DNA of 64,000 bases from Planctomycetota bacterium. Its GTDB lineage: Bacteria; Planctomycetota; Planctomycetia; Pirellulales; UBA1268. The translations under genes were made by a program, and so were the position numbers. The DNA is taken from NCBI GenBank assembly GCA_003669585.1, contig QWOQ01000008.1, positions 1 through 64,000 of the forward strand. The letters run 5' to 3'. The notes beneath the pieces are model-generated. The model did no database searches and was not told the origin of the DNA. It saw only the letters and a program-made list of their open reading frames with translations. Positions within the stretch are counted from its first letter, which is position 1. Each line of letters opens with the position of its first letter. Below, piece by piece: positions 1 through 64,000 of this stretch.

Positions 1-501
1 ACCATCGGTATCGAAAGTCATCGCTCGCTCTACAAGTCGCTCGGGACTTGGAGGCCCGCCAGGTGCTCCACGACCCTCTGGACCACGACCCTCTGGACCA
101 CGACCTTCTGGACCACGACCCTCTGGACCACGACCCTCCGGACCACGACCCTCCGGACCACGACCTTCCGGACCACGACCTTCCGGACCACGACCTTCCG
201 GACCTCCGGGCGGCATCGGCGGACGGAATTCATCATCGGTTAACATGCCGTCATTATTTGTATCGAGCGAAAAAATCGCAGCGGTTGCATTTTTGATCTC
301 CTCGGCACTCAACTGGTGATCGTGATCGGCGTCGAGGGCTTCGCGGAGTTGATCGTGAGGAGGGTGATGATGATCGCCACCATTTTCCGGTCGCCTCGGC
401 GGACCGTCACGGCCTTCGGGCGGTTGACTCATCGCAACTCCCACGATTCCCACAACAAGAATCCCACACACTGTGCCGACAATCGGCCATCTACGTTTCA
501 T
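1..501 (-). CDS. Secreted EF-hand protein with PEGRG tandem repeats (3' end beyond window)
   Basis: Manual minus-strand translation: MKRRWPIVGTVCGILVVGIVGVAMSQPPEGRDG...LDADHDHQLSAEEI...FSLDTNNDGMLTDDEF...(PEGRG)x9...FDTDG. Signal-peptide-like N-terminus and EF-hand loops; open to the window edge, hence absent from the ORF track. Confidence 0.85.
   Translation of the reverse strand, partial: MKRRWPIVGTVCGILVVGIVGVAMSQPPEGRDGPPRRPENGGDHHHPPHDQLREALDADHDHQLSAEEIKNATAAIFSLDTNNDGMLTDDEFRPPMPPGGPEGRGPEGRGPEGRGPEGRGPEGRGPEGRGPEGRGPEGRGPEGRGAPGGPPSPERLVERAMTFDTDG
69..203. repeat. Nine tandem copies of a 15-bp unit (cacgaccYtcYggac), in-frame coding repeat
   Basis: Direct reading: nine consecutive 15-bp units in four sequence variants, all encoding the same pentapeptide on the minus strand. 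Confidence 0.97.
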
Positions 502-636
502 AAAAAACTCCTTCACCATTTTGGACTTTTTCCTCTCGTAACTTTTTATATTTGACATCACACACGCTTGACGCATTCTTTTGAACGTCCAACCCTCTCA
601 AAGGTTTTTCCACAGAATCCGTTTTCTCAGATTTCG

Positions 637-1941
637 TTATTCTATCTGCTCAGAAACACAATAAAGAAAACGATTCGAACGCACAAACAGTTCACCATTA
701 CTGATGGCCGGTGTCGCACTAAAGTCACTTGTATCACTCTCAAAACGATTCTGCGCGAGCACTTCAAACCGCGGTTTTGCCGGCAAAACAAGTACTCCGT
801 CGTATCGAGTTACCACGTAGATCCTCTCGTTTGAAAACACCGGTGAAGCGTAAACGGGTCGGCCACCCGACTTAATTTCAGCCACTCTCTCCCGATAAAC
901 ATCTTCACCCGTTTTGGCGGAAATACAAAAAGCCTGGCCTCGATCGTCAATCCAATAAAGGTGCTCGTTGTACAACAGCGGAGTGCCGACATAGGAGCTA
1001 CTTCGTCCGTTCCAAAGGACATTCGCCTGCGTTACATCTCCGACACCCCCAGCTGTCATCGCAATACTGGCCACTGGACGACCACCAAAAGCGTAGAGCG
1101 TTTGAGCATTCACTTGAATTGTAGGTGAAACATTTCCAGACAACGATGTCTGGCAAAACCAGCGAAGCTTTCCCGTTTGTAAATCAAGTCCCCAGACCTC
1201 CTGCGGAACAGCAACCACAAGTTCCTGAGATCCATTCGCAAGAGAAACAATGCTGGGGGTTGTATAGGCGAGTTCGAGCGATGCCGCCTGACTCTTCCAG
1301 ATTTCTAAGCCAGTCTTTTTATCCAACGCACGGATTGACTGGCTTTCTTCGGCGCAGTTCACAATCACTTTATCTGCGTGAAGAATAAGACTCGATCCAG
1401 ATCCCCACCGACGATTGCTCGATTCTTTTCCGACAGCGACTCGCCATAATTCTTTTCCCTCAAAATCGAATGCCACAACTCCCGCTTTTCCGAAAAATGC
1501 AAAAACACTTTTGCCATCAGTCACCGGTGTATTACTGGCATAACCGTGTTCTGTAAGAAAACCTTCGTAGGCGTCCTCGGTTTGGTTGTCATTGATCGAA
1601 CGCGTCCATCGAATCGATCCGTCTGTGCGGAGAATGCAGACCAAGTGACGTGCGAGTTTCGAAGGATCTCCAATCGGCTCTCCAGGAACTCCATACCCCG
1701 AATAGCACGTCACAAAAACGGAGTCTCCCCACACGATCGGGCTGGATGAGCCTGCCCCTGGCAGGGCGGTCTTCCAACGCAGATTCTGAGTTTCAGAAAA
1801 CAGCTCCGGAACGCTGCTTTCAGCAATCCCAGAGGCATTCGGACCTCGAAACTGAGGCCACTCTTCAGCAACAAGCAACTCAGACCACACTCCACAGAGT
1901 ATGGAAAAAAACCCCAACGTTCTCCACACATGTATCCGCAT
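637..1941 (-). CDS. PQQ-binding-like beta-propeller repeat protein, secreted
   Basis: MRIHVWRTLGFFSILCGVWSELLVAEEWPQFRGPNASGI...; repeated W/G blade motifs. The ORF extends to 2112 but the signal peptide suggests a start at 1941. Confidence 0.85.
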   Translation of the reverse strand: MRIHVWRTLGFFSILCGVWSELLVAEEWPQFRGPNASGIAESSVPELFSETQNLRWKTALPGAGSSSPIVWGDSVFVTCYSGYGVPGEPIGDPSKLARHLVCILRTDGSIRWTRSINDNQTEDAYEGFLTEHGYASNTPVTDGKSVFAFFGKAGVVAFDFEGKELWRVAVGKESSNRRWGSGSSLILHADKVIVNCAEESQSIRALDKKTGLEIWKSQAASLELAYTTPSIVSLANGSQELVVAVPQEVWGLDLQTGKLRWFCQTSLSGNVSPTIQVNAQTLYAFGGRPVASIAMTAGGVGDVTQANVLWNGRSSSYVGTPLLYNEHLYWIDDRGQAFCISAKTGEDVYRERVAEIKSGGRPVYASPVFSNERIYVVTRYDGVLVLPAKPRFEVLAQNRFESDTSDFSATPAISNGELFVRSNRFLYCVSEQIE

Positions 1942-1990
1942 CGTGCCGACCTTTTCTTGATTGAGCATTTTGTACCGTAATGATTGAAAT

Positions 1991-3208
1991 CTATTCAACA
2001 ACTCGACAGGCATTGTTTTTCTTAAATACTTCGGGGCGCGCAATTGACTGTCCTGTAAATTCAATATGACAGTCCAGAGGCACATCGATCGACGCATCCG
2101 ATGGCACATCAATGGTCGCCTTTACAATATTGCCTGAGCGTTCGATTTCACTGGCCTCACATGGCCCAATCTGAACCCAAGAGGGCTTGCCTGCGGGCAA
2201 TACACCGCGTTTTGCTTTTTCCGGATCGAGATGAATTGTCACGAGTTGGCGACTGTTTCGCTTGAGTGTAACGGGTTCTACCCGACTGATCACTGCGATC
2301 AATTGACTGGCTCCCTCTGCATTATCGCGAATCGGACCATATCCCATGCGCGTCATGCCGCGATTGTTTCGCATGTCTGGTACGCCAGCGTAGCCGCCAA
2401 TGATGTAAGGAAATTTTCCGGGGGTTGCGTGGTAGTGATAACCTCGCTCTCGATCCTCATGACCGTTGCACGCGTCTAACGCCAGATCGCTTTCAATATC
2501 CATGGCACGGCGACCTTTTGCTTCATACGGCCCATGAACCGGGAATCCATCAAATGCAAATCCGATCACGGGAGAGTGCTGATTTGAATCGTCTGGAAAT
2601 GGGCTTTTTACACAGGTCGGATACTTGTGGTAGTGGTAGACACCTCTCATCTCTGGATGCCCACAACAACTGTCAAGCCACACTTCGCTATAGCCTTCAA
2701 GGGCGTTCATGCCCCCTTGTTCAAAAGGATTGAAAAAGACAACGCCGTTGATGGCAGTGCCGATTGGACCCATTGGAAGACGCGTGATGTGTTCCGCCTT
2801 CCGCGGCAACAGCGGCAGATAAAATGTGAAGTCATGAATTCGGATTGTGTTTGGGTTTCCACTATTGGGGAAATCGGCTGTCGGATGATTGGGGTATCCC
2901 TGACTGCGAATAATAAGCGAATGCTGATCGTGCGAGATGCGCACTTCATCAATGGCGTCCCTGTTTGAATCCCGCATGTGGTACGAAAACAGATCCACGT
3001 AGCGCTCGCCATCGAGGAGAAAATAGACCGGCTTGTCGGCTGTTTTTCGAACGAACCATCGACCTCCAATTCCTTCGAGGTCTTCTGGTTTTTCCTCCGC
3101 CGCAAGCATGCATGCTCCTCCTGTAGCACACAGTAAGATCTCAAACAGCACCCGCACTAGAAGCCAGGCTTTGCTGAATGATTTGAGACGAAAGCGAGCA
3201 TCTGTCAT
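1991..3208 (-). CDS. YHYH domain-containing secreted protein
   Basis: Contains GVYHYHKYPTC and GYHYHATPGKFPYIIGGY; likely start MTDARFRLKSF with signal peptide. Confidence 0.8.
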   Translation of the reverse strand: MTDARFRLKSFSKAWLLVRVLFEILLCATGGACMLAAEEKPEDLEGIGGRWFVRKTADKPVYFLLDGERYVDLFSYHMRDSNRDAIDEVRISHDQHSLIIRSQGYPNHPTADFPNSGNPNTIRIHDFTFYLPLLPRKAEHITRLPMGPIGTAINGVVFFNPFEQGGMNALEGYSEVWLDSCCGHPEMRGVYHYHKYPTCVKSPFPDDSNQHSPVIGFAFDGFPVHGPYEAKGRRAMDIESDLALDACNGHEDRERGYHYHATPGKFPYIIGGYAGVPDMRNNRGMTRMGYGPIRDNAEGASQLIAVISRVEPVTLKRNSRQLVTIHLDPEKAKRGVLPAGKPSWVQIGPCEASEIERSGNIVKATIDVPSDASIDVPLDCHIEFTGQSIARPEVFKKNNACRVVE

Positions 3209-3657
3209 ACAAAAGAGCCTCTGTTCCAGAGCGGCAGAAATTGTTCTCCTCTTGTGAGACAGCAATGGGTGCACGCCTATTGAAACGATTGAAGTGGGAC
3301 TCATCGTATTTCTCAACATCATTTTTTTCGACATCTCTATTTCCTGTGAAGGATTTCAAACGGGGTACGATCGTAAAGGTTGTGTCGAATCGATTCATTG
3401 TTCTTCGAATTCATGCACTCTTTGTTTTTTTCTTCAGGCCCCATGCGAATTTACTTCTGCGATCTACTCACGAAAACAGCTTTTTTTAAGCCTGTTTTTC
3501 TTTTTTAGCCTGTTTCCCACCCGGCGCGACTGCGTGAGCTAAGCTTTCAGGATTCCGAGAAACGTCTCGCTTTCCCTAAGGCTAAACGATTACGGAAAAC
3601 TGGTTTCAACAGACGAGAGATGCGTTCATAACGGATTTCAGGGCAAACCACACGCAG

Positions 3658-6051
3658 ATGGCCGACACCGACGACACTCTTGAATTTGTTCGCGAGTTTC
3701 TGATCGAATCGACTGAAAACCTTGATCAGCTCGATCGAGATCTCGTTGCGCTCGAAGAGAATCCCGCCGATCCAGAACGTCTTTCGAGTATTTTTCGAAC
3801 CGTTCATACGATCAAAGGCACCAGCGGATTTTTTGGATTTTCGAAACTCGGCGCAATCACTCATAGTGGCGAACATCTGCTCGGCCGACTTCGGGATGGA
3901 AAAATCGTTCTGAATGCGCGGGTCGCAAGCGTACTTTTACAACTCGTTGACTCGGTACGATCCATTCTCGATACCATCGAGAAAACAGGCTCCGAGGGGG
4001 ACGCAGACCTCCGAGAGCTTTCTCGTACGCTTTCCCGTGTGGCCGACGAGGAGATTGTGGTCACTCGGTTAGAGAGTGGAAAACCTGTTTCCGTTGTTGC
4101 AGTCGAATCGTTCACCGCGAAAACTGAGCCTCGTTCAACTCCTGTTTCCGATCTCAGCGATTCCCCAAAAATTCCGGCAGCGCCACTTCAAGCCATTGAG
4201 CCACAAGTACTCGATGATTCAAACGGAAATAATGCCGCTACCGTTTCTGTTCCACACGATGTGGTTTTGAGTGAGTCTCCCGCGAGCGAATCGCAGGTTC
4301 TTATTCCCGTTCAAACAATGCCCACAAAGTCTAGGAAATCTCAGGCACCGGTTGCCGATGCGTCGATCAGAGTTGATGTTGGACTGCTCAGCTCAATTCT
4401 TGATCTCGTTGGTGAACTGGTGCTGGCGCGAAACCAACTCAGCGCCGCGGCTGGTTCCCGCGATCCGGCACTTCGGAGCGTTGTGCATCGCATTCACACC
4501 GTGACGGGTGCGTTGCAGGAAGTCGCAATGAAGACTCGCATGCAGCCGATTGAACAGGTTTTCTGCAAGTTTCCTCGCATTGTTCGCGATCTCGCCAAGC
4601 AATGCGGAAAGGAAGTGCAACTGATCATCGACGGTGCCGACACGGAACTCGACCGTTCGTTGGTGGAAAATATCCGTGATCCCCTCACGCACCTTATTCG
4701 CAATGCCGTCGACCACGGAATCGAACCTCCTGATGTGCGAATCAGTCGAGGAAAACCTTCTACCGGTAGACTTTTTTTGAGAGCCTTCCATGAAAGCGGT
4801 CAGGTGACCGTTGAGGTAGAGGATGACGGTCACGGTATTGCAGTTGACGCAGTGCGTCAAAAAGCCGTCTCGAAAGGGCTTGTCTCCCTCGAGGCTGTTG
4901 CTGCAATGTCAGACGATCGTGTGATGCAATTTATTTTTGAGCCCGGTTTTTCAACTGCTGCAAAGGTCACTGACGTCTCGGGACGCGGCGTCGGCATGGA
5001 TGTCGTAAAAACCAACATTGAGTCAATCGGTGGTACGGTCGACCTGGTCAGTCGTCCGGGCGCTGGCACCACTATTCGAGTGCGTATTCCTCTCACGCTC
5101 GCAATTATTCCCGCTTTGATTATCACATCTGGTTCGGAGCGGTTTGCAATTCCGCAGGCGTATGTCAAGGAACTTGTAGCGATGCGCAGCGATCGTACCG
5201 GCCCTTCAATCGAAGGTCTCGACGGTGCTCCTGTGGTGCGGATTCGCGATCGTCTTTTGCCGGTGATTTTTATTGATTCTTGGTTGGGACTTCGGAAACC
5301 CAATACACCGCGATCAAAGAGCGGGATGGTTGTCGTTGTACACGTAGACGATTACGAATTTGGACTCGTGGTCGACGGCGTAACAGCCGACGAGGAGCAC
5401 GTTGGTGCTGCAGTCGAAACGGCGAGCCTCTGGATCATCGTTGTCAAACCGATTGGAAGTCTTCTTGCGCCGCTGGGGCTCTATGCTGGTGCAACCGTCA
5501 TGGGTGATGGAGGAGTGGTTCTCATTCTTGACCTGCGTGGTATTGCACTTTCAGCTGATGTTCCGGCACGCGTCAGAAAAAATGAAGACTTGGCCCCTCG
5601 CCGCATTGAAATGGCTTCACGCATCCGTCCTCAGGATGCTGCAAGGTATCTCGTCTGTGAGACTGATGCTGGACGAAGAGTCGCGGTTCTGCTGGAGCAC
5701 GTGGAACGGCTTGAGGATTACGACTCCTGCGAACTTCAACTTGTTGCTGGCAGAACCGTAGTACAGAGGCTCGGATTTTTTACGCCCCTGACTGATCTCG
5801 ATGATTTTCTCTGTGGACAGTTGCGACCTCTTGAATCCTCGTATGTCACTGCCGTCATCCTTTCAAATGCTGTCGGCGGAGGGGGCTTGAGCGTGAAACG
5901 AATCATTGATGTCGTCGAGGCTGAGTCATTGCTTCAGACCTCGATTGCTTCGCCAGGGGTGCTCGGCACTCTCTCGCTCGGAGGCCACGCCACGGAAGTC
6001 CTTGATATTCGCGCCGTTTCACAAGCTCACCAGGCACTCGTCAACGCGTGA
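3658..6051 (+). CDS. cheA: Chemotaxis histidine kinase CheA
   Basis: HPt (FRTVHTIKGTSGFFGF), dimerisation segment (LVGELVLARNQL), HATPase (HLIRNAVDHGIE) and C-terminal CheW-like domain(s). Confidence 0.95.
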   Translation: MADTDDTLEFVREFLIESTENLDQLDRDLVALEENPADPERLSSIFRTVHTIKGTSGFFGFSKLGAITHSGEHLLGRLRDGKIVLNARVASVLLQLVDSVRSILDTIEKTGSEGDADLRELSRTLSRVADEEIVVTRLESGKPVSVVAVESFTAKTEPRSTPVSDLSDSPKIPAAPLQAIEPQVLDDSNGNNAATVSVPHDVVLSESPASESQVLIPVQTMPTKSRKSQAPVADASIRVDVGLLSSILDLVGELVLARNQLSAAAGSRDPALRSVVHRIHTVTGALQEVAMKTRMQPIEQVFCKFPRIVRDLAKQCGKEVQLIIDGADTELDRSLVENIRDPLTHLIRNAVDHGIEPPDVRISRGKPSTGRLFLRAFHESGQVTVEVEDDGHGIAVDAVRQKAVSKGLVSLEAVAAMSDDRVMQFIFEPGFSTAAKVTDVSGRGVGMDVVKTNIESIGGTVDLVSRPGAGTTIRVRIPLTLAIIPALIITSGSERFAIPQAYVKELVAMRSDRTGPSIEGLDGAPVVRIRDRLLPVIFIDSWLGLRKPNTPRSKSGMVVVVHVDDYEFGLVVDGVTADEEHVGAAVETASLWIIVVKPIGSLLAPLGLYAGATVMGDGGVVLILDLRGIALSADVPARVRKNEDLAPRRIEMASRIRPQDAARYLVCETDAGRRVAVLLEHVERLEDYDSCELQLVAGRTVVQRLGFFTPLTDLDDFLCGQLRPLESSYVTAVILSNAVGGGGLSVKRIIDVVEAESLLQTSIASPGVLGTLSLGGHATEVLDIRAVSQAHQALVNA

Positions 6052-6088
6052 CAGACCACTCCGCGACACGAAACTGAAAGTTATTCTG

Positions 6089-6544
6089 ATGAGTTCCCGA
6101 CAATACTGCACTTTTCTCGTCAACGACTGTCACTTTGCAATCGAAGCAGCCGACGTCGCTGAGGTGCTGCGCGCCGGTACGCTGACTCGAGTTCCGCTTG
6201 CGTCACATTCGATTCTTGGTCTGCTCAATCTGCGAGGCCGAATCGTTCCGGTGATTGATCTCCGGCGACGGTTTCAGTTTCCCGAAGCAGATCCAAATAG
6301 GTCTCGAACAAATGTTGTTCTCTCCATGCAGGGAGAGTGGTGCAGCCTGCTTGTCGATGAACTGCTCGATGTTGTTGATATCGATGATGATCGAATCGAA
6401 CACCCAACGGCGGAATCGCCTGAGCCTCATCTTGACGCCGTAGTTGGCATTTATGCAGACGAAAGTAAGCTTGTGCACATGCTGGAACCGCAGCGAATTC
6501 TTCAATCACTCGTGATTCATCGCCCGCGGGGAGGAATCGTCTGA
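6089..6544 (+). CDS. cheW: Chemotaxis coupling protein CheW
   Basis: CTFLVNDCHFAIEAADVAEVLRAG...ILGLLNLRGRIVPVIDLRRRF motif; lies directly after cheA. Confidence 0.92.
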   Translation: MSSRQYCTFLVNDCHFAIEAADVAEVLRAGTLTRVPLASHSILGLLNLRGRIVPVIDLRRRFQFPEADPNRSRTNVVLSMQGEWCSLLVDELLDVVDIDDDRIEHPTAESPEPHLDAVVGIYADESKLVHMLEPQRILQSLVIHRPRGGIV

Positions 6545-6663
6545 AGTGCATTTGATTTTTACTCAGATTGAAGCACGCTACGGTGTTCACGTAGTGACAT
6601 CTATGAAAACTCCTGACAGACCTTTGTTCATAAGGGTTCCGTTTAAGAAAGAAAGAGATCGTT

Positions 6664-8841
6664 ATGGTTGATCATTCAGAAAAGAACCGAGATTCGGACA
6701 AGGCCTCACACAAGCAATCAAGCGCGCTCAAAAGCGTTTTAGGATTTCTTACCAATCGACTTTTGCTCGCTCTTTTAGCGGTATCTCTATTGCCGTTGGC
6801 ATTCATGGCCATTGCCACTTACCGCTCAGCATCAGACGCTTTGCAATATCAAGTTGAAAACCAGATTGAAGTTGTCCGCACAATCACCGCCAAGGGGGTG
6901 GAGCGATATTTCTCGAATCTCGAAGATCAGTTGCGAGTTGCTGCTGAAGATCGCATGTTTCTTGAAGCTCTCACAAATTTCCGCACGGGTTTTAATTCCA
7001 TAATTCCTGAAAATTCCCCTGACGCGAAGAACATGACCTCTGTTCGTCGAGATCTTGAAACCTACTACTCTGGCGAATTCTCAACCGAATATCGAAAACG
7101 CAACACGACCGATCCTTCCACACGACCGCTCGTCGATTCGCTCGGTGATAATGGGGCAATGCTCCAGTACCTCTATATTCGTCAAAATGAAAATCCTCTT
7201 GGCATGAAAGGTCAGCTCGATACCGCTCCGGACGATTCCGCCTATTCCAAAACTCACGCGATCTACCACCCGATCCTACGCAGCATGTTGAAACAATACG
7301 GCATTTACGACCTGTTTCTCATCGACGCTGAAACTGGAAACATTGTCTACTCCGTTTTCAAGGAAATCGACTATGCAACGTCACTCCGTACCGGCTCATT
7401 TTCGAGTACGAATCTTGGCAGATCGTTCCAAGAAGCAATCAGCGGTGGTCGGCGAGATTCAGTGGCCTTTGCTGATTTTGAACATTATTTACCAAGCTTT
7501 CTTTCTCCCGCGGGATTTATTGCGGCACCAATCTACGATGGACGGACGCTGACCGGTGTGGTCGCGTTTCAGATTCCCGTAGACAAAATGAACGCTGTCA
7601 TCGGAGAAACAACTGGGATGGGGCAGACAGGAGAAACCTATGCTGTTGGTTCCGACCGCCTATTTCGAAGCGATTCCAGATTTCTCAAGGCGCTTGAGGT
7701 TACCACTACAATTATTAATCCCAGCGTAAAAAATGATTCTTTTGCTATTCGCAATGCACTCGATGAAGGAAAAAGCGGGACGGGTCAAACAACCGACTAC
7801 CGAAACATTTCTGTTCTCTCGTCGTGGGCTCCGATAACCATTCATCGTGATGAAGGAGCCGGTCGCAAAGGTATTGTCTGGGCGATCGTATCGAAAATTG
7901 ATGCCGCAGAAGTGTTCTCACCGATTCAACGACTCGGAAACTTTGCAATGATTATTTTCGCAGTCACAGCCATTGCTGTGCTGCTTGTTTCGGCGAGTAT
8001 TGCACAAAGTTTCACACGCGCGGCTCGTCGCCAAGCAGCCCTTGTTGAGGGTATTGTTGACAACACGCATGCTTTAGCTGGTGCTTCCGAGGAGCTTACG
8101 AGTGTCAGTCAGCAAATGAGTGCTGCTGCTGAGGAAACGACTGCGCAGGCGAATCTTGTTTCGGCAGCCGCAGAGCAGGTCAGCGGAAATACAAAAACCG
8201 TATCTGATTCTGTCGATAACCTCGTTGCCAGTATCCACGAAATTGCTCGAAGCTCTCAGGATGCAGCAAGTGTTGCAAGGCAATCAGTCGAGATGGCCAG
8301 CATCACCTCTCGCACCATGGATGCTCTCGGCAAAAGCAGCGCTCAGATCGGACAAGTCGTGAAAGTCATCACAACGATTGCCGAGCAGACCAATCTGCTT
8401 GCCCTGAACGCCACCATTGAAGCGGCTCGAGCCGGTGAATCGGGAAAAGGATTTGCGGTGGTTGCCAACGAAGTCAAAGAATTAGCTCGCGAAACTGCCA
8501 AGGCCACCGAGGATATCGGTTCAAAGATCGAAGCGATGCAAAGCGATACCCAAGCTGCCGTAAAAGCCATTTCAGAAATTAGCGCAGTGATTGAAAAGAT
8601 TGATGCTCTCCAAACCAAGATTGCGACCGCCGTCGAGGAACAATCGGTTACCACCAGTGAAATTAGCCGCAACATTTCCGAAGCAACTGCCGGTTCAACC
8701 GAGATCGCACAGAACATTGTTCAAGTTGCGCAAGCCGCACAAAGCACCGCTGAAGGTGCTTCAAACACGCAGGTCTCCTCGCAAGAACTTTCTAGGATGG
8801 CTCAGAACCTGCAACGGCTTGTCGAGGAGTACCGTGCCTGA
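6664..8841 (+). CDS. Methyl-accepting chemotaxis protein with Cache-like sensor
   Basis: Two TM segments flanking a large periplasmic domain; signalling hairpin tip [37 protein letters not shown]. Confidence 0.94.
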
Positions 8842-8913
8842 TCGGATAACCATGTTTCACGTCGTGCGGTGATTGTCTTCAGTGTGGCATGACGCAGCGC
8901 GGCGGAGATTCCT

Positions 8914-10368
8914 GTGAAGGCACTCATTGTCGATGATTCAAAGCCAATCCGCAGCATCATCACGAGAGTGCTGACGGGGCTAAAGTTCGAATGCTTCGAG
9001 GCCACCAATGGCGATGAAGCTCTCGAAGTGCTCGGCCGAATTTCAAAACCCAATCTTGTGACAATCAATTGGCACATGCCGCAGATGGACGGCATTGAAT
9101 TGATCCGAAGACTGCGGAGCAGTCCACTTCATCGCAATCTTACCCTGCTGATGATTTCATCGGAGCAGGATCGATCCAAAGTTGAAACCGCAATAAATAT
9201 CGGCGCAAATGACTATCTTTCCAAACCCTTTACAGCCGCCGCACTCATTCGAAAACTGGTCGATCTAGGTGTGTGCACCACACAGGATGTTGCATCCTCA
9301 GGCGCCTTTCCACGCGGCCAGATTAAAGTGATGCTGATCGACGATTCGGCTGCAATCCGTTCTGTTCTGTCGAGCGTTCTCTCTTTGGATTTGGAGCTTC
9401 GGGTTGTTGGAATGGCCGTTGACGGTCAAAAAGGCCTCGACATGGTTCGTCAGAATCCGCCTGATGTCGTGCTCTTGGACGTAGAAATGCCGGTGATGGA
9501 TGGACTCACGACACTGCGACTCCTCCGGAAAAGCCATCCGAAACTTCCTGTCATCATGTTTTCGAGCCTCACCGAACGCGGTGCAAAAGCAACACTCGAC
9601 GCCCTTGTGGCAGGGGCCAATGACTATGTTGCCAAACCAAAGGGAAATTCATCGACGGAGGTTGCCGACAAAATCCGTTCTGAGTTAATTCCAAAAATTA
9701 AAGCACTTGCTCCCCGAACCGTCGCAGAGTCGTTGGCTGCAATTGCCGTTGCACCGCGTCAGGCCACTCGCACCGCCCACAAAGAGGCGATTGCGGGTGT
9801 CGTCGTTGGCGTATCAACCGGGGGACCGAGTGCGCTTGCTGATCTCCTTCCCGCTTTCGTTTTTTCGTCAGGTGTGCCGGTGCTCATTGTGCAACATATG
9901 CCCCCGCTCTTTACAGCACATTTGGCCGAACGACTCAGTAAAATATGCGGCATGCCAGTGCGCGAAGCGCAGCACGGTCAACTGCTCACCTCAGGTGATG
10001 TGCTCCTAGCACCCGGTGGTGTTCATATGGAAGTGATTCGAGATCTCTCTGGATTTCGAATTGCACTGACTCACGGACCTCTGGAAAATTCCTGTAAGCC
10101 TTCCGTCGATGTTCTGTTTCGTTCAGCGGCAGTTGCATGGGGCCCAAAAGTCCTCGGTGTCATTCTTACCGGCATGGGAAAAGACGGGCTCGTCGGTTGC
10201 GAGTCGATCTCAAAAGCTGGCGGTGAAATTCTTGCGCAGGATGAGATTTCAAGCGTTGTCTGGGGAATGCCAGGCCATGTCGCACGAGCCGGACTTGCCG
10301 ACGCAGTGCTGCCACTTTCACAAATGGGGATGGAGATCAGCCTGAGGCTCAAGCGTCGCGGATTGTAG
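8914..10368 (+). CDS. cheB: REC-CheB fusion: N-terminal receiver-like domain plus protein-glutamate methylesterase (REC + CheB)
   Basis: GTG start. Two receiver domains (KALIVDDSKPIR... and IKVMLIDDSAAIR...) then CheB catalytic domain: GVSTGGPSAL, VQHMPPLFTAHLAERL, ILTGMGKDGLVG. Confidence 0.93.
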   Translation: MKALIVDDSKPIRSIITRVLTGLKFECFEATNGDEALEVLGRISKPNLVTINWHMPQMDGIELIRRLRSSPLHRNLTLLMISSEQDRSKVETAINIGANDYLSKPFTAAALIRKLVDLGVCTTQDVASSGAFPRGQIKVMLIDDSAAIRSVLSSVLSLDLELRVVGMAVDGQKGLDMVRQNPPDVVLLDVEMPVMDGLTTLRLLRKSHPKLPVIMFSSLTERGAKATLDALVAGANDYVAKPKGNSSTEVADKIRSELIPKIKALAPRTVAESLAAIAVAPRQATRTAHKEAIAGVVVGVSTGGPSALADLLPAFVFSSGVPVLIVQHMPPLFTAHLAERLSKICGMPVREAQHGQLLTSGDVLLAPGGVHMEVIRDLSGFRIALTHGPLENSCKPSVDVLFRSAAVAWGPKVLGVILTGMGKDGLVGCESISKAGGEILAQDEISSVVWGMPGHVARAGLADAVLPLSQMGMEISLRLKRRGL

Positions 10369-10390
10369 ACCTTGATCTCGGGAACAGTTT

Positions 10391-11209
10391 ATGATCAGTC
10401 CCCCTCAGTTTTCCTTTGTACGAAGTCTCTTGAAACAAAAGACGGGAGTCGTCATTGACGACTCCAAGGTCTATCTCGTTGTGGCAAGACTCATGCCTAT
10501 CGTTCGGCAGCGGAAAATACCCAGCCTCGATTCACTCGTTGACCGTCTTCGGGCCGGCAGCGATCAGACGCTCCAACGCGATGTTCTCAATGCAATGATG
10601 ACGCATGAGACCTCTTTTTTTCGCGATCGTTCTCCTTTTGCAACACTTCAAAAACTTATTCCTGAACTTGTGAAACAGCGAGCGGCTACCAAGCAACTTT
10701 GTTTTTGGTCGGCAGCCTGTTCCTCCGGACAAGAACCCTACAGTATCGCGATTTTATTCAATGAATATTTTCGCGATCTGCTCTCGACGTGGCGAATTAG
10801 AATCATCGCGACGGACATCTCTGATGTTGTTCTCGATCGCTGCAGAGCAGGGACGTACAGTGAACTCGAAGTACTGCGAGGACTTTCCCCGAATCTATTA
10901 AAAAAGTATTTCACTCCGCTTCAAGGACAGTGGAGTGTTTCGCAGGAGTGCCGAAAACTCGTCGAGTTTCGACGAATGAACCTTCATGAGGCGTGGCCGA
11001 TGATGCCTTTCGTTGATATTGTTTTTCTACGAAATGTTTTGCTTTATTTTGACCTCCCCACGCGAGCGTCAATCATTCAGAAAATGCGCCGGGTGGTAAA
11101 GCCAGACGGTGCACTTTTTCTCGGAGGAGCCGAAACCATGCTTGGAATTGATGACACGTATCAACGTATAGCAGGAGTTGGATGTAGTTACTATCGACCC
11201 AAACTTTAA
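10391..11209 (+). CDS. cheR: Chemotaxis protein methyltransferase CheR
   Basis: THETSFFRD, FWSAACSSGQEPYSIAI, IIATDISDVVLDRCRAGTYSE, FLRNVLLYFD motifs. Confidence 0.95.
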   Translation: MISPPQFSFVRSLLKQKTGVVIDDSKVYLVVARLMPIVRQRKIPSLDSLVDRLRAGSDQTLQRDVLNAMMTHETSFFRDRSPFATLQKLIPELVKQRAATKQLCFWSAACSSGQEPYSIAILFNEYFRDLLSTWRIRIIATDISDVVLDRCRAGTYSELEVLRGLSPNLLKKYFTPLQGQWSVSQECRKLVEFRRMNLHEAWPMMPFVDIVFLRNVLLYFDLPTRASIIQKMRRVVKPDGALFLGGAETMLGIDDTYQRIAGVGCSYYRPKL

Positions 11210-11287
11210 TGATTGTGTGTGCGACAGGCCGAGCACACCGTTCATTCGAGACCTCTTACCTCCTCAACCTCTTCCATGGATTCTTGT

Positions 11288-12700
11288 TCACTCTCCTTTC
11301 CACTCGATTCCGAGGATCGAAACGTCGTCGAGAGGCCCTTTTGGATCGCACCATTTTTCGACCATCGACATCAACATCTGAACGCTTTCCTCAATCGGGT
11401 GAGATCGGCCTTGGTGTACCATGTCGCTCAAACGCTCATTCCCGAGCTGTTCGACTTGTTCGTTCATCGCCTCGTTGACACCATCGGAATACATCACAAT
11501 TCGTTCCCCTGGTTGAAGCTGAATCTGACACTCCATAAATTCGGCGTCCTCCACCCATCCGATTGGAAACCCATCCGCTTCAACGTACTTTGCCTCTCCT
11601 TCGTTTGAAACATGCACCAGTGCTGGATGACCTCCTGTAATAAACTTGAAGAGTCCCGTGGGAGTGTGAAGCACACCGTAGATGATTGTGAAATAAAGTC
11701 CGGTATTCTCATCCATTGGAAAAAGACGGTTGAGATGTGCCCCGACCAGAGCGGGTGAATTTACAACCATTGATCCATCAAGGGCTTTTTGGACGAGAAT
11801 TGATGAATCGGAAACCTGTGCCGACAGAAACCTTCCAACCGTAACCGCAAGGAGTGAGGAAGGTACGCCGTGTCCGCTGACGTCAACGACGTACATACCA
11901 ACGTGTTCATCGTCGAATTGAATGACATTGAGAAAATCGCCTGCTAACTCTTGGCACGGTGCATATCGCCACGCGATATCGCATCGTGGAAACTCCACCT
12001 TGGAACTCGGAAGCAGTGACTGCTGCACTTTGGCCGCTGCTTCGAGATCTCGAACCATTCGCGAGTTAACGCTTGCGATTTTCTGGTTGAGGTCGTTGAG
12101 TTCACGGTTGGAATGCTCGAGCTGGTCCTTTGCCAGCGACAAGTCCTGATTCACGATGATCAGTTCCTGATTTTTTGACACCGCATTTTCAAATGTAGAT
12201 ACGAGCAAATTGAGTACCTGCTGTCGTCCGGCTTTCACTCGAAATTTCTGGCCGACGATCGTCACTTCCAGATCGGCCGATGCGTTCGCCTGCTCCAGAG
12301 GCGTCTCTAAGAGAGAACTCATGCGAGCAAGTAAGTACTCTGGGTCATACGGTTTTGTGACGTAGTTATCGGCACCAGAATCGAGCCCCTTAATAATGTC
12401 GAGCGGATCGGAAAGCGTAGACAGAAGAATGATCGGGATGTCTTTGTACTGTTCTTCTTGCTTGAGTGCCTTACAAAGTTCATATCCATTCATCTCGGGC
12501 ATTTCGATGTCCGAAACAATGATTGCTGGTATTCGCTCCCGCACCATCTCAAGGCCCCTGACTCCATGTTCAGCAACACGAACGGTATGCCCAGCGGTAA
12601 TGAGTCGTCGCTCCAGAATTTTTGCTTGAATCCGACTGTCCTCGACCACCAGCACATCAACACCCTTGCCGGACGTTGATGGAATAGATACAGAGTTCAT
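11288..12700 (-). CDS. Response regulator with PP2C/SpoIIE-type phosphatase domain
   Basis: REC domain (VLVVEDSRIQAK...IIVSDIEMPEMNGYEL...TKPYDPEYL), coiled-coil linker, SpoIIE/RsbU-like domain (AGDFLNVIQFDDEHVGMYVVDVSGHGVPSSLLAV...YSDGVNEAMN). Confidence 0.93.
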   Translation of the reverse strand: MNSVSIPSTSGKGVDVLVVEDSRIQAKILERRLITAGHTVRVAEHGVRGLEMVRERIPAIIVSDIEMPEMNGYELCKALKQEEQYKDIPIILLSTLSDPLDIIKGLDSGADNYVTKPYDPEYLLARMSSLLETPLEQANASADLEVTIVGQKFRVKAGRQQVLNLLVSTFENAVSKNQELIIVNQDLSLAKDQLEHSNRELNDLNQKIASVNSRMVRDLEAAAKVQQSLLPSSKVEFPRCDIAWRYAPCQELAGDFLNVIQFDDEHVGMYVVDVSGHGVPSSLLAVTVGRFLSAQVSDSSILVQKALDGSMVVNSPALVGAHLNRLFPMDENTGLYFTIIYGVLHTPTGLFKFITGGHPALVHVSNEGEAKYVEADGFPIGWVEDAEFMECQIQLQPGERIVMYSDGVNEAMNEQVEQLGNERLSDMVHQGRSHPIEESVQMLMSMVEKWCDPKGPLDDVSILGIEWKGE

Positions 12701-12824
12701 AGTCTCTCCTTCGCCTTCAAAATCATCGATGAGCAATTTGTGACACTCAAACGAAAACGGTGCACACCGATAGAGATACCATCCGCTCCGCCAAGGTGAA
12801 AGAAGAGCGAACTGAATGCGGGCA

Positions 12825-13154
12825 CTAGTCCTTGTATTGGTTCGACCAAGTGCTGAATCGTTTTCCTCGACTCACGCGGGCATTCTCCCGATGCATCTCC
12901 TCAACGCTTCGCCAATGGCTCCCAATACTTTTTCGGTGAACATGTCTTGGTTTGAAAGAATTTCCCGAAGAGGAGCGACCGGCGCCTACGGATATTCTCG
13001 GCTCACCCTCTTCGTTCACGCTTGACTGCAACGCAGAATTGCCGATCGAGTCTGAGTCTTCGGGCGAGTGACGCCAACTGGCAGACACTTCTTCCAGTGT
13101 CAAGAACAGTGCCATCCCAATCACGAGACTCGCAATACTCGAACATCGGTTCAT
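12825..13154 (-). CDS. Small putative secreted protein
   Basis: MNRCSSIASLVIGMALFLTLEEVSASW signal-peptide-like start; lies 17 nt downstream of the M16 gene on the same strand. No recognised domain. Confidence 0.4.
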   Translation of the reverse strand: MNRCSSIASLVIGMALFLTLEEVSASWRHSPEDSDSIGNSALQSSVNEEGEPRISVGAGRSSSGNSFKPRHVHRKSIGSHWRSVEEMHRENARVSRGKRFSTWSNQYKD

Positions 13155-13171
13155 TGTGACAACACCTTTGA

Positions 13172-14800
13172 TTACGGTTCGAGCGAAAGAGGGTCTCTGA
13201 GTGGAATATGTTTGACTGCACCGTTAAAAAAATCGTTCATCGAGGCCCGCTTGTCGAGGTCACCGGGTGCGATTGCGTCCCAGTCGCCAACGACCAAAAT
13301 TGCCATTTTTTCTGGATCCAAATGTTTTTTGGCCACCCGCTGGAGGTCTTCCACAGTCACTGCTGAAACTCTTTGACGGAATGTCTTCCAGTAGTCTTTG
13401 GGTCGATGAGTCCATTCATCATTGACAAACACTCGCAGCATTTGTGGCTTGCTCTCAAACGAACGCGGAAATGTTTCAATCAGACTTTGTTTTGCAGTCT
13501 CGAGCTCCTCCGCAGTGACCGGCTCCTCGCGAACCCGTCGAATCTGATCCAACACAATTTTTGTTGCCAGCGCCACGGTTGGATTTTTACTCTCAAATCC
13601 CGCGCGAAATTCACCGGGATAGCTCACTCTCGGAGCCAGTGAACTTCTGGCGGAATAGGCGAGGCCTTCGTTGCTTCGCACCTGCTGCATGATCCGACTG
13701 GTAAAACCTCCACCTCCAAGAATGTCGTTGAGTAATAGCATCGCAATGGCATCCGGATCATCACGCACAATCGATCTCGATCCAAGAGCTACTTTTCCTT
13801 GTGGAATCGATTTTGGAATATGGTAGAGCCCTGGTTCAAGCACTGCCGTCGGAGCAATCGGATCGGGCGCAACTTCCCCTCGCTCCCATCCTTCGAGAGC
13901 CTTGGAGAGCTTTTCCATCATCTGATCAATCTCAAAATCGCCTGAGACTGACACAATCATATTTCCGGGATGAAATATTCTCGCATGCATCTGTCGAAGC
14001 TGGTCAGGCCCTATCGCTTGAACTGTCTTGTCAGTCGGCTCGCTCGATTCAAAGTGATCCGGACCAAAGAGCAGTCGTTTCCACTCGCGAGAAAGAATCG
14101 AAGATGCATCATCGTTGCGTTGTTTGAGACCTTCGAGGATTCGAGCCTGAGCCGTCTGAATGCGAGGTGTTTCAAAAGCCGGATTACGCAGCATGTCGAC
14201 GAAGAGCGTGAGACTCTCATCAAAGTTACTCGCCAGAGAATTCATTGTGGCGGTTGTCGAGATGTCTCCAGAACTGACTGAAACTTCTGTCGCCATGAAA
14301 TCAAATTGTTCATCCACCTTTATGGACGGAACAGTCGTGGTTCCCCCTTCTCTCACCAAGCGGGAGGTCATTGCAGCAAGTCCCGGCAGAGTGACTGGAT
14401 CGAGCGAAGCACCACCCTTTAAGGACAACGAAACTGCAATCAGTGGAAACTCGTGCGACGGTGCCAGATAGACGGCAGTTCCGTCGGGAAGCGTTTTCCT
14501 GTATTCGGCGGCATCCGGGGGCTCGAAGGACAATGGATCAAACGTTAACTCTTCGGGACGCTGTGGGATGGCCTGGATGCTCGCAACGGAATTCGTTTCT
14601 GCGACCGCCGGAGAGCTTTCCGGTAGAACGCTGATCGGTGCGACAGGGATCGTAACGGGATGCTGAACAAACGGTTCTGTTGGAGCACTCTCACTTTTTA
14701 CTTTCGGAGTTTCACTCCGTCCGAGAAAGGCAACCGCCAACAGAAGCACTCCAGCCACAAGAGCAAACCAAACAAAAGAGCGAGATTGATGTTCCAGCAC
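13172..14800 (-). CDS. M16 family peptidase-like protein lacking HxxEH (probable non-catalytic partner)
   Basis: M16 fold signatures (ISVSGDFEID, ILGGGGFTSRIMQQVRSNEGLAYSARS); N-terminal half has no HxxEH. Confidence 0.85.
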   Translation of the reverse strand: MLEHQSRSFVWFALVAGVLLLAVAFLGRSETPKVKSESAPTEPFVQHPVTIPVAPISVLPESSPAVAETNSVASIQAIPQRPEELTFDPLSFEPPDAAEYRKTLPDGTAVYLAPSHEFPLIAVSLSLKGGASLDPVTLPGLAAMTSRLVREGGTTTVPSIKVDEQFDFMATEVSVSSGDISTTATMNSLASNFDESLTLFVDMLRNPAFETPRIQTAQARILEGLKQRNDDASSILSREWKRLLFGPDHFESSEPTDKTVQAIGPDQLRQMHARIFHPGNMIVSVSGDFEIDQMMEKLSKALEGWERGEVAPDPIAPTAVLEPGLYHIPKSIPQGKVALGSRSIVRDDPDAIAMLLLNDILGGGGFTSRIMQQVRSNEGLAYSARSSLAPRVSYPGEFRAGFESKNPTVALATKIVLDQIRRVREEPVTAEELETAKQSLIETFPRSFESKPQMLRVFVNDEWTHRPKDYWKTFRQRVSAVTVEDLQRVAKKHLDPEKMAILVVGDWDAIAPGDLDKRASMNDFFNGAVKHIPLRDPLSLEP

Positions 14801-14960
14801 AGAAGACCTCAGTTACAAAAAAGATTGAACTTTTACGAAACACTTTCAACGATTTGCGTCTCACAACATAAAAAATGCGGGATCGCCTCAGTGTCGGATC
14901 GTACCGCATTGGGACATAGGCCGTCGAATGCTTTTGTTTGACATCGACCGACTTTGGTTC

Positions 14961-17237
14961 CTATCGCTCCGAAACCATAACGGCCCAGCCAATATCACTC
15001 AGATGTGCCGGACGTCCTGAAATTATGATCGGTTCGATTGCCGAGATCTTGTTTGAGTTGGGCCCGCCCAAGAACATTCCGGGAACGGGTAAATTCTCAA
15101 TGATCTGGTTGACATTTGGAAATGTGCCCCTATTCCCAAACGAAGTCATCCCTTCGCGAATCTGTGCAACTAATTTCGGTGAAATTCGATGGGGCTGATT
15201 TTCTGAACCTTTCTGAAGAAGTTCCCGATGAATTTCTGGATTTTCAAGCACGAGTCCAGCGCGACCAGATCCATCGAGTTCGTCTTCACGAAGATCGACG
15301 ACCGTCACCACGTAAGACCCGCCCTTGTTTTCGTTGCTCATTGACTCGGACTGTCGAAACAGGGTCCCCACATCGAATGCCATGCCAATGACACCCACAC
15401 ATTTTCTTCCAGGTGTTCCCGGTTTTCCAGTCCAGATTGGACCTGAGAAAGCAACTTTGAGTTTTCCGGTGGCCGAACTTTTATACACGCTTGAGCGGTG
15501 CACCTCGGTCAGTGGATTCGTCGACTGACCAATCTCAAGGTCATGATCGTTCCCATGAAAATAGTCGCGGTGTGCAAACGACTCTCCTATTGTGTCGGCT
15601 ATCGGCACTCTCGCTATCTGCACACCGTGCACATCACACACAAACCAGCTCTCAGCAGCCACCGCGTCACGATTGACCGTTACGGATTGATCAAGGAGTG
15701 ACTGGACAGTCAACCATGTTTCGCGATTGTGCCGCGATTCTAAAGCACTTGAACGATTGCTTGGCTGTTCGTCGCTCGCTGCTGTGACAACTTTTTTATC
15801 GACCGCAATCATTGCATTGACCATGTCGAAACTGGCGGCTTCGAACTCAAGAATCCGCCATCGATAATCGACTTTGAGACCGACTCCGTTTGCCGCCAAC
15901 TGTGCCGCGAGTGACACAGCAGTTTTGCGAGCCAGAAATTCCTCGTTGGCAACTCTTCGCAAAAGAAGGGTTCCTGAACCGGCAAGAAGCATCAGAAGAA
16001 CGAGCATACCGATTGCCATTTGCGTCAAGGTGCGGTGCCTTCTGGCCCATCGCCATGTTTTTCGAATCAACGGCTCGTGATATGCCTCCACGGGTTCGTC
16101 GGCCAGATAGTTTTCAATCTCGCGAGAAAGATCGAGGGCTGTTTCATAACGATCCGCAGGATCGAGCGACATCGCTTTCAAACAAATCGCTTCGAGCGCT
16201 CGGGGGACTCCCTTTCGCACTCGCGAGGGTGCCATTAATTTTCCTAAGCTCACGTTGGATTGAATCGATGCGTAGTCACCCTCGTACGGTGGTTGACCTG
16301 TGAGTATATGGTAGAGAGTTGCTCCAAGACCGTAGACGTCGCTTGTGGATCCGATTCGCGTTGCACCGTCGTGTTGTTCCGGGCTCATGTAGGCCGGTGT
16401 GCCGGAGATTCGTCTTACGGGAGCCACGGGTTCGGAAATGTCTATCGTCGGCAGAACGACGCTCTGCTCGCCGCTCGACTTTGCACGGTCTCCACGGTCG
16501 ATTCGTGCCGCCAGACCCCAATCAAGCACAACCACTTCGCCAAAGCGTCCAAGCATGATGTTGGCAGGCTTTATGTCGCGATGCACAACGCCACGATCAT
16601 GCGCGTAAGCAATCGCCTGGCAGGCAAGCACAAACTGCCCCAGAAGCGTGCGTTGCAGAGACTCTCGGCGAATGGAATCCTGACGCATCAAAACGTCATG
16701 CAGTTCTGAGATCGCCACCAAAAACGTGCGGCCCAAGATGAGCCGCATTGCGTAAAAAGGTTTTCCATCCGGAGTTCGACCCACGACATAGACCGGTACA
16801 ATATTGGGGTGTTCGAGTTGGCATGTGATTCTCGCCTCAAACTCAAAATCGTCCCGGCAGGATTTTTCTGCAGCCGCCTTACTGTTGAGCAGTTTTACCG
16901 CCATATCACGACCCGTACTGCGATCGCTGGCGACGTACACTTCACCGAGGCCTCCACTGCCAAGTTTTCGATTGATTACAATCGTGGAGTTCGCTGTCAG
17001 CATGGACGGAAACGCCCTATCGTTATGCTGCTCCTCGCTCCAAGAGGCCGGCGATTCTATCGGAGTTTGTTTCTGAGATTCTAAGTCACTGCGATGAGCA
17101 ACATGCTTTTCTAAAAGCAACAGATATTCGTGGTGTTGGGTGCATATCTCGCGAGGACTCAAGGGTTTTCCCTCTCGCACGCTGCGTTCCCACTCCTCGA
17201 TGAAACGTTGCAGTATGTGATCTTCGTCTGATGGCAT
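14961..17237 (-). CDS. Ser/Thr protein kinase (PknB-like) with TM segment and C-terminal Cache-like sensor
   Basis: GSGGLGEVYVA P-loop, VVHRDIKPANIMLG catalytic loop, DWG metal-binding motif, SGTPAYMSPEQ; TM MAIGMLVLLMLLAGSGTLLL then SFAHRDYFHG Cache-like motif. Confidence 0.92.
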   Translation of the reverse strand: MPSDEDHILQRFIEEWERSVREGKPLSPREICTQHHEYLLLLEKHVAHRSDLESQKQTPIESPASWSEEQHNDRAFPSMLTANSTIVINRKLGSGGLGEVYVASDRSTGRDMAVKLLNSKAAAEKSCRDDFEFEARITCQLEHPNIVPVYVVGRTPDGKPFYAMRLILGRTFLVAISELHDVLMRQDSIRRESLQRTLLGQFVLACQAIAYAHDRGVVHRDIKPANIMLGRFGEVVVLDWGLAARIDRGDRAKSSGEQSVVLPTIDISEPVAPVRRISGTPAYMSPEQHDGATRIGSTSDVYGLGATLYHILTGQPPYEGDYASIQSNVSLGKLMAPSRVRKGVPRALEAICLKAMSLDPADRYETALDLSREIENYLADEPVEAYHEPLIRKTWRWARRHRTLTQMAIGMLVLLMLLAGSGTLLLRRVANEEFLARKTAVSLAAQLAANGVGLKVDYRWRILEFEAASFDMVNAMIAVDKKVVTAASDEQPSNRSSALESRHNRETWLTVQSLLDQSVTVNRDAVAAESWFVCDVHGVQIARVPIADTIGESFAHRDYFHGNDHDLEIGQSTNPLTEVHRSSVYKSSATGKLKVAFSGPIWTGKPGTPGRKCVGVIGMAFDVGTLFRQSESMSNENKGGSYVVTVVDLREDELDGSGRAGLVLENPEIHRELLQKGSENQPHRISPKLVAQIREGMTSFGNRGTFPNVNQIIENLPVPGMFLGGPNSNKISAIEPIIISGRPAHLSDIGWAVMVSER

Positions 17238-17344
17238 TGGCTTATTTTATGCGCGAAATGATGTTCATTCGAGATGATTTCCTGGGTCACACATTCTACA
17301 GGCAACTGCAACGATACGAAGAATCGGCAGTTTAAAAAGTTACT

Positions 17345-20300
17345 TTACCGGATGATATCTCGGAACCGAAGAACGGCTCCTGTCGTAACAATACCCACGA
17401 CAAACATTCCACAGAGAACGAACATCGGCAGCGATGGAACTGATCGCCACGCCTCTCGCGAAAAGAATCGTTCCGCCATGTCTATGTCACCGCATTCAAA
17501 CTCCTCAACGGGTGCAACAAGGACGCGTTGTGTGTACGCTCCAATGTTTTGAAGCATTTCGTCGATTCGCGATTGTTCTTCCTTCATTGTTTTCTGCATC
17601 TCATTCAATTTTAATTCGATTGCGTCATTGGCTTCCTTGATTTGCTTTTGAACCTTGTCGAGAAGTTCTGCCTGAGCCATCGCGCTTTCTTTCTTTATGC
17701 GATCAAGAGTCTCGTTCTGCGCCTGTGCAATTCGCTTTTCAATCTCCAGGCTTCGTTTGGCTGTCTGTTCTTCAAAGGAGTGAATTTTGTGTTCGGCTTC
17801 CTGAGCGGCTTCACTCAGTTTTTCGACCAACTCACGGCGAGCGGGCAGCAGAAACCGACGATTGCCTGAAACAAACGTTGCAGAAACAGGTGTTCTTTCT
17901 GAGATGTCGTCGCGAACTTCAGGAGTCGATGCCTTTGCATTGGTACCTACGGCAATCGGATTCACGAACGAGGCCGTTGCAACGGATATTCGCGAGATTC
18001 CTTGGGGTGATTGGGGTTGCGTTCGGGCTTCAGTTTCCTGAACGAAAGGCGACTCTACCGAACTTCCAGAGGACTCCGTGTCGGTATCACTTGTATCCCA
18101 ATGGCTTCTTTGATGGACCGCTTCAGATTCAATTTCTCGAATTCTTGGTCTTGCAAGTGCTTCAGAAATCATCAATCCCTCAAAGGCCCACCGCGTTGGC
18201 ATCACCGAAGCCAACGGCACGGTAAGTTTTGGAAGGTCCGAAAGTGGCACAAGGCTTCCTCCTAGCACGACCATCGGTAAGAGCAGCACCGGCACAATAC
18301 CGGCCGCCGTTTCGGTGGTGCGAGCCAGAGCGCTCAGCAGTAATCCGATTGCTCCACCAGCGATCGCTGAGCAAAAAAGCACTCCGTAAAGCCATACCCA
18401 CGGCCCCTCGAGATTGCACAACCACCCAACGATCCCGAGCAACAACCCGCACTGCACTGCCGCAATTCCTAAAAGCACCGTTGCCTTGCTTGCAAGATAC
18501 GACAGCATTGAAAGCCCCACCATTCGTTCGCGACTGTAGATGGGCCACTCTCCCACGATTTCTCTGGCCATGCTTGAACAACCAAACCAGATTGCAGTGA
18601 GTGCCATAACAAACATTGTGCTGGCTACATTCGTTCCCTGTTTGATCCATAGTTCAAGCGTCGATTCACTTCGAAGAACTTTGGAAAACACTGCCGCAAT
18701 CAGCAATGCAATCAACGGTGCCTGCGCAAAAAGCACGATGGTGTTCCAACGATCGGAGATTTTGACAGCGAACGTGCGCTGAACGAGCGTAAACCATTGC
18801 AGACCTCTGGCAGTCGCACGCGGTACGAGACTCTTGCGCAAAACACCTGCTGACTTTGTGCCATTGATTCGTCGATCGACCCAGATACTTTTTGCCGTCG
18901 ATGCCTCCCAGCGACGAACCCATTCAGCAATCGGCTTGCGTCCGAGTCCACGGAGCAAACCATCTACATTGACCGGTGGCTGAGATTCGGAATCTCGAGG
19001 ATCAAAGAAGTCGATGGCTTCAGGCCAGGCCCGACCATACCAAGCCAGTCGACCTACCTGCTTGGTCGACTTATCTCTGGCGATCACCGCCACGGTATCA
19101 AAGCAAACGTAGGCCTCAAGGCTTGGCTGGTGAATCGTCATGAGAATTGTCTTGCCGGAATTTGCGAGTTCTCGCAAAAGTTGGACGACCGCAAGCGCGT
19201 CAGTGCTTGAAAGCCCACTGGTTGGTTCATCGAGAACCAAAATTGGTGGATCGGTCAGTAACTCCATAGCAAGGTTCACCCGTTTTCGCTGACCACCACT
19301 GACGCCGCGTTTGCGCTGATCGCCGATTCGAGTGTTTTCAGTTCCATCGAGTCCCAGTTGTTCGATCACGCGGGTAATGCGTCGACGAATTTCTTCGTCA
19401 CTTGAATCGCTCGGCAATCGAAGTCGTGCGGCGTACCAGAGCGCCTGCCACACAGTGAGATCGGCGTGCAAAATGTCATCCTGCGGCACGTAACCGATTC
19501 GCCCTCTAAAAAGTTCGTAGTGCTCATGCAAGTCGAGCCCACCAATGGTGACAGCGCCCTTGGATGGCACAACGTTTCCGTTGATCACAGAAAGGAGCGT
19601 GCTCTTACCCGCACCGCTCGGCCCCATGATTGCAACGAGTTCTCGGGGCTGCACAACCATCGACACACCTTCAAGCAGCGTGCGACCAGAGACGCTGACG
19701 CCCACATCGATGGTTTCAATCGATTCATCGCCACGAGTGTCAAATGAGGAAAGAATTCGCGAGTTCTGAGAGAGAACAAACTGATGATCAGCAATTTGCA
19801 ACACCGATCCAGGGAGAATCTCTGTTGGACCATTGACGCGTCGTCCATCGACGAACGTTCCGGTCATGCTCCCAAGATCGCGAACATAGACTCGACCCTT
19901 GTCGAGGGATACTTGCGCATGCCGGACCGAGATGGTGGGTTGATCGATTGCGACATCGGCCAAAGCACCCGTTTCTGCGTGCCGACCGATTGTGATTGAA
20001 CCCATTGCCGAAAGATCGACTCCTGCCGCGTCATTTTGCAGGAGAGTCGGTTGGTCGAACAACTTTCTGATGGCCCCCGATGAGATAGGAACCGCACCGA
20101 GCGTAATGACTTCGTCGGGATTGATGCGTTCGCGAATAACGCGGCGAGGCGGTGAACCCACAAACGTGCCGTTACGACTCGCCAAATCCTCCAGCCAGAT
20201 TGCTCCTTCTTCAATCACAATTCTTGCGTGTCGTCCCGAAACGCTGCGATCCTGAAGCACGATGTCACAGCCCGGCGCTCGGCCGAGTAGAAATACACGT

Positions 20301-20419
20301 TGAGAAAGGTTGGGAGTCACTGGTTCAGTGCGCTTTTGTATGTCCACGCATTTCTCGGCGAAGACAGCGAATGAATACCTGTTTTTATTTATCCCGTGAA
20401 CAATAAACAGGCGTTTCAC
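17345..20419 (-). CDS. FHA-FHA-ABC transporter (ABCG/ABC-2 type) with coiled-coil insertion
   Basis: Two FHA motifs (LGRAPGCDIVLQDRSVSGRHARI; IGRHAETGALADVAIDQPTISVRHAQV), Walker A GPSGAGKS, signature VSGGQRKRVNLAMELLTDPPILVLDEPTSGLSS, ABC-2 TM segments. Confidence 0.93.
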   Translation of the reverse strand: MKRLFIVHGINKNRYSFAVFAEKCVDIQKRTEPVTPNLSQRVFLLGRAPGCDIVLQDRSVSGRHARIVIEEGAIWLEDLASRNGTFVGSPPRRVIRERINPDEVITLGAVPISSGAIRKLFDQPTLLQNDAAGVDLSAMGSITIGRHAETGALADVAIDQPTISVRHAQVSLDKGRVYVRDLGSMTGTFVDGRRVNGPTEILPGSVLQIADHQFVLSQNSRILSSFDTRGDESIETIDVGVSVSGRTLLEGVSMVVQPRELVAIMGPSGAGKSTLLSVINGNVVPSKGAVTIGGLDLHEHYELFRGRIGYVPQDDILHADLTVWQALWYAARLRLPSDSSDEEIRRRITRVIEQLGLDGTENTRIGDQRKRGVSGGQRKRVNLAMELLTDPPILVLDEPTSGLSSTDALAVVQLLRELANSGKTILMTIHQPSLEAYVCFDTVAVIARDKSTKQVGRLAWYGRAWPEAIDFFDPRDSESQPPVNVDGLLRGLGRKPIAEWVRRWEASTAKSIWVDRRINGTKSAGVLRKSLVPRATARGLQWFTLVQRTFAVKISDRWNTIVLFAQAPLIALLIAAVFSKVLRSESTLELWIKQGTNVASTMFVMALTAIWFGCSSMAREIVGEWPIYSRERMVGLSMLSYLASKATVLLGIAAVQCGLLLGIVGWLCNLEGPWVWLYGVLFCSAIAGGAIGLLLSALARTTETAAGIVPVLLLPMVVLGGSLVPLSDLPKLTVPLASVMPTRWAFEGLMISEALARPRIREIESEAVHQRSHWDTSDTDTESSGSSVESPFVQETEARTQPQSPQGISRISVATASFVNPIAVGTNAKASTPEVRDDISERTPVSATFVSGNRRFLLPARRELVEKLSEAAQEAEHKIHSFEEQTAKRSLEIEKRIAQAQNETLDRIKKESAMAQAELLDKVQKQIKEANDAIELKLNEMQKTMKEEQSRIDEMLQNIGAYTQRVLVAPVEEFECGDIDMAERFFSREAWRSVPSLPMFVLCGMFVVGIVTTGAVLRFRDIIR

Positions 20420-20590
20420 TCTAGAACAGTACTTCGCTCGGCACGGACATGCACGCTCTCTTTTTTGACGGTACTCCCATCAGAGATCAAATACATGCTG
20501 CAGTCGGTATTTTGAACACAATCCTTTCAGAACGATCCACCGTGAAACCTTTTCGTCATGCGTGACCGTCGCTTGAAAGATCCAATCCGT

Positions 20591-22600
20591 TCACGGACCG
20601 GGAACCAACGGAATGGTTTTTTTCGCTTGCTGCCCTGCCTGAATCATCGCAAGGATACGATCGGGATCGTAAACACATCCGGCCCACGTGCCACCACTGG
20701 CCATCTGAAGTGCTGCCCACAGGCGAGTGTCGTGAGGCAGTTTGGGATGAGGCTTAAGATCTGTTCGAGATGCTCTTCGGTCAAGTGAATCTTGAGCCTC
20801 GCCTGGCGTCAATCGTCGTTGGCTGTCTCCCACCAAATTCACAGAACCTTCTAAGCGATTGAAATCGATTTCGATGCGCACAAGATCACCCTCAAGAAGT
20901 TTTCCAATCGGTCCGCCTGCAAGGCCCTCGGGACCAATATGACCAATGCATGCACCCGTTGAAACTCCTGAAAAACGGGCATCTGTCAGGAGCGCCACTC
21001 TGTTGCCTCTTGGGAGATGCTTGATCGCACTTGTCACCTGATAGGTCTCTTCCATCCCGGTCCCCATTGGACCGATTCCCGTGAGCACAAGTACATCTTC
21101 CGCTTGAATGTGTCCTGCTTTGATTGCCTCGATTGCACTGCGTTCACTGGTGAACACTCTTGCCGGCCCTTCAATTCTGTACACACCATCCTCATCGATT
21201 ACCTGAGGATCAATAGCCGTTGCTTTGACGACCGAACCTTCGGGCGCGAGATTGCCTCGCGGAAAAATCATCGTGCCTTTCAGTCCGCGGGCCTTTGCAC
21301 GTTCCGGTGAAAAAATTACATCATCGGGATTTATTCCATCGAGTTCTTTGAGCAGGTGACGAAATCGATCGCGCCTCGAAGACGTTTTCCACCATGCAAG
21401 ATTTTCACTCAATGTCTTTCCCGTGACCGTCATGACGCTGGTGTCAAGCAAACCGAGTTGATCCAAATGCAGCATCACTTCTGGAACGCCTCCAGCCAGA
21501 AATACTCGCACCGTCGGATGATGTTCCGGACCGTTTGGAAGAACACTGACCAATCTCGGCACACGGCGATTGACTCGAATCCAATCGTCCACCGTGGGCA
21601 CCGGCAAACCGGCAGCATGTGCGATTGCCGGAATATGAAGTAACAGGTTGGTAGAACCTCCAAAAGCAGCGTGCACTGTGATCGCATTGGTGATGCTTTC
21701 TTTGGAGAGCACAGTTCCAATGGTGATCGATTGTGCCGCCATGTGGTGCAACGCTCGCGCGGAGCGACGAGCCATATCGAGCCAGACTGGCTGGCCGCTC
21801 GGCGCAAGTGCCGAATGCGGCAGCGATAATCCCAACGCTTCACCAACCACCTGCGCCGTGGCTGCGGTTCCAAGAAACTGACATCCGCCTCCCGGTGATG
21901 CACACGCTCGACACCCAAGATCGGCTGCTTCTTGAAGCGTTACAAGCCCTCTGGAAAATCGCATTCCAAGAGTCTGTACGGCTCCTGCATCTTCTCCTAC
22001 TGCAGGTGGAAGTGTCACACCTCCCGGAACAACCACTGACGCAATATCACCGAGCCCTGCAACAGCCATCAACATCGCCGGAAGGCCTTTGTCGCACGTT
22101 GCAATACCAAGCACTCCTTTCCGCAACGGAAGCGAACGAGCCAATCTTCGAAAAATAATGGCGGCGTCGTTGCGATACGGAAGACTGTCAAACATGCCGG
22201 TAGTGCCCTGCGTGCGACCGTCACAGGGATCTGAACAAAATCCGGCAAACGGAATTGCACCCAGCGATCGAAATTCCTCGGCCGCAGCCTGCACAAGCAA
22301 TCCGATCTCCCAGTGACCGGTGTGGTAACCCAGTGCAATCGGGCTTCCGTCCGGCGCCCGAAGTCCGCCTTGCGTGCTAAGAATCAGAAACTGATCTCGG
22401 GCTGATTCTTCTGGACTCCATCCCATTCCTACATTTTGCGAGAGGCCAAAGATATCACCGCTCGGACTTTCTACGAGCATCTCGGGCGTCAGTGGGAGAC
22501 TCCCCTGAACACCGGGAGCGCTCGAAGTGATTTTGTAGATATCGGGGTCTGATGAATCGTATACCGACTGAACATTGTCGTTCACAAAAGAATTCTCCAT
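20591..22600 (-). CDS. YjhG/YagF-family dehydratase (probable D-xylonate dehydratase, IlvD/Edd superfamily)
   Basis: Near-verbatim family motifs recalled from E. coli Yjh[90 protein letters not shown]. Start MENSFVND at 22600. Confidence 0.92.
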
Positions 22601-22836
22601 AGTTCTCTTTCCACACGAATCCAATGAAGGGTCATCGGATTACTGACTCCTTTGTTGCTTTGGCTGCTTCGGCGCGTCACTGTATTGCCCTACCCCGAAT
22701 TTCTCAGACAGCTCTTCTGAAAGACGGCCGCCGCCTTATAGTAGATCGGTTGGGCGTCATCGCAGTCGACTGTGGTCCCGGTTCGACAGAAGGTCAAGGT
22801 CGATCGCTGTTTCTAGTTGTCTCTGGATTTTTCACC

Positions 22837-23706
22837 ATGAAACTCTGCCGTTACGTACCGCTCGAAGCATCACGTGATTCGAACGTTCGAGTTGGGCTTG
22901 TACGCAGCCACACGCATCTGGCCGATCTCACGCACGCCGGAATCGGAAGCCTGACTGAAATCCTTGAATCCGATGCTCCTTTGGAACTGATCACAAACGC
23001 CCTACGACAGCCTCTGGAGGAAATTCCACTCCAACAAATCCGAATTCTTGCTCCAATCGAACGCCAGGAAGTGTGGGCCGCAGGGGTTACCTATCTGCGC
23101 AGCAAATCGGCCCGTATGGAGGAGTCTGAATTCAGTGCCACCGCGTACGACCGCGTTTACGATGCGAATCGACCCGAAATCTTCTTCAAATCACAGCCCG
23201 ACAAGGTTGTAGGAACTGGCGACTCGGTTGGAATCCGTCGCGATGCAACGTGGAATGTACCTGAGCCTGAATTGGCACTCGTGATGAATTCGCGAGGAGT
23301 TCTCGTCGGCTGCACGATCGGCAACGACATGAGTTCTCGCGATATTGAAGGGGAGAATCTCCTCTATCTTCCGCAGGCAAAAGTCTACGATCGCAGCTGC
23401 TCTTTAGGACCATGGATCGAACTGGGGCTTACGGAAGAAGTGGCACGAAGCAGAATGATTTCGATCACGATTCGGCGCGGATCCGCAATCGTATTTAGTG
23501 GCGAAACCTCTCTCGGCAATATCAAACGTGGATTTCCCGAACTCATCGAGTTTCTTTTTCGCAGCCAGAAGTTTCCGCATGGCGCAGTGCTGCTGACTGG
23601 CACTGGAATCGTACCAGATGAATCCTTCACGCTTGCTGTTGAAGATGATATTGAAATCAGCGTCAGCGAACTCGGCACGCTTTGCAACAAAGTCATATTG
23701 GTTTAA
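22837..23706 (+). CDS. Fumarylacetoacetate hydrolase family protein, probable 2-keto-3-deoxy-sugar-acid dehydratase
   Basis: FAH-fold motifs (APIERQEVWAAGVTY, RPEIFFKSQPDKVVGTGDSV, EPELALVMN, GCTIGNDMSSRDIEG, LLTGTGIVP). Start MKLCRYVPLE. Confidence 0.87.
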   Translation: MKLCRYVPLEASRDSNVRVGLVRSHTHLADLTHAGIGSLTEILESDAPLELITNALRQPLEEIPLQQIRILAPIERQEVWAAGVTYLRSKSARMEESEFSATAYDRVYDANRPEIFFKSQPDKVVGTGDSVGIRRDATWNVPEPELALVMNSRGVLVGCTIGNDMSSRDIEGENLLYLPQAKVYDRSCSLGPWIELGLTEEVARSRMISITIRRGSAIVFSGETSLGNIKRGFPELIEFLFRSQKFPHGAVLLTGTGIVPDESFTLAVEDDIEISVSELGTLCNKVILV

Positions 23707-23751
23707 CACGCGGTCCTTTTTTGTCCTCACCACTCTTGCAGTGCACTTTTT

Positions 23752-25362
23752 ATGAAACTGTCTGGAAAAAATATTATTGGCACTGAAGTTCTCAGGAGTG
23801 AAGAGTCATTCGTTGCAACGAGTCCTCTCGACGGAACTGTGCTTGACGGCCGATTTGAAATGGCAGGCGTGGCCGATGTGGATACTGCAATCCGTCTGGC
23901 TCTTGTGGCCTTTGAATCCTTTGGGAAAAGTTCGGGGACATCCCGGGCTGATTTTTTGGAACGCATCGCTGCGGAAATTGAACTGCTCGGCGACGATCTT
24001 TTGCAGCGGGCGCATCTGGAAACGGGCCTTCCTCTGGCCCGACTCACCGGCGAGCGTGGTCGCACCGTAACCCAACTGAAGATGTTTGCGGCCTTGGCTC
24101 GCGAAGGCTCGTGGGTCGATGCCCGAATCGACGTCGCATTGCCGCTACGCCAGCCGCTTCCTCGCTGCGATCTTCGTCGAATGCTGGTTCCACTCGGGCC
24201 GGTCATCGTTTTTGGTTCGAGTAATTTTCCGCTTGCTTTTTCTGTTGCCGGAGGAGATACCGCAAGCGCTTTGGCCACTGGAAATCCAGTGCTTGTGAAG
24301 GCGCATCGCGGCCACCCTGGCACTTCCGAACTTGTGGCCCTCGCTGTGCGTCGGGCCGTGGCGGCATGCGGCATGCACGAAGGCGTTTTCTCAATGCTGC
24401 ATGGCGCTGGCAACGTCATTGGCCAAGCGATGGTAGTTCATCCTGGATCACGTGCAGTTGGGTTTACCGGCTCGCGAACTGCAGGCAGAGCCCTTTACGA
24501 CGCAGCCTGTTCACGCCCAGAACCAATTCCCGTATTTGCCGAGATGAGCAGTCTCAATCCTGTCTTCCTCTTAAGCGGTGCGCTTTCACTGCGTGCCACT
24601 GCAATCGCCGAGGGGCTCAAAACTTCAATGACTCTTGGAGTCGGTCAGTTCTGTACAAAGCCCGGAATTGTCTTTGCCGTTGAAAGCCCAGAGTTCATTC
24701 GCTTTCGTGAAATACTTGCTGATCTCGTTGTAAAAACTCCGGCGGCAACCATGCTGCATTCCGACATCCATCAGTCCTACTGCGATTCCCTCAAGCGTGT
24801 CGCATCGGTGAAGGAGGCCCTGCTTTTGGCCAGCGGTCAGAGCCAAACGAATCCTGCTGCCAATCAAGCGGTCGTAGAAGTGCGTGCCACCGACATGAAA
24901 ACTTTTCTTTCCTCGAAACATCTCCACGATGAAGTCTTCGGGCCTTTTTGTCTTCTTGTTTCCGTTGCGACGCACGAAGACCTCTCTCACATTGCCCGAA
25001 CGCTTGAAGGCCAATTGACCGCTTCCGTACATGGCACGGAGAACGATTTGGTCGAAGCCGGAGGACTGCTCGACGTGCTTATTCATCGCGCGGGTCGAGT
25101 GATCGTCAACGGATTTCCAACCGGCGTGGAGGTGTGCCATGCGATGCAGCACGGCGGACCATATCCAGCGACAACAGACTCGCGATTCACAAGCGTGGGA
25201 GGAGCGGCCCTTGCGCGTTTTGTTCGACCGGTCTGTTATCAAGATGTTCCATCGGCGCAACTGCCGGAAGCATTGTTGGATAACAATCCACAAGGAATTA
25301 TGCGTTCTCTCGACGGCGTTTTATCGCGTGATGTTGTGAAGCCTCATGGGAGTTCCCAATGA
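23752..25362 (+). CDS. Aldehyde dehydrogenase, probable 2,5-dioxovalerate (alpha-ketoglutarate semialdehyde) dehydrogenase
   Basis: VFAEMSSLNPVFLL...TSMTLGVGQFCTKPGIVF catalytic Glu/Cys region and FGSSNFPLAFSVAGGDTASALA, typical of the KGSADH subfamily. Confidence 0.9.
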   Translation: MKLSGKNIIGTEVLRSEESFVATSPLDGTVLDGRFEMAGVADVDTAIRLALVAFESFGKSSGTSRADFLERIAAEIELLGDDLLQRAHLETGLPLARLTGERGRTVTQLKMFAALAREGSWVDARIDVALPLRQPLPRCDLRRMLVPLGPVIVFGSSNFPLAFSVAGGDTASALATGNPVLVKAHRGHPGTSELVALAVRRAVAACGMHEGVFSMLHGAGNVIGQAMVVHPGSRAVGFTGSRTAGRALYDAACSRPEPIPVFAEMSSLNPVFLLSGALSLRATAIAEGLKTSMTLGVGQFCTKPGIVFAVESPEFIRFREILADLVVKTPAATMLHSDIHQSYCDSLKRVASVKEALLLASGQSQTNPAANQAVVEVRATDMKTFLSSKHLHDEVFGPFCLLVSVATHEDLSHIARTLEGQLTASVHGTENDLVEAGGLLDVLIHRAGRVIVNGFPTGVEVCHAMQHGGPYPATTDSRFTSVGGAALARFVRPVCYQDVPSAQLPEALLDNNPQGIMRSLDGVLSRDVVKPHGSSQ

Positions 25363-25393
25363 GATCAATGCGGAGACCGCTGCGTTTTCCGCG

Positions 25394-27073
25394 TTACGGG
25401 GTTGGATTTATTTCTGCGGTTTCTCTTTGATATGTTGCGACGCTTCGATTGGTCGAACCAAAGTACTTCTGAGCCACCTGCTGAATTTGCTCAGCCGTGA
25501 CAGCCTCATACTTTTTGGGGCCGTCATTGATTTCCCGCCAGTCGAGCAGCGTATCGACAAAAGCAAGCTGAATGAGAAGGGACATATTGCTCTGAAGTCT
25601 GCGGTAATTTCCAGCCGCAACTCTATTTTTCACTTTACGGAGTTCGCGTTCGCCAATCGGTTCTTTCTGAAGCTTTTCGAGAACATCGTACCAAGCCTGT
25701 TCGAGTGTCTGCGGAGTTGAGTCACCCCGAGTCTGGGCCTCAAACGCGAAAAGCCCTGCATATTTGCGAGTATCACTTGCTGTAGCAACACTTGAGGCAA
25801 TGCCACGCCCCTCAACCATTTCGAGATAAAGTCGGCCAGTACGGTCGTTTAAAATTTCAGAAAGCATGTCGAGCGGGTAGCTGTCGGCATGTCCTGCCGG
25901 CACGGTGTGGTAGCGAATTTCAATTGCTGGAGGAAAATCTCCAGCGGCATTCATCCGTTGTTCGGCCAACTGACTGACCTCAAGCGTAACGACCGGTGCT
26001 GGCTTTTTGGTGCCCGGATCGAGCCTCGAAAAATAGCGTTCAATCGCTCCTCGCGCTTTTGCTGGATCAAAATCACCAACGACGATCCCAACAAGATTGC
26101 CTGGTCGGTAGTAGGTATTCCAATATTCTTGCGCCTGATCAAAGGTGTAGCTGTTTAAATCACTTGGCCAGCCAATCACTGGCCACGAATACCCACATGA
26201 TGCCCAAAACATCGCATCAAACTGTTCTTGAAAACGTCCGGTCGGGGTGCTGTCGGTACGCAATCGCCGCTCTTCGTGAACAACATCGCGTTCCGAGTAG
26301 AACTCACGAAAGACGCTGTCGTTGAGTCGATCGCTCTCCATCCATGCCCAGAGTTCGAGCTTGTTTGATGGAATCGTGATGAAATAACAGGTCAGATCGT
26401 GGCTGGTGAAGGCATTCATGCCACTGCCTCCAGCCTTTGTATACACCTGATCGAATTCGTCTTTCACGATCGTGGACAGCTGGGACTGTTCTTGAGAAAG
26501 TTGCTCAATTGATTTTTCAAGATCGGCCGCTTTTGCTTTTCCTTCCTCGGTGGACAGATCGATCGAAGCACAATCTCGCTTTCCCTTTGCAATGGCATCG
26601 GAGTGGATGCGACCTTGCTGGGATCGCATCAACGTTTCAAGTTTTCCACGAAGCAAACGCAGTTGCTGCGTGTCATTCGCTGGGTTCCAAGGATCGTCGA
26701 TCTCACCGCGGTTCAAACGCTCATATTGAGTCGTCCACACGATCTGGTTGATCTGGTCACGAATGACTTTCTGATCCTCGCGATACTTCGCATCCCGATT
26801 CGGATCGCGTGTGCCGATCGTGTCGGTGCCTTTGAACATCATGTGCTCAAAGAAGTGGCTGATTCCGGTAATGCCCGGTCGCTCGTTGACGCTGCCGACT
26901 TTTGCAACCCATCCAGCGCTCACCACATGAGGTTGATCAGTTCGAGGAATAAGCAAAAACTGCATTCCGTTGGCGAGCGTAAATTCCTCCACTTCTACTT
27001 TTTGAGCGAAGGCGTGCTGCGACATGACTATGCAGGCGATCGCCGTTATCCATCGCCCCGGTTGATGCGTCAT
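25394..27073 (-). CDS. M16 zinc metallopeptidase (catalytic type)
   Basis: Signal peptide, GISHFFEHMMFKGT (HxxEH), GGSGMNAFTSHDLTCYF, ERDVVHEERRLRTDSTPTG. Confidence 0.93.
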   Translation of the reverse strand: MTHQPGRWITAIACIVMSQHAFAQKVEVEEFTLANGMQFLLIPRTDQPHVVSAGWVAKVGSVNERPGITGISHFFEHMMFKGTDTIGTRDPNRDAKYREDQKVIRDQINQIVWTTQYERLNRGEIDDPWNPANDTQQLRLLRGKLETLMRSQQGRIHSDAIAKGKRDCASIDLSTEEGKAKAADLEKSIEQLSQEQSQLSTIVKDEFDQVYTKAGGSGMNAFTSHDLTCYFITIPSNKLELWAWMESDRLNDSVFREFYSERDVVHEERRLRTDSTPTGRFQEQFDAMFWASCGYSWPVIGWPSDLNSYTFDQAQEYWNTYYRPGNLVGIVVGDFDPAKARGAIERYFSRLDPGTKKPAPVVTLEVSQLAEQRMNAAGDFPPAIEIRYHTVPAGHADSYPLDMLSEILNDRTGRLYLEMVEGRGIASSVATASDTRKYAGLFAFEAQTRGDSTPQTLEQAWYDVLEKLQKEPIGERELRKVKNRVAAGNYRRLQSNMSLLIQLAFVDTLLDWREINDGPKKYEAVTAEQIQQVAQKYFGSTNRSVATYQRETAEINPTP

Positions 27074-27557
27074 ACAATCTTTTCCTTGTGTTGTGTGTCA
27101 ACGTTGTACGGCGAAGACGAAAGCCTTGGGAATTCGCCGCACTTGAAGTTATAGCGTACGCAGCGTTTTTGAGATGACTGGCCCGGGATTTTCCCGCGAA
27201 GATCTTTATGCGACACGTGAGAGCGGTTCGGGCCTGGCCGATACCTGCTTGACAGTCGCACCTGTTGTAAATGTAGATACGATCGGTCGTTCCATTGACC
27301 ATTCCTGTAAAAATACGTACCGCTCTTCGGAAAAGATCGGGGGCTTTATTTCGCTGAACACCAAAGACTTCTCCCGATTTCTCATTGGGCAGCACACGCA
27401 TTTCGATTTTCATGTCTACTCCTAATAAGCGATGAAGTCTCTTGATAACTCTTAAATAGCACACGCCAAAAGAAAGTCTTTTTTTGCTATCCATGCAAGT
27501 GACTTCACAGGGAGTAAATCTCTGCCTTTCATCAACCGATCCGGCCCCATCGATTTT

Positions 27558-28985
27558 ATGAACTCCAAATCATTTCTGTTCTTCTTTCAAACACTGCTCG
27601 GGGTAAGCCATCCTGTCACACGCACAATCTATGCACTGAGCGGCGGTGGATTGATGCTTTTTAAATATGGGGTCGAGGCTCTCGTCATCTTTTTGCTGGC
27701 TGATGCAATTCTCACTCCCATCGACTTTCTTAATCCACTTTTGACTCTGCGCACCCAGTTGCTATCAACCGGTCCGGAATGGTTGCCGTGGGCGATTTAC
27801 ATCTGGAGCCTGCCTTTTGCCTGGGTCGCTTTCTCGATGAGCGTGCGCCGTGCCGCCGTCGCGGGAATCTCTCCGTGGTGGGGATTTGCGGTGCTCGTTC
27901 CGATTGTCAATCTATTCGTCATGGTGTCGCTTGCCACGTTGCCGGATGCGGCAGTTTCACGATGGCAGACCACTCCAAACCTGCGTCCGGGCAATTCTCA
28001 GTTTTCCTTTTTTTCACAGTTTCGCGCAGTGGGAGCAGGACTCTTGATTGGTATGGTGATGTTTTCTGTCACGATTATTCTCCTCGAGTCCTATGGATTG
28101 TCATTGTTTTTTGCAACTCCGCTGATGATGGGAAGCATCATCGGATTTCTTTCCAATCGTCCCTCTTCGATTTCGTGGTCTGCCACCGTCGGCATCTCGA
28201 TCGCCACAATACTCGCCGCGGAGAGCATGCTTTTACTCTTCGCCCTCGAAGGGCTTATCTGTGTGGTGATGGCATCACCGTTGCTCATCCCACTGGGGAT
28301 CATTGGCGCCCTGCTCGGTAAGGCGATTGCCAATTCGACGACGACAACATTAACGCAAACGCTCGGAGTACTGCTCGTTCTGCCAGTGACAGCAGGTGCT
28401 GAAGCGTTTCATCGCACGCTGACAGAATATGTGGTACTCACCGTCGTTGAAATTGATGCGCCTCCCGAAACGGTCTGGAAATATATTGTGGAGTTTCCAG
28501 AACTTCCCGCTCCTGAAGAATGGTTTTTTCGCTGTGGAATTGCCTGTCCCATGAGGGCTCGCATCGACGGCTTGGGGGTTGGCGCCGTGCGTCACTGTGA
28601 GTTCTCGACGGGTGATTTCGTCGAACCGATCACTGTTTGGGACCAACCGCGTCGGCTTGCCTTCGACGTCACAGATCAGCCTGAGCCGATGACGGAACTT
28701 TCTCCCTACCGTCACATTCATCCGCCGCATCTGGAACAACAATCGCTGAAAAGTCACCGTGGGGAATTTCGATTATTCGAATTGGCCAGCGGGCGCACCA
28801 GGCTCGAAGGCCGAACGTGGTACTCCTTTGACATGGCACCACAATGGTACTGGACGCTGTGGTCGGATCTTGCAATTCATGCCATTCACAGGCGAGTGCT
28901 TCGGCATGTTCAATTACTCAGTGAGCAGGAAACATTGCACGAAATCAAGGACTCTCCTGAGCCGGTTCCTGTACCGATGCAATAA
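27558..28985 (+). CDS. Multi-TM membrane protein with C-terminal SRPBCC/polyketide-cyclase-like domain
   Basis: Several hydrophobic helices in the N-terminal half; C-terminal TVVEIDAPPETVWKYIVEFPELPAPEEWFF...RTRLEGRTWYSFDMAPQWYWTLWSD. Confidence 0.75.
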   Translation: MNSKSFLFFFQTLLGVSHPVTRTIYALSGGGLMLFKYGVEALVIFLLADAILTPIDFLNPLLTLRTQLLSTGPEWLPWAIYIWSLPFAWVAFSMSVRRAAVAGISPWWGFAVLVPIVNLFVMVSLATLPDAAVSRWQTTPNLRPGNSQFSFFSQFRAVGAGLLIGMVMFSVTIILLESYGLSLFFATPLMMGSIIGFLSNRPSSISWSATVGISIATILAAESMLLLFALEGLICVVMASPLLIPLGIIGALLGKAIANSTTTTLTQTLGVLLVLPVTAGAEAFHRTLTEYVVLTVVEIDAPPETVWKYIVEFPELPAPEEWFFRCGIACPMRARIDGLGVGAVRHCEFSTGDFVEPITVWDQPRRLAFDVTDQPEPMTELSPYRHIHPPHLEQQSLKSHRGEFRLFELASGRTRLEGRTWYSFDMAPQWYWTLWSDLAIHAIHRRVLRHVQLLSEQETLHEIKDSPEPVPVPMQ

Positions 28986-28994
28986 TTGTTTCGC

Positions 28995-30044
28995 TCATTG
29001 TTTCTTTTCTACAATCGCTTTGCGTTGATCAATCAGACAGTTGTCATGATCGTCACTTTTTCTTCCCACACAATCCACCGGGTGAGTAAAGAGATACCGC
29101 CAGACATCTTCGTGAACAAACTTTCCTTGAACGTCCTTCACGGCTGCGCCTCCGGGAACCACCGATGAATGGGCTCGATTGACATCTCCTTTCACATCGG
29201 CACTTGTGACGATGCGGCGAGTGTTTTCAAAAGGGCTCTGCGTCTGATCGGCATTTACGATCGGACCATATTCCGCTAACCCGAGCAGTTTCCAGCTTCG
29301 ACAATAGTGGTCTGCGGTCCAACCACCATCGAGCGTGTGGCTAAATCCAAAAAAGCGGTTGGGCTCTGTGGCTGAGGGGATGGCCTGCCACCGCTCGTAC
29401 TGATCTCGCGGACCACACAGCATCACGACCCGATCAACCTTCTGATGTTTTGCAAATCGGGCGGCGGTGGTCGACCCATGTGAACTTCCTGCCATAACGA
29501 CACGATCCCACTCTATCTCAGAGCTACCTTCGCGAAGAAACTGATCCCATTTTCCTTCTGGATTCTCGTGAGCCAGCCAGATCAGAAATTGCCGTGATCG
29601 TTCCATCATACAATTCGGTTTCGGAATGTTGACCAACTCGCTTACGTCTTCACCCGTTGCTGCTTCGAGTCTTATTTTTCCCAGCGCGTATTCGTCGTTT
29701 GGCGGTGGTTCCTTTCCAAAGAGACCAAACCAGCCGTTGGCATAGTGCACACTGATCGCGTGCAATCCATAGGAGTTCACTCGCTCAAAGAGTGACGGAC
29801 TATGCCCCATGAGCCAGATGACGAGCTTGCCTTTCAACGGAACTCGCATGTCAACACTTGCGTACTCAACATCCTGCGGCTTTTCGTCCTTCTCAAAGAG
29901 AAAGGAGATTTCTGGCTGTTCGCGGGCCAACGGATCGATCGTGCTGGCTCGTGCAGAAAGCTGATATCGCTGCGGCACATCGGCAGACATTCCAACAGAT
30001 GCGGAGACTGCAAAAAACCATGAAGCGATCGCTATTTCTCGCAT
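28995..30044 (-). CDS. Secreted alpha/beta-hydrolase-like protein (possibly BPSS1187-like)
   Basis: Signal peptide MREIAIASWFFAVSASVGMSA; nucleophile-elbow-like VVMAGSSHGST. Family assignment tentative. Confidence 0.6.
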   Translation of the reverse strand: MREIAIASWFFAVSASVGMSADVPQRYQLSARASTIDPLAREQPEISFLFEKDEKPQDVEYASVDMRVPLKGKLVIWLMGHSPSLFERVNSYGLHAISVHYANGWFGLFGKEPPPNDEYALGKIRLEAATGEDVSELVNIPKPNCMMERSRQFLIWLAHENPEGKWDQFLREGSSEIEWDRVVMAGSSHGSTTAARFAKHQKVDRVVMLCGPRDQYERWQAIPSATEPNRFFGFSHTLDGGWTADHYCRSWKLLGLAEYGPIVNADQTQSPFENTRRIVTSADVKGDVNRAHSSVVPGGAAVKDVQGKFVHEDVWRYLFTHPVDCVGRKSDDHDNCLIDQRKAIVEKKQ

Positions 30045-30241
30045 CCATTCCCGTCCCCCTTCCCGCGTCGATATGGAAACATTGTTCATCGCGTTTTCTT
30101 CCTGTTTTTGAAAAACATCTGTATCGATAGACCTCTCTCTGTTTTTGAGCGATTTTGCGAGTGCGTCATACTATCATTTTACTCATCCTCTCAGCATTTT
30201 TGGCAGTTGCCATCCGTCGGCTGGTTTGCGAAGCTTCAGAC

Positions 30242-31348
30242 ATGAACACAACGACTTCTGACCGACGTAATTTTTTAGTTTCAGCCGGCACCGGCATTCT
30301 GACTTCAGCAGTTGCCGTGGCGTCGAGCCAGTTACACGCTGCCAATGTGCCGCAACGATCAATCAAACTCGGCTTCGATAATTTTGCTGTGCGTGCCATG
30401 AAATGGAATGCGCGTCAATTAATCGATCATTCCGTACTGCTGGGGTGTGACTCCCTCTTTATCACTGACTTTAGTCCACTCGAAGGGAAGCACGACGAAA
30501 AGTCACTTGCAGACATTCGCGCCTACGGAGACGACCGTGGCATTTCAATCGAACTCGGTTCCTGGAGCATCTGTCCCACGTCCACGCAGTTTAAAAAAGA
30601 CTGGGGCACTGCCGAAGAGCATCTGGCTCTGGGCATTCGAATGAGTAAAGCGATCGGCTCTCGTTATTTTCGCACGATCCTCGGGAATCAGTCCGATCGT
30701 CTCACCGATGGTGGTATCGAGGCAAGGATCGCCGACACGATTCAGGTGCTTCTGTCGCTACGATCGCGTGCAATCGATTCCAACATAAAAATCGCCGTTG
30801 AAAATCATGCCGGCGACATGCAGGCATGGGAACTGAAGGGGCTCGTTGAAGCAGCCGGTCCGGAATATGTCGGAGTCAATTTCGATTCTGGAAACGCCTG
30901 CTGGTCGCTGGAAGATCCGTTTCACGCACTCACTCTACTCGCGCCGTACGTGTTGACGACAAGTCTGCGAGATACGATGGTGTGGGAATCGGCAACCGGC
31001 GTCACGGCGCAGTGGACCGCAATGGGTGAAGGCTGTGTCGACATGCCTGCATTGTTCGATCTTTTTGAAAACAAGTGCCCGGGTGTGGCTGTTCACATCG
31101 AGACGATTTCCGGATTTCCACGAGAGTTTCCACTTTTCAAATCTGATTTTTGGAAAGCATTTCCAAAAGCTCGGGCCGCCGATCTCGCGGCTTTTATGGC
31201 TCTGTCGAAACGTGGGCGACCGATTGATCCGTTCAAAGCTCCTGAAAATTCCGATCGAGCAAAGGCTGAACAAGACTATCAACTCGATCAGATTTCCCGC
31301 AGCATCCGCTTTTGCAAAGAAAAGCTCCGGCTGGGAGTTCGCGTCTAA
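30242..31348 (+). CDS. Tat-exported sugar phosphate isomerase/epimerase (xylose-isomerase-like TIM barrel)
   Basis: DRRNFLVSAGTG twin-arginine signal; KIAVENHAGDMQAWELKGLVEAAG...VGVNFDSGNACWSLEDP. Confidence 0.8.
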   Translation: MNTTTSDRRNFLVSAGTGILTSAVAVASSQLHAANVPQRSIKLGFDNFAVRAMKWNARQLIDHSVLLGCDSLFITDFSPLEGKHDEKSLADIRAYGDDRGISIELGSWSICPTSTQFKKDWGTAEEHLALGIRMSKAIGSRYFRTILGNQSDRLTDGGIEARIADTIQVLLSLRSRAIDSNIKIAVENHAGDMQAWELKGLVEAAGPEYVGVNFDSGNACWSLEDPFHALTLLAPYVLTTSLRDTMVWESATGVTAQWTAMGEGCVDMPALFDLFENKCPGVAVHIETISGFPREFPLFKSDFWKAFPKARAADLAAFMALSKRGRPIDPFKAPENSDRAKAEQDYQLDQISRSIRFCKEKLRLGVRV

Positions 31349-31501
31349 ACCGATTGCATTGACCGCTTTGAGTCCATTGCTGAGAGCGTGTGGGAAAATA
31401 AACTCTTGCGCGTTGGACGGAAGCGAGATAGACTCGGGGCTCAAAACGAACGCTGTTTTCTGAATACTTTTATCGCCGCTTGCTTGTTGAAGGATGTCGC
31501 G

Positions 31502-32944
31502 ATGCCATTTGATTTTCAACATCCTGCACGTCCGACAGTCTCTCGTCGTACAGCGGTTCAAGCCGGTTCGCTCGGGTTACTCGGTCTTGGCATCGAACAC
31601 CTCGCTGCGCTGCGCGCTGATACGCCTTCGACTCCACGAGCCCTTTCCGTCATCTACATTTTTCTGTCGGGTGGCCTTGCGCAGCAAGAGAGCTTTGATC
31701 CCAAGCCGATGGCGCCGCTTGAGGTTCGTGGTGATTTCAAAGCAATTTCCACTCGCACCCCGGGAATTTCAATTAGCGAACACCTTCCCATGCTCGCGGA
31801 TCGCAGTGATGCATGGGCACTTTGTCGTTCACTCACCCACCACTCCAACGATCATTCTGCGGGCCATCACATCATGCTCTGTGGACGATCTGATCTGCCG
31901 ATTGGATTCGACCCGGCATTACCGAAAGATTCCAATTGGCCTTCGATGTCTGCAATGGCCAATGCACTTGTGCCGCCACGCAATAATCTTCCTCCTGCGA
32001 TCGTGCTTCCCGAAAAGCTGGTGCATCGAACCGGTCGTGTATTGCCCGGGCAGTTTGCCGGTCTTCTGGGCAGAGGCCGAGATCCCTGGTTTCTCGATGC
32101 TTCTCCGTTTAACTCGGTGAATTACGGTGCGTATCCGGAATATCTCTTTCATCATCACAATGGTTCAGCAGTTCAGGATGATCTGAAGTTTCGATCGTTG
32201 AACGTCTCAGTACCACAGTCGCTGATGCAGGGACGACTGCAGGATCGCCTCGCGCTTCGAGATCAGATAGATCGACAACGTTTGAGCCTCGAGCAATCTG
32301 CCGAGCAACAGTCGTTTGATCGTTATCGTCAGATGGCAACGTCGCTGCTTGTGGATCAGTCGGTAGCAGGCGCGTTTGATATTTCGAGGGCTGATCAAAA
32401 GCTCCAGGAGCGTTACGGAAAAAATTCGTTTGGCTGGTCACTATTAATGGCTTCTCGACTCGTTGAAGCTGGCGTGAGTCTGGTACAGGTCAACCTTGGA
32501 AATAACGAGACGTGGGACACTCACGAATCGGCTTGGACGAACTTGCGTGAGTATCTCTTGCCACCCATGGACCGCGCAGTTTCAGCGCTCTTGGATGATC
32601 TTTCGGAAAAGGGGCTTCTTGATCGTACGCTGATCGTGATGGCCGGAGAGTTTGGACGGACTCCAAAAATCAGCACGTTGCCCGGTGCAAGCGAAGCAGG
32701 ACGAGATCACTGGGGTGCCGTGCAGAGCGTATTTTTTGCAGGTGGCGGTGTTCGAGGCGGAACAGTCATAGGCAGTTCCGACAAAATTGCAGGAGAGCCG
32801 GCGACAGACCCGCAAAAACCTGAAAATCTGGCAGCCACTCTTTATGAGGCGCTCGGTCTTTCTCCCTCGACCACTTGGCACGACTCAAGTGGTCGGCCGT
32901 TTCAACTCTATGAAGGTCGTCCAATCAGCGGCCTAATGGCTTAA
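31502..32944 (+). CDS. DUF1501 domain-containing protein
   Basis: SRRTAVQAGSLGLLGLG signal; IYIFLSGGLAQQESFDPKP, VMAGEFGRTPKI, GRDHWG motifs. Confidence 0.92.
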   Translation: MPFDFQHPARPTVSRRTAVQAGSLGLLGLGIEHLAALRADTPSTPRALSVIYIFLSGGLAQQESFDPKPMAPLEVRGDFKAISTRTPGISISEHLPMLADRSDAWALCRSLTHHSNDHSAGHHIMLCGRSDLPIGFDPALPKDSNWPSMSAMANALVPPRNNLPPAIVLPEKLVHRTGRVLPGQFAGLLGRGRDPWFLDASPFNSVNYGAYPEYLFHHHNGSAVQDDLKFRSLNVSVPQSLMQGRLQDRLALRDQIDRQRLSLEQSAEQQSFDRYRQMATSLLVDQSVAGAFDISRADQKLQERYGKNSFGWSLLMASRLVEAGVSLVQVNLGNNETWDTHESAWTNLREYLLPPMDRAVSALLDDLSEKGLLDRTLIVMAGEFGRTPKISTLPGASEAGRDHWGAVQSVFFAGGGVRGGTVIGSSDKIAGEPATDPQKPENLAATLYEALGLSPSTTWHDSSGRPFQLYEGRPISGLMA

Positions 32945-32964
32945 GATGCCGATGTTCGAGATTC

Positions 32965-34329
32965 TCAGCTCGGTGTCTCATCGAGTCGAAATCCCTTTCG
33001 ATATTCGTAGTCGAGCATTTTGTTTGCGCGATCGCTGTTCGTGAAACGTTCGTTTCGAGCATCCCACTCGAGTAACGATTTGGTGCGATGTGCGATATTG
33101 GCAATCAAGGGTGCCGTCGTTGCTCGATGGCCGAATTCAATGCTACACAGTGGAGTTTGTCTCGATTTGACGCAGTCGAGAAAATTCCGGGCATGATCGG
33201 TTTCAGAAAACTTTCCCGAAATTTTCTTTGGTTCAATCTGTTTTTTTGCGCCGGTACGATAGTTTCGTTCCTTTTCCCGATCGATCGGTGATCGGGCGGT
33301 AAATTCATTGGGCGATATTGTTTCGGGAACAATCTCGTAGCCATTTGAATCGAGATAGAGCGTTCCAGTCGTTCCTCGAAATTCAATCTCGCAGCCTTTC
33401 ATGGCGGCTGGTGCAGCGGAACTATTGAACTGCGAAAACGTCACAAGGGTGTCACCGGGATAATGCCAAAGCACTTCCAAGGTATCCGGCACTTCACGAT
33501 TATCGAAGTTTGCAAACTTCCCACCCATCGCTGTCACGGCCAGCGGCGCCTCCAGTCCCAGCACGCGGTGAATCGACGCTATGTAATGCACGCCAAAGTT
33601 GGTGAGCTGTCCTCCTGAGTAATCGTAAAACCAGCGGAATCGATAAAATGTGCGATTCTTGTTGAACGCTCGCAGGGATGCAGGACCCTGCCAGGCATTC
33701 CAATCAAAATCAGCGGGCGGTTCGCTGTCGACGGGTGATCCGATTCCCTGTGGCCACTCGTTTTGAATATGAAACGCCCTGGCAACTGTGACCTTCCCGA
33801 TTCCCCCTCCTTGCAATACATCGGCGACCTCCGCGAGCAGCTTCGATGAGAGTCGCTGAATACCCACCTGCACTACGCGATCATGATGCCGGGCCGCCTC
33901 AACCATTCGTCGTCCTTCCGCAACGCAGAGCGAAAGCGGTTTTTCAACGTAGACATCCTTGCCCGCCTGACACGCATGAATCATTTGCAACGCGTGCCAA
34001 TGATCGGGCGTGGCAATGACCACGGCGTCAAGCTTGGCGTGATCGAGAAGTTTTTTATAATCGCGGTACTGCGCCGGATTGGAACCAATTTTTTTTGATG
34101 CGAAGTCGAGGTATGGCTGATGAATATCGCAGATGGCGACAACCTCGCAGTCTTTGTGCTCCAGAAACGCATCGAGAACTTGATCACCCCGATTTCCAAG
34201 TCCTATGAATCCGATACGCACCCGGTCGTTTGCACCGAGAACGGCCGAAGCAGCCATCGACGTCGCCGAAATCGTTGCAACGCCAGCAGCCGTTGACGTT
34301 TGAAACGTTCTACGATTGATCAGAGTCAT
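32965..34329 (-). CDS. Gfo/Idh/MocA family oxidoreductase, Tat-exported
   Basis: [17 protein letters not shown] signal; [19 protein letters not shown] Rossmann motif; [22 protein letters not shown]. Confidence 0.92.
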
Positions 34330-34482
34330 TCGTTGTTCCTTGTTGGTGACGTCGGTTCGCGAAATGCTCAACGCGTGAACATTCTCTGCGAGGGATTTGG
34401 AAAGATGGTCTCACGCGAATAGCCTATCTGCTCTCAAGCCTTTCTCCGAAATGCTGTCATCTCTTTCAGAAGGATTTACGCA

Positions 34483-35964
34483 ATGCTGCTGCAATACCGA
34501 ACAGACTCTTTTCTGCTGATTTTATGCTGCGTAGCTCTGGCATCTGGAACATCTGCGTCGGCCGGTTCGCTCCGTGCCGGAGCGGCTCGTGTTGCAATCA
34601 CTCCCGAAATCGGTGGAGATATTGTGGGTGGTTTTCTTCCGGTACGAGCGACAGAGTTGCACGATCCGCTCCACGTCCGATGCCTTGTACTCGATGATGG
34701 AATCAACCGGCTTGCGATCGTTGTCTGCGATCTCCTCGGCATGCATCGGTCTCTTGGCGATAGTGCGCGACGACGAATCGAAAAGGAAATCGGGATTGCG
34801 AAGGAGGCCGTTATGATCTCCTGTACACACACTCATTCTGCCACGAGCGTATTGGGCAACCGGTTTGAAACCGAGCAAGAACTCGATGCGTATCAGACGA
34901 CTGTTGCAGACGCAATCGTCGAAGGGGTTCGTCAAGCAGTTCTCACCTCGCAACCAGCTCAACTTGGCTTTACTACGATCCAACGGCCTGATCACGTTTT
35001 CAACCGTCGCTGGTTTCTCAAGCCCGGATCGATGCCACCAAATCCATTTGGTGAAATCGACATGGTAAAGATGAATCCCTCCGCCGGAAGTGCAGACTTG
35101 ATCGAACCGGCTGGACCAACTGATCCGACAGTGTCGATTCTGGCAGTGAGACAGCCCGACGGTCGGATGATTTCAGTATTTGCCTCCTACTCGCTTCACT
35201 ACGTGGGAGGCGTTGGAAACGGTCATATTTCGAGCGACTACTTTGGAATGTTTTGCGACGAACTGGTGCGACTCGCGGGTGATCGCAACGCTTCGATGGT
35301 GCCTATGCTTGCCAACGGAACAAGTGGTGATATTAACAACATCAACTTCCGCACTCCGCGATCCGGACAAAAGCCATATGAACAAATGCAACTGGTAGCA
35401 CACGATGTTGCCAGTGGCGTATTCGCTGCGATGGCGACGCTGAATTATTCAGGCGATCTTTCACTCGGTTTTCGATACCGCGAAGAACCGATTTCACTTC
35501 GCATGCCCACTCCAGAACAAATCCAATGGGCGACTTCGACTCTTGCCTCTCCTGCTCCATCAGCAGGCACAACCGATCTGCCTCGCATCTATGCCGAGCG
35601 AACACTCCGGCTGGCCGAACAGGCAAAGTCGTCCCCTATTATCCGTTTGCCTTTGCAGGTTTTGCGCATTGGCGACATCGGTATCGGCACAATGCCCTGC
35701 GAGGTTTTTTGTGAAATCGGTTTAGAACTCAAGCGAACAAGCAAGCTCCAGCCTGCCATGCTTCTTTCACTCGCGCACGGTTATTTTGGCTATCTGCCTT
35801 CGGTGCGTCATCATCGTCTTGGTGGATATGAAACTTGGCTGGGCACCAATCGGCTAGAACCTACTGCTTCTGTCACAATGCTCGAATCACTGTTGCAAAT
35901 GAGTGATGAACTTGCTCTGGAGGCGACTGAAAAAGAGACCATTGCTCCTGCAACAACAAAGTAA
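34483..35964 (+). CDS. Neutral/alkaline ceramidase-like (N-terminal domain) secreted protein
   Basis: LRAGAARVAITPEIGG, LVLDDGINRLAIVVCDLLG, ISCTHTHSATS motifs. Confidence 0.8.
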   Translation: MLLQYRTDSFLLILCCVALASGTSASAGSLRAGAARVAITPEIGGDIVGGFLPVRATELHDPLHVRCLVLDDGINRLAIVVCDLLGMHRSLGDSARRRIEKEIGIAKEAVMISCTHTHSATSVLGNRFETEQELDAYQTTVADAIVEGVRQAVLTSQPAQLGFTTIQRPDHVFNRRWFLKPGSMPPNPFGEIDMVKMNPSAGSADLIEPAGPTDPTVSILAVRQPDGRMISVFASYSLHYVGGVGNGHISSDYFGMFCDELVRLAGDRNASMVPMLANGTSGDINNINFRTPRSGQKPYEQMQLVAHDVASGVFAAMATLNYSGDLSLGFRYREEPISLRMPTPEQIQWATSTLASPAPSAGTTDLPRIYAERTLRLAEQAKSSPIIRLPLQVLRIGDIGIGTMPCEVFCEIGLELKRTSKLQPAMLLSLAHGYFGYLPSVRHHRLGGYETWLGTNRLEPTASVTMLESLLQMSDELALEATEKETIAPATTK

Positions 35965-36101
35965 ATCATTGCACGTGGTGCCACACGAGTCGAAAAGCCT
36001 TTTCTTTCACGCCTTGCATCGCGTATCGTAATGGATCGTGGATCTTTTCTTGAAACTTTGACAGACCATTTTAAAATACCCTTTTCCTTCTGGAGCGATT
36101 C

Positions 36102-37436
36102 ATGCGCACACCTGCCCGTTTTGTTTCTTCCGTTACGCGGCGACATTTTGTGGCGGCCTCGGCTGCCACGATTGGAGCACCGTGGTTTGTTCCGCGTCAT
36201 GTGCTCGGAGGAAACGGTCAAGTCGGTCCTCATGACAAAATCAACGTTGGATTGATCGGTATTGGAAAGATGATGCACGACTCTCATCTGCCGCATCTCG
36301 TCAAAATGCCCGAAGTCAAAGTGGTGGCGGTGTGCGATGTCGACACAACCCGTCGCGAGTCGGGGAAAAAACGAGTCGATGAGACCTATGAAAATACCGA
36401 CTGCGCAATGTACGACGATTATCGGGAACTTCTCAAACGAGACGGCCTCGATGCCATCCTCTGTGCAACGCCCGATCACTGGCACGCCATGGTGATTCTT
36501 GACGCCTGCTCTGCAGGCAAAGATATCTACTGCGAAAAACCGCTAACGAATAATCTCATGGAAGCCAAGCAGGTCATGGATGCGGTCAAAAAGTCAAAAA
36601 TCATTTTTCAGACCGGCAGCCAGCAGCGCAGCGATAACGAGTTTCGACTGGCCTGCGAACTCGTTCGCAACGGACACATTGGAAAAGTCACTCGAATCAA
36701 TGTTGGCGTTGGAGGTCCTCCGAAGCCATGCAATCTTCCTGGCGAGGAGATGGAGCCGGGGCTCGATTGGGAGCGTTGGATGGGAGCTGCTCCGATGCGT
36801 CCTTACAGTTCGGTACTCAGTCCGCGGGGCATTCACAACCACTTTCCGTCATGGCGAAATTTTTCGGAATACGGTGGCGGCGGAATGACTGACTGGGGCG
36901 CTCACCACTTCGATATTGCCCAGTGGGGCATGGATATGGACGGCTCGGGACCAATCGAAATCATTCCCGCAAAGCCGGGCGAATCCAGCGGCATCAAATA
37001 CCTCTACGCCAATGGCATCGAAGTGACCCACGGTGGCGAGGGAGGCGTGACATTCTTTGGCAGCAGTGGCGAGATTTTTGTCAATCGCGGAAAACTCACA
37101 AGCACTCCGGAAGGAATTATTCAGACGCCTATCACGGACAGTGAAATTCATCTCTATAAGTCTCCGTCCGGCGGTCACTCTGGCCATCGTCAGGACTGGG
37201 TGAACTGCATGAAAAGTCGCAAGCAACCCAACTGCCCAATTGAAATTGGGGCACGAACTGTGGCGGTCTGCCATTTAGGGAACATCGCGTATGCCCACTC
37301 CGAGGAACTCGCTGGAAAGAGCCTGCGTTGGGATCCAATGCTCTGGAAGTTCGTTGGCAACGACGCGGCAAACGCTTGGCAGGACTATCCCTATCAACGC
37401 CGTCAAGGCTACCAACTGCCGATCGCGCGGGTCTAA
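36102..37436 (+). CDS. Gfo/Idh/MocA family oxidoreductase, Tat-exported
   Basis: TRRHFVAASAATIGAP signal; INVGLIGIGKMMHDSHLPHL; IYCEKPLTNNLMEAKQVMDAVKKS. Confidence 0.92.
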   Translation: MRTPARFVSSVTRRHFVAASAATIGAPWFVPRHVLGGNGQVGPHDKINVGLIGIGKMMHDSHLPHLVKMPEVKVVAVCDVDTTRRESGKKRVDETYENTDCAMYDDYRELLKRDGLDAILCATPDHWHAMVILDACSAGKDIYCEKPLTNNLMEAKQVMDAVKKSKIIFQTGSQQRSDNEFRLACELVRNGHIGKVTRINVGVGGPPKPCNLPGEEMEPGLDWERWMGAAPMRPYSSVLSPRGIHNHFPSWRNFSEYGGGGMTDWGAHHFDIAQWGMDMDGSGPIEIIPAKPGESSGIKYLYANGIEVTHGGEGGVTFFGSSGEIFVNRGKLTSTPEGIIQTPITDSEIHLYKSPSGGHSGHRQDWVNCMKSRKQPNCPIEIGARTVAVCHLGNIAYAHSEELAGKSLRWDPMLWKFVGNDAANAWQDYPYQRRQGYQLPIARV

Positions 37437-37440
37437 CGTC

Positions 37441-38592
37441 ATGCTCATGTGTTGTGTGCGACAGATATTGTTCTCGATGGTTGTTGTCTGTGGGACTTTT
37501 CTTTTCGTTCCACACAGTTCCTCTGCGCAGACGAATTCTGCGCAATCCGTGCCAGTCGCGGCGGCTCTCAAAAAAGCGGCCGAACTTGGGATCGTTGTCG
37601 GAATAGACAAACAAGGCAACGTGGTGTCCATCGATACTGCGAGCAACCGTAGTTGGGTCGATGATCAACAGATGCTTCAGATTCTTGTTTTTCCGACGCT
37701 CACATCACTGACCCTCGAAGGCCCAAGTATCACCGACAAACTCGCTGCGACGATTGCTCGGTGCACTCATCTCACCTCTCTTGCGATGCGTAATACACTC
37801 ATCGGGGATGATGGAATTAAGCGTTTTTCAGTCCTCAAATCGCTCAAGGCAATCGATCTGCGCGTCTCGCCATTGGTCACCGATCGATCGACCGAGACTC
37901 TTGCTGCGATGCCTCAGCTGCGTGCTGTACGGCTCAACTCATGTAACGTCACCGATGTCGGCGTACAAAAACTGGCTTCTCTTCCTGATTTGAGAGAACT
38001 CGATGTGCGAGGTTGTCGAGGCGTCACGTCAGTAGGAATCGGGATGCTGAACGGTCACAAAACCTTAAAAACTTTAAAAATAGGTGGGCCTGCCGTCGAT
38101 GATGCCATGCTTGCTATCGTCGGCCGTATGAAAACCATTTCGACTCTGTCGCTCGACAACTGCGCCATGACTGATGCCGGCATTGCCAAACTCACCACGA
38201 TTCCGCTGACTGATCTCACAATCTTTCAGAACGTCAAAGTCTCCGATGAAGGACTGGCCGTATTGTCTCATTTTCATGGACTGACAAGCCTGACTCTTCG
38301 TGATGTATCGCTCACGGGCACGTGCCTTCACAATCTTCAACATCCTGAAAAGATCAAGTCGCTTAATCTTGCGCAGTCGAGGTTGACTGATAGCACGATC
38401 AGCCTTTTAAAAATTTTTACAGGCGTTGAAAATCTTAACCTCAGCGAAACAAAGATTTCAGATGCGGCAATCGATGTTCTGGTACAGCTGACATCTCTCA
38501 AGGAACTTGTTCTCTCGCAGACAGGCATCTCACAGGAAGGCGCCACCCGGATTCGCAAGGCACTTCCTGAGTGTATGGTTGAACTCAATTAA
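37441..38592 (+). CDS. Secreted leucine-rich-repeat protein
   Basis: Signal peptide MLMCCVRQILFSMVVVCGTFLF; repeated LxxLxLxxxxITDxGxxxL units. Confidence 0.85.
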   Translation: MLMCCVRQILFSMVVVCGTFLFVPHSSSAQTNSAQSVPVAAALKKAAELGIVVGIDKQGNVVSIDTASNRSWVDDQQMLQILVFPTLTSLTLEGPSITDKLAATIARCTHLTSLAMRNTLIGDDGIKRFSVLKSLKAIDLRVSPLVTDRSTETLAAMPQLRAVRLNSCNVTDVGVQKLASLPDLRELDVRGCRGVTSVGIGMLNGHKTLKTLKIGGPAVDDAMLAIVGRMKTISTLSLDNCAMTDAGIAKLTTIPLTDLTIFQNVKVSDEGLAVLSHFHGLTSLTLRDVSLTGTCLHNLQHPEKIKSLNLAQSRLTDSTISLLKIFTGVENLNLSETKISDAAIDVLVQLTSLKELVLSQTGISQEGATRIRKALPECMVELN

Positions 38593-38684
38593 CAGAGACT
38601 CGGTGCGATCAAGATGATGTCGCATGTGCAAAACAACTATGGAGTGCCGCTGCACTCCGTCTCATTGTGTAAGGATTCTTTTGA

Positions 38685-39488
38685 ATGACACTCCAAGCGT
38701 ATTTACACGGTTATTCACCCCAAGAGCAGTTGCGACTCGTTGAACAGGCCGAATACTGGAAAGAGACGATTCTTTCCGATCTTCCGTATAAACCGGGTGA
38801 ATCGTTACTCGATGTTGGTTGTGGCGTGGGCGCAGTGCTTGGCGTGATTGCCGCAGCGCATCCAACTCTTTCGCTCGCCGGCATCGATCTGGAGCCCCGG
38901 CAAATTATTGCCGCCCAGAAACATCTCGGCTCTCTCGGAGTTGTTCGTCCAGATTTGCGAACCGGTGACGCTTCTGCTCTTCCTTGGGCGGATCATTCGT
39001 TCGACCATGCTTACATGATGTGGTTCATCGAGCATGTTCGAAAACCGCTTGAGATCTTGCGGGAGGTTCGCCGGGTGCTGAAGCCTGGCGGCACGATCAC
39101 GATGAATGAAACCGAATATTCGGCATATCACGTACTTCCGAAAAGCGACGACTGGGATCATCTCGAACAGGCGATGCATCTGCATTTTGACTCACACGGC
39201 AATGCAAATGCCGGTCTGCAACTCGGCACTCTGTTGGTCAAAGCTGGTTTCTCGAGAATCACCAATAGTCTGAGCGGATGCCATTTCTTCTCCACTCCAG
39301 AATGCGATGCACTGCAGGCACATACCTCCTACACGGCGGATTATCTTGAACCGGCAATTCCAGAATTCGTCCGATTAGGATTTGATTCAGAACGTCTTCA
39401 ACGTGGTGTCAAACACCTTCGAACGCTCCACACTTCTCCAGATGGCTCGTTCACCCAAATGGTCTATCGTGCTCGGGCGTATGCCTGA
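38685..39488 (+). CDS. Class I SAM-dependent methyltransferase
   Basis: LLDVGCGVGAVLGVIAA, SLAGIDLEPRQI, ALPWADHSFDHAYMMWFIEHV, EVRRVLKPGG. Confidence 0.9.
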   Translation: MTLQAYLHGYSPQEQLRLVEQAEYWKETILSDLPYKPGESLLDVGCGVGAVLGVIAAAHPTLSLAGIDLEPRQIIAAQKHLGSLGVVRPDLRTGDASALPWADHSFDHAYMMWFIEHVRKPLEILREVRRVLKPGGTITMNETEYSAYHVLPKSDDWDHLEQAMHLHFDSHGNANAGLQLGTLLVKAGFSRITNSLSGCHFFSTPECDALQAHTSYTADYLEPAIPEFVRLGFDSERLQRGVKHLRTLHTSPDGSFTQMVYRARAYA

Positions 39489-39614
39489 AAGCCATCGATG
39501 GCGATTGATCGATCTGCGCGTCGCTGCACACTGATGAGATTGCAAACTTTTTCGGTTGCGAACGTGCATGAGAGCACACTGGCCCTGACTTCAATTGATC
39601 CCCTATGAACACGA

Positions 39615-41477
39615 TCACTTTCGTAGAACCAGATCGATCTGCTGAAGATCCATCACGCTTTTTCCAGGAATATCCGTAGCTCGCACTTGAAGGAGTCTGC
39701 GTCCTTTTTCCAAACGAATGGTTCCAAATATCAACGGTCTAAAATCCTTCATATAGGATTCTCCTTTTCGCAACACTCGGTCTTGATCGGTCACAAGCGA
39801 TGGATCCCATCCTGGTTCGACAGTTCCACTTTGAGAGTGTCCACTCGAAACAACTTCGATCGTTGCTCCGGCATCAGCATGAGACACCGTGTACCAAAGA
39901 GTCAGATCGTAATCGCCCGTTTCTTGGACCGAGATATCCCATGAAATTGTGTCGTCCACGCTCGTCCAGTGCGTGTAATAGGAACAGTTTGGCGCAGGAG
40001 CACTCCGCTTAATACCGCCTTTTGCAATGCCATCCCGGGCTGGCAAAGGCGTCCACGGAAATTCACGATAGCCGACGGCGAAAGGTCGATTCTCTTCTTC
40101 CGATGCAATGCTGAGCACATCCTGCACCCACTCTTCTCGCAGCAGAGTCAATCGAGATGTAATCAAAGGCTCTTCGGTTGTGAGGACTTTTGCCTGAGAG
40201 GGATCTTTCTCGAGATGAAAAAGATCGCCTGCGGAATCGAGCATCCACGGTCCTTGTCGTACGGCCGTTTTTCCTCCAAACGAAGAAAAGATCGGACGAT
40301 CGTGAAGAACTTTTTTCGAACCGACGGCATCCGACTGTCGCTGACTCTTTTGTGTGCAATGAGCTGAAAGATCGATTCCATCCAGAGGCTGATCACGCTT
40401 GATCGGCACTCCGGCAAGTCCAGCAAGTGTCGGTAGAAGATCGATGGCAGCAGTCGGCTCCCGCACAATCGTGAGAGGAGCGATTTGGTCTGGCCAACAG
40501 ATTCCACAGACTGAACGCACTCCGCCTTCATCGGTCGATCCTTTGATACCCTTCATCTGTCCGCACCAGCGATTGCCGTTGGGACCGTTGTCGGAGAGAT
40601 AGACGATGATCGTATTTTTGAGAATGCCGTGTGAACGCAACGCGTCCAGTACTCTCGCAACGTTCGCGTCAAGATTTTCCACCATCGCCAGTGCCGCGCG
40701 GGTGTGCTGAATATCTTCCTTGTCGCCGCGGCCGGTGAGAGCGATTGTGCGATCACGAAAAAGTTCCCAATGAGCGTCAGGAACGCTCATTGGTGAATGA
40801 GGCGTGTTGAACGATACATGAGCAAGAAATAGAGAATCACCGCGCATTTCGGTTGATATAAAGTCGATCAAATGATCCGTGATGTCGTCAGCGATGTAGC
40901 CCTTGCCTCGAACTCGTACGCCATTGTCTTCCATCGGAGCGTTAAAATACTCTCCCCAATGACCAGACGTGAATCCATAAAATCGATCAAATCCACGGGC
41001 CAAGGGGTGATAGGGCCACTGCGAACCGTTGTGCCACTTTCCAAAGTACGCGGTATCGTAGCCAGCGGCGCGAAAGTCATCTGCAATTGTAGTCAGCGAT
41101 GGGTCAAGCCGCTCCTCTCCTTTCGTGACTCCTCGCACGCCGCCTCGTGGATGCCAGTAGCCGGTCAGAATTTCTGCTCGTGTTGGCGAGCAGACGGGCT
41201 GCACATAAAAACGATCGAGGCTTGCGCCGTTGCGCAGAAGCGAATCGATAGCAGGCGTTAAAAGATTCTTGTTTCCAGTTTGAGAATAGTCTCCCCAACC
41301 TGCGTCGTCGGCCAGAATGATAATCACATTGGGGCGCAGAACCTCATTGGCAAGCGTGGTTGAAATACCGATTGCATACCAAGCCATGGCCACAGCGAAC
41401 GTCGACACTGCAGAGACAAATACTCCCATCGATTCGGTGTGCCACCGCAGACTTCTGTTGTTGAATCGCATTCCCAT
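39615..41477 (-). CDS. Secreted sulfatase (FGly type) with C-terminal beta-rich domain
   Basis: PNVIIILADDAGWGD, VCSPTRAEILTGY (CxPxR), GKWHNG, YLSDNGPNG. Confidence 0.93.
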   Translation of the reverse strand: MGMRFNNRSLRWHTESMGVFVSAVSTFAVAMAWYAIGISTTLANEVLRPNVIIILADDAGWGDYSQTGNKNLLTPAIDSLLRNGASLDRFYVQPVCSPTRAEILTGYWHPRGGVRGVTKGEERLDPSLTTIADDFRAAGYDTAYFGKWHNGSQWPYHPLARGFDRFYGFTSGHWGEYFNAPMEDNGVRVRGKGYIADDITDHLIDFISTEMRGDSLFLAHVSFNTPHSPMSVPDAHWELFRDRTIALTGRGDKEDIQHTRAALAMVENLDANVARVLDALRSHGILKNTIIVYLSDNGPNGNRWCGQMKGIKGSTDEGGVRSVCGICWPDQIAPLTIVREPTAAIDLLPTLAGLAGVPIKRDQPLDGIDLSAHCTQKSQRQSDAVGSKKVLHDRPIFSSFGGKTAVRQGPWMLDSAGDLFHLEKDPSQAKVLTTEEPLITSRLTLLREEWVQDVLSIASEEENRPFAVGYREFPWTPLPARDGIAKGGIKRSAPAPNCSYYTHWTSVDDTISWDISVQETGDYDLTLWYTVSHADAGATIEVVSSGHSQSGTVEPGWDPSLVTDQDRVLRKGESYMKDFRPLIFGTIRLEKGRRLLQVRATDIPGKSVMDLQQIDLVLRK

Positions 41478-41496
41478 TCCTTACACATCGTGTAAA

Positions 41497-42369
41497 TCAG
41501 TCGAATACAATCGTGCGTCGACCATCAAGAAAAACGCGGTTTTCAAGCACCATTCTCACTGCGCGGGCGAGCACAAGTTTTTCCACGTCTCGCCCTGCCT
41601 GCGCCATGCGTTCGGGCGTGTACGTGTGATCGATAGCGATCACATCCTGAGCGATGATCGGGCCGGCATCGAGTTCGGCCGTCACAAAGTGGGCTGTTGC
41701 ACCAATCACTTTCACACCGCGATGGTGGGCTTGTCGGTAGGGATGAGCGCCTGCGAACGCCGGCAAGAATGAATGGTGAATGTTTACGATTGTATTGGGC
41801 AGTCTCGCAATAAAAGTTTCTGAGAGCACTCGCATGTAACGCGCAAGAACGACATAGTCGGGGCAAATGCGTTCGATGACATCCAAGAGCAATGTTTCGT
41901 GTTCTTCCCGCGAAATGCCTTCGTGTGAAACGTAGTAAAAAGGCACCTCAAATCGCTCAACGAGTTCTCTGAGACAGTCGTGATTACTGACGACTGCCTC
42001 GATCTGTCCAGGCAAGTCACCGCAGGCGCTTTGCAGCAGGAGTTCCCCTAAACAGTGCGGCTCACGCGTGGCCAAAACAACCAGCGGACGCGGACCACTT
42101 CTGGCGACTCTCACTCGAGCCGATGCAGACAGAACTGACCGAAGTTCCTCCTCCAATCCCTCTGAAGCTTCCGTTCCTGAGATCTCCGCTCTCAGGAAAA
42201 AATGCCCCGACTGGGCATCGACAAATTCATGATTGGTCTCGACATTCATTTTTCGAGACAAAAGAACGCCTGTGATTCGATGTACGAGGCCTACTTCGTC
42301 GGGACAATCGACAAGGATTGTCTCCCTCATTTTCGGCATGTCGAGTGAGACGTTCATGCTCTGTTGCAC
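41497..42369 (-). CDS. purU: Formyltetrahydrofolate deformylase
   Basis: N-terminal ACT (CPDEVGLVHRITGVLL); catalytic NIHHSFLPAFAGAHPYRQAHHRGVKVIGATAHFVTAELDAGPIIAQD. Confidence 0.92.
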   Translation of the reverse strand: MQQSMNVSLDMPKMRETILVDCPDEVGLVHRITGVLLSRKMNVETNHEFVDAQSGHFFLRAEISGTEASEGLEEELRSVLSASARVRVARSGPRPLVVLATREPHCLGELLLQSACGDLPGQIEAVVSNHDCLRELVERFEVPFYYVSHEGISREEHETLLLDVIERICPDYVVLARYMRVLSETFIARLPNTIVNIHHSFLPAFAGAHPYRQAHHRGVKVIGATAHFVTAELDAGPIIAQDVIAIDHTYTPERMAQAGRDVEKLVLARAVRMVLENRVFLDGRRTIVFD

Positions 42370-42508
42370 CTGTTTTACGCTTGAGAGGATTCACATGGTA
42401 CAGGATCGATTAAAAATCGACCGAAGAAAAACTTCATGTCATGAACAACCAAGCAAAATTGTAGCGACCGACATTTCGACAAACCGAAATGCGAACCAGA
42501 AACATATT

Positions 42509-44971
42509 TCAGACATTCGCGTTCCCAGATGACACGGGTACGGGCTTCCATGCCAGCACAACCTCTTCCACCACGACATCCATTTTTCGAGGCGATATTT
42601 CGATCGCTTCAAGCGCCACTCGATCGGGACTCGAGTCGAGTCGTATCCGATCGAGTTCCTGGTACACATCAGCTTCAAGCACTGCTTTCTTTTCCTCCAT
42701 CACCGTAAGGCTTTCTTCTGCGTGAGCGACATCGGCCTGCTGCTTCGCAGCACGACCTGCCGATCGCATAGACGTCACCGCTCGGCCGATGCTCGATGAA
42801 CTTGCGAGTCTTCGTCCAAGCACTGCTGAAAGCACCGCTCCACCAATCGACGCGAAGGTCTGCAACGATTGATTTTGTGACTCAGCTTTTTCTTTTTCCA
42901 CTTTTTGTCTAGCACGCATAATTTTGTCGTCCATGGAGGACATCTTGGACGCATGCCGGAGTCGAACGTCATCGAGCGCACGATCGCGTGATTCCTTGAG
43001 ATATTGTGATATGCGAATTCGATAATCAATCTGCGACTCACCTGGACGAGACACTTCATCGATGACATTCGTCTTCCAAAGCGTGAGTCTGCTTGATCGC
43101 GCAAGGTATCCTTTAAGCGATACTGCAAGAGAGGAAAAGCCCTTTGGTCCGGTCAGCGTTCCGGCCAGCGAACCAAATGTTCCATTTCGCGGCGCAGAAT
43201 CGGTTTGCGGCGCCTCCATTGCCGGATTTGTATTTTCCCAAACACTTTCGTCGATCGCACTCGTACCAGGAATGAGCGTGAAAACAACTCGATCGGTGTC
43301 GATTTTTGCGCTACTCTTTACGAATCGAACTCTTGCACGGCCTAGGATCATTGGCTCGTAGTACCAGATTTCATTCGTCGAAAGATCGCTCACCGGTGAG
43401 AGAAAGACTTCTTTGATTCCAGGCGGAAGGATTGGCCGTGGACCACCCTGTGTTGTCGATGGCGAGTCTCTTGGAACGATCTTGTGTTGTTGCACTGCTT
43501 CCGACATTTCAACGACAGATACTTCTGCTGTCGCTAGAGTCAATTTTTGAATTTCCTCACGCAAAAGCGGACCTCGTAAAAATGACATCGTCCACCGCGA
43601 TTGAAAAATTGTTTCCTTATCCTCGTACACACTGTGAAGCAAAAACGTCCGAGGCGAGAGCCCTGAGAGAAGCGAGTCCAGTCTGCTGCGATCGAATGAT
43701 TTCCCTGTCGATGCAGCGGCGCCTTCAAGGCCGTCGAGAACCCGGGCTTTGTCTTGCGCAGTTTGCAGGCGGCCAAGGAACCACGTGCCGGCGTTGGAGA
43801 GCCCCTTGTAATCGAGATCCACTGGATTCTGAGTAGCGAGCACCACGCCGAGACCGTAGGCGCGGGCCTGCTTGAGCAGTGTTAACAGTGGTGTCTTACT
43901 CGGCGGATTGGCGGTGGGTGGCAAATATCCAAAGACCTCATCCATGAGAAAGATCGCCTTTAGAGATGAGGTTCCGCCCTGTGTGCGCATCCATTTGATC
44001 GTCTGCCCCGCAAGAAGCGTGACAAATGCCATGCGATGCGCATCGGAAAGATGGGCAATTGAGACAATGCTCACTCTGGGTTTTCCCTGAGCAGTCCAGA
44101 GCAGTTTTCCAACATCAAGTGGCTCACCCTCGATCCATGCATCGAACCCCGGAGCTGCGGCAAGCGTGTTGAGACGGTTGGCGAGTGCAAATCGTTCGGT
44201 TGCCGGATAAAAATTTTCTATATCGAAATAGCCGACTCTCTCCATAGGCGGAGTTGCAATCGATCGCACCAGCGTTTCAAAATCGAGCTTGGGTCCCCCA
44301 TGTGGTTCGTTTTTCCAGAATGTATCGACGATTGTCGAAAGCAGAACATGTTCGCGACTCGTTCCCGGTTCAACATCGATTCCCGCCATTGCCAGAATGC
44401 CTGAGACGAGTGATCCGATTTGCTCTCTTTTTAATTCCGGGTCGTCACTCATCGCAGAAGAATCTGCGGCGAGATTCTGTAGGATTGCCAGTGGCCTACC
44501 TGCACGACTGCCCGGAGTGTAGATCGTCATATCTACCGAATCACGCAACTTTTTTATTCGCTCTAATGACTGACCGCTCGCTTCGAGTCCTTCTCGCCAC
44601 TGGTTTGCAGTGCGCTCAGCGAGTTCATCGATGGTGATGCCGGCACGAGCAGCAACGTCTTGCTCCAGCCAAGGCTTAAAGTCATCTGCGGCGAGATTGG
44701 GAAACGAAAGTAATACGTTGGCAAGATCCCCCTTTGGATCGATCACGAGCGTTGGAATCGCATCGATCGCTGCTTCTTCGATCAAATCGATGAGGAGTCC
44801 GGTCTTTCCACTTCCAGTCATACCAACACAAACCGCGTGCGTCGTGAACCGTTTGGAATCCATCAACAGCGGCACTGAGTCGGTCACTTCCGCTCCGGCT
44901 TCTACCGTGCGGCCAACGTAAAAAAGTCCAAGTCCTTCAATCGACTCGTCCGCTCTGCGTGGAGTTTTCAT
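42509..44971 (-). CDS. HerA-like (DUF87-type) P-loop ATPase with C-terminal coiled coil
   Basis: GMTGSGKTGLLIDLIEEA Walker A; VIDPKGDLANVLL; IFLMDEVFGYLPP Walker B; VLATQNPVDLDYKG. Confidence 0.85.
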   Translation of the reverse strand: MKTPRRADESIEGLGLFYVGRTVEAGAEVTDSVPLLMDSKRFTTHAVCVGMTGSGKTGLLIDLIEEAAIDAIPTLVIDPKGDLANVLLSFPNLAADDFKPWLEQDVAARAGITIDELAERTANQWREGLEASGQSLERIKKLRDSVDMTIYTPGSRAGRPLAILQNLAADSSAMSDDPELKREQIGSLVSGILAMAGIDVEPGTSREHVLLSTIVDTFWKNEPHGGPKLDFETLVRSIATPPMERVGYFDIENFYPATERFALANRLNTLAAAPGFDAWIEGEPLDVGKLLWTAQGKPRVSIVSIAHLSDAHRMAFVTLLAGQTIKWMRTQGGTSSLKAIFLMDEVFGYLPPTANPPSKTPLLTLLKQARAYGLGVVLATQNPVDLDYKGLSNAGTWFLGRLQTAQDKARVLDGLEGAAASTGKSFDRSRLDSLLSGLSPRTFLLHSVYEDKETIFQSRWTMSFLRGPLLREEIQKLTLATAEVSVVEMSEAVQQHKIVPRDSPSTTQGGPRPILPPGIKEVFLSPVSDLSTNEIWYYEPMILGRARVRFVKSSAKIDTDRVVFTLIPGTSAIDESVWENTNPAMEAPQTDSAPRNGTFGSLAGTLTGPKGFSSLAVSLKGYLARSSRLTLWKTNVIDEVSRPGESQIDYRIRISQYLKESRDRALDDVRLRHASKMSSMDDKIMRARQKVEKEKAESQNQSLQTFASIGGAVLSAVLGRRLASSSSIGRAVTSMRSAGRAAKQQADVAHAEESLTVMEEKKAVLEADVYQELDRIRLDSSPDRVALEAIEISPRKMDVVVEEVVLAWKPVPVSSGNANV

Positions 44972-45117
44972 AACGTCCCTCTCATTGCGTCGCACCTCGT
45001 CTGGACATCTCACGATTTATTCGCAAGACAGACTCCTGCCAGAAGTCGTTGGAACGATCCGATCGTACTCGCTGGACGTTCTCCGTCATCGGACGTGAGA
45101 TTCTTTCCGAATAATTC

Positions 45118-46569
45118 TTACGGAATAGCTGGAACGTGGAAATCCAGATGACCTTCACTCGATGCCGATTCATTCATCAGAGAATTCGCAGCTTGTTCAA
45201 GCGAATGAACCAGGCGTCCCGGAAAAAGACCAAAGAAGAGAAGCACCGCCAGAAGTCCCAGCATCGCAACGCGTTCTCGCAGCAGAATTCCATGACTCGG
45301 ACCGTCGATCGCCACTGGTCCTCCAAAAACGTGAAACCATCCGCGTAAAACAGCAATGCCAGAGAGCACCGTTGCAGCAATCACAAACAGTCCCGCATGC
45401 AGTTGATCGTCAAGGCATCCCGATACAATCAGATCGTCCGCAACAAAGGAAAGCGTTCCTGGAACGCCAATGATCGCGAGTCCGAAGAGCAGAAAAAATG
45501 CTGCGAGCAGTGGTGCGTCTCGAAACCTGCCTTGCAGCGATTCAATCGATAGGCTGCCAGCTCGACTCTCAATCGCCCATGCCACAAGCCCGAGGCCTGT
45601 AAGCGACACTCCACTGGAGATCCAGACGCACAGTGCTCCATTGAGTTCCATTGCCACGGTGCCCGAGAGTCCGGCAAGAACCATTGCCGATTGACTCATG
45701 GCCAGCGTTCCAACGAGGCCCTTCACATCTTTCTGCACAGTGGCGAGCGCGGCACCATACGCCGCTGTTATCAGTGCTGCCTGCGACAGCACGATGAGTT
45801 CCCATCCAACCCCATCGGCATGGCCAACTAACAATCTCATCGCGGTGTAGGCAGCAACCTGTGGCATTGTCGCAGCCAGGGCCGTCGACATCGGCGCTGC
45901 TGAAAAAAGTGCTGGATACCAAGAATGAAAAGGGACGATCCCTTTTCGCACGAGCACGGCCATGGCCACGAGCCATCCGCCGACATTGCCAATCGTTCCT
46001 GAACCGGGTTCCCAAGGAGGATCGCCAACCAGCATGCAGGTTCCAAGCGTCATACACACAACCGCCGGAAACATTGCAATACAATAGACCCGTGCCACAG
46101 GCCGCCCTCCGGGCATCGCTCGAATAGAGAACCATGTTGGCACAGCGGTCAAAATCCACAGACCAACAATCGCGAGCGGATGGGCAGTACAAAAAAGTGC
46201 CAGCGTCATACCGCTGCCAATGAGAATTCGCCTTGCCGAGGCGATATCAAAAAATCTTCTTGGTGCCACCAGCACAATTGCAAGATGCACCAATGCAACA
46301 TAGGGAAGCAGAAGCCCTGTCACACCGTCGATATCAACAAGCGATCCGCCTCCCATGCTATCACCGATCTCGACAGGAATAAGTGGCCCGATATTCCAGA
46401 GAATCGTCAACACTGCGCTTGAAACGAGTGACACAACAGCCGAAACAACCGCTGGAATTCGTGGACTCGATCGAAACAGGCCCATGCCCAGAACAACCGT
46501 GCCCACCAGCGGCGCAGCCACTGTTATCCCCGCCGCCAGAAGCATGAGTTCCGAGAGAGAGAATCTCAC
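45118..46569 (-). CDS. NuoM-like proton-conducting membrane subunit (complex I antiporter family)
   Basis: Multi-TM; KGIVPFHSWYPALFSAAPMSTALAATMPQVAAYTAMRLL. GTG start at 46569 overlaps the upstream stop by 4 nt (GTGA). Confidence 0.85.
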   Translation of the reverse strand: MRFSLSELMLLAAGITVAAPLVGTVVLGMGLFRSSPRIPAVVSAVVSLVSSAVLTILWNIGPLIPVEIGDSMGGGSLVDIDGVTGLLLPYVALVHLAIVLVAPRRFFDIASARRILIGSGMTLALFCTAHPLAIVGLWILTAVPTWFSIRAMPGGRPVARVYCIAMFPAVVCMTLGTCMLVGDPPWEPGSGTIGNVGGWLVAMAVLVRKGIVPFHSWYPALFSAAPMSTALAATMPQVAAYTAMRLLVGHADGVGWELIVLSQAALITAAYGAALATVQKDVKGLVGTLAMSQSAMVLAGLSGTVAMELNGALCVWISSGVSLTGLGLVAWAIESRAGSLSIESLQGRFRDAPLLAAFFLLFGLAIIGVPGTLSFVADDLIVSGCLDDQLHAGLFVIAATVLSGIAVLRGWFHVFGGPVAIDGPSHGILLRERVAMLGLLAVLLFFGLFPGRLVHSLEQAANSLMNESASSEGHLDFHVPAIP

Positions 46570-47921
46570 TTCGGTCCTCCCCTCGACGAATCCGTTGGAT
46601 CGCGTCCTAGCCACATGATCAATCGTTCTTCGCCGCGAGCTGCGAATTCAAACAATCTTCGGACTGGTAAGACAATCAACCGCACCATCGAGACATCCTG
46701 ATACCCGCGCTCAAGAGCAAGTCGATAAAGCCAAACCTGCGACCTTTCTGAAAGCAGATGCCTTGGCGACCAAGCCTCAGACCCCGGATGCCCACCGAGC
46801 GCGGCTTCAAGTTCATGCCGATCATGCAACGCGGAAGGTGATCTCAAAATCTGAAGGCTTCGCAGGATTGCATGACTCACAACATGAACGAGTGGAATCA
46901 CTCTCCAACCAAGTCCTATTTCAACAAAAATAATTCCTGACTGCATCATCGACGCATAGGCAAGCATACTTTTAAGATCCGTTTGAACGCGACCGACCAC
47001 AGAAGCATGGAGAGCTGTAACAGAACCGATTACCACCATCGCCCATTGCACCGCTGGAGCTTGGTCAAGCAGCGACTCACATCGCAGCAATACGTAGGCA
47101 CCGGCATGGATCGACAACGCTCCGTAAAAAATTGCGCTCGATGGTGTCGGGCCCTCCATTGCGCGGGCCAGCCAGCCGGAAAATGGAACCTGTGCGCTTT
47201 TTCCCATTGCGGCAAAGACCAGTAAGATCGACACACCCACCGCCACGTTCGTGGAGACGAGACAGTGAGCATTGGGCCAAGTACCACTGAAGAGTTTTCC
47301 GAAGTCCCCAGAGCCAACGGCTGCATGCACCACGACTCCGGCTGTTAAGAGACCGATGTCGCAAATGCGGTAGGTTGTATAGGCACGGAGCGAAGCATTG
47401 ACGGCGTTTGATCGTTCATGAAAAAAACCGATTAAAAGCGCCGACGAAAGGCCAAGAAATTCCCAACCCGCAAAAAGCACGTCGATGCTTCCAGCAAGCA
47501 CCATCAAATTCATGCCGGTTCCAAAAAGTGTGAGGAGTAAAAAAAACCGGGTAAATCCCGGTTCTCGATGCAGATATTTTCCGGCAAACGCGTTGACCAA
47601 GGCACACAGACCCGTTGAAAAACAGACGTAGGGCACGCTCAATCCATCTGCAACCAGATCGATCGTCGCTGCGTGATGCCCAACGGAAAACCAAGTTCCA
47701 AGATGAACGACCTGCGATGGAAAACCTTGCAACCCAAGCGTGACAAGTGTGGCGAGAGCCGCCATAAATCCGGATGTAAATCCGGCTCCAACCACTCGGG
47801 TCGTAGCTTGTTCTGAAAGTGGTCGCCCCAAAAGTGCCGGCAGTCCGATGAGTGCAAACGTCATTGCTGGTGCGGCCAACTGACAGACAACCAAATAATA
47901 AATACCATCCTGCATGCTCAT
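46566..47921 (-). CDS. dabB: NuoL-like/DabB-type membrane subunit
   Basis: MGKSAQVPFSGWLARAMEGPTPSSAIFYGALSIHAGAYVLLR antiporter motif; adjacent to DUF2309 gene with 4-nt ATGA overlap. Confidence 0.85.
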   Translation of the reverse strand: MSMQDGIYYLVVCQLAAPAMTFALIGLPALLGRPLSEQATTRVVGAGFTSGFMAALATLVTLGLQGFPSQVVHLGTWFSVGHHAATIDLVADGLSVPYVCFSTGLCALVNAFAGKYLHREPGFTRFFLLLTLFGTGMNLMVLAGSIDVLFAGWEFLGLSSALLIGFFHERSNAVNASLRAYTTYRICDIGLLTAGVVVHAAVGSGDFGKLFSGTWPNAHCLVSTNVAVGVSILLVFAAMGKSAQVPFSGWLARAMEGPTPSSAIFYGALSIHAGAYVLLRCESLLDQAPAVQWAMVVIGSVTALHASVVGRVQTDLKSMLAYASMMQSGIIFVEIGLGWRVIPLVHVVSHAILRSLQILRSPSALHDRHELEAALGGHPGSEAWSPRHLLSERSQVWLYRLALERGYQDVSMVRLIVLPVRRLFEFAARGEERLIMWLGRDPTDSSRGGPK

Positions 47922-50900
47922 GAGGGCAGATCCCTCGCTGCTGGTAGATTTTCCATCGCCGCTAGCACCCGAGCCGGAGAAAGATGTTCGCGGTGCCCGG
48001 CATACCATGAGATCGATCGATCGACGACCGAAATGTTGATCGACTCTGGAAGGTAGGGAATAAATTTCCCATGCTCAAAGACCGAAAGGGCACCGGTATC
48101 CGGATCCCATGCAACCACTTGCATCCACTCATTCAGTGCCAGTCGTTTGACCATAGGAGTCTTCTCAACGGCACAAAGGATTCGTTCGGGAGTTGATTCG
48201 ATAACGACCAACAATCGGACTGGTTCGTGAATTTCCACCATCTGCCAAGGCAGACCCGTACGCAAGTCACTTGCGTGACCGTCCATGACGCCGAGCAGAC
48301 CGGTGATATTATGCGGAAGTTTTGTGCCGCATCCGTAGCCAATCGAATCGACAACGGAAAAAAAGTATTCCAGATTAATGCCCACTCCTACTGGCGCCAC
48401 CGCCGCAAGCGTTCGCGTAAGAATGTCATTCTCAATATCGATCGAGGAATCATAGGAAACAAGAAATGCACGGCGATCAAGAAAAAGACCTCTTGATCGC
48501 CAGCGTCTGCCGATGATGCACACAGCATTGGTCGCGTGCCCGAGTTCGGGTCGCACTTGCGCAAGATCGCCAGCTCTTGCCTCAACATGGCGATGCGCCT
48601 CAAGTGGGGTAATGTCGAGTGGCGCAGTTTCAAATCGCCTGCAGCGTTCATGCGCATTGGAAATGCTGACGCCACGAACCATCGCTTCAAGATCCGCAAA
48701 TTCCGATGCGTGACTTGCAGGCATTCTCTCGGCATCAAACCATCGCACTTCGTCACAGCACGTATCGAGCATTCCACCGATAAATTGTGTGTCTTCGGGA
48801 ATCAACAGCCCTTCGTCTGCCAAACTCCGCCGAATTCGCGGGTCGTTCGCCATGGTGGCAAAGGCTCTTGCGTTGGGTCCGCCACGGCCACCGCCGCACG
48901 CGCCGCAGTCGTAAGCACTTTCGTGCGGATTGTTCAGGCTCGCCGATCCATGTCCTAACACCGCCACAAGTCTCGCAAATCGTTTTGTCAATCCGATGTC
49001 TTCGAGCACTCGACGAACGATCGCTGTCATTTCATTCACATCGAAGCCTGGGTGAGTTCCATCTGGCAACAAATGCGGATTCCTTTTTTCAAGCAAAAGT
49101 CTGGTTGGCACTCGTTTTCTCGAAATCGCAGCGGCAGTGGCTCCAAGCCTCGCGGTAAATCTCGGGAACACCACGCGGGCTACCAGCGGCACTGCGGCAA
49201 TCGCCCCGGCAAGTGCCGTGAAGAGTCCGCCTCGCACGAGCGTGCGACTGCTATTGGACATCGTGCCCATGATCGTGCCGTACCGTCGTCTCCACGCCTG
49301 TCTCGTGCGGTGCTCATGTTCGGCGTGCGTTTCTGGAACTTCTAAAACCGTATGCTTCGGACGAATGACAATTGGACAGAGTGGCGAAGTATGCCAGTCG
49401 TCAATGCCGCGGTAGTACATCGCTACAGCAAAGAAACCCGCCGTTCCAAATGTCTCAAAGGATGATCCAAGTTCTTCGAAGTGGCGACGGAATGATTCAC
49501 ATCGCTCGTCGATACAAAATATCGCCTGCGCTTGTGGTCGTACGCCAACGGGCGCCTGAGTGACTCGAACCTGCGAAGCCAGGGCGTCGAGTATTTGAAT
49601 TCGATGATGTCGCTCAAATGCCAGATGAAAAATCCGACGTCGTGCCACACCATTGAATTCAGCAATCGCCGATTCCAATCGAATTAACTCATTTTCGTCG
49701 AGCGCACGAATGTTTCGGGCTGTGAGTCCAACGACCTGCGATATCTGATGGAGCAAAAACGCTCTGGAAAGGCCTCCCGGACCTCGTCGCGGAGGGTATC
49801 GATCTTGCAATTCGATCCACAGGCCGGAAATCTTTTTCGTTTTGTCAAAAACTCCGCGCCACAATCGTTGCGCGGCCCACTCCACAGCAACCCGATCGCA
49901 CATGAGTCGAAGGGCAAGAAAATCGGCTAGTCTTGCCGGTACTGCGACCACAGGAACGCGATCTGGACGCTGTTCAATTTGGTATATCATTCCCGCCCAC
50001 CCGCGAAGAGAAAGCAGCGACTGTCTGATGAACACCTGCCACTGTGGCTGCGGAATACCCAACCGTTCGAGTTCTGCGACGATCACGTCGATTGGATCCA
50101 TGCCTTGCGCTGCCTGAAGCGCATCGGGCAAGGCAATATTCCACGGTTCTAAGGGGCCATTTTTTCCGGAATAGATCTTCGACACCGCTTCAAACAGGCC
50201 CCGCTCGCGACCTGGCATAGGCCATGCTGCAATTCCTTGATCAAGAAAGGCCGCGCTCCATCGAATAAGAAGGGGATTGACAAACGCATCGAGATCGAGC
50301 GACGGTTCGATCGCCTTTATGAGATCGCGGTGACGCACCGGCGGCCTGACATGCACAATCGATGGTCGGGTGAGAGCCACGGCCTCGACGCAAGCATGCC
50401 ACAACTCGCTTGCCACTCGCCGTTCACTGGCAAACTGTTTATGAAAACTGCCACGAGCAAAAGTTTCACGACGGACCGCATCGTCCTCATTTCCGAAAAA
50501 CGTTGAATCCCTATCATCGACATTCGCGAAGGCGATTGCGTCTTCGTTCAACAATTGTCTTCGTACCGACGGATCGAGGTCCGTCCGCAAGCATTCGACG
50601 ACATTGCTTTCCGTAAGCGTCCAACGAACCGCCGTGTCATCTTCTTGGCGAATCGCATGAAAGAGAATGGCGCGTTGCAGTGACTTCCGTGTGATGCGAC
50701 CTCCGGCGAGCTGTTGGTCACCTTGAACCAAACTCTCCGCATCGAGCACGGCATCCACATCCTCACTGCGAATACGTCCTTGAGCAAGCTCTTCTCTGTA
50801 ACGGGTTTCGGTGAGAAACGGCTCGGTCCCAAAGATGTGCGAGGCGTGAATCAGTGCCTCTTCAAAGGGTTCTTCCTCAAAGGCGTGCAGCGTGTTGTGA

Positions 50901-51010
50901 TGAATAAAAACATCGATCGGCCCCTGGGCTGGCAAATAATGAGTAGCGTGATCAATGGCGTTTTGGCAATGCTCGCGCGCGAGAAGATTCGACAACGGCG
51001 GTAGTGTCAT
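47918..51010 (-). CDS. dabA: DabA-type inorganic carbon transporter subunit (DUF2309/UPF0753)
   Basis: [17 protein letters not shown] (CxD) and [33 protein letters not shown] (H...C), the beta-carbonic-anhydrase-like metal-site motifs of DabA; about 1030 aa. Confidence 0.93.
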   Translation of the reverse strand: [1030 protein letters not shown]

Positions 51011-51577
51011 GCTTGCGTGTGGCCGTAAAAGGCCATGAAGAAACTCTTCACAATTTTGAGAGACCTTTCTTTCTATTCGGCAGGTTTTATTTTGCGTGAT
51101 CTCTCTTGAATTCCAGAAATCCTGCTCTTCGATCATCAACGTTCGTTGTTCATTCGATTCGTCCTCTTGATTATTGGTCGGGTGGTTCGTTCGACGCTAG
51201 ACAAAGACTTCGTCGATGCGCTTTCATTTCCGCAAGGATTCGCTCGAAGACTCTCTTTTCAACGCATCGAACTCACGGGTTCACGCTTCAAATAGATGCG
51301 TGCGAAAACGGTGTCATCATTCGATAGGCATCTGTTCAACCGACGCCTCGGCTATGTGCACAATTTTGATCCAGCGGTCTTTTGTGAAATATTTTTCAAC
51401 GCTAAAAAGACATTTGACTCCGAAGGAGAAGTCCTCGTCGAAAAACCTGCACCGCTCGATTGAATCCTGTCGGGCTTTGTTCAAAGCCTTCCAATTACGG
51501 TTGGCACATGCGTCAAAACTGCCGTCTTGCACGGGTTTTTCGATTCCGTACACTTCTGCGTAAGGTTCTGACCGATC

Positions 51578-51650
51578 GCTAGCGTAGCTCAATTGGCAGA
51601 GCAGCTGATTTGTAATCAGCAGGTTGCGGGTTCAACTCCCACCGCTAGCT
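51578..51650 (+). tRNA. tRNA-Thr (anticodon TGT)
   Basis: Acceptor GCTAGCG/CGCTAGC, anticodon loop TTTGTAA, T-arm GGTTCAACTCC. Confidence 0.96.
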
Positions 51651-51653
51651 CAG

Positions 51654-51676
51654 CAAAAAAACGGCACACAGCCGTT
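51654..51676 (-). terminator. Possible intrinsic terminator on the minus strand in the trnT-trnY spacer
   Basis: Minus strand reads AACGGC-tgtgt-GCCGTT followed by T run: 6-bp stem plus U-tract. Confidence 0.45.
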
Positions 51677-51887
51677 GGCCGATGATGGTGTTTGTTGTGA
51701 AGGGTTGGGTTTGATCGGTCTCATTTTTTCATTACGTTTGCTTCGCACCTCCGAAAAGCCTTCGCTTTCCCCCTTGGCGATGGCTGGCGTTGGAGAAGCC
51801 GACCGGAAAGTCGATAGTTTCTCTCATGCAGATCTCAAGCAACCTCCGGTGGTGGGCAGGAGAAATGCCCGAGAGGAAAAATGCGAA

Positions 51888-51970
51888 GGGGAGTTTCCCG
51901 AGCGGTCAAAGGGGTCAGACTGTAAATCTGATGGCTTTAGCCTTCGCAGGTTCAAATCCTGCACTCCCCA
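51888..51970 (+). tRNA. tRNA-Tyr (anticodon GTA)
   Basis: Acceptor GGGGAGT/ACTCCCC, anticodon loop CTGTAAA, long variable arm, T-arm GGTTCAAATCC. Confidence 0.96.
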
Positions 51971-52117
51971 GTTTTTTTGTTCATTGTTTCAATTGTGTTT
52001 CTGAGAAAATGTCGCAGCCACAGAATCTCACACTGTCGTTCGACACTACCGCGAGACACTCTTAGGAGATCTATTCAACACGCACCGTTTTTTACCGTCA
52101 CGCTGTCCTCAACACAT

Positions 52118-52188
52118 GCGGGTGTAGCTCAATGGTAGAGCAATAGCCTTCCAAGCTGAAGACGAGGGTTCGATTCCCTCTACCCGCT
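52118..52188 (+). tRNA. tRNA-Gly (anticodon TCC)
   Basis: Acceptor GCGGGTG/TACCCGC, anticodon TCC in loop CTTCCAA, T-arm GGTTCGATTCC. Confidence 0.95.
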
Positions 52189-52421
52189 TTGCTCAACGGA
52201 GGAGCATTCTTGGCTCGTTGAAAATTCGTGCTGGTTGTGATTTCTCATTTATTTTATTGTGACATAGCTGATCTATTTCCTGACGTTTTTGCATGCACCA
52301 CTCTGACTCGACCACTGCGTTTTTTCAGTCCCGCTCTCGAAAGATTTTTTACACCATTCACACGCTGGTCTTGTTTTGCTGGTCTCCCGAAAAAGAATGA
52401 CTGTCGATTTTTTATGTATTC

Positions 52422-52494
<73 letters not shown>

Positions 52495-52550
52495 CTTCAC
52501 TCTTCAATGATTGAGACACTTTTGATATTCTTTGCCGACCATGCTCGCCT

Positions 52551-52731
52551 GACTCGCCTGCGTTCGAGATCTCCACAAACCAGTCCGGAGGACCGGCCGC
52601 AGACGAAAAAATGCGAAAATCGGCAGTGAAACGAAGGCGAGTCGGAAAAATCCTGATTATCCATGATATTCATGCCCGATCGGTTCGGTTCCGATCGGAA
52701 ATGTTTTGAACCTGCGGGACACGTTGCCCGC
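52551..52731 (+). promoter_or_regulatory. Structured leader upstream of tuf (putative)
   Basis: 9-nt complementarity GACTCGCCT (52551-52559) / AGGCGAGTC (52635-52643); hairpin CCGATCGG-ttcggtt-CCGATCGG (52676-52698); hairpin GCGGG...CCCGC (52714-52731). Function unknown. Confidence 0.4.
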
Positions 52732-52765
52732 GATCACGTACGGAAAGAGAACTCGAGGAAGAAGA

Positions 52766-53965
52766 ATGGCCAAGGACACGTTTACGCGGAACAAGCCTCA
52801 CGTCAACGTCGGCACGATCGGACACATCGATCACGGGAAGACCACGCTCACTGGAGCACTCGTGGCTGTGCAGGCGGCCAAAAATTTGGCCGTTGCGAAA
52901 AGTTATGCCGACATCGCTAAAGGCGGAACCGTCCGCGACGAAACAAAGACGGTGACGATTGCCGTCAGTCACGTCGAATACGAATCCGACAAGCGTCACT
53001 ATGCTCACATCGATTGTCCGGGCCACGCCGACTTTATTAAAAACATGATTACAGGAGCCGCCCAGATGGACGGCGCAATTCTTGTTGTCAGCGCAGCAGA
53101 TGGTCCGATGCCTCAGACGCGCGAGCATATTTTGCTTGCTCGCCAGGTCGGCGTGCCAGCTCTTGTCGTATTCCTCAACAAGGTGGACCTTGTTGACGAT
53201 CCAGAACTTCTCGACTTGGTCGAAATGGAAATCCGCGAACTGCTTACGAAGTATGGGTACTCAGGAGATGACATTCCAATCATCCGTGGTGCGGGAAAAC
53301 CTGCTTACGACAATCCGAAAGATCCTGAAAAATCGAAGTGCATTGGCGACCTACTCGATGCTGTAGACGCTTTTATTCCTGAACCGACGCGCGAGATCGA
53401 CAAGCCTTTTCTCATGGCCATCGAAGACGTGTTCTCGATTGAAGGCCGAGGTACTGTGGCAACTGGTCGAATCGAGCGCGGCATGGTCAAGGTTGGAGAC
53501 GAAGTCGAAATCGTTGGACTCAAGGAAAAGTCTGAGAAGACGACCTGCACTGGTGTTGAAATGTTCAAAAAGGTGCTCGACAGCGGACAGGCAGGCGACA
53601 ACGTCGGTTGTCTTCTGCGCGGAGTAGCACGCGACGCCATCGAACGTGGTCAGGTTCTTGCAAAGCCTGGTTCAATCAAGCCTCATAAAAAATTTGAGTG
53701 CGAGGTGTATGTACTGTCCAAAGAAGAAGGTGGTCGACACACTCCGTTTTTCGCCGGGTATCGTCCGCAGTTCTACTTCCGCACGACCGACGTGACCGGA
53801 TCGACCCAGCTTCTTGGTGGCGTCGACATGGTGACTCCGGGCGACAACGTGAAGATGGAGGTTGAACTTATGGTTCCAATCGCCATGGACGACGGTGTTC
53901 GATTTGCCATTCGCGAAGGTGGCAAGACCGTTGGTTCGGGTGTTGTTACAAAGATTCTTGACTGA
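52766..53965 (+). CDS. tuf: Elongation factor Tu
   Basis: [68 protein letters not shown]. Confidence 0.98.
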
Positions 53966-54040
53966 TTTCGACTGGTCGAAGTAAGTCCTTAAGAACAGGT
54001 AATTTTTTGCTGGAGTGTTACGCACAAAAAAATATTTTAT

Positions 54041-54113
54041 AGGGGCGTAGCTCAATTGGCAGAGCGCTGGTCTCCAAAACCAGAGGTTGCGAGTTCAATT
54101 CCCGCCGCCCCTG
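54041..54113 (+). tRNA. tRNA-Trp (anticodon CCA)
   Basis: Acceptor AGGGGCG/CGCCCCT, anticodon loop CTCCAAA, T-arm GAGTTCAATTC. Confidence 0.96.
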
Positions 54114-54174
54114 CCATTCAATTGACGACTTAGTGAGTTTAATTCAAGAGAGCGATTTGGGGTGCGTGGCCCCG

Positions 54175-54200
54175 CGTTCCTGCTTCGCAAAGCGGGAACG
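54175..54200 (+). other. Strong 11-bp-stem hairpin between trnW and secE
   Basis: CGTTCCTGCTT-cgca-AAGCGGGAACG (one T-G wobble); no U-tract follows. Confidence 0.6.
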
Positions 54201-54249
54201 ATTCTAGGGTAAGCAGGATGAAGAAGGATCGGGACCACCCAACGCAGCC

Positions 54250-54732
54250 ATGGCAGGAACTGACGACAAACGAACAGGCGGCGGAGAATTCTGGCGCAGC
54301 CTCGTCAGCGGCGGTATCTATAAACGTCAGCAGGGGAGAATCGCTCGACAAACGACGTTTGCGGTTTTTGCAATCACTTTCAGTATCGGTGTGTGGCGAC
54401 TTTCGCAGTTACTTCCGCTGTGGATCTCCGAAGGATCGTCGCTCTCGCAGGGCGCATCTTCAGTCGACTTGGGCTTCGTGAGATTTCTTGTGCCTGGTCT
54501 TTTGCTCGCGGTAGGGTTGTGGATTTGTTTTCGCATCGTCAATTATCCAAAGTTCACCGACTTTTTAATTTCGGTCGAAACAGAAATGACCAAAGTCACG
54601 TGGCCGTCTCGCGACGAAGTCTTTCGTAGTTCGGTCGTTGTCATTTTCATGATTTTCGCCTTGTCGGCGATTCTTGCGGCATACGATCTTTTTTGGTGGC
54701 TCGTACTACGGTCGCTTCAGGGTTTTGGTTAA
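54250..54732 (+). CDS. secE: Preprotein translocase subunit SecE
   Basis: FLISVETEMTKVTWPSRDEVFRSSVVVIFMIF; between tuf/trnW and nusG. Confidence 0.93.
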   Translation: MAGTDDKRTGGGEFWRSLVSGGIYKRQQGRIARQTTFAVFAITFSIGVWRLSQLLPLWISEGSSLSQGASSVDLGFVRFLVPGLLLAVGLWICFRIVNYPKFTDFLISVETEMTKVTWPSRDEVFRSSVVVIFMIFALSAILAAYDLFWWLVLRSLQGFG

Positions 54733-54788
54733 TCGGTTTCAGGTAACACGTTTCTTTCATACATACATTCAAGCAAGCGGGCATTGCC

Positions 54789-55577
54789 GTGAGTAATCAC
54801 ACAGATGTTGAGTCCAGCGACGACGGGATCGAAAAATCGATCGCCGATCTTTCGCACATCCATTCCGATCCTGTTGAGGAAGCGGTCCACTCTGCGATCG
54901 TCGATCCAGCGACGCAGGAAGTTGATGTTGATGACGATGACGATGACGGATCGCCGGCAGAGGCTCACGATCCATTCGTTGGCAGCGAGCATGCAAAACC
55001 GGTCATGATGGATGATTCCGCCGAACCGAGCGTGCCGCTGACGAGCGACATGAACTGGTACATTCTCAAGGTGCAAAGCAACCGTGAAGATTCAATCCGC
55101 GACGGACTTTTGCGTCGCGTAAAAATGGCTGGACTTGAGCGGTACTTTGGAGAAATCATTGTTCCAAAGGAGCAAGTCACAGAGTTTAAGTCTGGAAAAA
55201 AACGCGTGGTTTCACGCAAGATTTATCCTGGGTACATTGTCGTCAACATGATTCTCAACGACGATACGTGGTATATGGTTCGAGAGACGGGAGGCATCGG
55301 CGATTTTACGGGATCCGCCGGACGTCCTAGCCCGATGATGCCTCAGGACGTCGCAAAAATTCTTCGAAAAACCGAAGAAAAGGCCGACGATGCCCCCCGA
55401 CTGAAAATTAAATTCAAGAAGGGTGATCGTGTAAAAATCAACGAAGGAACTTTTGAAAATTTTGAAGGTGATGTCGAACAGATCGACGAGGCAAACGGTC
55501 GCGTGACTGTAATGCTCAGTATTTTTGGACGTTCTACTCCTGTGGACATCGAATACTGGCAGATCGAGTCGGCTTGA
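54789..55577 (+). CDS. nusG: Transcription termination/antitermination protein NusG with acidic N-terminal extension
   Basis: MNWYILKVQSNREDSIRDGLLRR (NGN), PGYIVVNMILNDDTWYMVRETGGIGDFTG, KOW KKGDRVKINEGTFENFEGDVEQID. GTG start gives 87 extra residues. Confidence 0.93.
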   Translation: MSNHTDVESSDDGIEKSIADLSHIHSDPVEEAVHSAIVDPATQEVDVDDDDDDGSPAEAHDPFVGSEHAKPVMMDDSAEPSVPLTSDMNWYILKVQSNREDSIRDGLLRRVKMAGLERYFGEIIVPKEQVTEFKSGKKRVVSRKIYPGYIVVNMILNDDTWYMVRETGGIGDFTGSAGRPSPMMPQDVAKILRKTEEKADDAPRLKIKFKKGDRVKINEGTFENFEGDVEQIDEANGRVTVMLSIFGRSTPVDIEYWQIESA

Positions 55578-55637
55578 TTCTACGGCATCACAAAAAATTA
55601 AGACTTATCGAAAACTCTTAGCGAAGGCAGTGCGATT

Positions 55638-56063
55638 ATGGCAAAGCAGATGGTTGGACAAGCAAAATTTCAGGTTCCAGGAGGAAAAGCCACTCCTGCA
55701 CCACCAGTGGGAACGTCGCTTGGGCGTTATGGCATCAATCTCGGTCAATTTGTGCAACAGTTTAACGATCGCACGAGGGATGCCGCTGGCATGCCGATCC
55801 CGGTCGTTGTCACCGTCTACAATGATCGTTCTTTTGATTTTGTGACGAAAAGCCCGCCAGCTGCCGCACTGCTTAAAAAAGCTGCCGGGCTGGCAAAGGG
55901 CTCGGGAGTTCCAAATAAAGACAAAGTTGGCAAGGTCTCCAAGGCGCAGTTAGATGATATTGTTCGCCTTAAATCAGCCGATTTAAATGCTCGTGACCCT
56001 GAGCACGCTCGAAGCATGATCGAAGGAACTGCTCGGAGCATGGGCCTTACTGTTGAGGGATGA
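55638..56063 (+). CDS. rplK: 50S ribosomal protein L11
   Basis: [34 protein letters not shown]. Confidence 0.97.
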
Positions 56064-56225
56064 TCTTTCAAAATCATACAGTCCCGTTTGATTCATTTTT
56101 AAATTCAAGATTTCACGTTCAAGACACTTTTTCAATACGTTCGCAGTATTTATTGCAATCAAAAATACAATAGTCTTCCCCTCTATTCGCTACGAAACTT
56201 TTACAAGAGATTGAGGAATTACGCC

Positions 56226-56906
56226 GTGGCTCTCACGAAACGCATGAAGTTGATGCTCGCCAAAAAGCCGACCTCCGAAGCTCCGCTTCCTTTGGTTGAA
56301 GCAGTCGACGTGCTGAAGGGTTTTCCGCCCACCAAATTTGATCAGTCTGTCGAAATCCACATGCGACTTGGAATTGATCCCAAGCAGGCCGACCAGATCG
56401 TTCGAGGATCAATTGTACTTCCTCACGGAATTGGAAAGTCGAAACGAGTGCTTGTATTTGCTCGCGGTAATCTCGCCGAAGATGCCACGGCAGCGGGGGC
56501 AGAACATATTGGTTCTGAAGAACTGGCAAAAAAGGTCAAGGAAGGCTGGACCGATTTTGATGTTTGCATTGCAGCGCCCGACATGATGGGACTTGTCGGA
56601 CCGCTGGGAAAAATCCTTGGGCCGCGTGGATTGATGCCGAGTCCTCGAGCCGGAACCGTAACGATTGATATTGCTAAAACCGTCAAAGAATACAAAGCGG
56701 GCAAGGTTGAGTTTCGAAATGATCCCACGGGGATCGTGCATGCAGTCGTGGGCAAGATGAGTTTTGGCGCCACTCATATTGTGGAAAATATTCAAGCATT
56801 TATCGCTCATGTCATGTCTCTACAGCCTCAGAGCGTGCGGGGGCAATTTTTAAAGGGCATTTCGATTTCAGCTACGATGAGTCCCGGAGTGCCGGTGGCT
56901 GCATGA
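56226..56906 (+). CDS. rplA: 50S ribosomal protein L1
   Basis: [46 protein letters not shown] start at 56226 after GAGGAA. Confidence 0.96.
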
Positions 56907-56990
56907 TCCGTCGTTGAATGTTCTTCAATTGCGAGGCCGGCTCGCTTCACTGTTTCAGATTTTGTCTTCACGTTTTACATCGAGTTCGAT

Positions 56991-57569
56991 ATGAGTAAAC
57001 AAGTTAAAAACATGCTGGTAGATGACATCAAATCCCGCCTTCAGGGTGTTGAGGAATTGATTGTTGTAAACATTGGCTCTCTTGATGCGCAGCGCACAAC
57101 ACAGTTGCGAAAACAGTTGCGTCAAAAAAACATCCACCTGCAGATGGTCAAAAACAGCCTTATTCGCAGGGCCACTGTTTCAACGCAGCTCGCAGCAGCC
57201 TTCGCTCAGACTGAAGGAATGCTTGCCATCGCGTGGGGCGGGGAAGACGTCGTTGATCTTGCAAAAGAACTCACTCGCATCAGCGCCCTGAAGGACTTTG
57301 AAGGTTTGCAATTTCGCGGTGGTGCGATTGATGGCACTGCAATGAGTTCCGAGGAAGTAAAACTGATTGCCAAGTGGCCAAATCGTTCCGAACAACTTTC
57401 AATTTTGAGCGGTCAGATCAGTTCTCTTGGCGGAGTGCTCGTATCACAAATCATTGGACGGGGAGCAACTCTGGCGAGTCAGATCGCATCTCGCGTGGAG
57501 GAACTTGAAAAACAATCGCCTGCGGTGGCGTTCTCTGCCGAAGCCCCTGCGGAGGCCCCTGCGGAGTAA
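56991..57569 (+). CDS. rplJ: 50S ribosomal protein L10
   Basis: LRKQLRQKNIHLQMVKNSLIRRA; position between rplA and rplL. Confidence 0.95.
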   Translation: MSKQVKNMLVDDIKSRLQGVEELIVVNIGSLDAQRTTQLRKQLRQKNIHLQMVKNSLIRRATVSTQLAAAFAQTEGMLAIAWGGEDVVDLAKELTRISALKDFEGLQFRGGAIDGTAMSSEEVKLIAKWPNRSEQLSILSGQISSLGGVLVSQIIGRGATLASQIASRVEELEKQSPAVAFSAEAPAEAPAE

Positions 57570-57758
57570 GATCCCCGTTCCAGCAGGCAAAAACCTGCCT
57601 CGACTTGAACGAAATCCAAGCGTGGAGATCATTTGGGGGATCGCATAATTTTTCGGAAAGCTATTTTTAGACGATTTATATCTAAGCCTGCATTTTTTAA
57701 ACTTCTTTCAAGGTAAGAGCCTTGAATATTTTCAACCCGAGCGAAAGGATCCTGAGTG

Positions 57759-58172
57759 ATGGCAACGGCCGAAGCAACGCGTGATTTTACGAAAGAAACC
57801 AAGGATCTTGGCGACAAAATTGTTGAGTTGACCCTCAAACAGGCGAAGGAACTCTCCGATTATCTCGAGGACGTACACGGCATTAAGCCGGCAGCCGGTG
57901 GTGCCGTTATGATGGCCGCTCCTGGTGCATCGGCAGGCGGTGGGGAAGCTCCCGCTGAAAAGACTGAGTTCGACGTGGTCCTCGAAAGCTTTGGCGAAAA
58001 CAAGATCGCCGTTATCAAAGTTGTTCGGGCCGCAACAGGCTTGGGCCTCAAAGAGGCCAAGGATCTTGTTGAAAGCTGTCCTACGAAAGTCAAAGAAGGG
58101 ATTTCCAAGTCTGACGCCGAGAAGCTTCAGAAGGAACTCGAAGAAGCCAAGGCCAAGGTCAGCATTAAGTAG
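57759..58172 (+). CDS. rplL: 50S ribosomal protein L7/L12
   Basis: [68 protein letters not shown]. Confidence 0.97.
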
Positions 58173-58636
58173 ACGTTTGTTGTTGAAATCGGGCTTGACA
58201 GGCTAGGGGGCTTGGAATCCTAACTGGCAACCCGCTATATTCTCGACTTGCAAATGTCTGCTGTTGATTGTTGTTGAGGCTTGAAGTCCTATACTTCCAC
58301 TGGGTTTCGTTCGCGCCGAGGCCCATTTCTTTGACCATTGTAGTTGTGGGCAATCGTGATCACTTTGCGTGCTGGAGTCTGTCGGGAGCGGCCCTTTGCC
58401 CTGTTTTATTGTCGAGCGGATTTCGCCCGATGGATGTGTCTCTCGAAAGAGTGGTCTTCGTTGCTTGTTCGCTTTGAGACAATTCTGGCTTGTCAATCTG
58501 CCCTTCGTCAAAGATTGAACTATTTTCAAAAGAGATCCGTTTCTTGATTTTTGTCGATTCAATTTTTTGACTCACCGTTTTTCTAGTCATAGTCACACGT
58601 ACCGCTACTGAACCTATCAGCAGGAGATCGCGCTCG

Positions 58637-61600
58637 ATGGCAACTCCCTCCGTCCGCCGGCTACAGCCAACGGAAATTCGTCATTTCGGAAGTCGTCGCG
58701 TTAGTCACGCGATCCCAGATCTCACTGAAATACAGACGCGATTTTACGAAATATTCCTGCAGTACGATGTTCCGGCTAATAAGCGGAAAGACCAGGGCAT
58801 TGAGGGAGTACTTCGCGAAATTTTTCCGGTTGAAAGTTACGACAAAACCGTCAAGCTCGAATTCCTTGAATACAGTCTCGGAAAACCTCGGTACGTTCCG
58901 GACGAATGCCGTCAACTTCGCATGACGTATGGTCGACCTCTCAGGGTGAGACTGCGACTCACTCGTGGTCAGCCAATCGAAGAAGAGGTTTATCTTGGCG
59001 ATATTCCGATCATGCTTGGTGGTGGCGAATTCATCATCAATGGTGCTGAACGTGTCGTTGTAAGCCAACTTCATCGTTCGCCCGGTGTCGATTTCGTTAC
59101 CAGCAGTGAATCGAGTGAGCGAAAAACTCACAATTGCCGGATTATCCCTGAGCGTGGCAGTTGGATTGAATTAAATGTATCCAAGAAAGATACGCTTCAG
59201 GTTCGCATTGATCAAAGCGGAAAGTTCTCAGCCCTCACGCTTCTTCGGGCAATGGATAAGAAATTTTCCAGCGATACTGAGATCCTCAAGCTTTTTTATA
59301 AAAGTTCTCTGGAAAAGGTTGTTGGCTCAAAGAGTGTTCCTAAAATTGAGGGCAAAGTTGCGTTTAACGATGTTGTGTATCCGCCTTCGAGCGAACGAGC
59401 AGGCGAGATCATCGTGGAGACTGGCCGTAAAATTACGCATGATCAAGCTGAGTTGATCTGCACGTCCGGACTCAAGAGCGTGGAACTCATGCCGGAGCAG
59501 AAAGTTCCGCTCATTCTGAACAGTCTGACCGAGGATGCTGATGAGGCTCGCCGTCGCACAAATATGACTCCCAGTCATGAAGAGTCACTCGTGCGCATCT
59601 ATCAGCGACTGCGCCCCGGCAATCCTCCCGCCCTCGATAAGGCTCGAACGCTGTTCGATGAGAAGTTTAACGATACCAATCGCTATCGCCTTGGCCGGGT
59701 CGGTCGTTTTCGTATTAATCGAAAGCTCGGTTTGAATGTACCCGAAACCGAAATGCGATTGCGTCCAGAAGATCTCATCGCAGCGATCACTTATATTTTA
59801 AAACTCAGTGAGGGGGAGAGTGAGGCCGACGTTGATGATATCGATCATCTCGGTAATCGTCGTCTGCGAACGATCGACGAACTTGCAAGCGATGAACTCC
59901 GAAAAGGTTTCCTCAAATTACGCCGAACTGTTCAGGAGCGCATGAGCCTCAAGGATGTCGAGGAGATGAGCCCGCGAACGCTCATTAACCCGAAGAGTAT
60001 TTCTGCTGCAATTGAATATTTCTTTGGTCGCGGTGAACTCTCGCAGGTCGTTGATCAGACGAACCCGCTCTCTATGCTCGCGCACGAACGTCGCCTCTCC
60101 GCACTCGGCCCAGGTGGACTGAATCGTAAACGCGCCGGGTTTGAAGTTCGTGACGTCCATATTTCCCACTACGGTCGCATTTGTCCGATTGAGACGCCAG
60201 AAGGAACGAATATCGGACTTATTTCGAGCCTCGCGATCTATTCCGGTGTTGATTCGTATGGCTTTCTTGTGACGCCCTACCGGAAGGTCTCTAAGAGCAA
60301 GCTCACGGATGACGTTGTTTGGTTGCGGGCCGACGAGGAGCACGATGCTCACCTTGCGTCTGCCGACGTCGCGGTTGTCGACGGGAAGATCCACGGGGAG
60401 TCCATCATCGCTCGATACCGTGGTGATTTTGTGCTCGTGCCGGCGGACAATGTTCAGTACATCGATGTTGCGCCAAGCCAAATGGTTGGAGTGTCGGCCG
60501 GTTTGATTCCATTTCTTGAGCACGATGATGCAAATCGTGCCTTGATGGGATCCAACATGCAGCGACAAGCAGTTCCGCTTTTGATTGTTGAACCACCGAT
60601 CGTGGCAACGGGCATGGAACGCGATGTCGCAATCAATTCGGGCCTCATCGTGCGGGCCACAAAGAAGGGGATTGTCGGATACGTTGATGCTGAACGAATC
60701 GAGGTAGGGCTCGATGTGTACAAGCTCCGAAAATATGTCGGCCTCAACGAACGCACCTGCCAAAATCAAAAACCCATCGTGCGGATTGGCCAGAAAGTGG
60801 AGAAGGGTGACGTACTTGCCGACGGTGCCGCTACCTTTCAGGGTGAACTGGCGCTTGGTCGCAATGTGCTCGTGGGCTTTATGGCGTGGGACGGATTTAA
60901 TTTCGAAGACGCCATTATCATTAGTGAAGAATTGGTCGAAAACGATGTCTACACGTCGATTCATATTGAGGAATATGACATCGAAATTCGTGATACCAAA
61001 CTTGGTCGTGAAGAATTTACTCGCGATATTCCAAATGTTGGCGAACGAGCTCTTCACAATCTTGACGAGGGTGGCATTGTTCGCATTGGTACCTACGTTC
61101 GTTCGGGTGACATTCTGGTTGGTAAGGTTTCGCCAAAGAGCAAAACTGAGTTGACTCCAGAGGAAAAACTTCTACACGCTATCTTTGGGCGTGCCGGCGA
61201 AGACGTGAAAAACGATTCCCTCGAAGTTCCTTCCGGAGTTGAGGGAATCGTGCTTGCTACCGAGAAGTTTTCCCGGCGCATGTCTCTCACGGAAGACGAA
61301 AAACGTGAGTTTGAAAAACAGCTGAAAGAGACTGAAAACCAAGGCAACTTGCAGATTGCCGAAACCTTCGGCGCCATGATCACCGAATTTGAGAAAATTA
61401 CTCAAAAACCAATCCCCGCCGACGACGGTTCTCCACTGGTTCGAGGCCAAGATCACAAGGTCGTTGCCGACCGTGCAAGAAGTTTCAGAATTGATTCTCT
61501 CGATCTTCGTTCCCCGCAACGCAAGAGCGACATTGAAAAACTTTATAAGACCATGTGGCCAGCAGTCGAGGAATCTATCGATGCCGCCGATCGGAGCATC

Positions 61601-62374
61601 AATAGCATGAAACGCGGAGACGAGCTTCGTCCCGGCGTGTTGCAAATGGTGAAGGTCTATGTCGCAGCAAAACGGGCAATTTCGGTTGGCGATAAAATGG
61701 CCGGTCGCCATGGAAATAAAGGGGTTATCGCAAAAATTCTACCCAAAGAAGATATGCCTTTTCTGGCCGATGGAACTCCCATTCAAATTCTGCTCAACCC
61801 GCTCGGCGTTCCCAGTCGCATGAATGTCGGCCAGATCTTGGAAACGCATCTTGGATGGGCTGGAAAACTGCTCGGATTTCAGGCAATCACCCCGGTATTT
61901 GATGGGGCAAGCGAAGAGAACATCAATGACGTTCTCGAAACTGCTGGCCTTCCACGACATGGTAAGGCTCAGCTTTTTGACGGTCGCACCGGCGTGGCGC
62001 TCGAGCAAGAAACCACGGTTGGCTACATCTACATGCTCAAGTTGCATCATCTCGTTGATGACAAGGTGCATGCTCGTTCAACAGGTCCATATTCGCTCAT
62101 CACGCAGCAACCGCTGGGCGGAAAAGCTCGCTTTGGTGGACAGCGTTTCGGTGAAATGGAAGTATGGGCACTCGAGGCCTACGGTGCTGCTTACATTCTC
62201 CAAGAGTTGCTCACTGTAAAGAGCGATGACGTGGAGGGGCGAACGAAGATCTACGAGAGCATGGTGAAGGGCGAAAATACGCTTGAAGCAGGCACGCCAG
62301 CAAGCTTTGATGTACTCACCAACGAAATTCGCGGCCTTGGACTCAATATGCAGCTGGAGAAAAGACGGCTCTGA
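58637..62374 (+). CDS. rpoB: DNA-directed RNA polymerase subunit beta
   Basis: 1245 aa; [27 protein letters not shown]-like [47 protein letters not shown]. Confidence 0.99.
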
Positions 62375-62521
62375 TTGTGTCCACTGCCGATTCGCTGTTC
62401 GTTCATTGATTTGAAGGCAACTGCGAAACAACGATTTTTACGATTCTTCTTCACGACCAGCAATTCACACAAATAAAATTTTCAACACCGCACCGTCACC
62501 AGAGTTCCTAGGAGAAAAGAC

Positions 62522-64000
62522 GTGAGCATTGGCGAAACAACCTACGATCGAATCAACGACTACACCTCGGTGAAAATCAGTTTGGCGCGTCCGCATGACA
62601 TTCGCAGCTGGTCGTTTGGTGAAGTTAAAAAACCTGAAACAATCAACTACCGCACCTACCGTCCTGAAAAAGACGGCCTGATGTGCGAGCGTATTTTTGG
62701 ACCCGAAAAAGACTGGGAGTGCGCTTGCGGAAAATACCGCGGCATGAAATATAAGGGGATGATCTGCGATCGTTGCGGGGTAAAGGTGACCCATTCCAAG
62801 GTTCGCCGCAAGCGAATGGGCCACATCGAACTGGCAGCGCCGGTCGCGCATATCTGGTTCTTTAAGGCAATGCCGAGCCGTCTGGGGGCTTTGCTCGACA
62901 TGAAGACGTCGAGCCTTGAAAAAGTTGCCTATTTCCAGGATTACGTTGTGATCGATCCGAAGGATACTCCCTTCAAAAAACAGCAACTTCTCACTGAGGA
63001 TGAATATCGAGAGGCCCGGGTTACCTACGGGGATAATGGTTTTGACGCCGACATGGGCGCTGAAGCGATCCGCAAATTACTTTTAGGTCTCGACCTCGTG
63101 CAACTTTCAAAAGACCTTCGTATAGACCTGCACGAAACTGGCTCAAAGCAAAAGAAGAAAGATCTTGTCAATCGTCTTAAAATTGTTGAAAGCATTCGGG
63201 ATAGTGATAACAAACCTGAGTGGATGGTGCTCGATGTCATCCCCGTGATCCCGCCTGATCTTCGTCCGCTGGTCATGCTCGATTCGGGAAATTTTGCAAC
63301 GAGTGATTTAAACGATCTCTATCGCCGCATTATCAATCGTAATAATCGGCTTAAAAAACTGGTTGACTTGAATGCGCCTGAAGTGATCATTCGCAATGAA
63401 AAACGAATGCTCCAGCAATCAGTCGATGCTCTCTTCGACAACAATCGATGCAAGCGCCCGGTACTCGCTTCGAGCAACCGACCGCTCAAGAGCCTTACCG
63501 ATATGATCAAAGGAAAGCAGGGGCGCTTTCGTGAAAACTTGTTAGGGAAACGAGTTGACTATTCGGCCCGAAGCGTGATCGTTGTCGGACCAAGACTGCG
63601 ACTTCACCAGTGCGGTCTCCCAAAGAAAATTGCTCTCGAGCTTTATCAACCGTTCATTATTCGAAGGCTCAAGGAACTCGGGCATGCCGATACCATTAAA
63701 AGCGCAAAGAAAATGCTCGACCGCAAGGATGCTGAGGTGTGGGATATTCTTGAAGAAGTGATTCGCAATCATCCCGTCCTTCTGAATCGTGCGCCCACGC
63801 TTCATCGTATGGGTATTCAGGCCTTCGAGCCACTTTTGGTTGAAGGCAACGCGATCAAATTGCATCCACTGGTTTGCAGAGGTTTTAACGCGGATTTTGA
63901 CGGCGATCAGATGGCCGTTCATTTGCCCCTCTCCATCGAGGCCCAAGTTGAGGCCCATACGTTGATGCTCTCCACGAATAATATTTTTAGCCCCGCCAAC
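62522..64000 (+). CDS. rpoC: DNA-directed RNA polymerase subunit beta' (3' end beyond window)
   Basis: GTG start; manual translation [60 protein letters not shown]...[23 protein letters not shown]...[16 protein letters not shown]. Open at the edge, so absent from the ORF track. Confidence 0.98.

Follow-up and report, generated by a model that had tools for sequence, protein, structure and literature searches.

The analyzed stretch of DNA, 64,000 nucleotides from a Planctomycetota bacterium (assembly GCA_003669585.1, contig QWOQ01000008.1), is called the window below. It carries an operon in which dabA is followed by dabB and then by a gene for a NuoM-like protein, with each pair of genes overlapping by 4 bp:

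51010-47918, minus strand: dabA, 1030 aa, class II (long, dabA-first), beta-carbonic-anhydrase-like subunit
47921-46566, minus strand: dabB, 451 aa, NuoL-like with TM1-11 only, PF00361 and PF00662
46569-45118, minus strand: third subunit gene, 483 aa, NuoM-like, PF00361 (E 1.9e-20)
47921-47918, minus strand: ATGA stop/start overlap of dabA and dabB, read from the sequence
46569-46566, minus strand: GTGA stop/start overlap of dabB and the third gene, read from the sequence

This order and both overlaps are as first described for the locus in the original prediction, and its proposal that the three proteins are produced jointly is supported by the 4-bp overlaps, which make co-translation probable. 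Overlap of dabB with the third gene was found in 47 of 58 such pairs from relatives, mostly by 4 bp, and the order dabA-dabB-third gene was found also across Planctomycetota, Verrucomicrobiota, Myxococcota and Acidobacteriota, a recurrence that is far beyond chance. The neighbors of the operon are unrelated to it, with genes for a HerA-like ATPase, PurU (purU) and a sulfatase downstream and tRNA genes and tuf upstream; no SulP (COG0659) gene was found beside the operon in the window. The HerA-like ATPase (834 aa, window 42509-45013), which is encoded directly downstream, has weak matches to known families.

The dabA product covered the full PF10070 profile (E 8.9e-237, 788.6 bits against a cut-off of 25) and matched DabA2 of Halothiobacillus neapolitanus (PDB 9rd0_A) with an E-value of 2.4e-68. 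Its AlphaFold model had a mean pLDDT of 80, and a fold search with DabA gave zero matches in a library in which 9rd0 did not appear. The positions of DabA that bear on catalysis and coupling are the following:

49508-49516, minus strand: C499, (I500), D501, zinc Cys and catalytic Asp, equivalent to DabA2 C351/D353; in 93/93 class II long DabAs
49504-49502, minus strand: R503, equivalent to DabA2 R355, Asp-Arg dyad; in 93/93 class II long DabAs
48950-48952, minus strand: H687, zinc ligand, equivalent to DabA2 H524; in 93/93 class II long DabAs
48905-48907, minus strand: C702, zinc ligand, equivalent to DabA2 C539; in 93/93 class II long DabAs
49214-49216, minus strand: A599 in the membrane finger, at the site of the essential Glu444 of DAB2
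48536-48538, minus strand: H825, at the site of DAB2 Leu658, the beta-carbonic anhydrase (beta-CA) transition-state position

The catalytic motifs had been predicted to be intact, and they align with DabA2 throughout (C499-I-D501-x-R503), the 15 residues between H687 and C702 being exactly the spacing of DabA2 H524 and C539. No characterized class II member was found in the open-access literature, which leaves room for a non-carbon system in which DabA acts on another small substrate; given the invariant zinc ligands and Asp-Arg dyad, and the SulP and P-II neighbors described below, such a system appears extremely improbable. At the site of DAB2 His585, part of an active-site water network, the window's DabA has Leu748 (window 48767-48769), whereas most relatives have His; Leu, Gln or Arg occurs there in 12 of the 93 class II long DabAs.

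In a DabA tree built by a quick method, dabB-first loci grouped with DabA2 (class I) and were separated from dabA-first loci (class II) with an SH-aLRT value of 100, while the three-gene members formed one side of a branch with a support of 79. The diagnostic sites of both DabA and DabB follow this split. The class I controls included plasmid-borne loci from Pseudomonadota, Actinomycetota, Bacillota and Halobacteria, and the plasmid-borne DABs examined were of class I only.

The membrane finger distinguishes the two classes. In DAB2, Glu444 of this finger sits at the place of NuoL's TM12 Lys-Asp, and its replacement abolishes activity (PMC13144422). The coupling model that accompanied the DAB2 structure in 2026 was built on Glu444, and Leu658 was called strictly conserved (PMC13144422). 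The window's DabA has the finger, modeled as helices 561-587, 591-614 and 616-630 with pLDDT values of about 54-69 and with a hydrophobic segment at residues 596-614. At the Glu444 site, Asp or Glu was found in 0 of 93 class II long DabAs, versus Glu in 17 of 18 class I DabAs and in both DabAs of the BL loci (L120 and L121). Because none of the 93 proteins has Asp or Glu at any position of the finger helix, this result is robust to misalignment. Similarly, the Leu658 site is His in 90 of 93 class II long and 8 of 8 other class II DabAs, and Leu in all 18 class I and both BL proteins. The L658Q substitution created no in vitro activity in DAB2 (PMC13144422), so His825 may matter little.

The locus had been described as a DAB-family system with an additional antiporter-family gene, which is borne out; its DabB needs a correction, as it is not a complete NuoL-like protein. 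The PF00361 match of the window's DabB ends at profile position 229 of 294, and the protein itself ends after the TM11 equivalent, with a 97-residue tail that has no hydrophobic segment; TM12-15 are missing. Three-gene DabBs as a group extend 89-120 aa beyond the TM11 basic residue, and 57 of 60 have no hydrophobic segment there. The corresponding regions are 175-226 aa with mostly 3-4 hydrophobic segments in class I and 277-425 aa with 4-9 segments in two-gene class II DabBs; in these related two-gene class II loci, TM12-14 are carried by DabB itself. Two such operons, at L123 and L124, form a divergent pair, one dabA-dabB facing away from the other.

Within its TM1-11 portion, DabB retains the NuoL E144/R175/D178/K229 set, including a TM5 glutamate:

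47460-47462, minus strand: DabB E154, equivalent to NuoL Glu144 (TM5); DabB2 has Ile151

Glu occupies this site in all 60 three-gene DabBs and in all 8 of the other class II DabBs, compared with I, A, V, L, T, G or F in all 18 class I proteins (Glu in 0/18). In addition, class II proteins have Tyr, Ala and Arg at the positions of DabB2 His260, Ser316 and Lys347. That the TM5 Glu is retained merely owing to a neighboring subunit, in the manner of complex I, is an insufficient explanation, since two-gene class II DabBs retain it too.

For the third subunit, a full 14-TM antiporter fold was predicted (AlphaFold pLDDT 93.5), with complex I NuoM as the best PDB match (8e9g_M, TM-score 0.86). It reached 117 bits against NCBIfam NuoM, where the best model's cut-off is 550, and 109 bits against TIGR01972 (cut-off 264). 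A stray complex I nuoM was rejected as its identity, because two separate complex I-like loci, 28-29% identical, sit elsewhere in the genome. One acidic pair is prominent:

45433-45438, minus strand: D378-D379, TM12 acid, with D379 one position past NuoM Glu407 in the alignment

The D379 site was acidic in 52 of 52 relatives, and an acid at the same +1 position is legible by eye in the tails of two-gene class II DabBs. Other conserved residues are Arg208, Arg/Lys283, Arg336, Glu334 and Glu432; the N-terminal half is poorly conserved. The TM8 Lys and TM11 His are absent in 52/52 third subunits, the TM5 Glu is also absent, and Arg replaces the TM7 Lys in 48/52. A specific descent of the subunit's TM12-14 from a DabB tail was considered and set aside, as a TM12-14 sub-profile did not discriminate, giving 50-53 bits with the best two-gene class II DabB tails and 53 bits with a mycobacterial NuoM.

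These residues bear on what the third subunit does. The original prediction had it form an extra, second channel, with DabB and the NuoM-like subunit each moving an ion and more ions being spent per bicarbonate. Complex I and Mrp use several antiporter-type subunits, and this precedent, like the complete predicted 14-TM fold, speaks for a two-channel DAB. The same idea was put forward in general form by Klimchuk et al. in 2017 (PMC5700660). However, the proton path within the third subunit has decayed at TM5, TM7, TM8 and TM11, which makes a second independent channel less likely, and DabB alone does not contain a full channel; overall, we consider this explanation rather improbable. The degenerate proton path and the variable N-terminal half would agree better with a purely structural subunit, which stabilizes the truncated DabB or anchors DabA and transfers no ion. 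The invariantly acidic TM12 site and the five further conserved charged positions exceed what packing needs, and a structural role alone therefore seems unlikely. Thus, the third gene probably supplies what the truncated DabB lacks rather than adding a second channel.

A scan of genome contigs, from which 80 loci were kept, showed how regularly the third gene accompanies the other two. Among the 61 loci with at least 2.2 kb of sequence after dabA, dabB and then a NuoM-like gene followed dabA in 57. All four exception genomes carry a third gene elsewhere (437-696 bits, with complex I-type paralogues at no more than 98 bits), and each of them has a short dabB that adjoins a third gene. Loci L015-L030 were grouped as three-gene by DabA class, the third gene being within sequence reach only at L129 and L130. 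The third gene, first thought to be unusual, is instead the rule and behaves as an obligate partner in the dabA-first three-gene class; the adjacency in 57/61 loci and its presence in the other four genomes reject a chance neighbor. At one locus (L126:1230-3656, G359:C24), a natural 808-aa fusion joins a short DabB (residues 43-467) to the C half of a third subunit (529-802, E 2.8e-33), which argues for physical association of the two. At another (L153, G393:C20:11662-13047), dabA is followed directly by a NuoM-like gene with no dabB between; elsewhere in that genome, at L151, lie a dabB and one more third gene.

Class II DabAs have no finger Glu and three-gene DabBs have no TM12-15, and most simply, both the helices and a TM12 acid would come from the third subunit. 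We propose with moderate confidence that class II DAB carries out gradient-driven, zinc-dependent CO2 hydration and that its membrane part is a split antiporter channel made of DabB and the third subunit. DabA would hydrate CO2 on the cytoplasmic side, coupled to the membrane and driven by a proton (or sodium) gradient, so that bicarbonate is formed in the cell. DabB would contribute the TM1-11 half, with a track of TM5 Glu, TM7 Lys and the TM9-11 Lys-His-Arg residues, among them His346, His350 and Arg354. The third subunit would pack on DabB and stand in for TM12-15, and its TM12 acid, at the outer half-channel, would take over the job of DAB2 Glu444; the DabA finger would still insert, as a hydrophobic lever only. 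By analogy with complex I the third subunit could dock on the TM5 side of DabB, and if it replaces TM12-15 it would lie on the opposite side. Complex formation, docking face, ion identity, flow direction and DIC function are all what we infer from these comparisons.

More tentatively, PF10070 systems may comprise two mechanistic classes, the class II path being made of a TM5 Glu and a TM12 acid distributed over two proteins, with a beta-CA-like His in DabA and with the finger outside proton transfer. Since the residue swaps fall along the division between two old clades, they amount to little more than a single evolutionary split and should not be counted as many independent events, and a class-wide residue correlation does not prove compensation. 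The BL loci fall in class I by all of the DabA sites, with a DabA of about 1100 aa and an 848-883 aa DabB that includes an extra NuoM-like half; they keep Glu444 and have no acid at the 407/408 positions. As a single comparison, this pattern fits the compensation idea.

The host genome (4.27 Mb, 95% complete) encodes one DabA, and the nearest relative's DabA among those compared is about 68% identical. No RuBisCO large subunit was detected in it, and a heterotrophic host, as had been expected, is the simplest reading. A likely role there would be to provide bicarbonate for carboxylases at low CO2. The genome also encodes three beta-carbonic anhydrases, one fused to a SulP permease (782 aa; L148:3345-5693, G000:C1, around 584344-586692), and two SulP genes lie away from the operon. 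With three beta-CAs already present, it is not obvious why the host would need a DAB, which counts against the class II DAB explanation. Among relatives, a SulP-type gene cluster flanks the three-gene module in 22 of 67, and 4 of 4 members tested matched PF00916; SulP genes, of which some include P-II or beta-CA domains, adjoin modules or share the genome. One SulP permease that has a P-II domain at its C terminus, encoded directly downstream of a three-gene module (L043:9176-11161), is a possible built-in regulator of bicarbonate uptake.

The other carbonic anhydrases and the SulP-CA fusion also speak for a system that would run in reverse, with CO2/bicarbonate chemistry powering ion export or pH homeostasis in place of carbon uptake. 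Gating may differ as well, given the His at the beta-CA transition-state position and the complex-I-like TM5 Glu of DabB, and an exergonic pump was proposed in PMC5700660. Relatives that have been assayed, on the other hand, build up DIC or can rescue cells deficient in CA (PMC13144422; PMC6689103), and reverse operation appears highly unlikely.

If the proposed split-channel reading is true, class II is a second way to couple an ion gradient to CO2 hydration, and bacteria would seem to have found no fewer than two ways of powering the DAB pump. The DAB2 model rests on Glu444, and here is a widespread natural class that lacks both Glu444 and Leu658 and has its membrane helices shared out between two proteins. 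Set side by side, the two classes reduce the question of how ion flow powers CO2 hydration to a few residue swaps that can be tested. The three-gene module is also an added part for carbon-concentrating designs.

The survey of related loci showed the third gene to be a regular companion, in an arrangement already known since 2017: the ybcC-nuoL-nuoM-sulfate permease operons of COGNAT 'clade C' (Klimchuk et al., PMC5700660) are very probably the same thing. That article described neighborhoods in which ybcC lies upstream of a nuoL homologue, often with COG1008 NuoM and COG0659 SulP, and it suggested, without a test there, that more membrane subunits mean more ions. Its main text treats gene neighborhoods only; truncation, residues and fusions were not analyzed there, and the function was then unknown. 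The window operon has the clade C order, a ybcC upstream of a nuoL homologue with a NuoM gene, and lacks the SulP neighbor, which is frequent in the clade and not universal. No later account of the three-gene form was found in the open-access literature; what appears new is the rewiring of the machine.

MpsAB of Staphylococcus aureus (PMC6689103, PMC8552792) likewise belongs to a heterotroph, and its DabA and DabB homologues replace or complement carbonic anhydrase. It differs in having two functional genes, mpsC being no part of it, and a staphylococcal relative (L144, S. pettenkoferi) has the class I residue at each of the diagnostic sites. DAB1 of H. neapolitanus (hneap_0907-0909) also has three genes, but its third protein is a small hypothetical transmembrane protein and not a 14-TM NuoM-like one (PMC13144422). 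With the NuoL-NuoM pair of complex I, the three-gene DAB shares the fold of both membrane subunits and, in DabB, the NuoL set of charged residues; in contrast to complex I, it has no redox arm and scores below the NCBIfam NuoL and NuoM cut-offs. DAB2 of H. neapolitanus (PDB 9rd0, PMC13144422) has in common with class II a PF10070 DabA with the C-x-D-x-R, H and C zinc site, a hydrophobic finger and a NuoL-like DabB TM1-11. In contrast to DAB2, whose DabB has 15 TM helices, class II has dabA first, a DabB without TM12-15 and a separate NuoM-like subunit, together with a finger lacking Glu444, His for Leu658, Glu for Ile151, and Tyr, Ala and Arg in place of DabB2 His260, Ser316 and Lys347.
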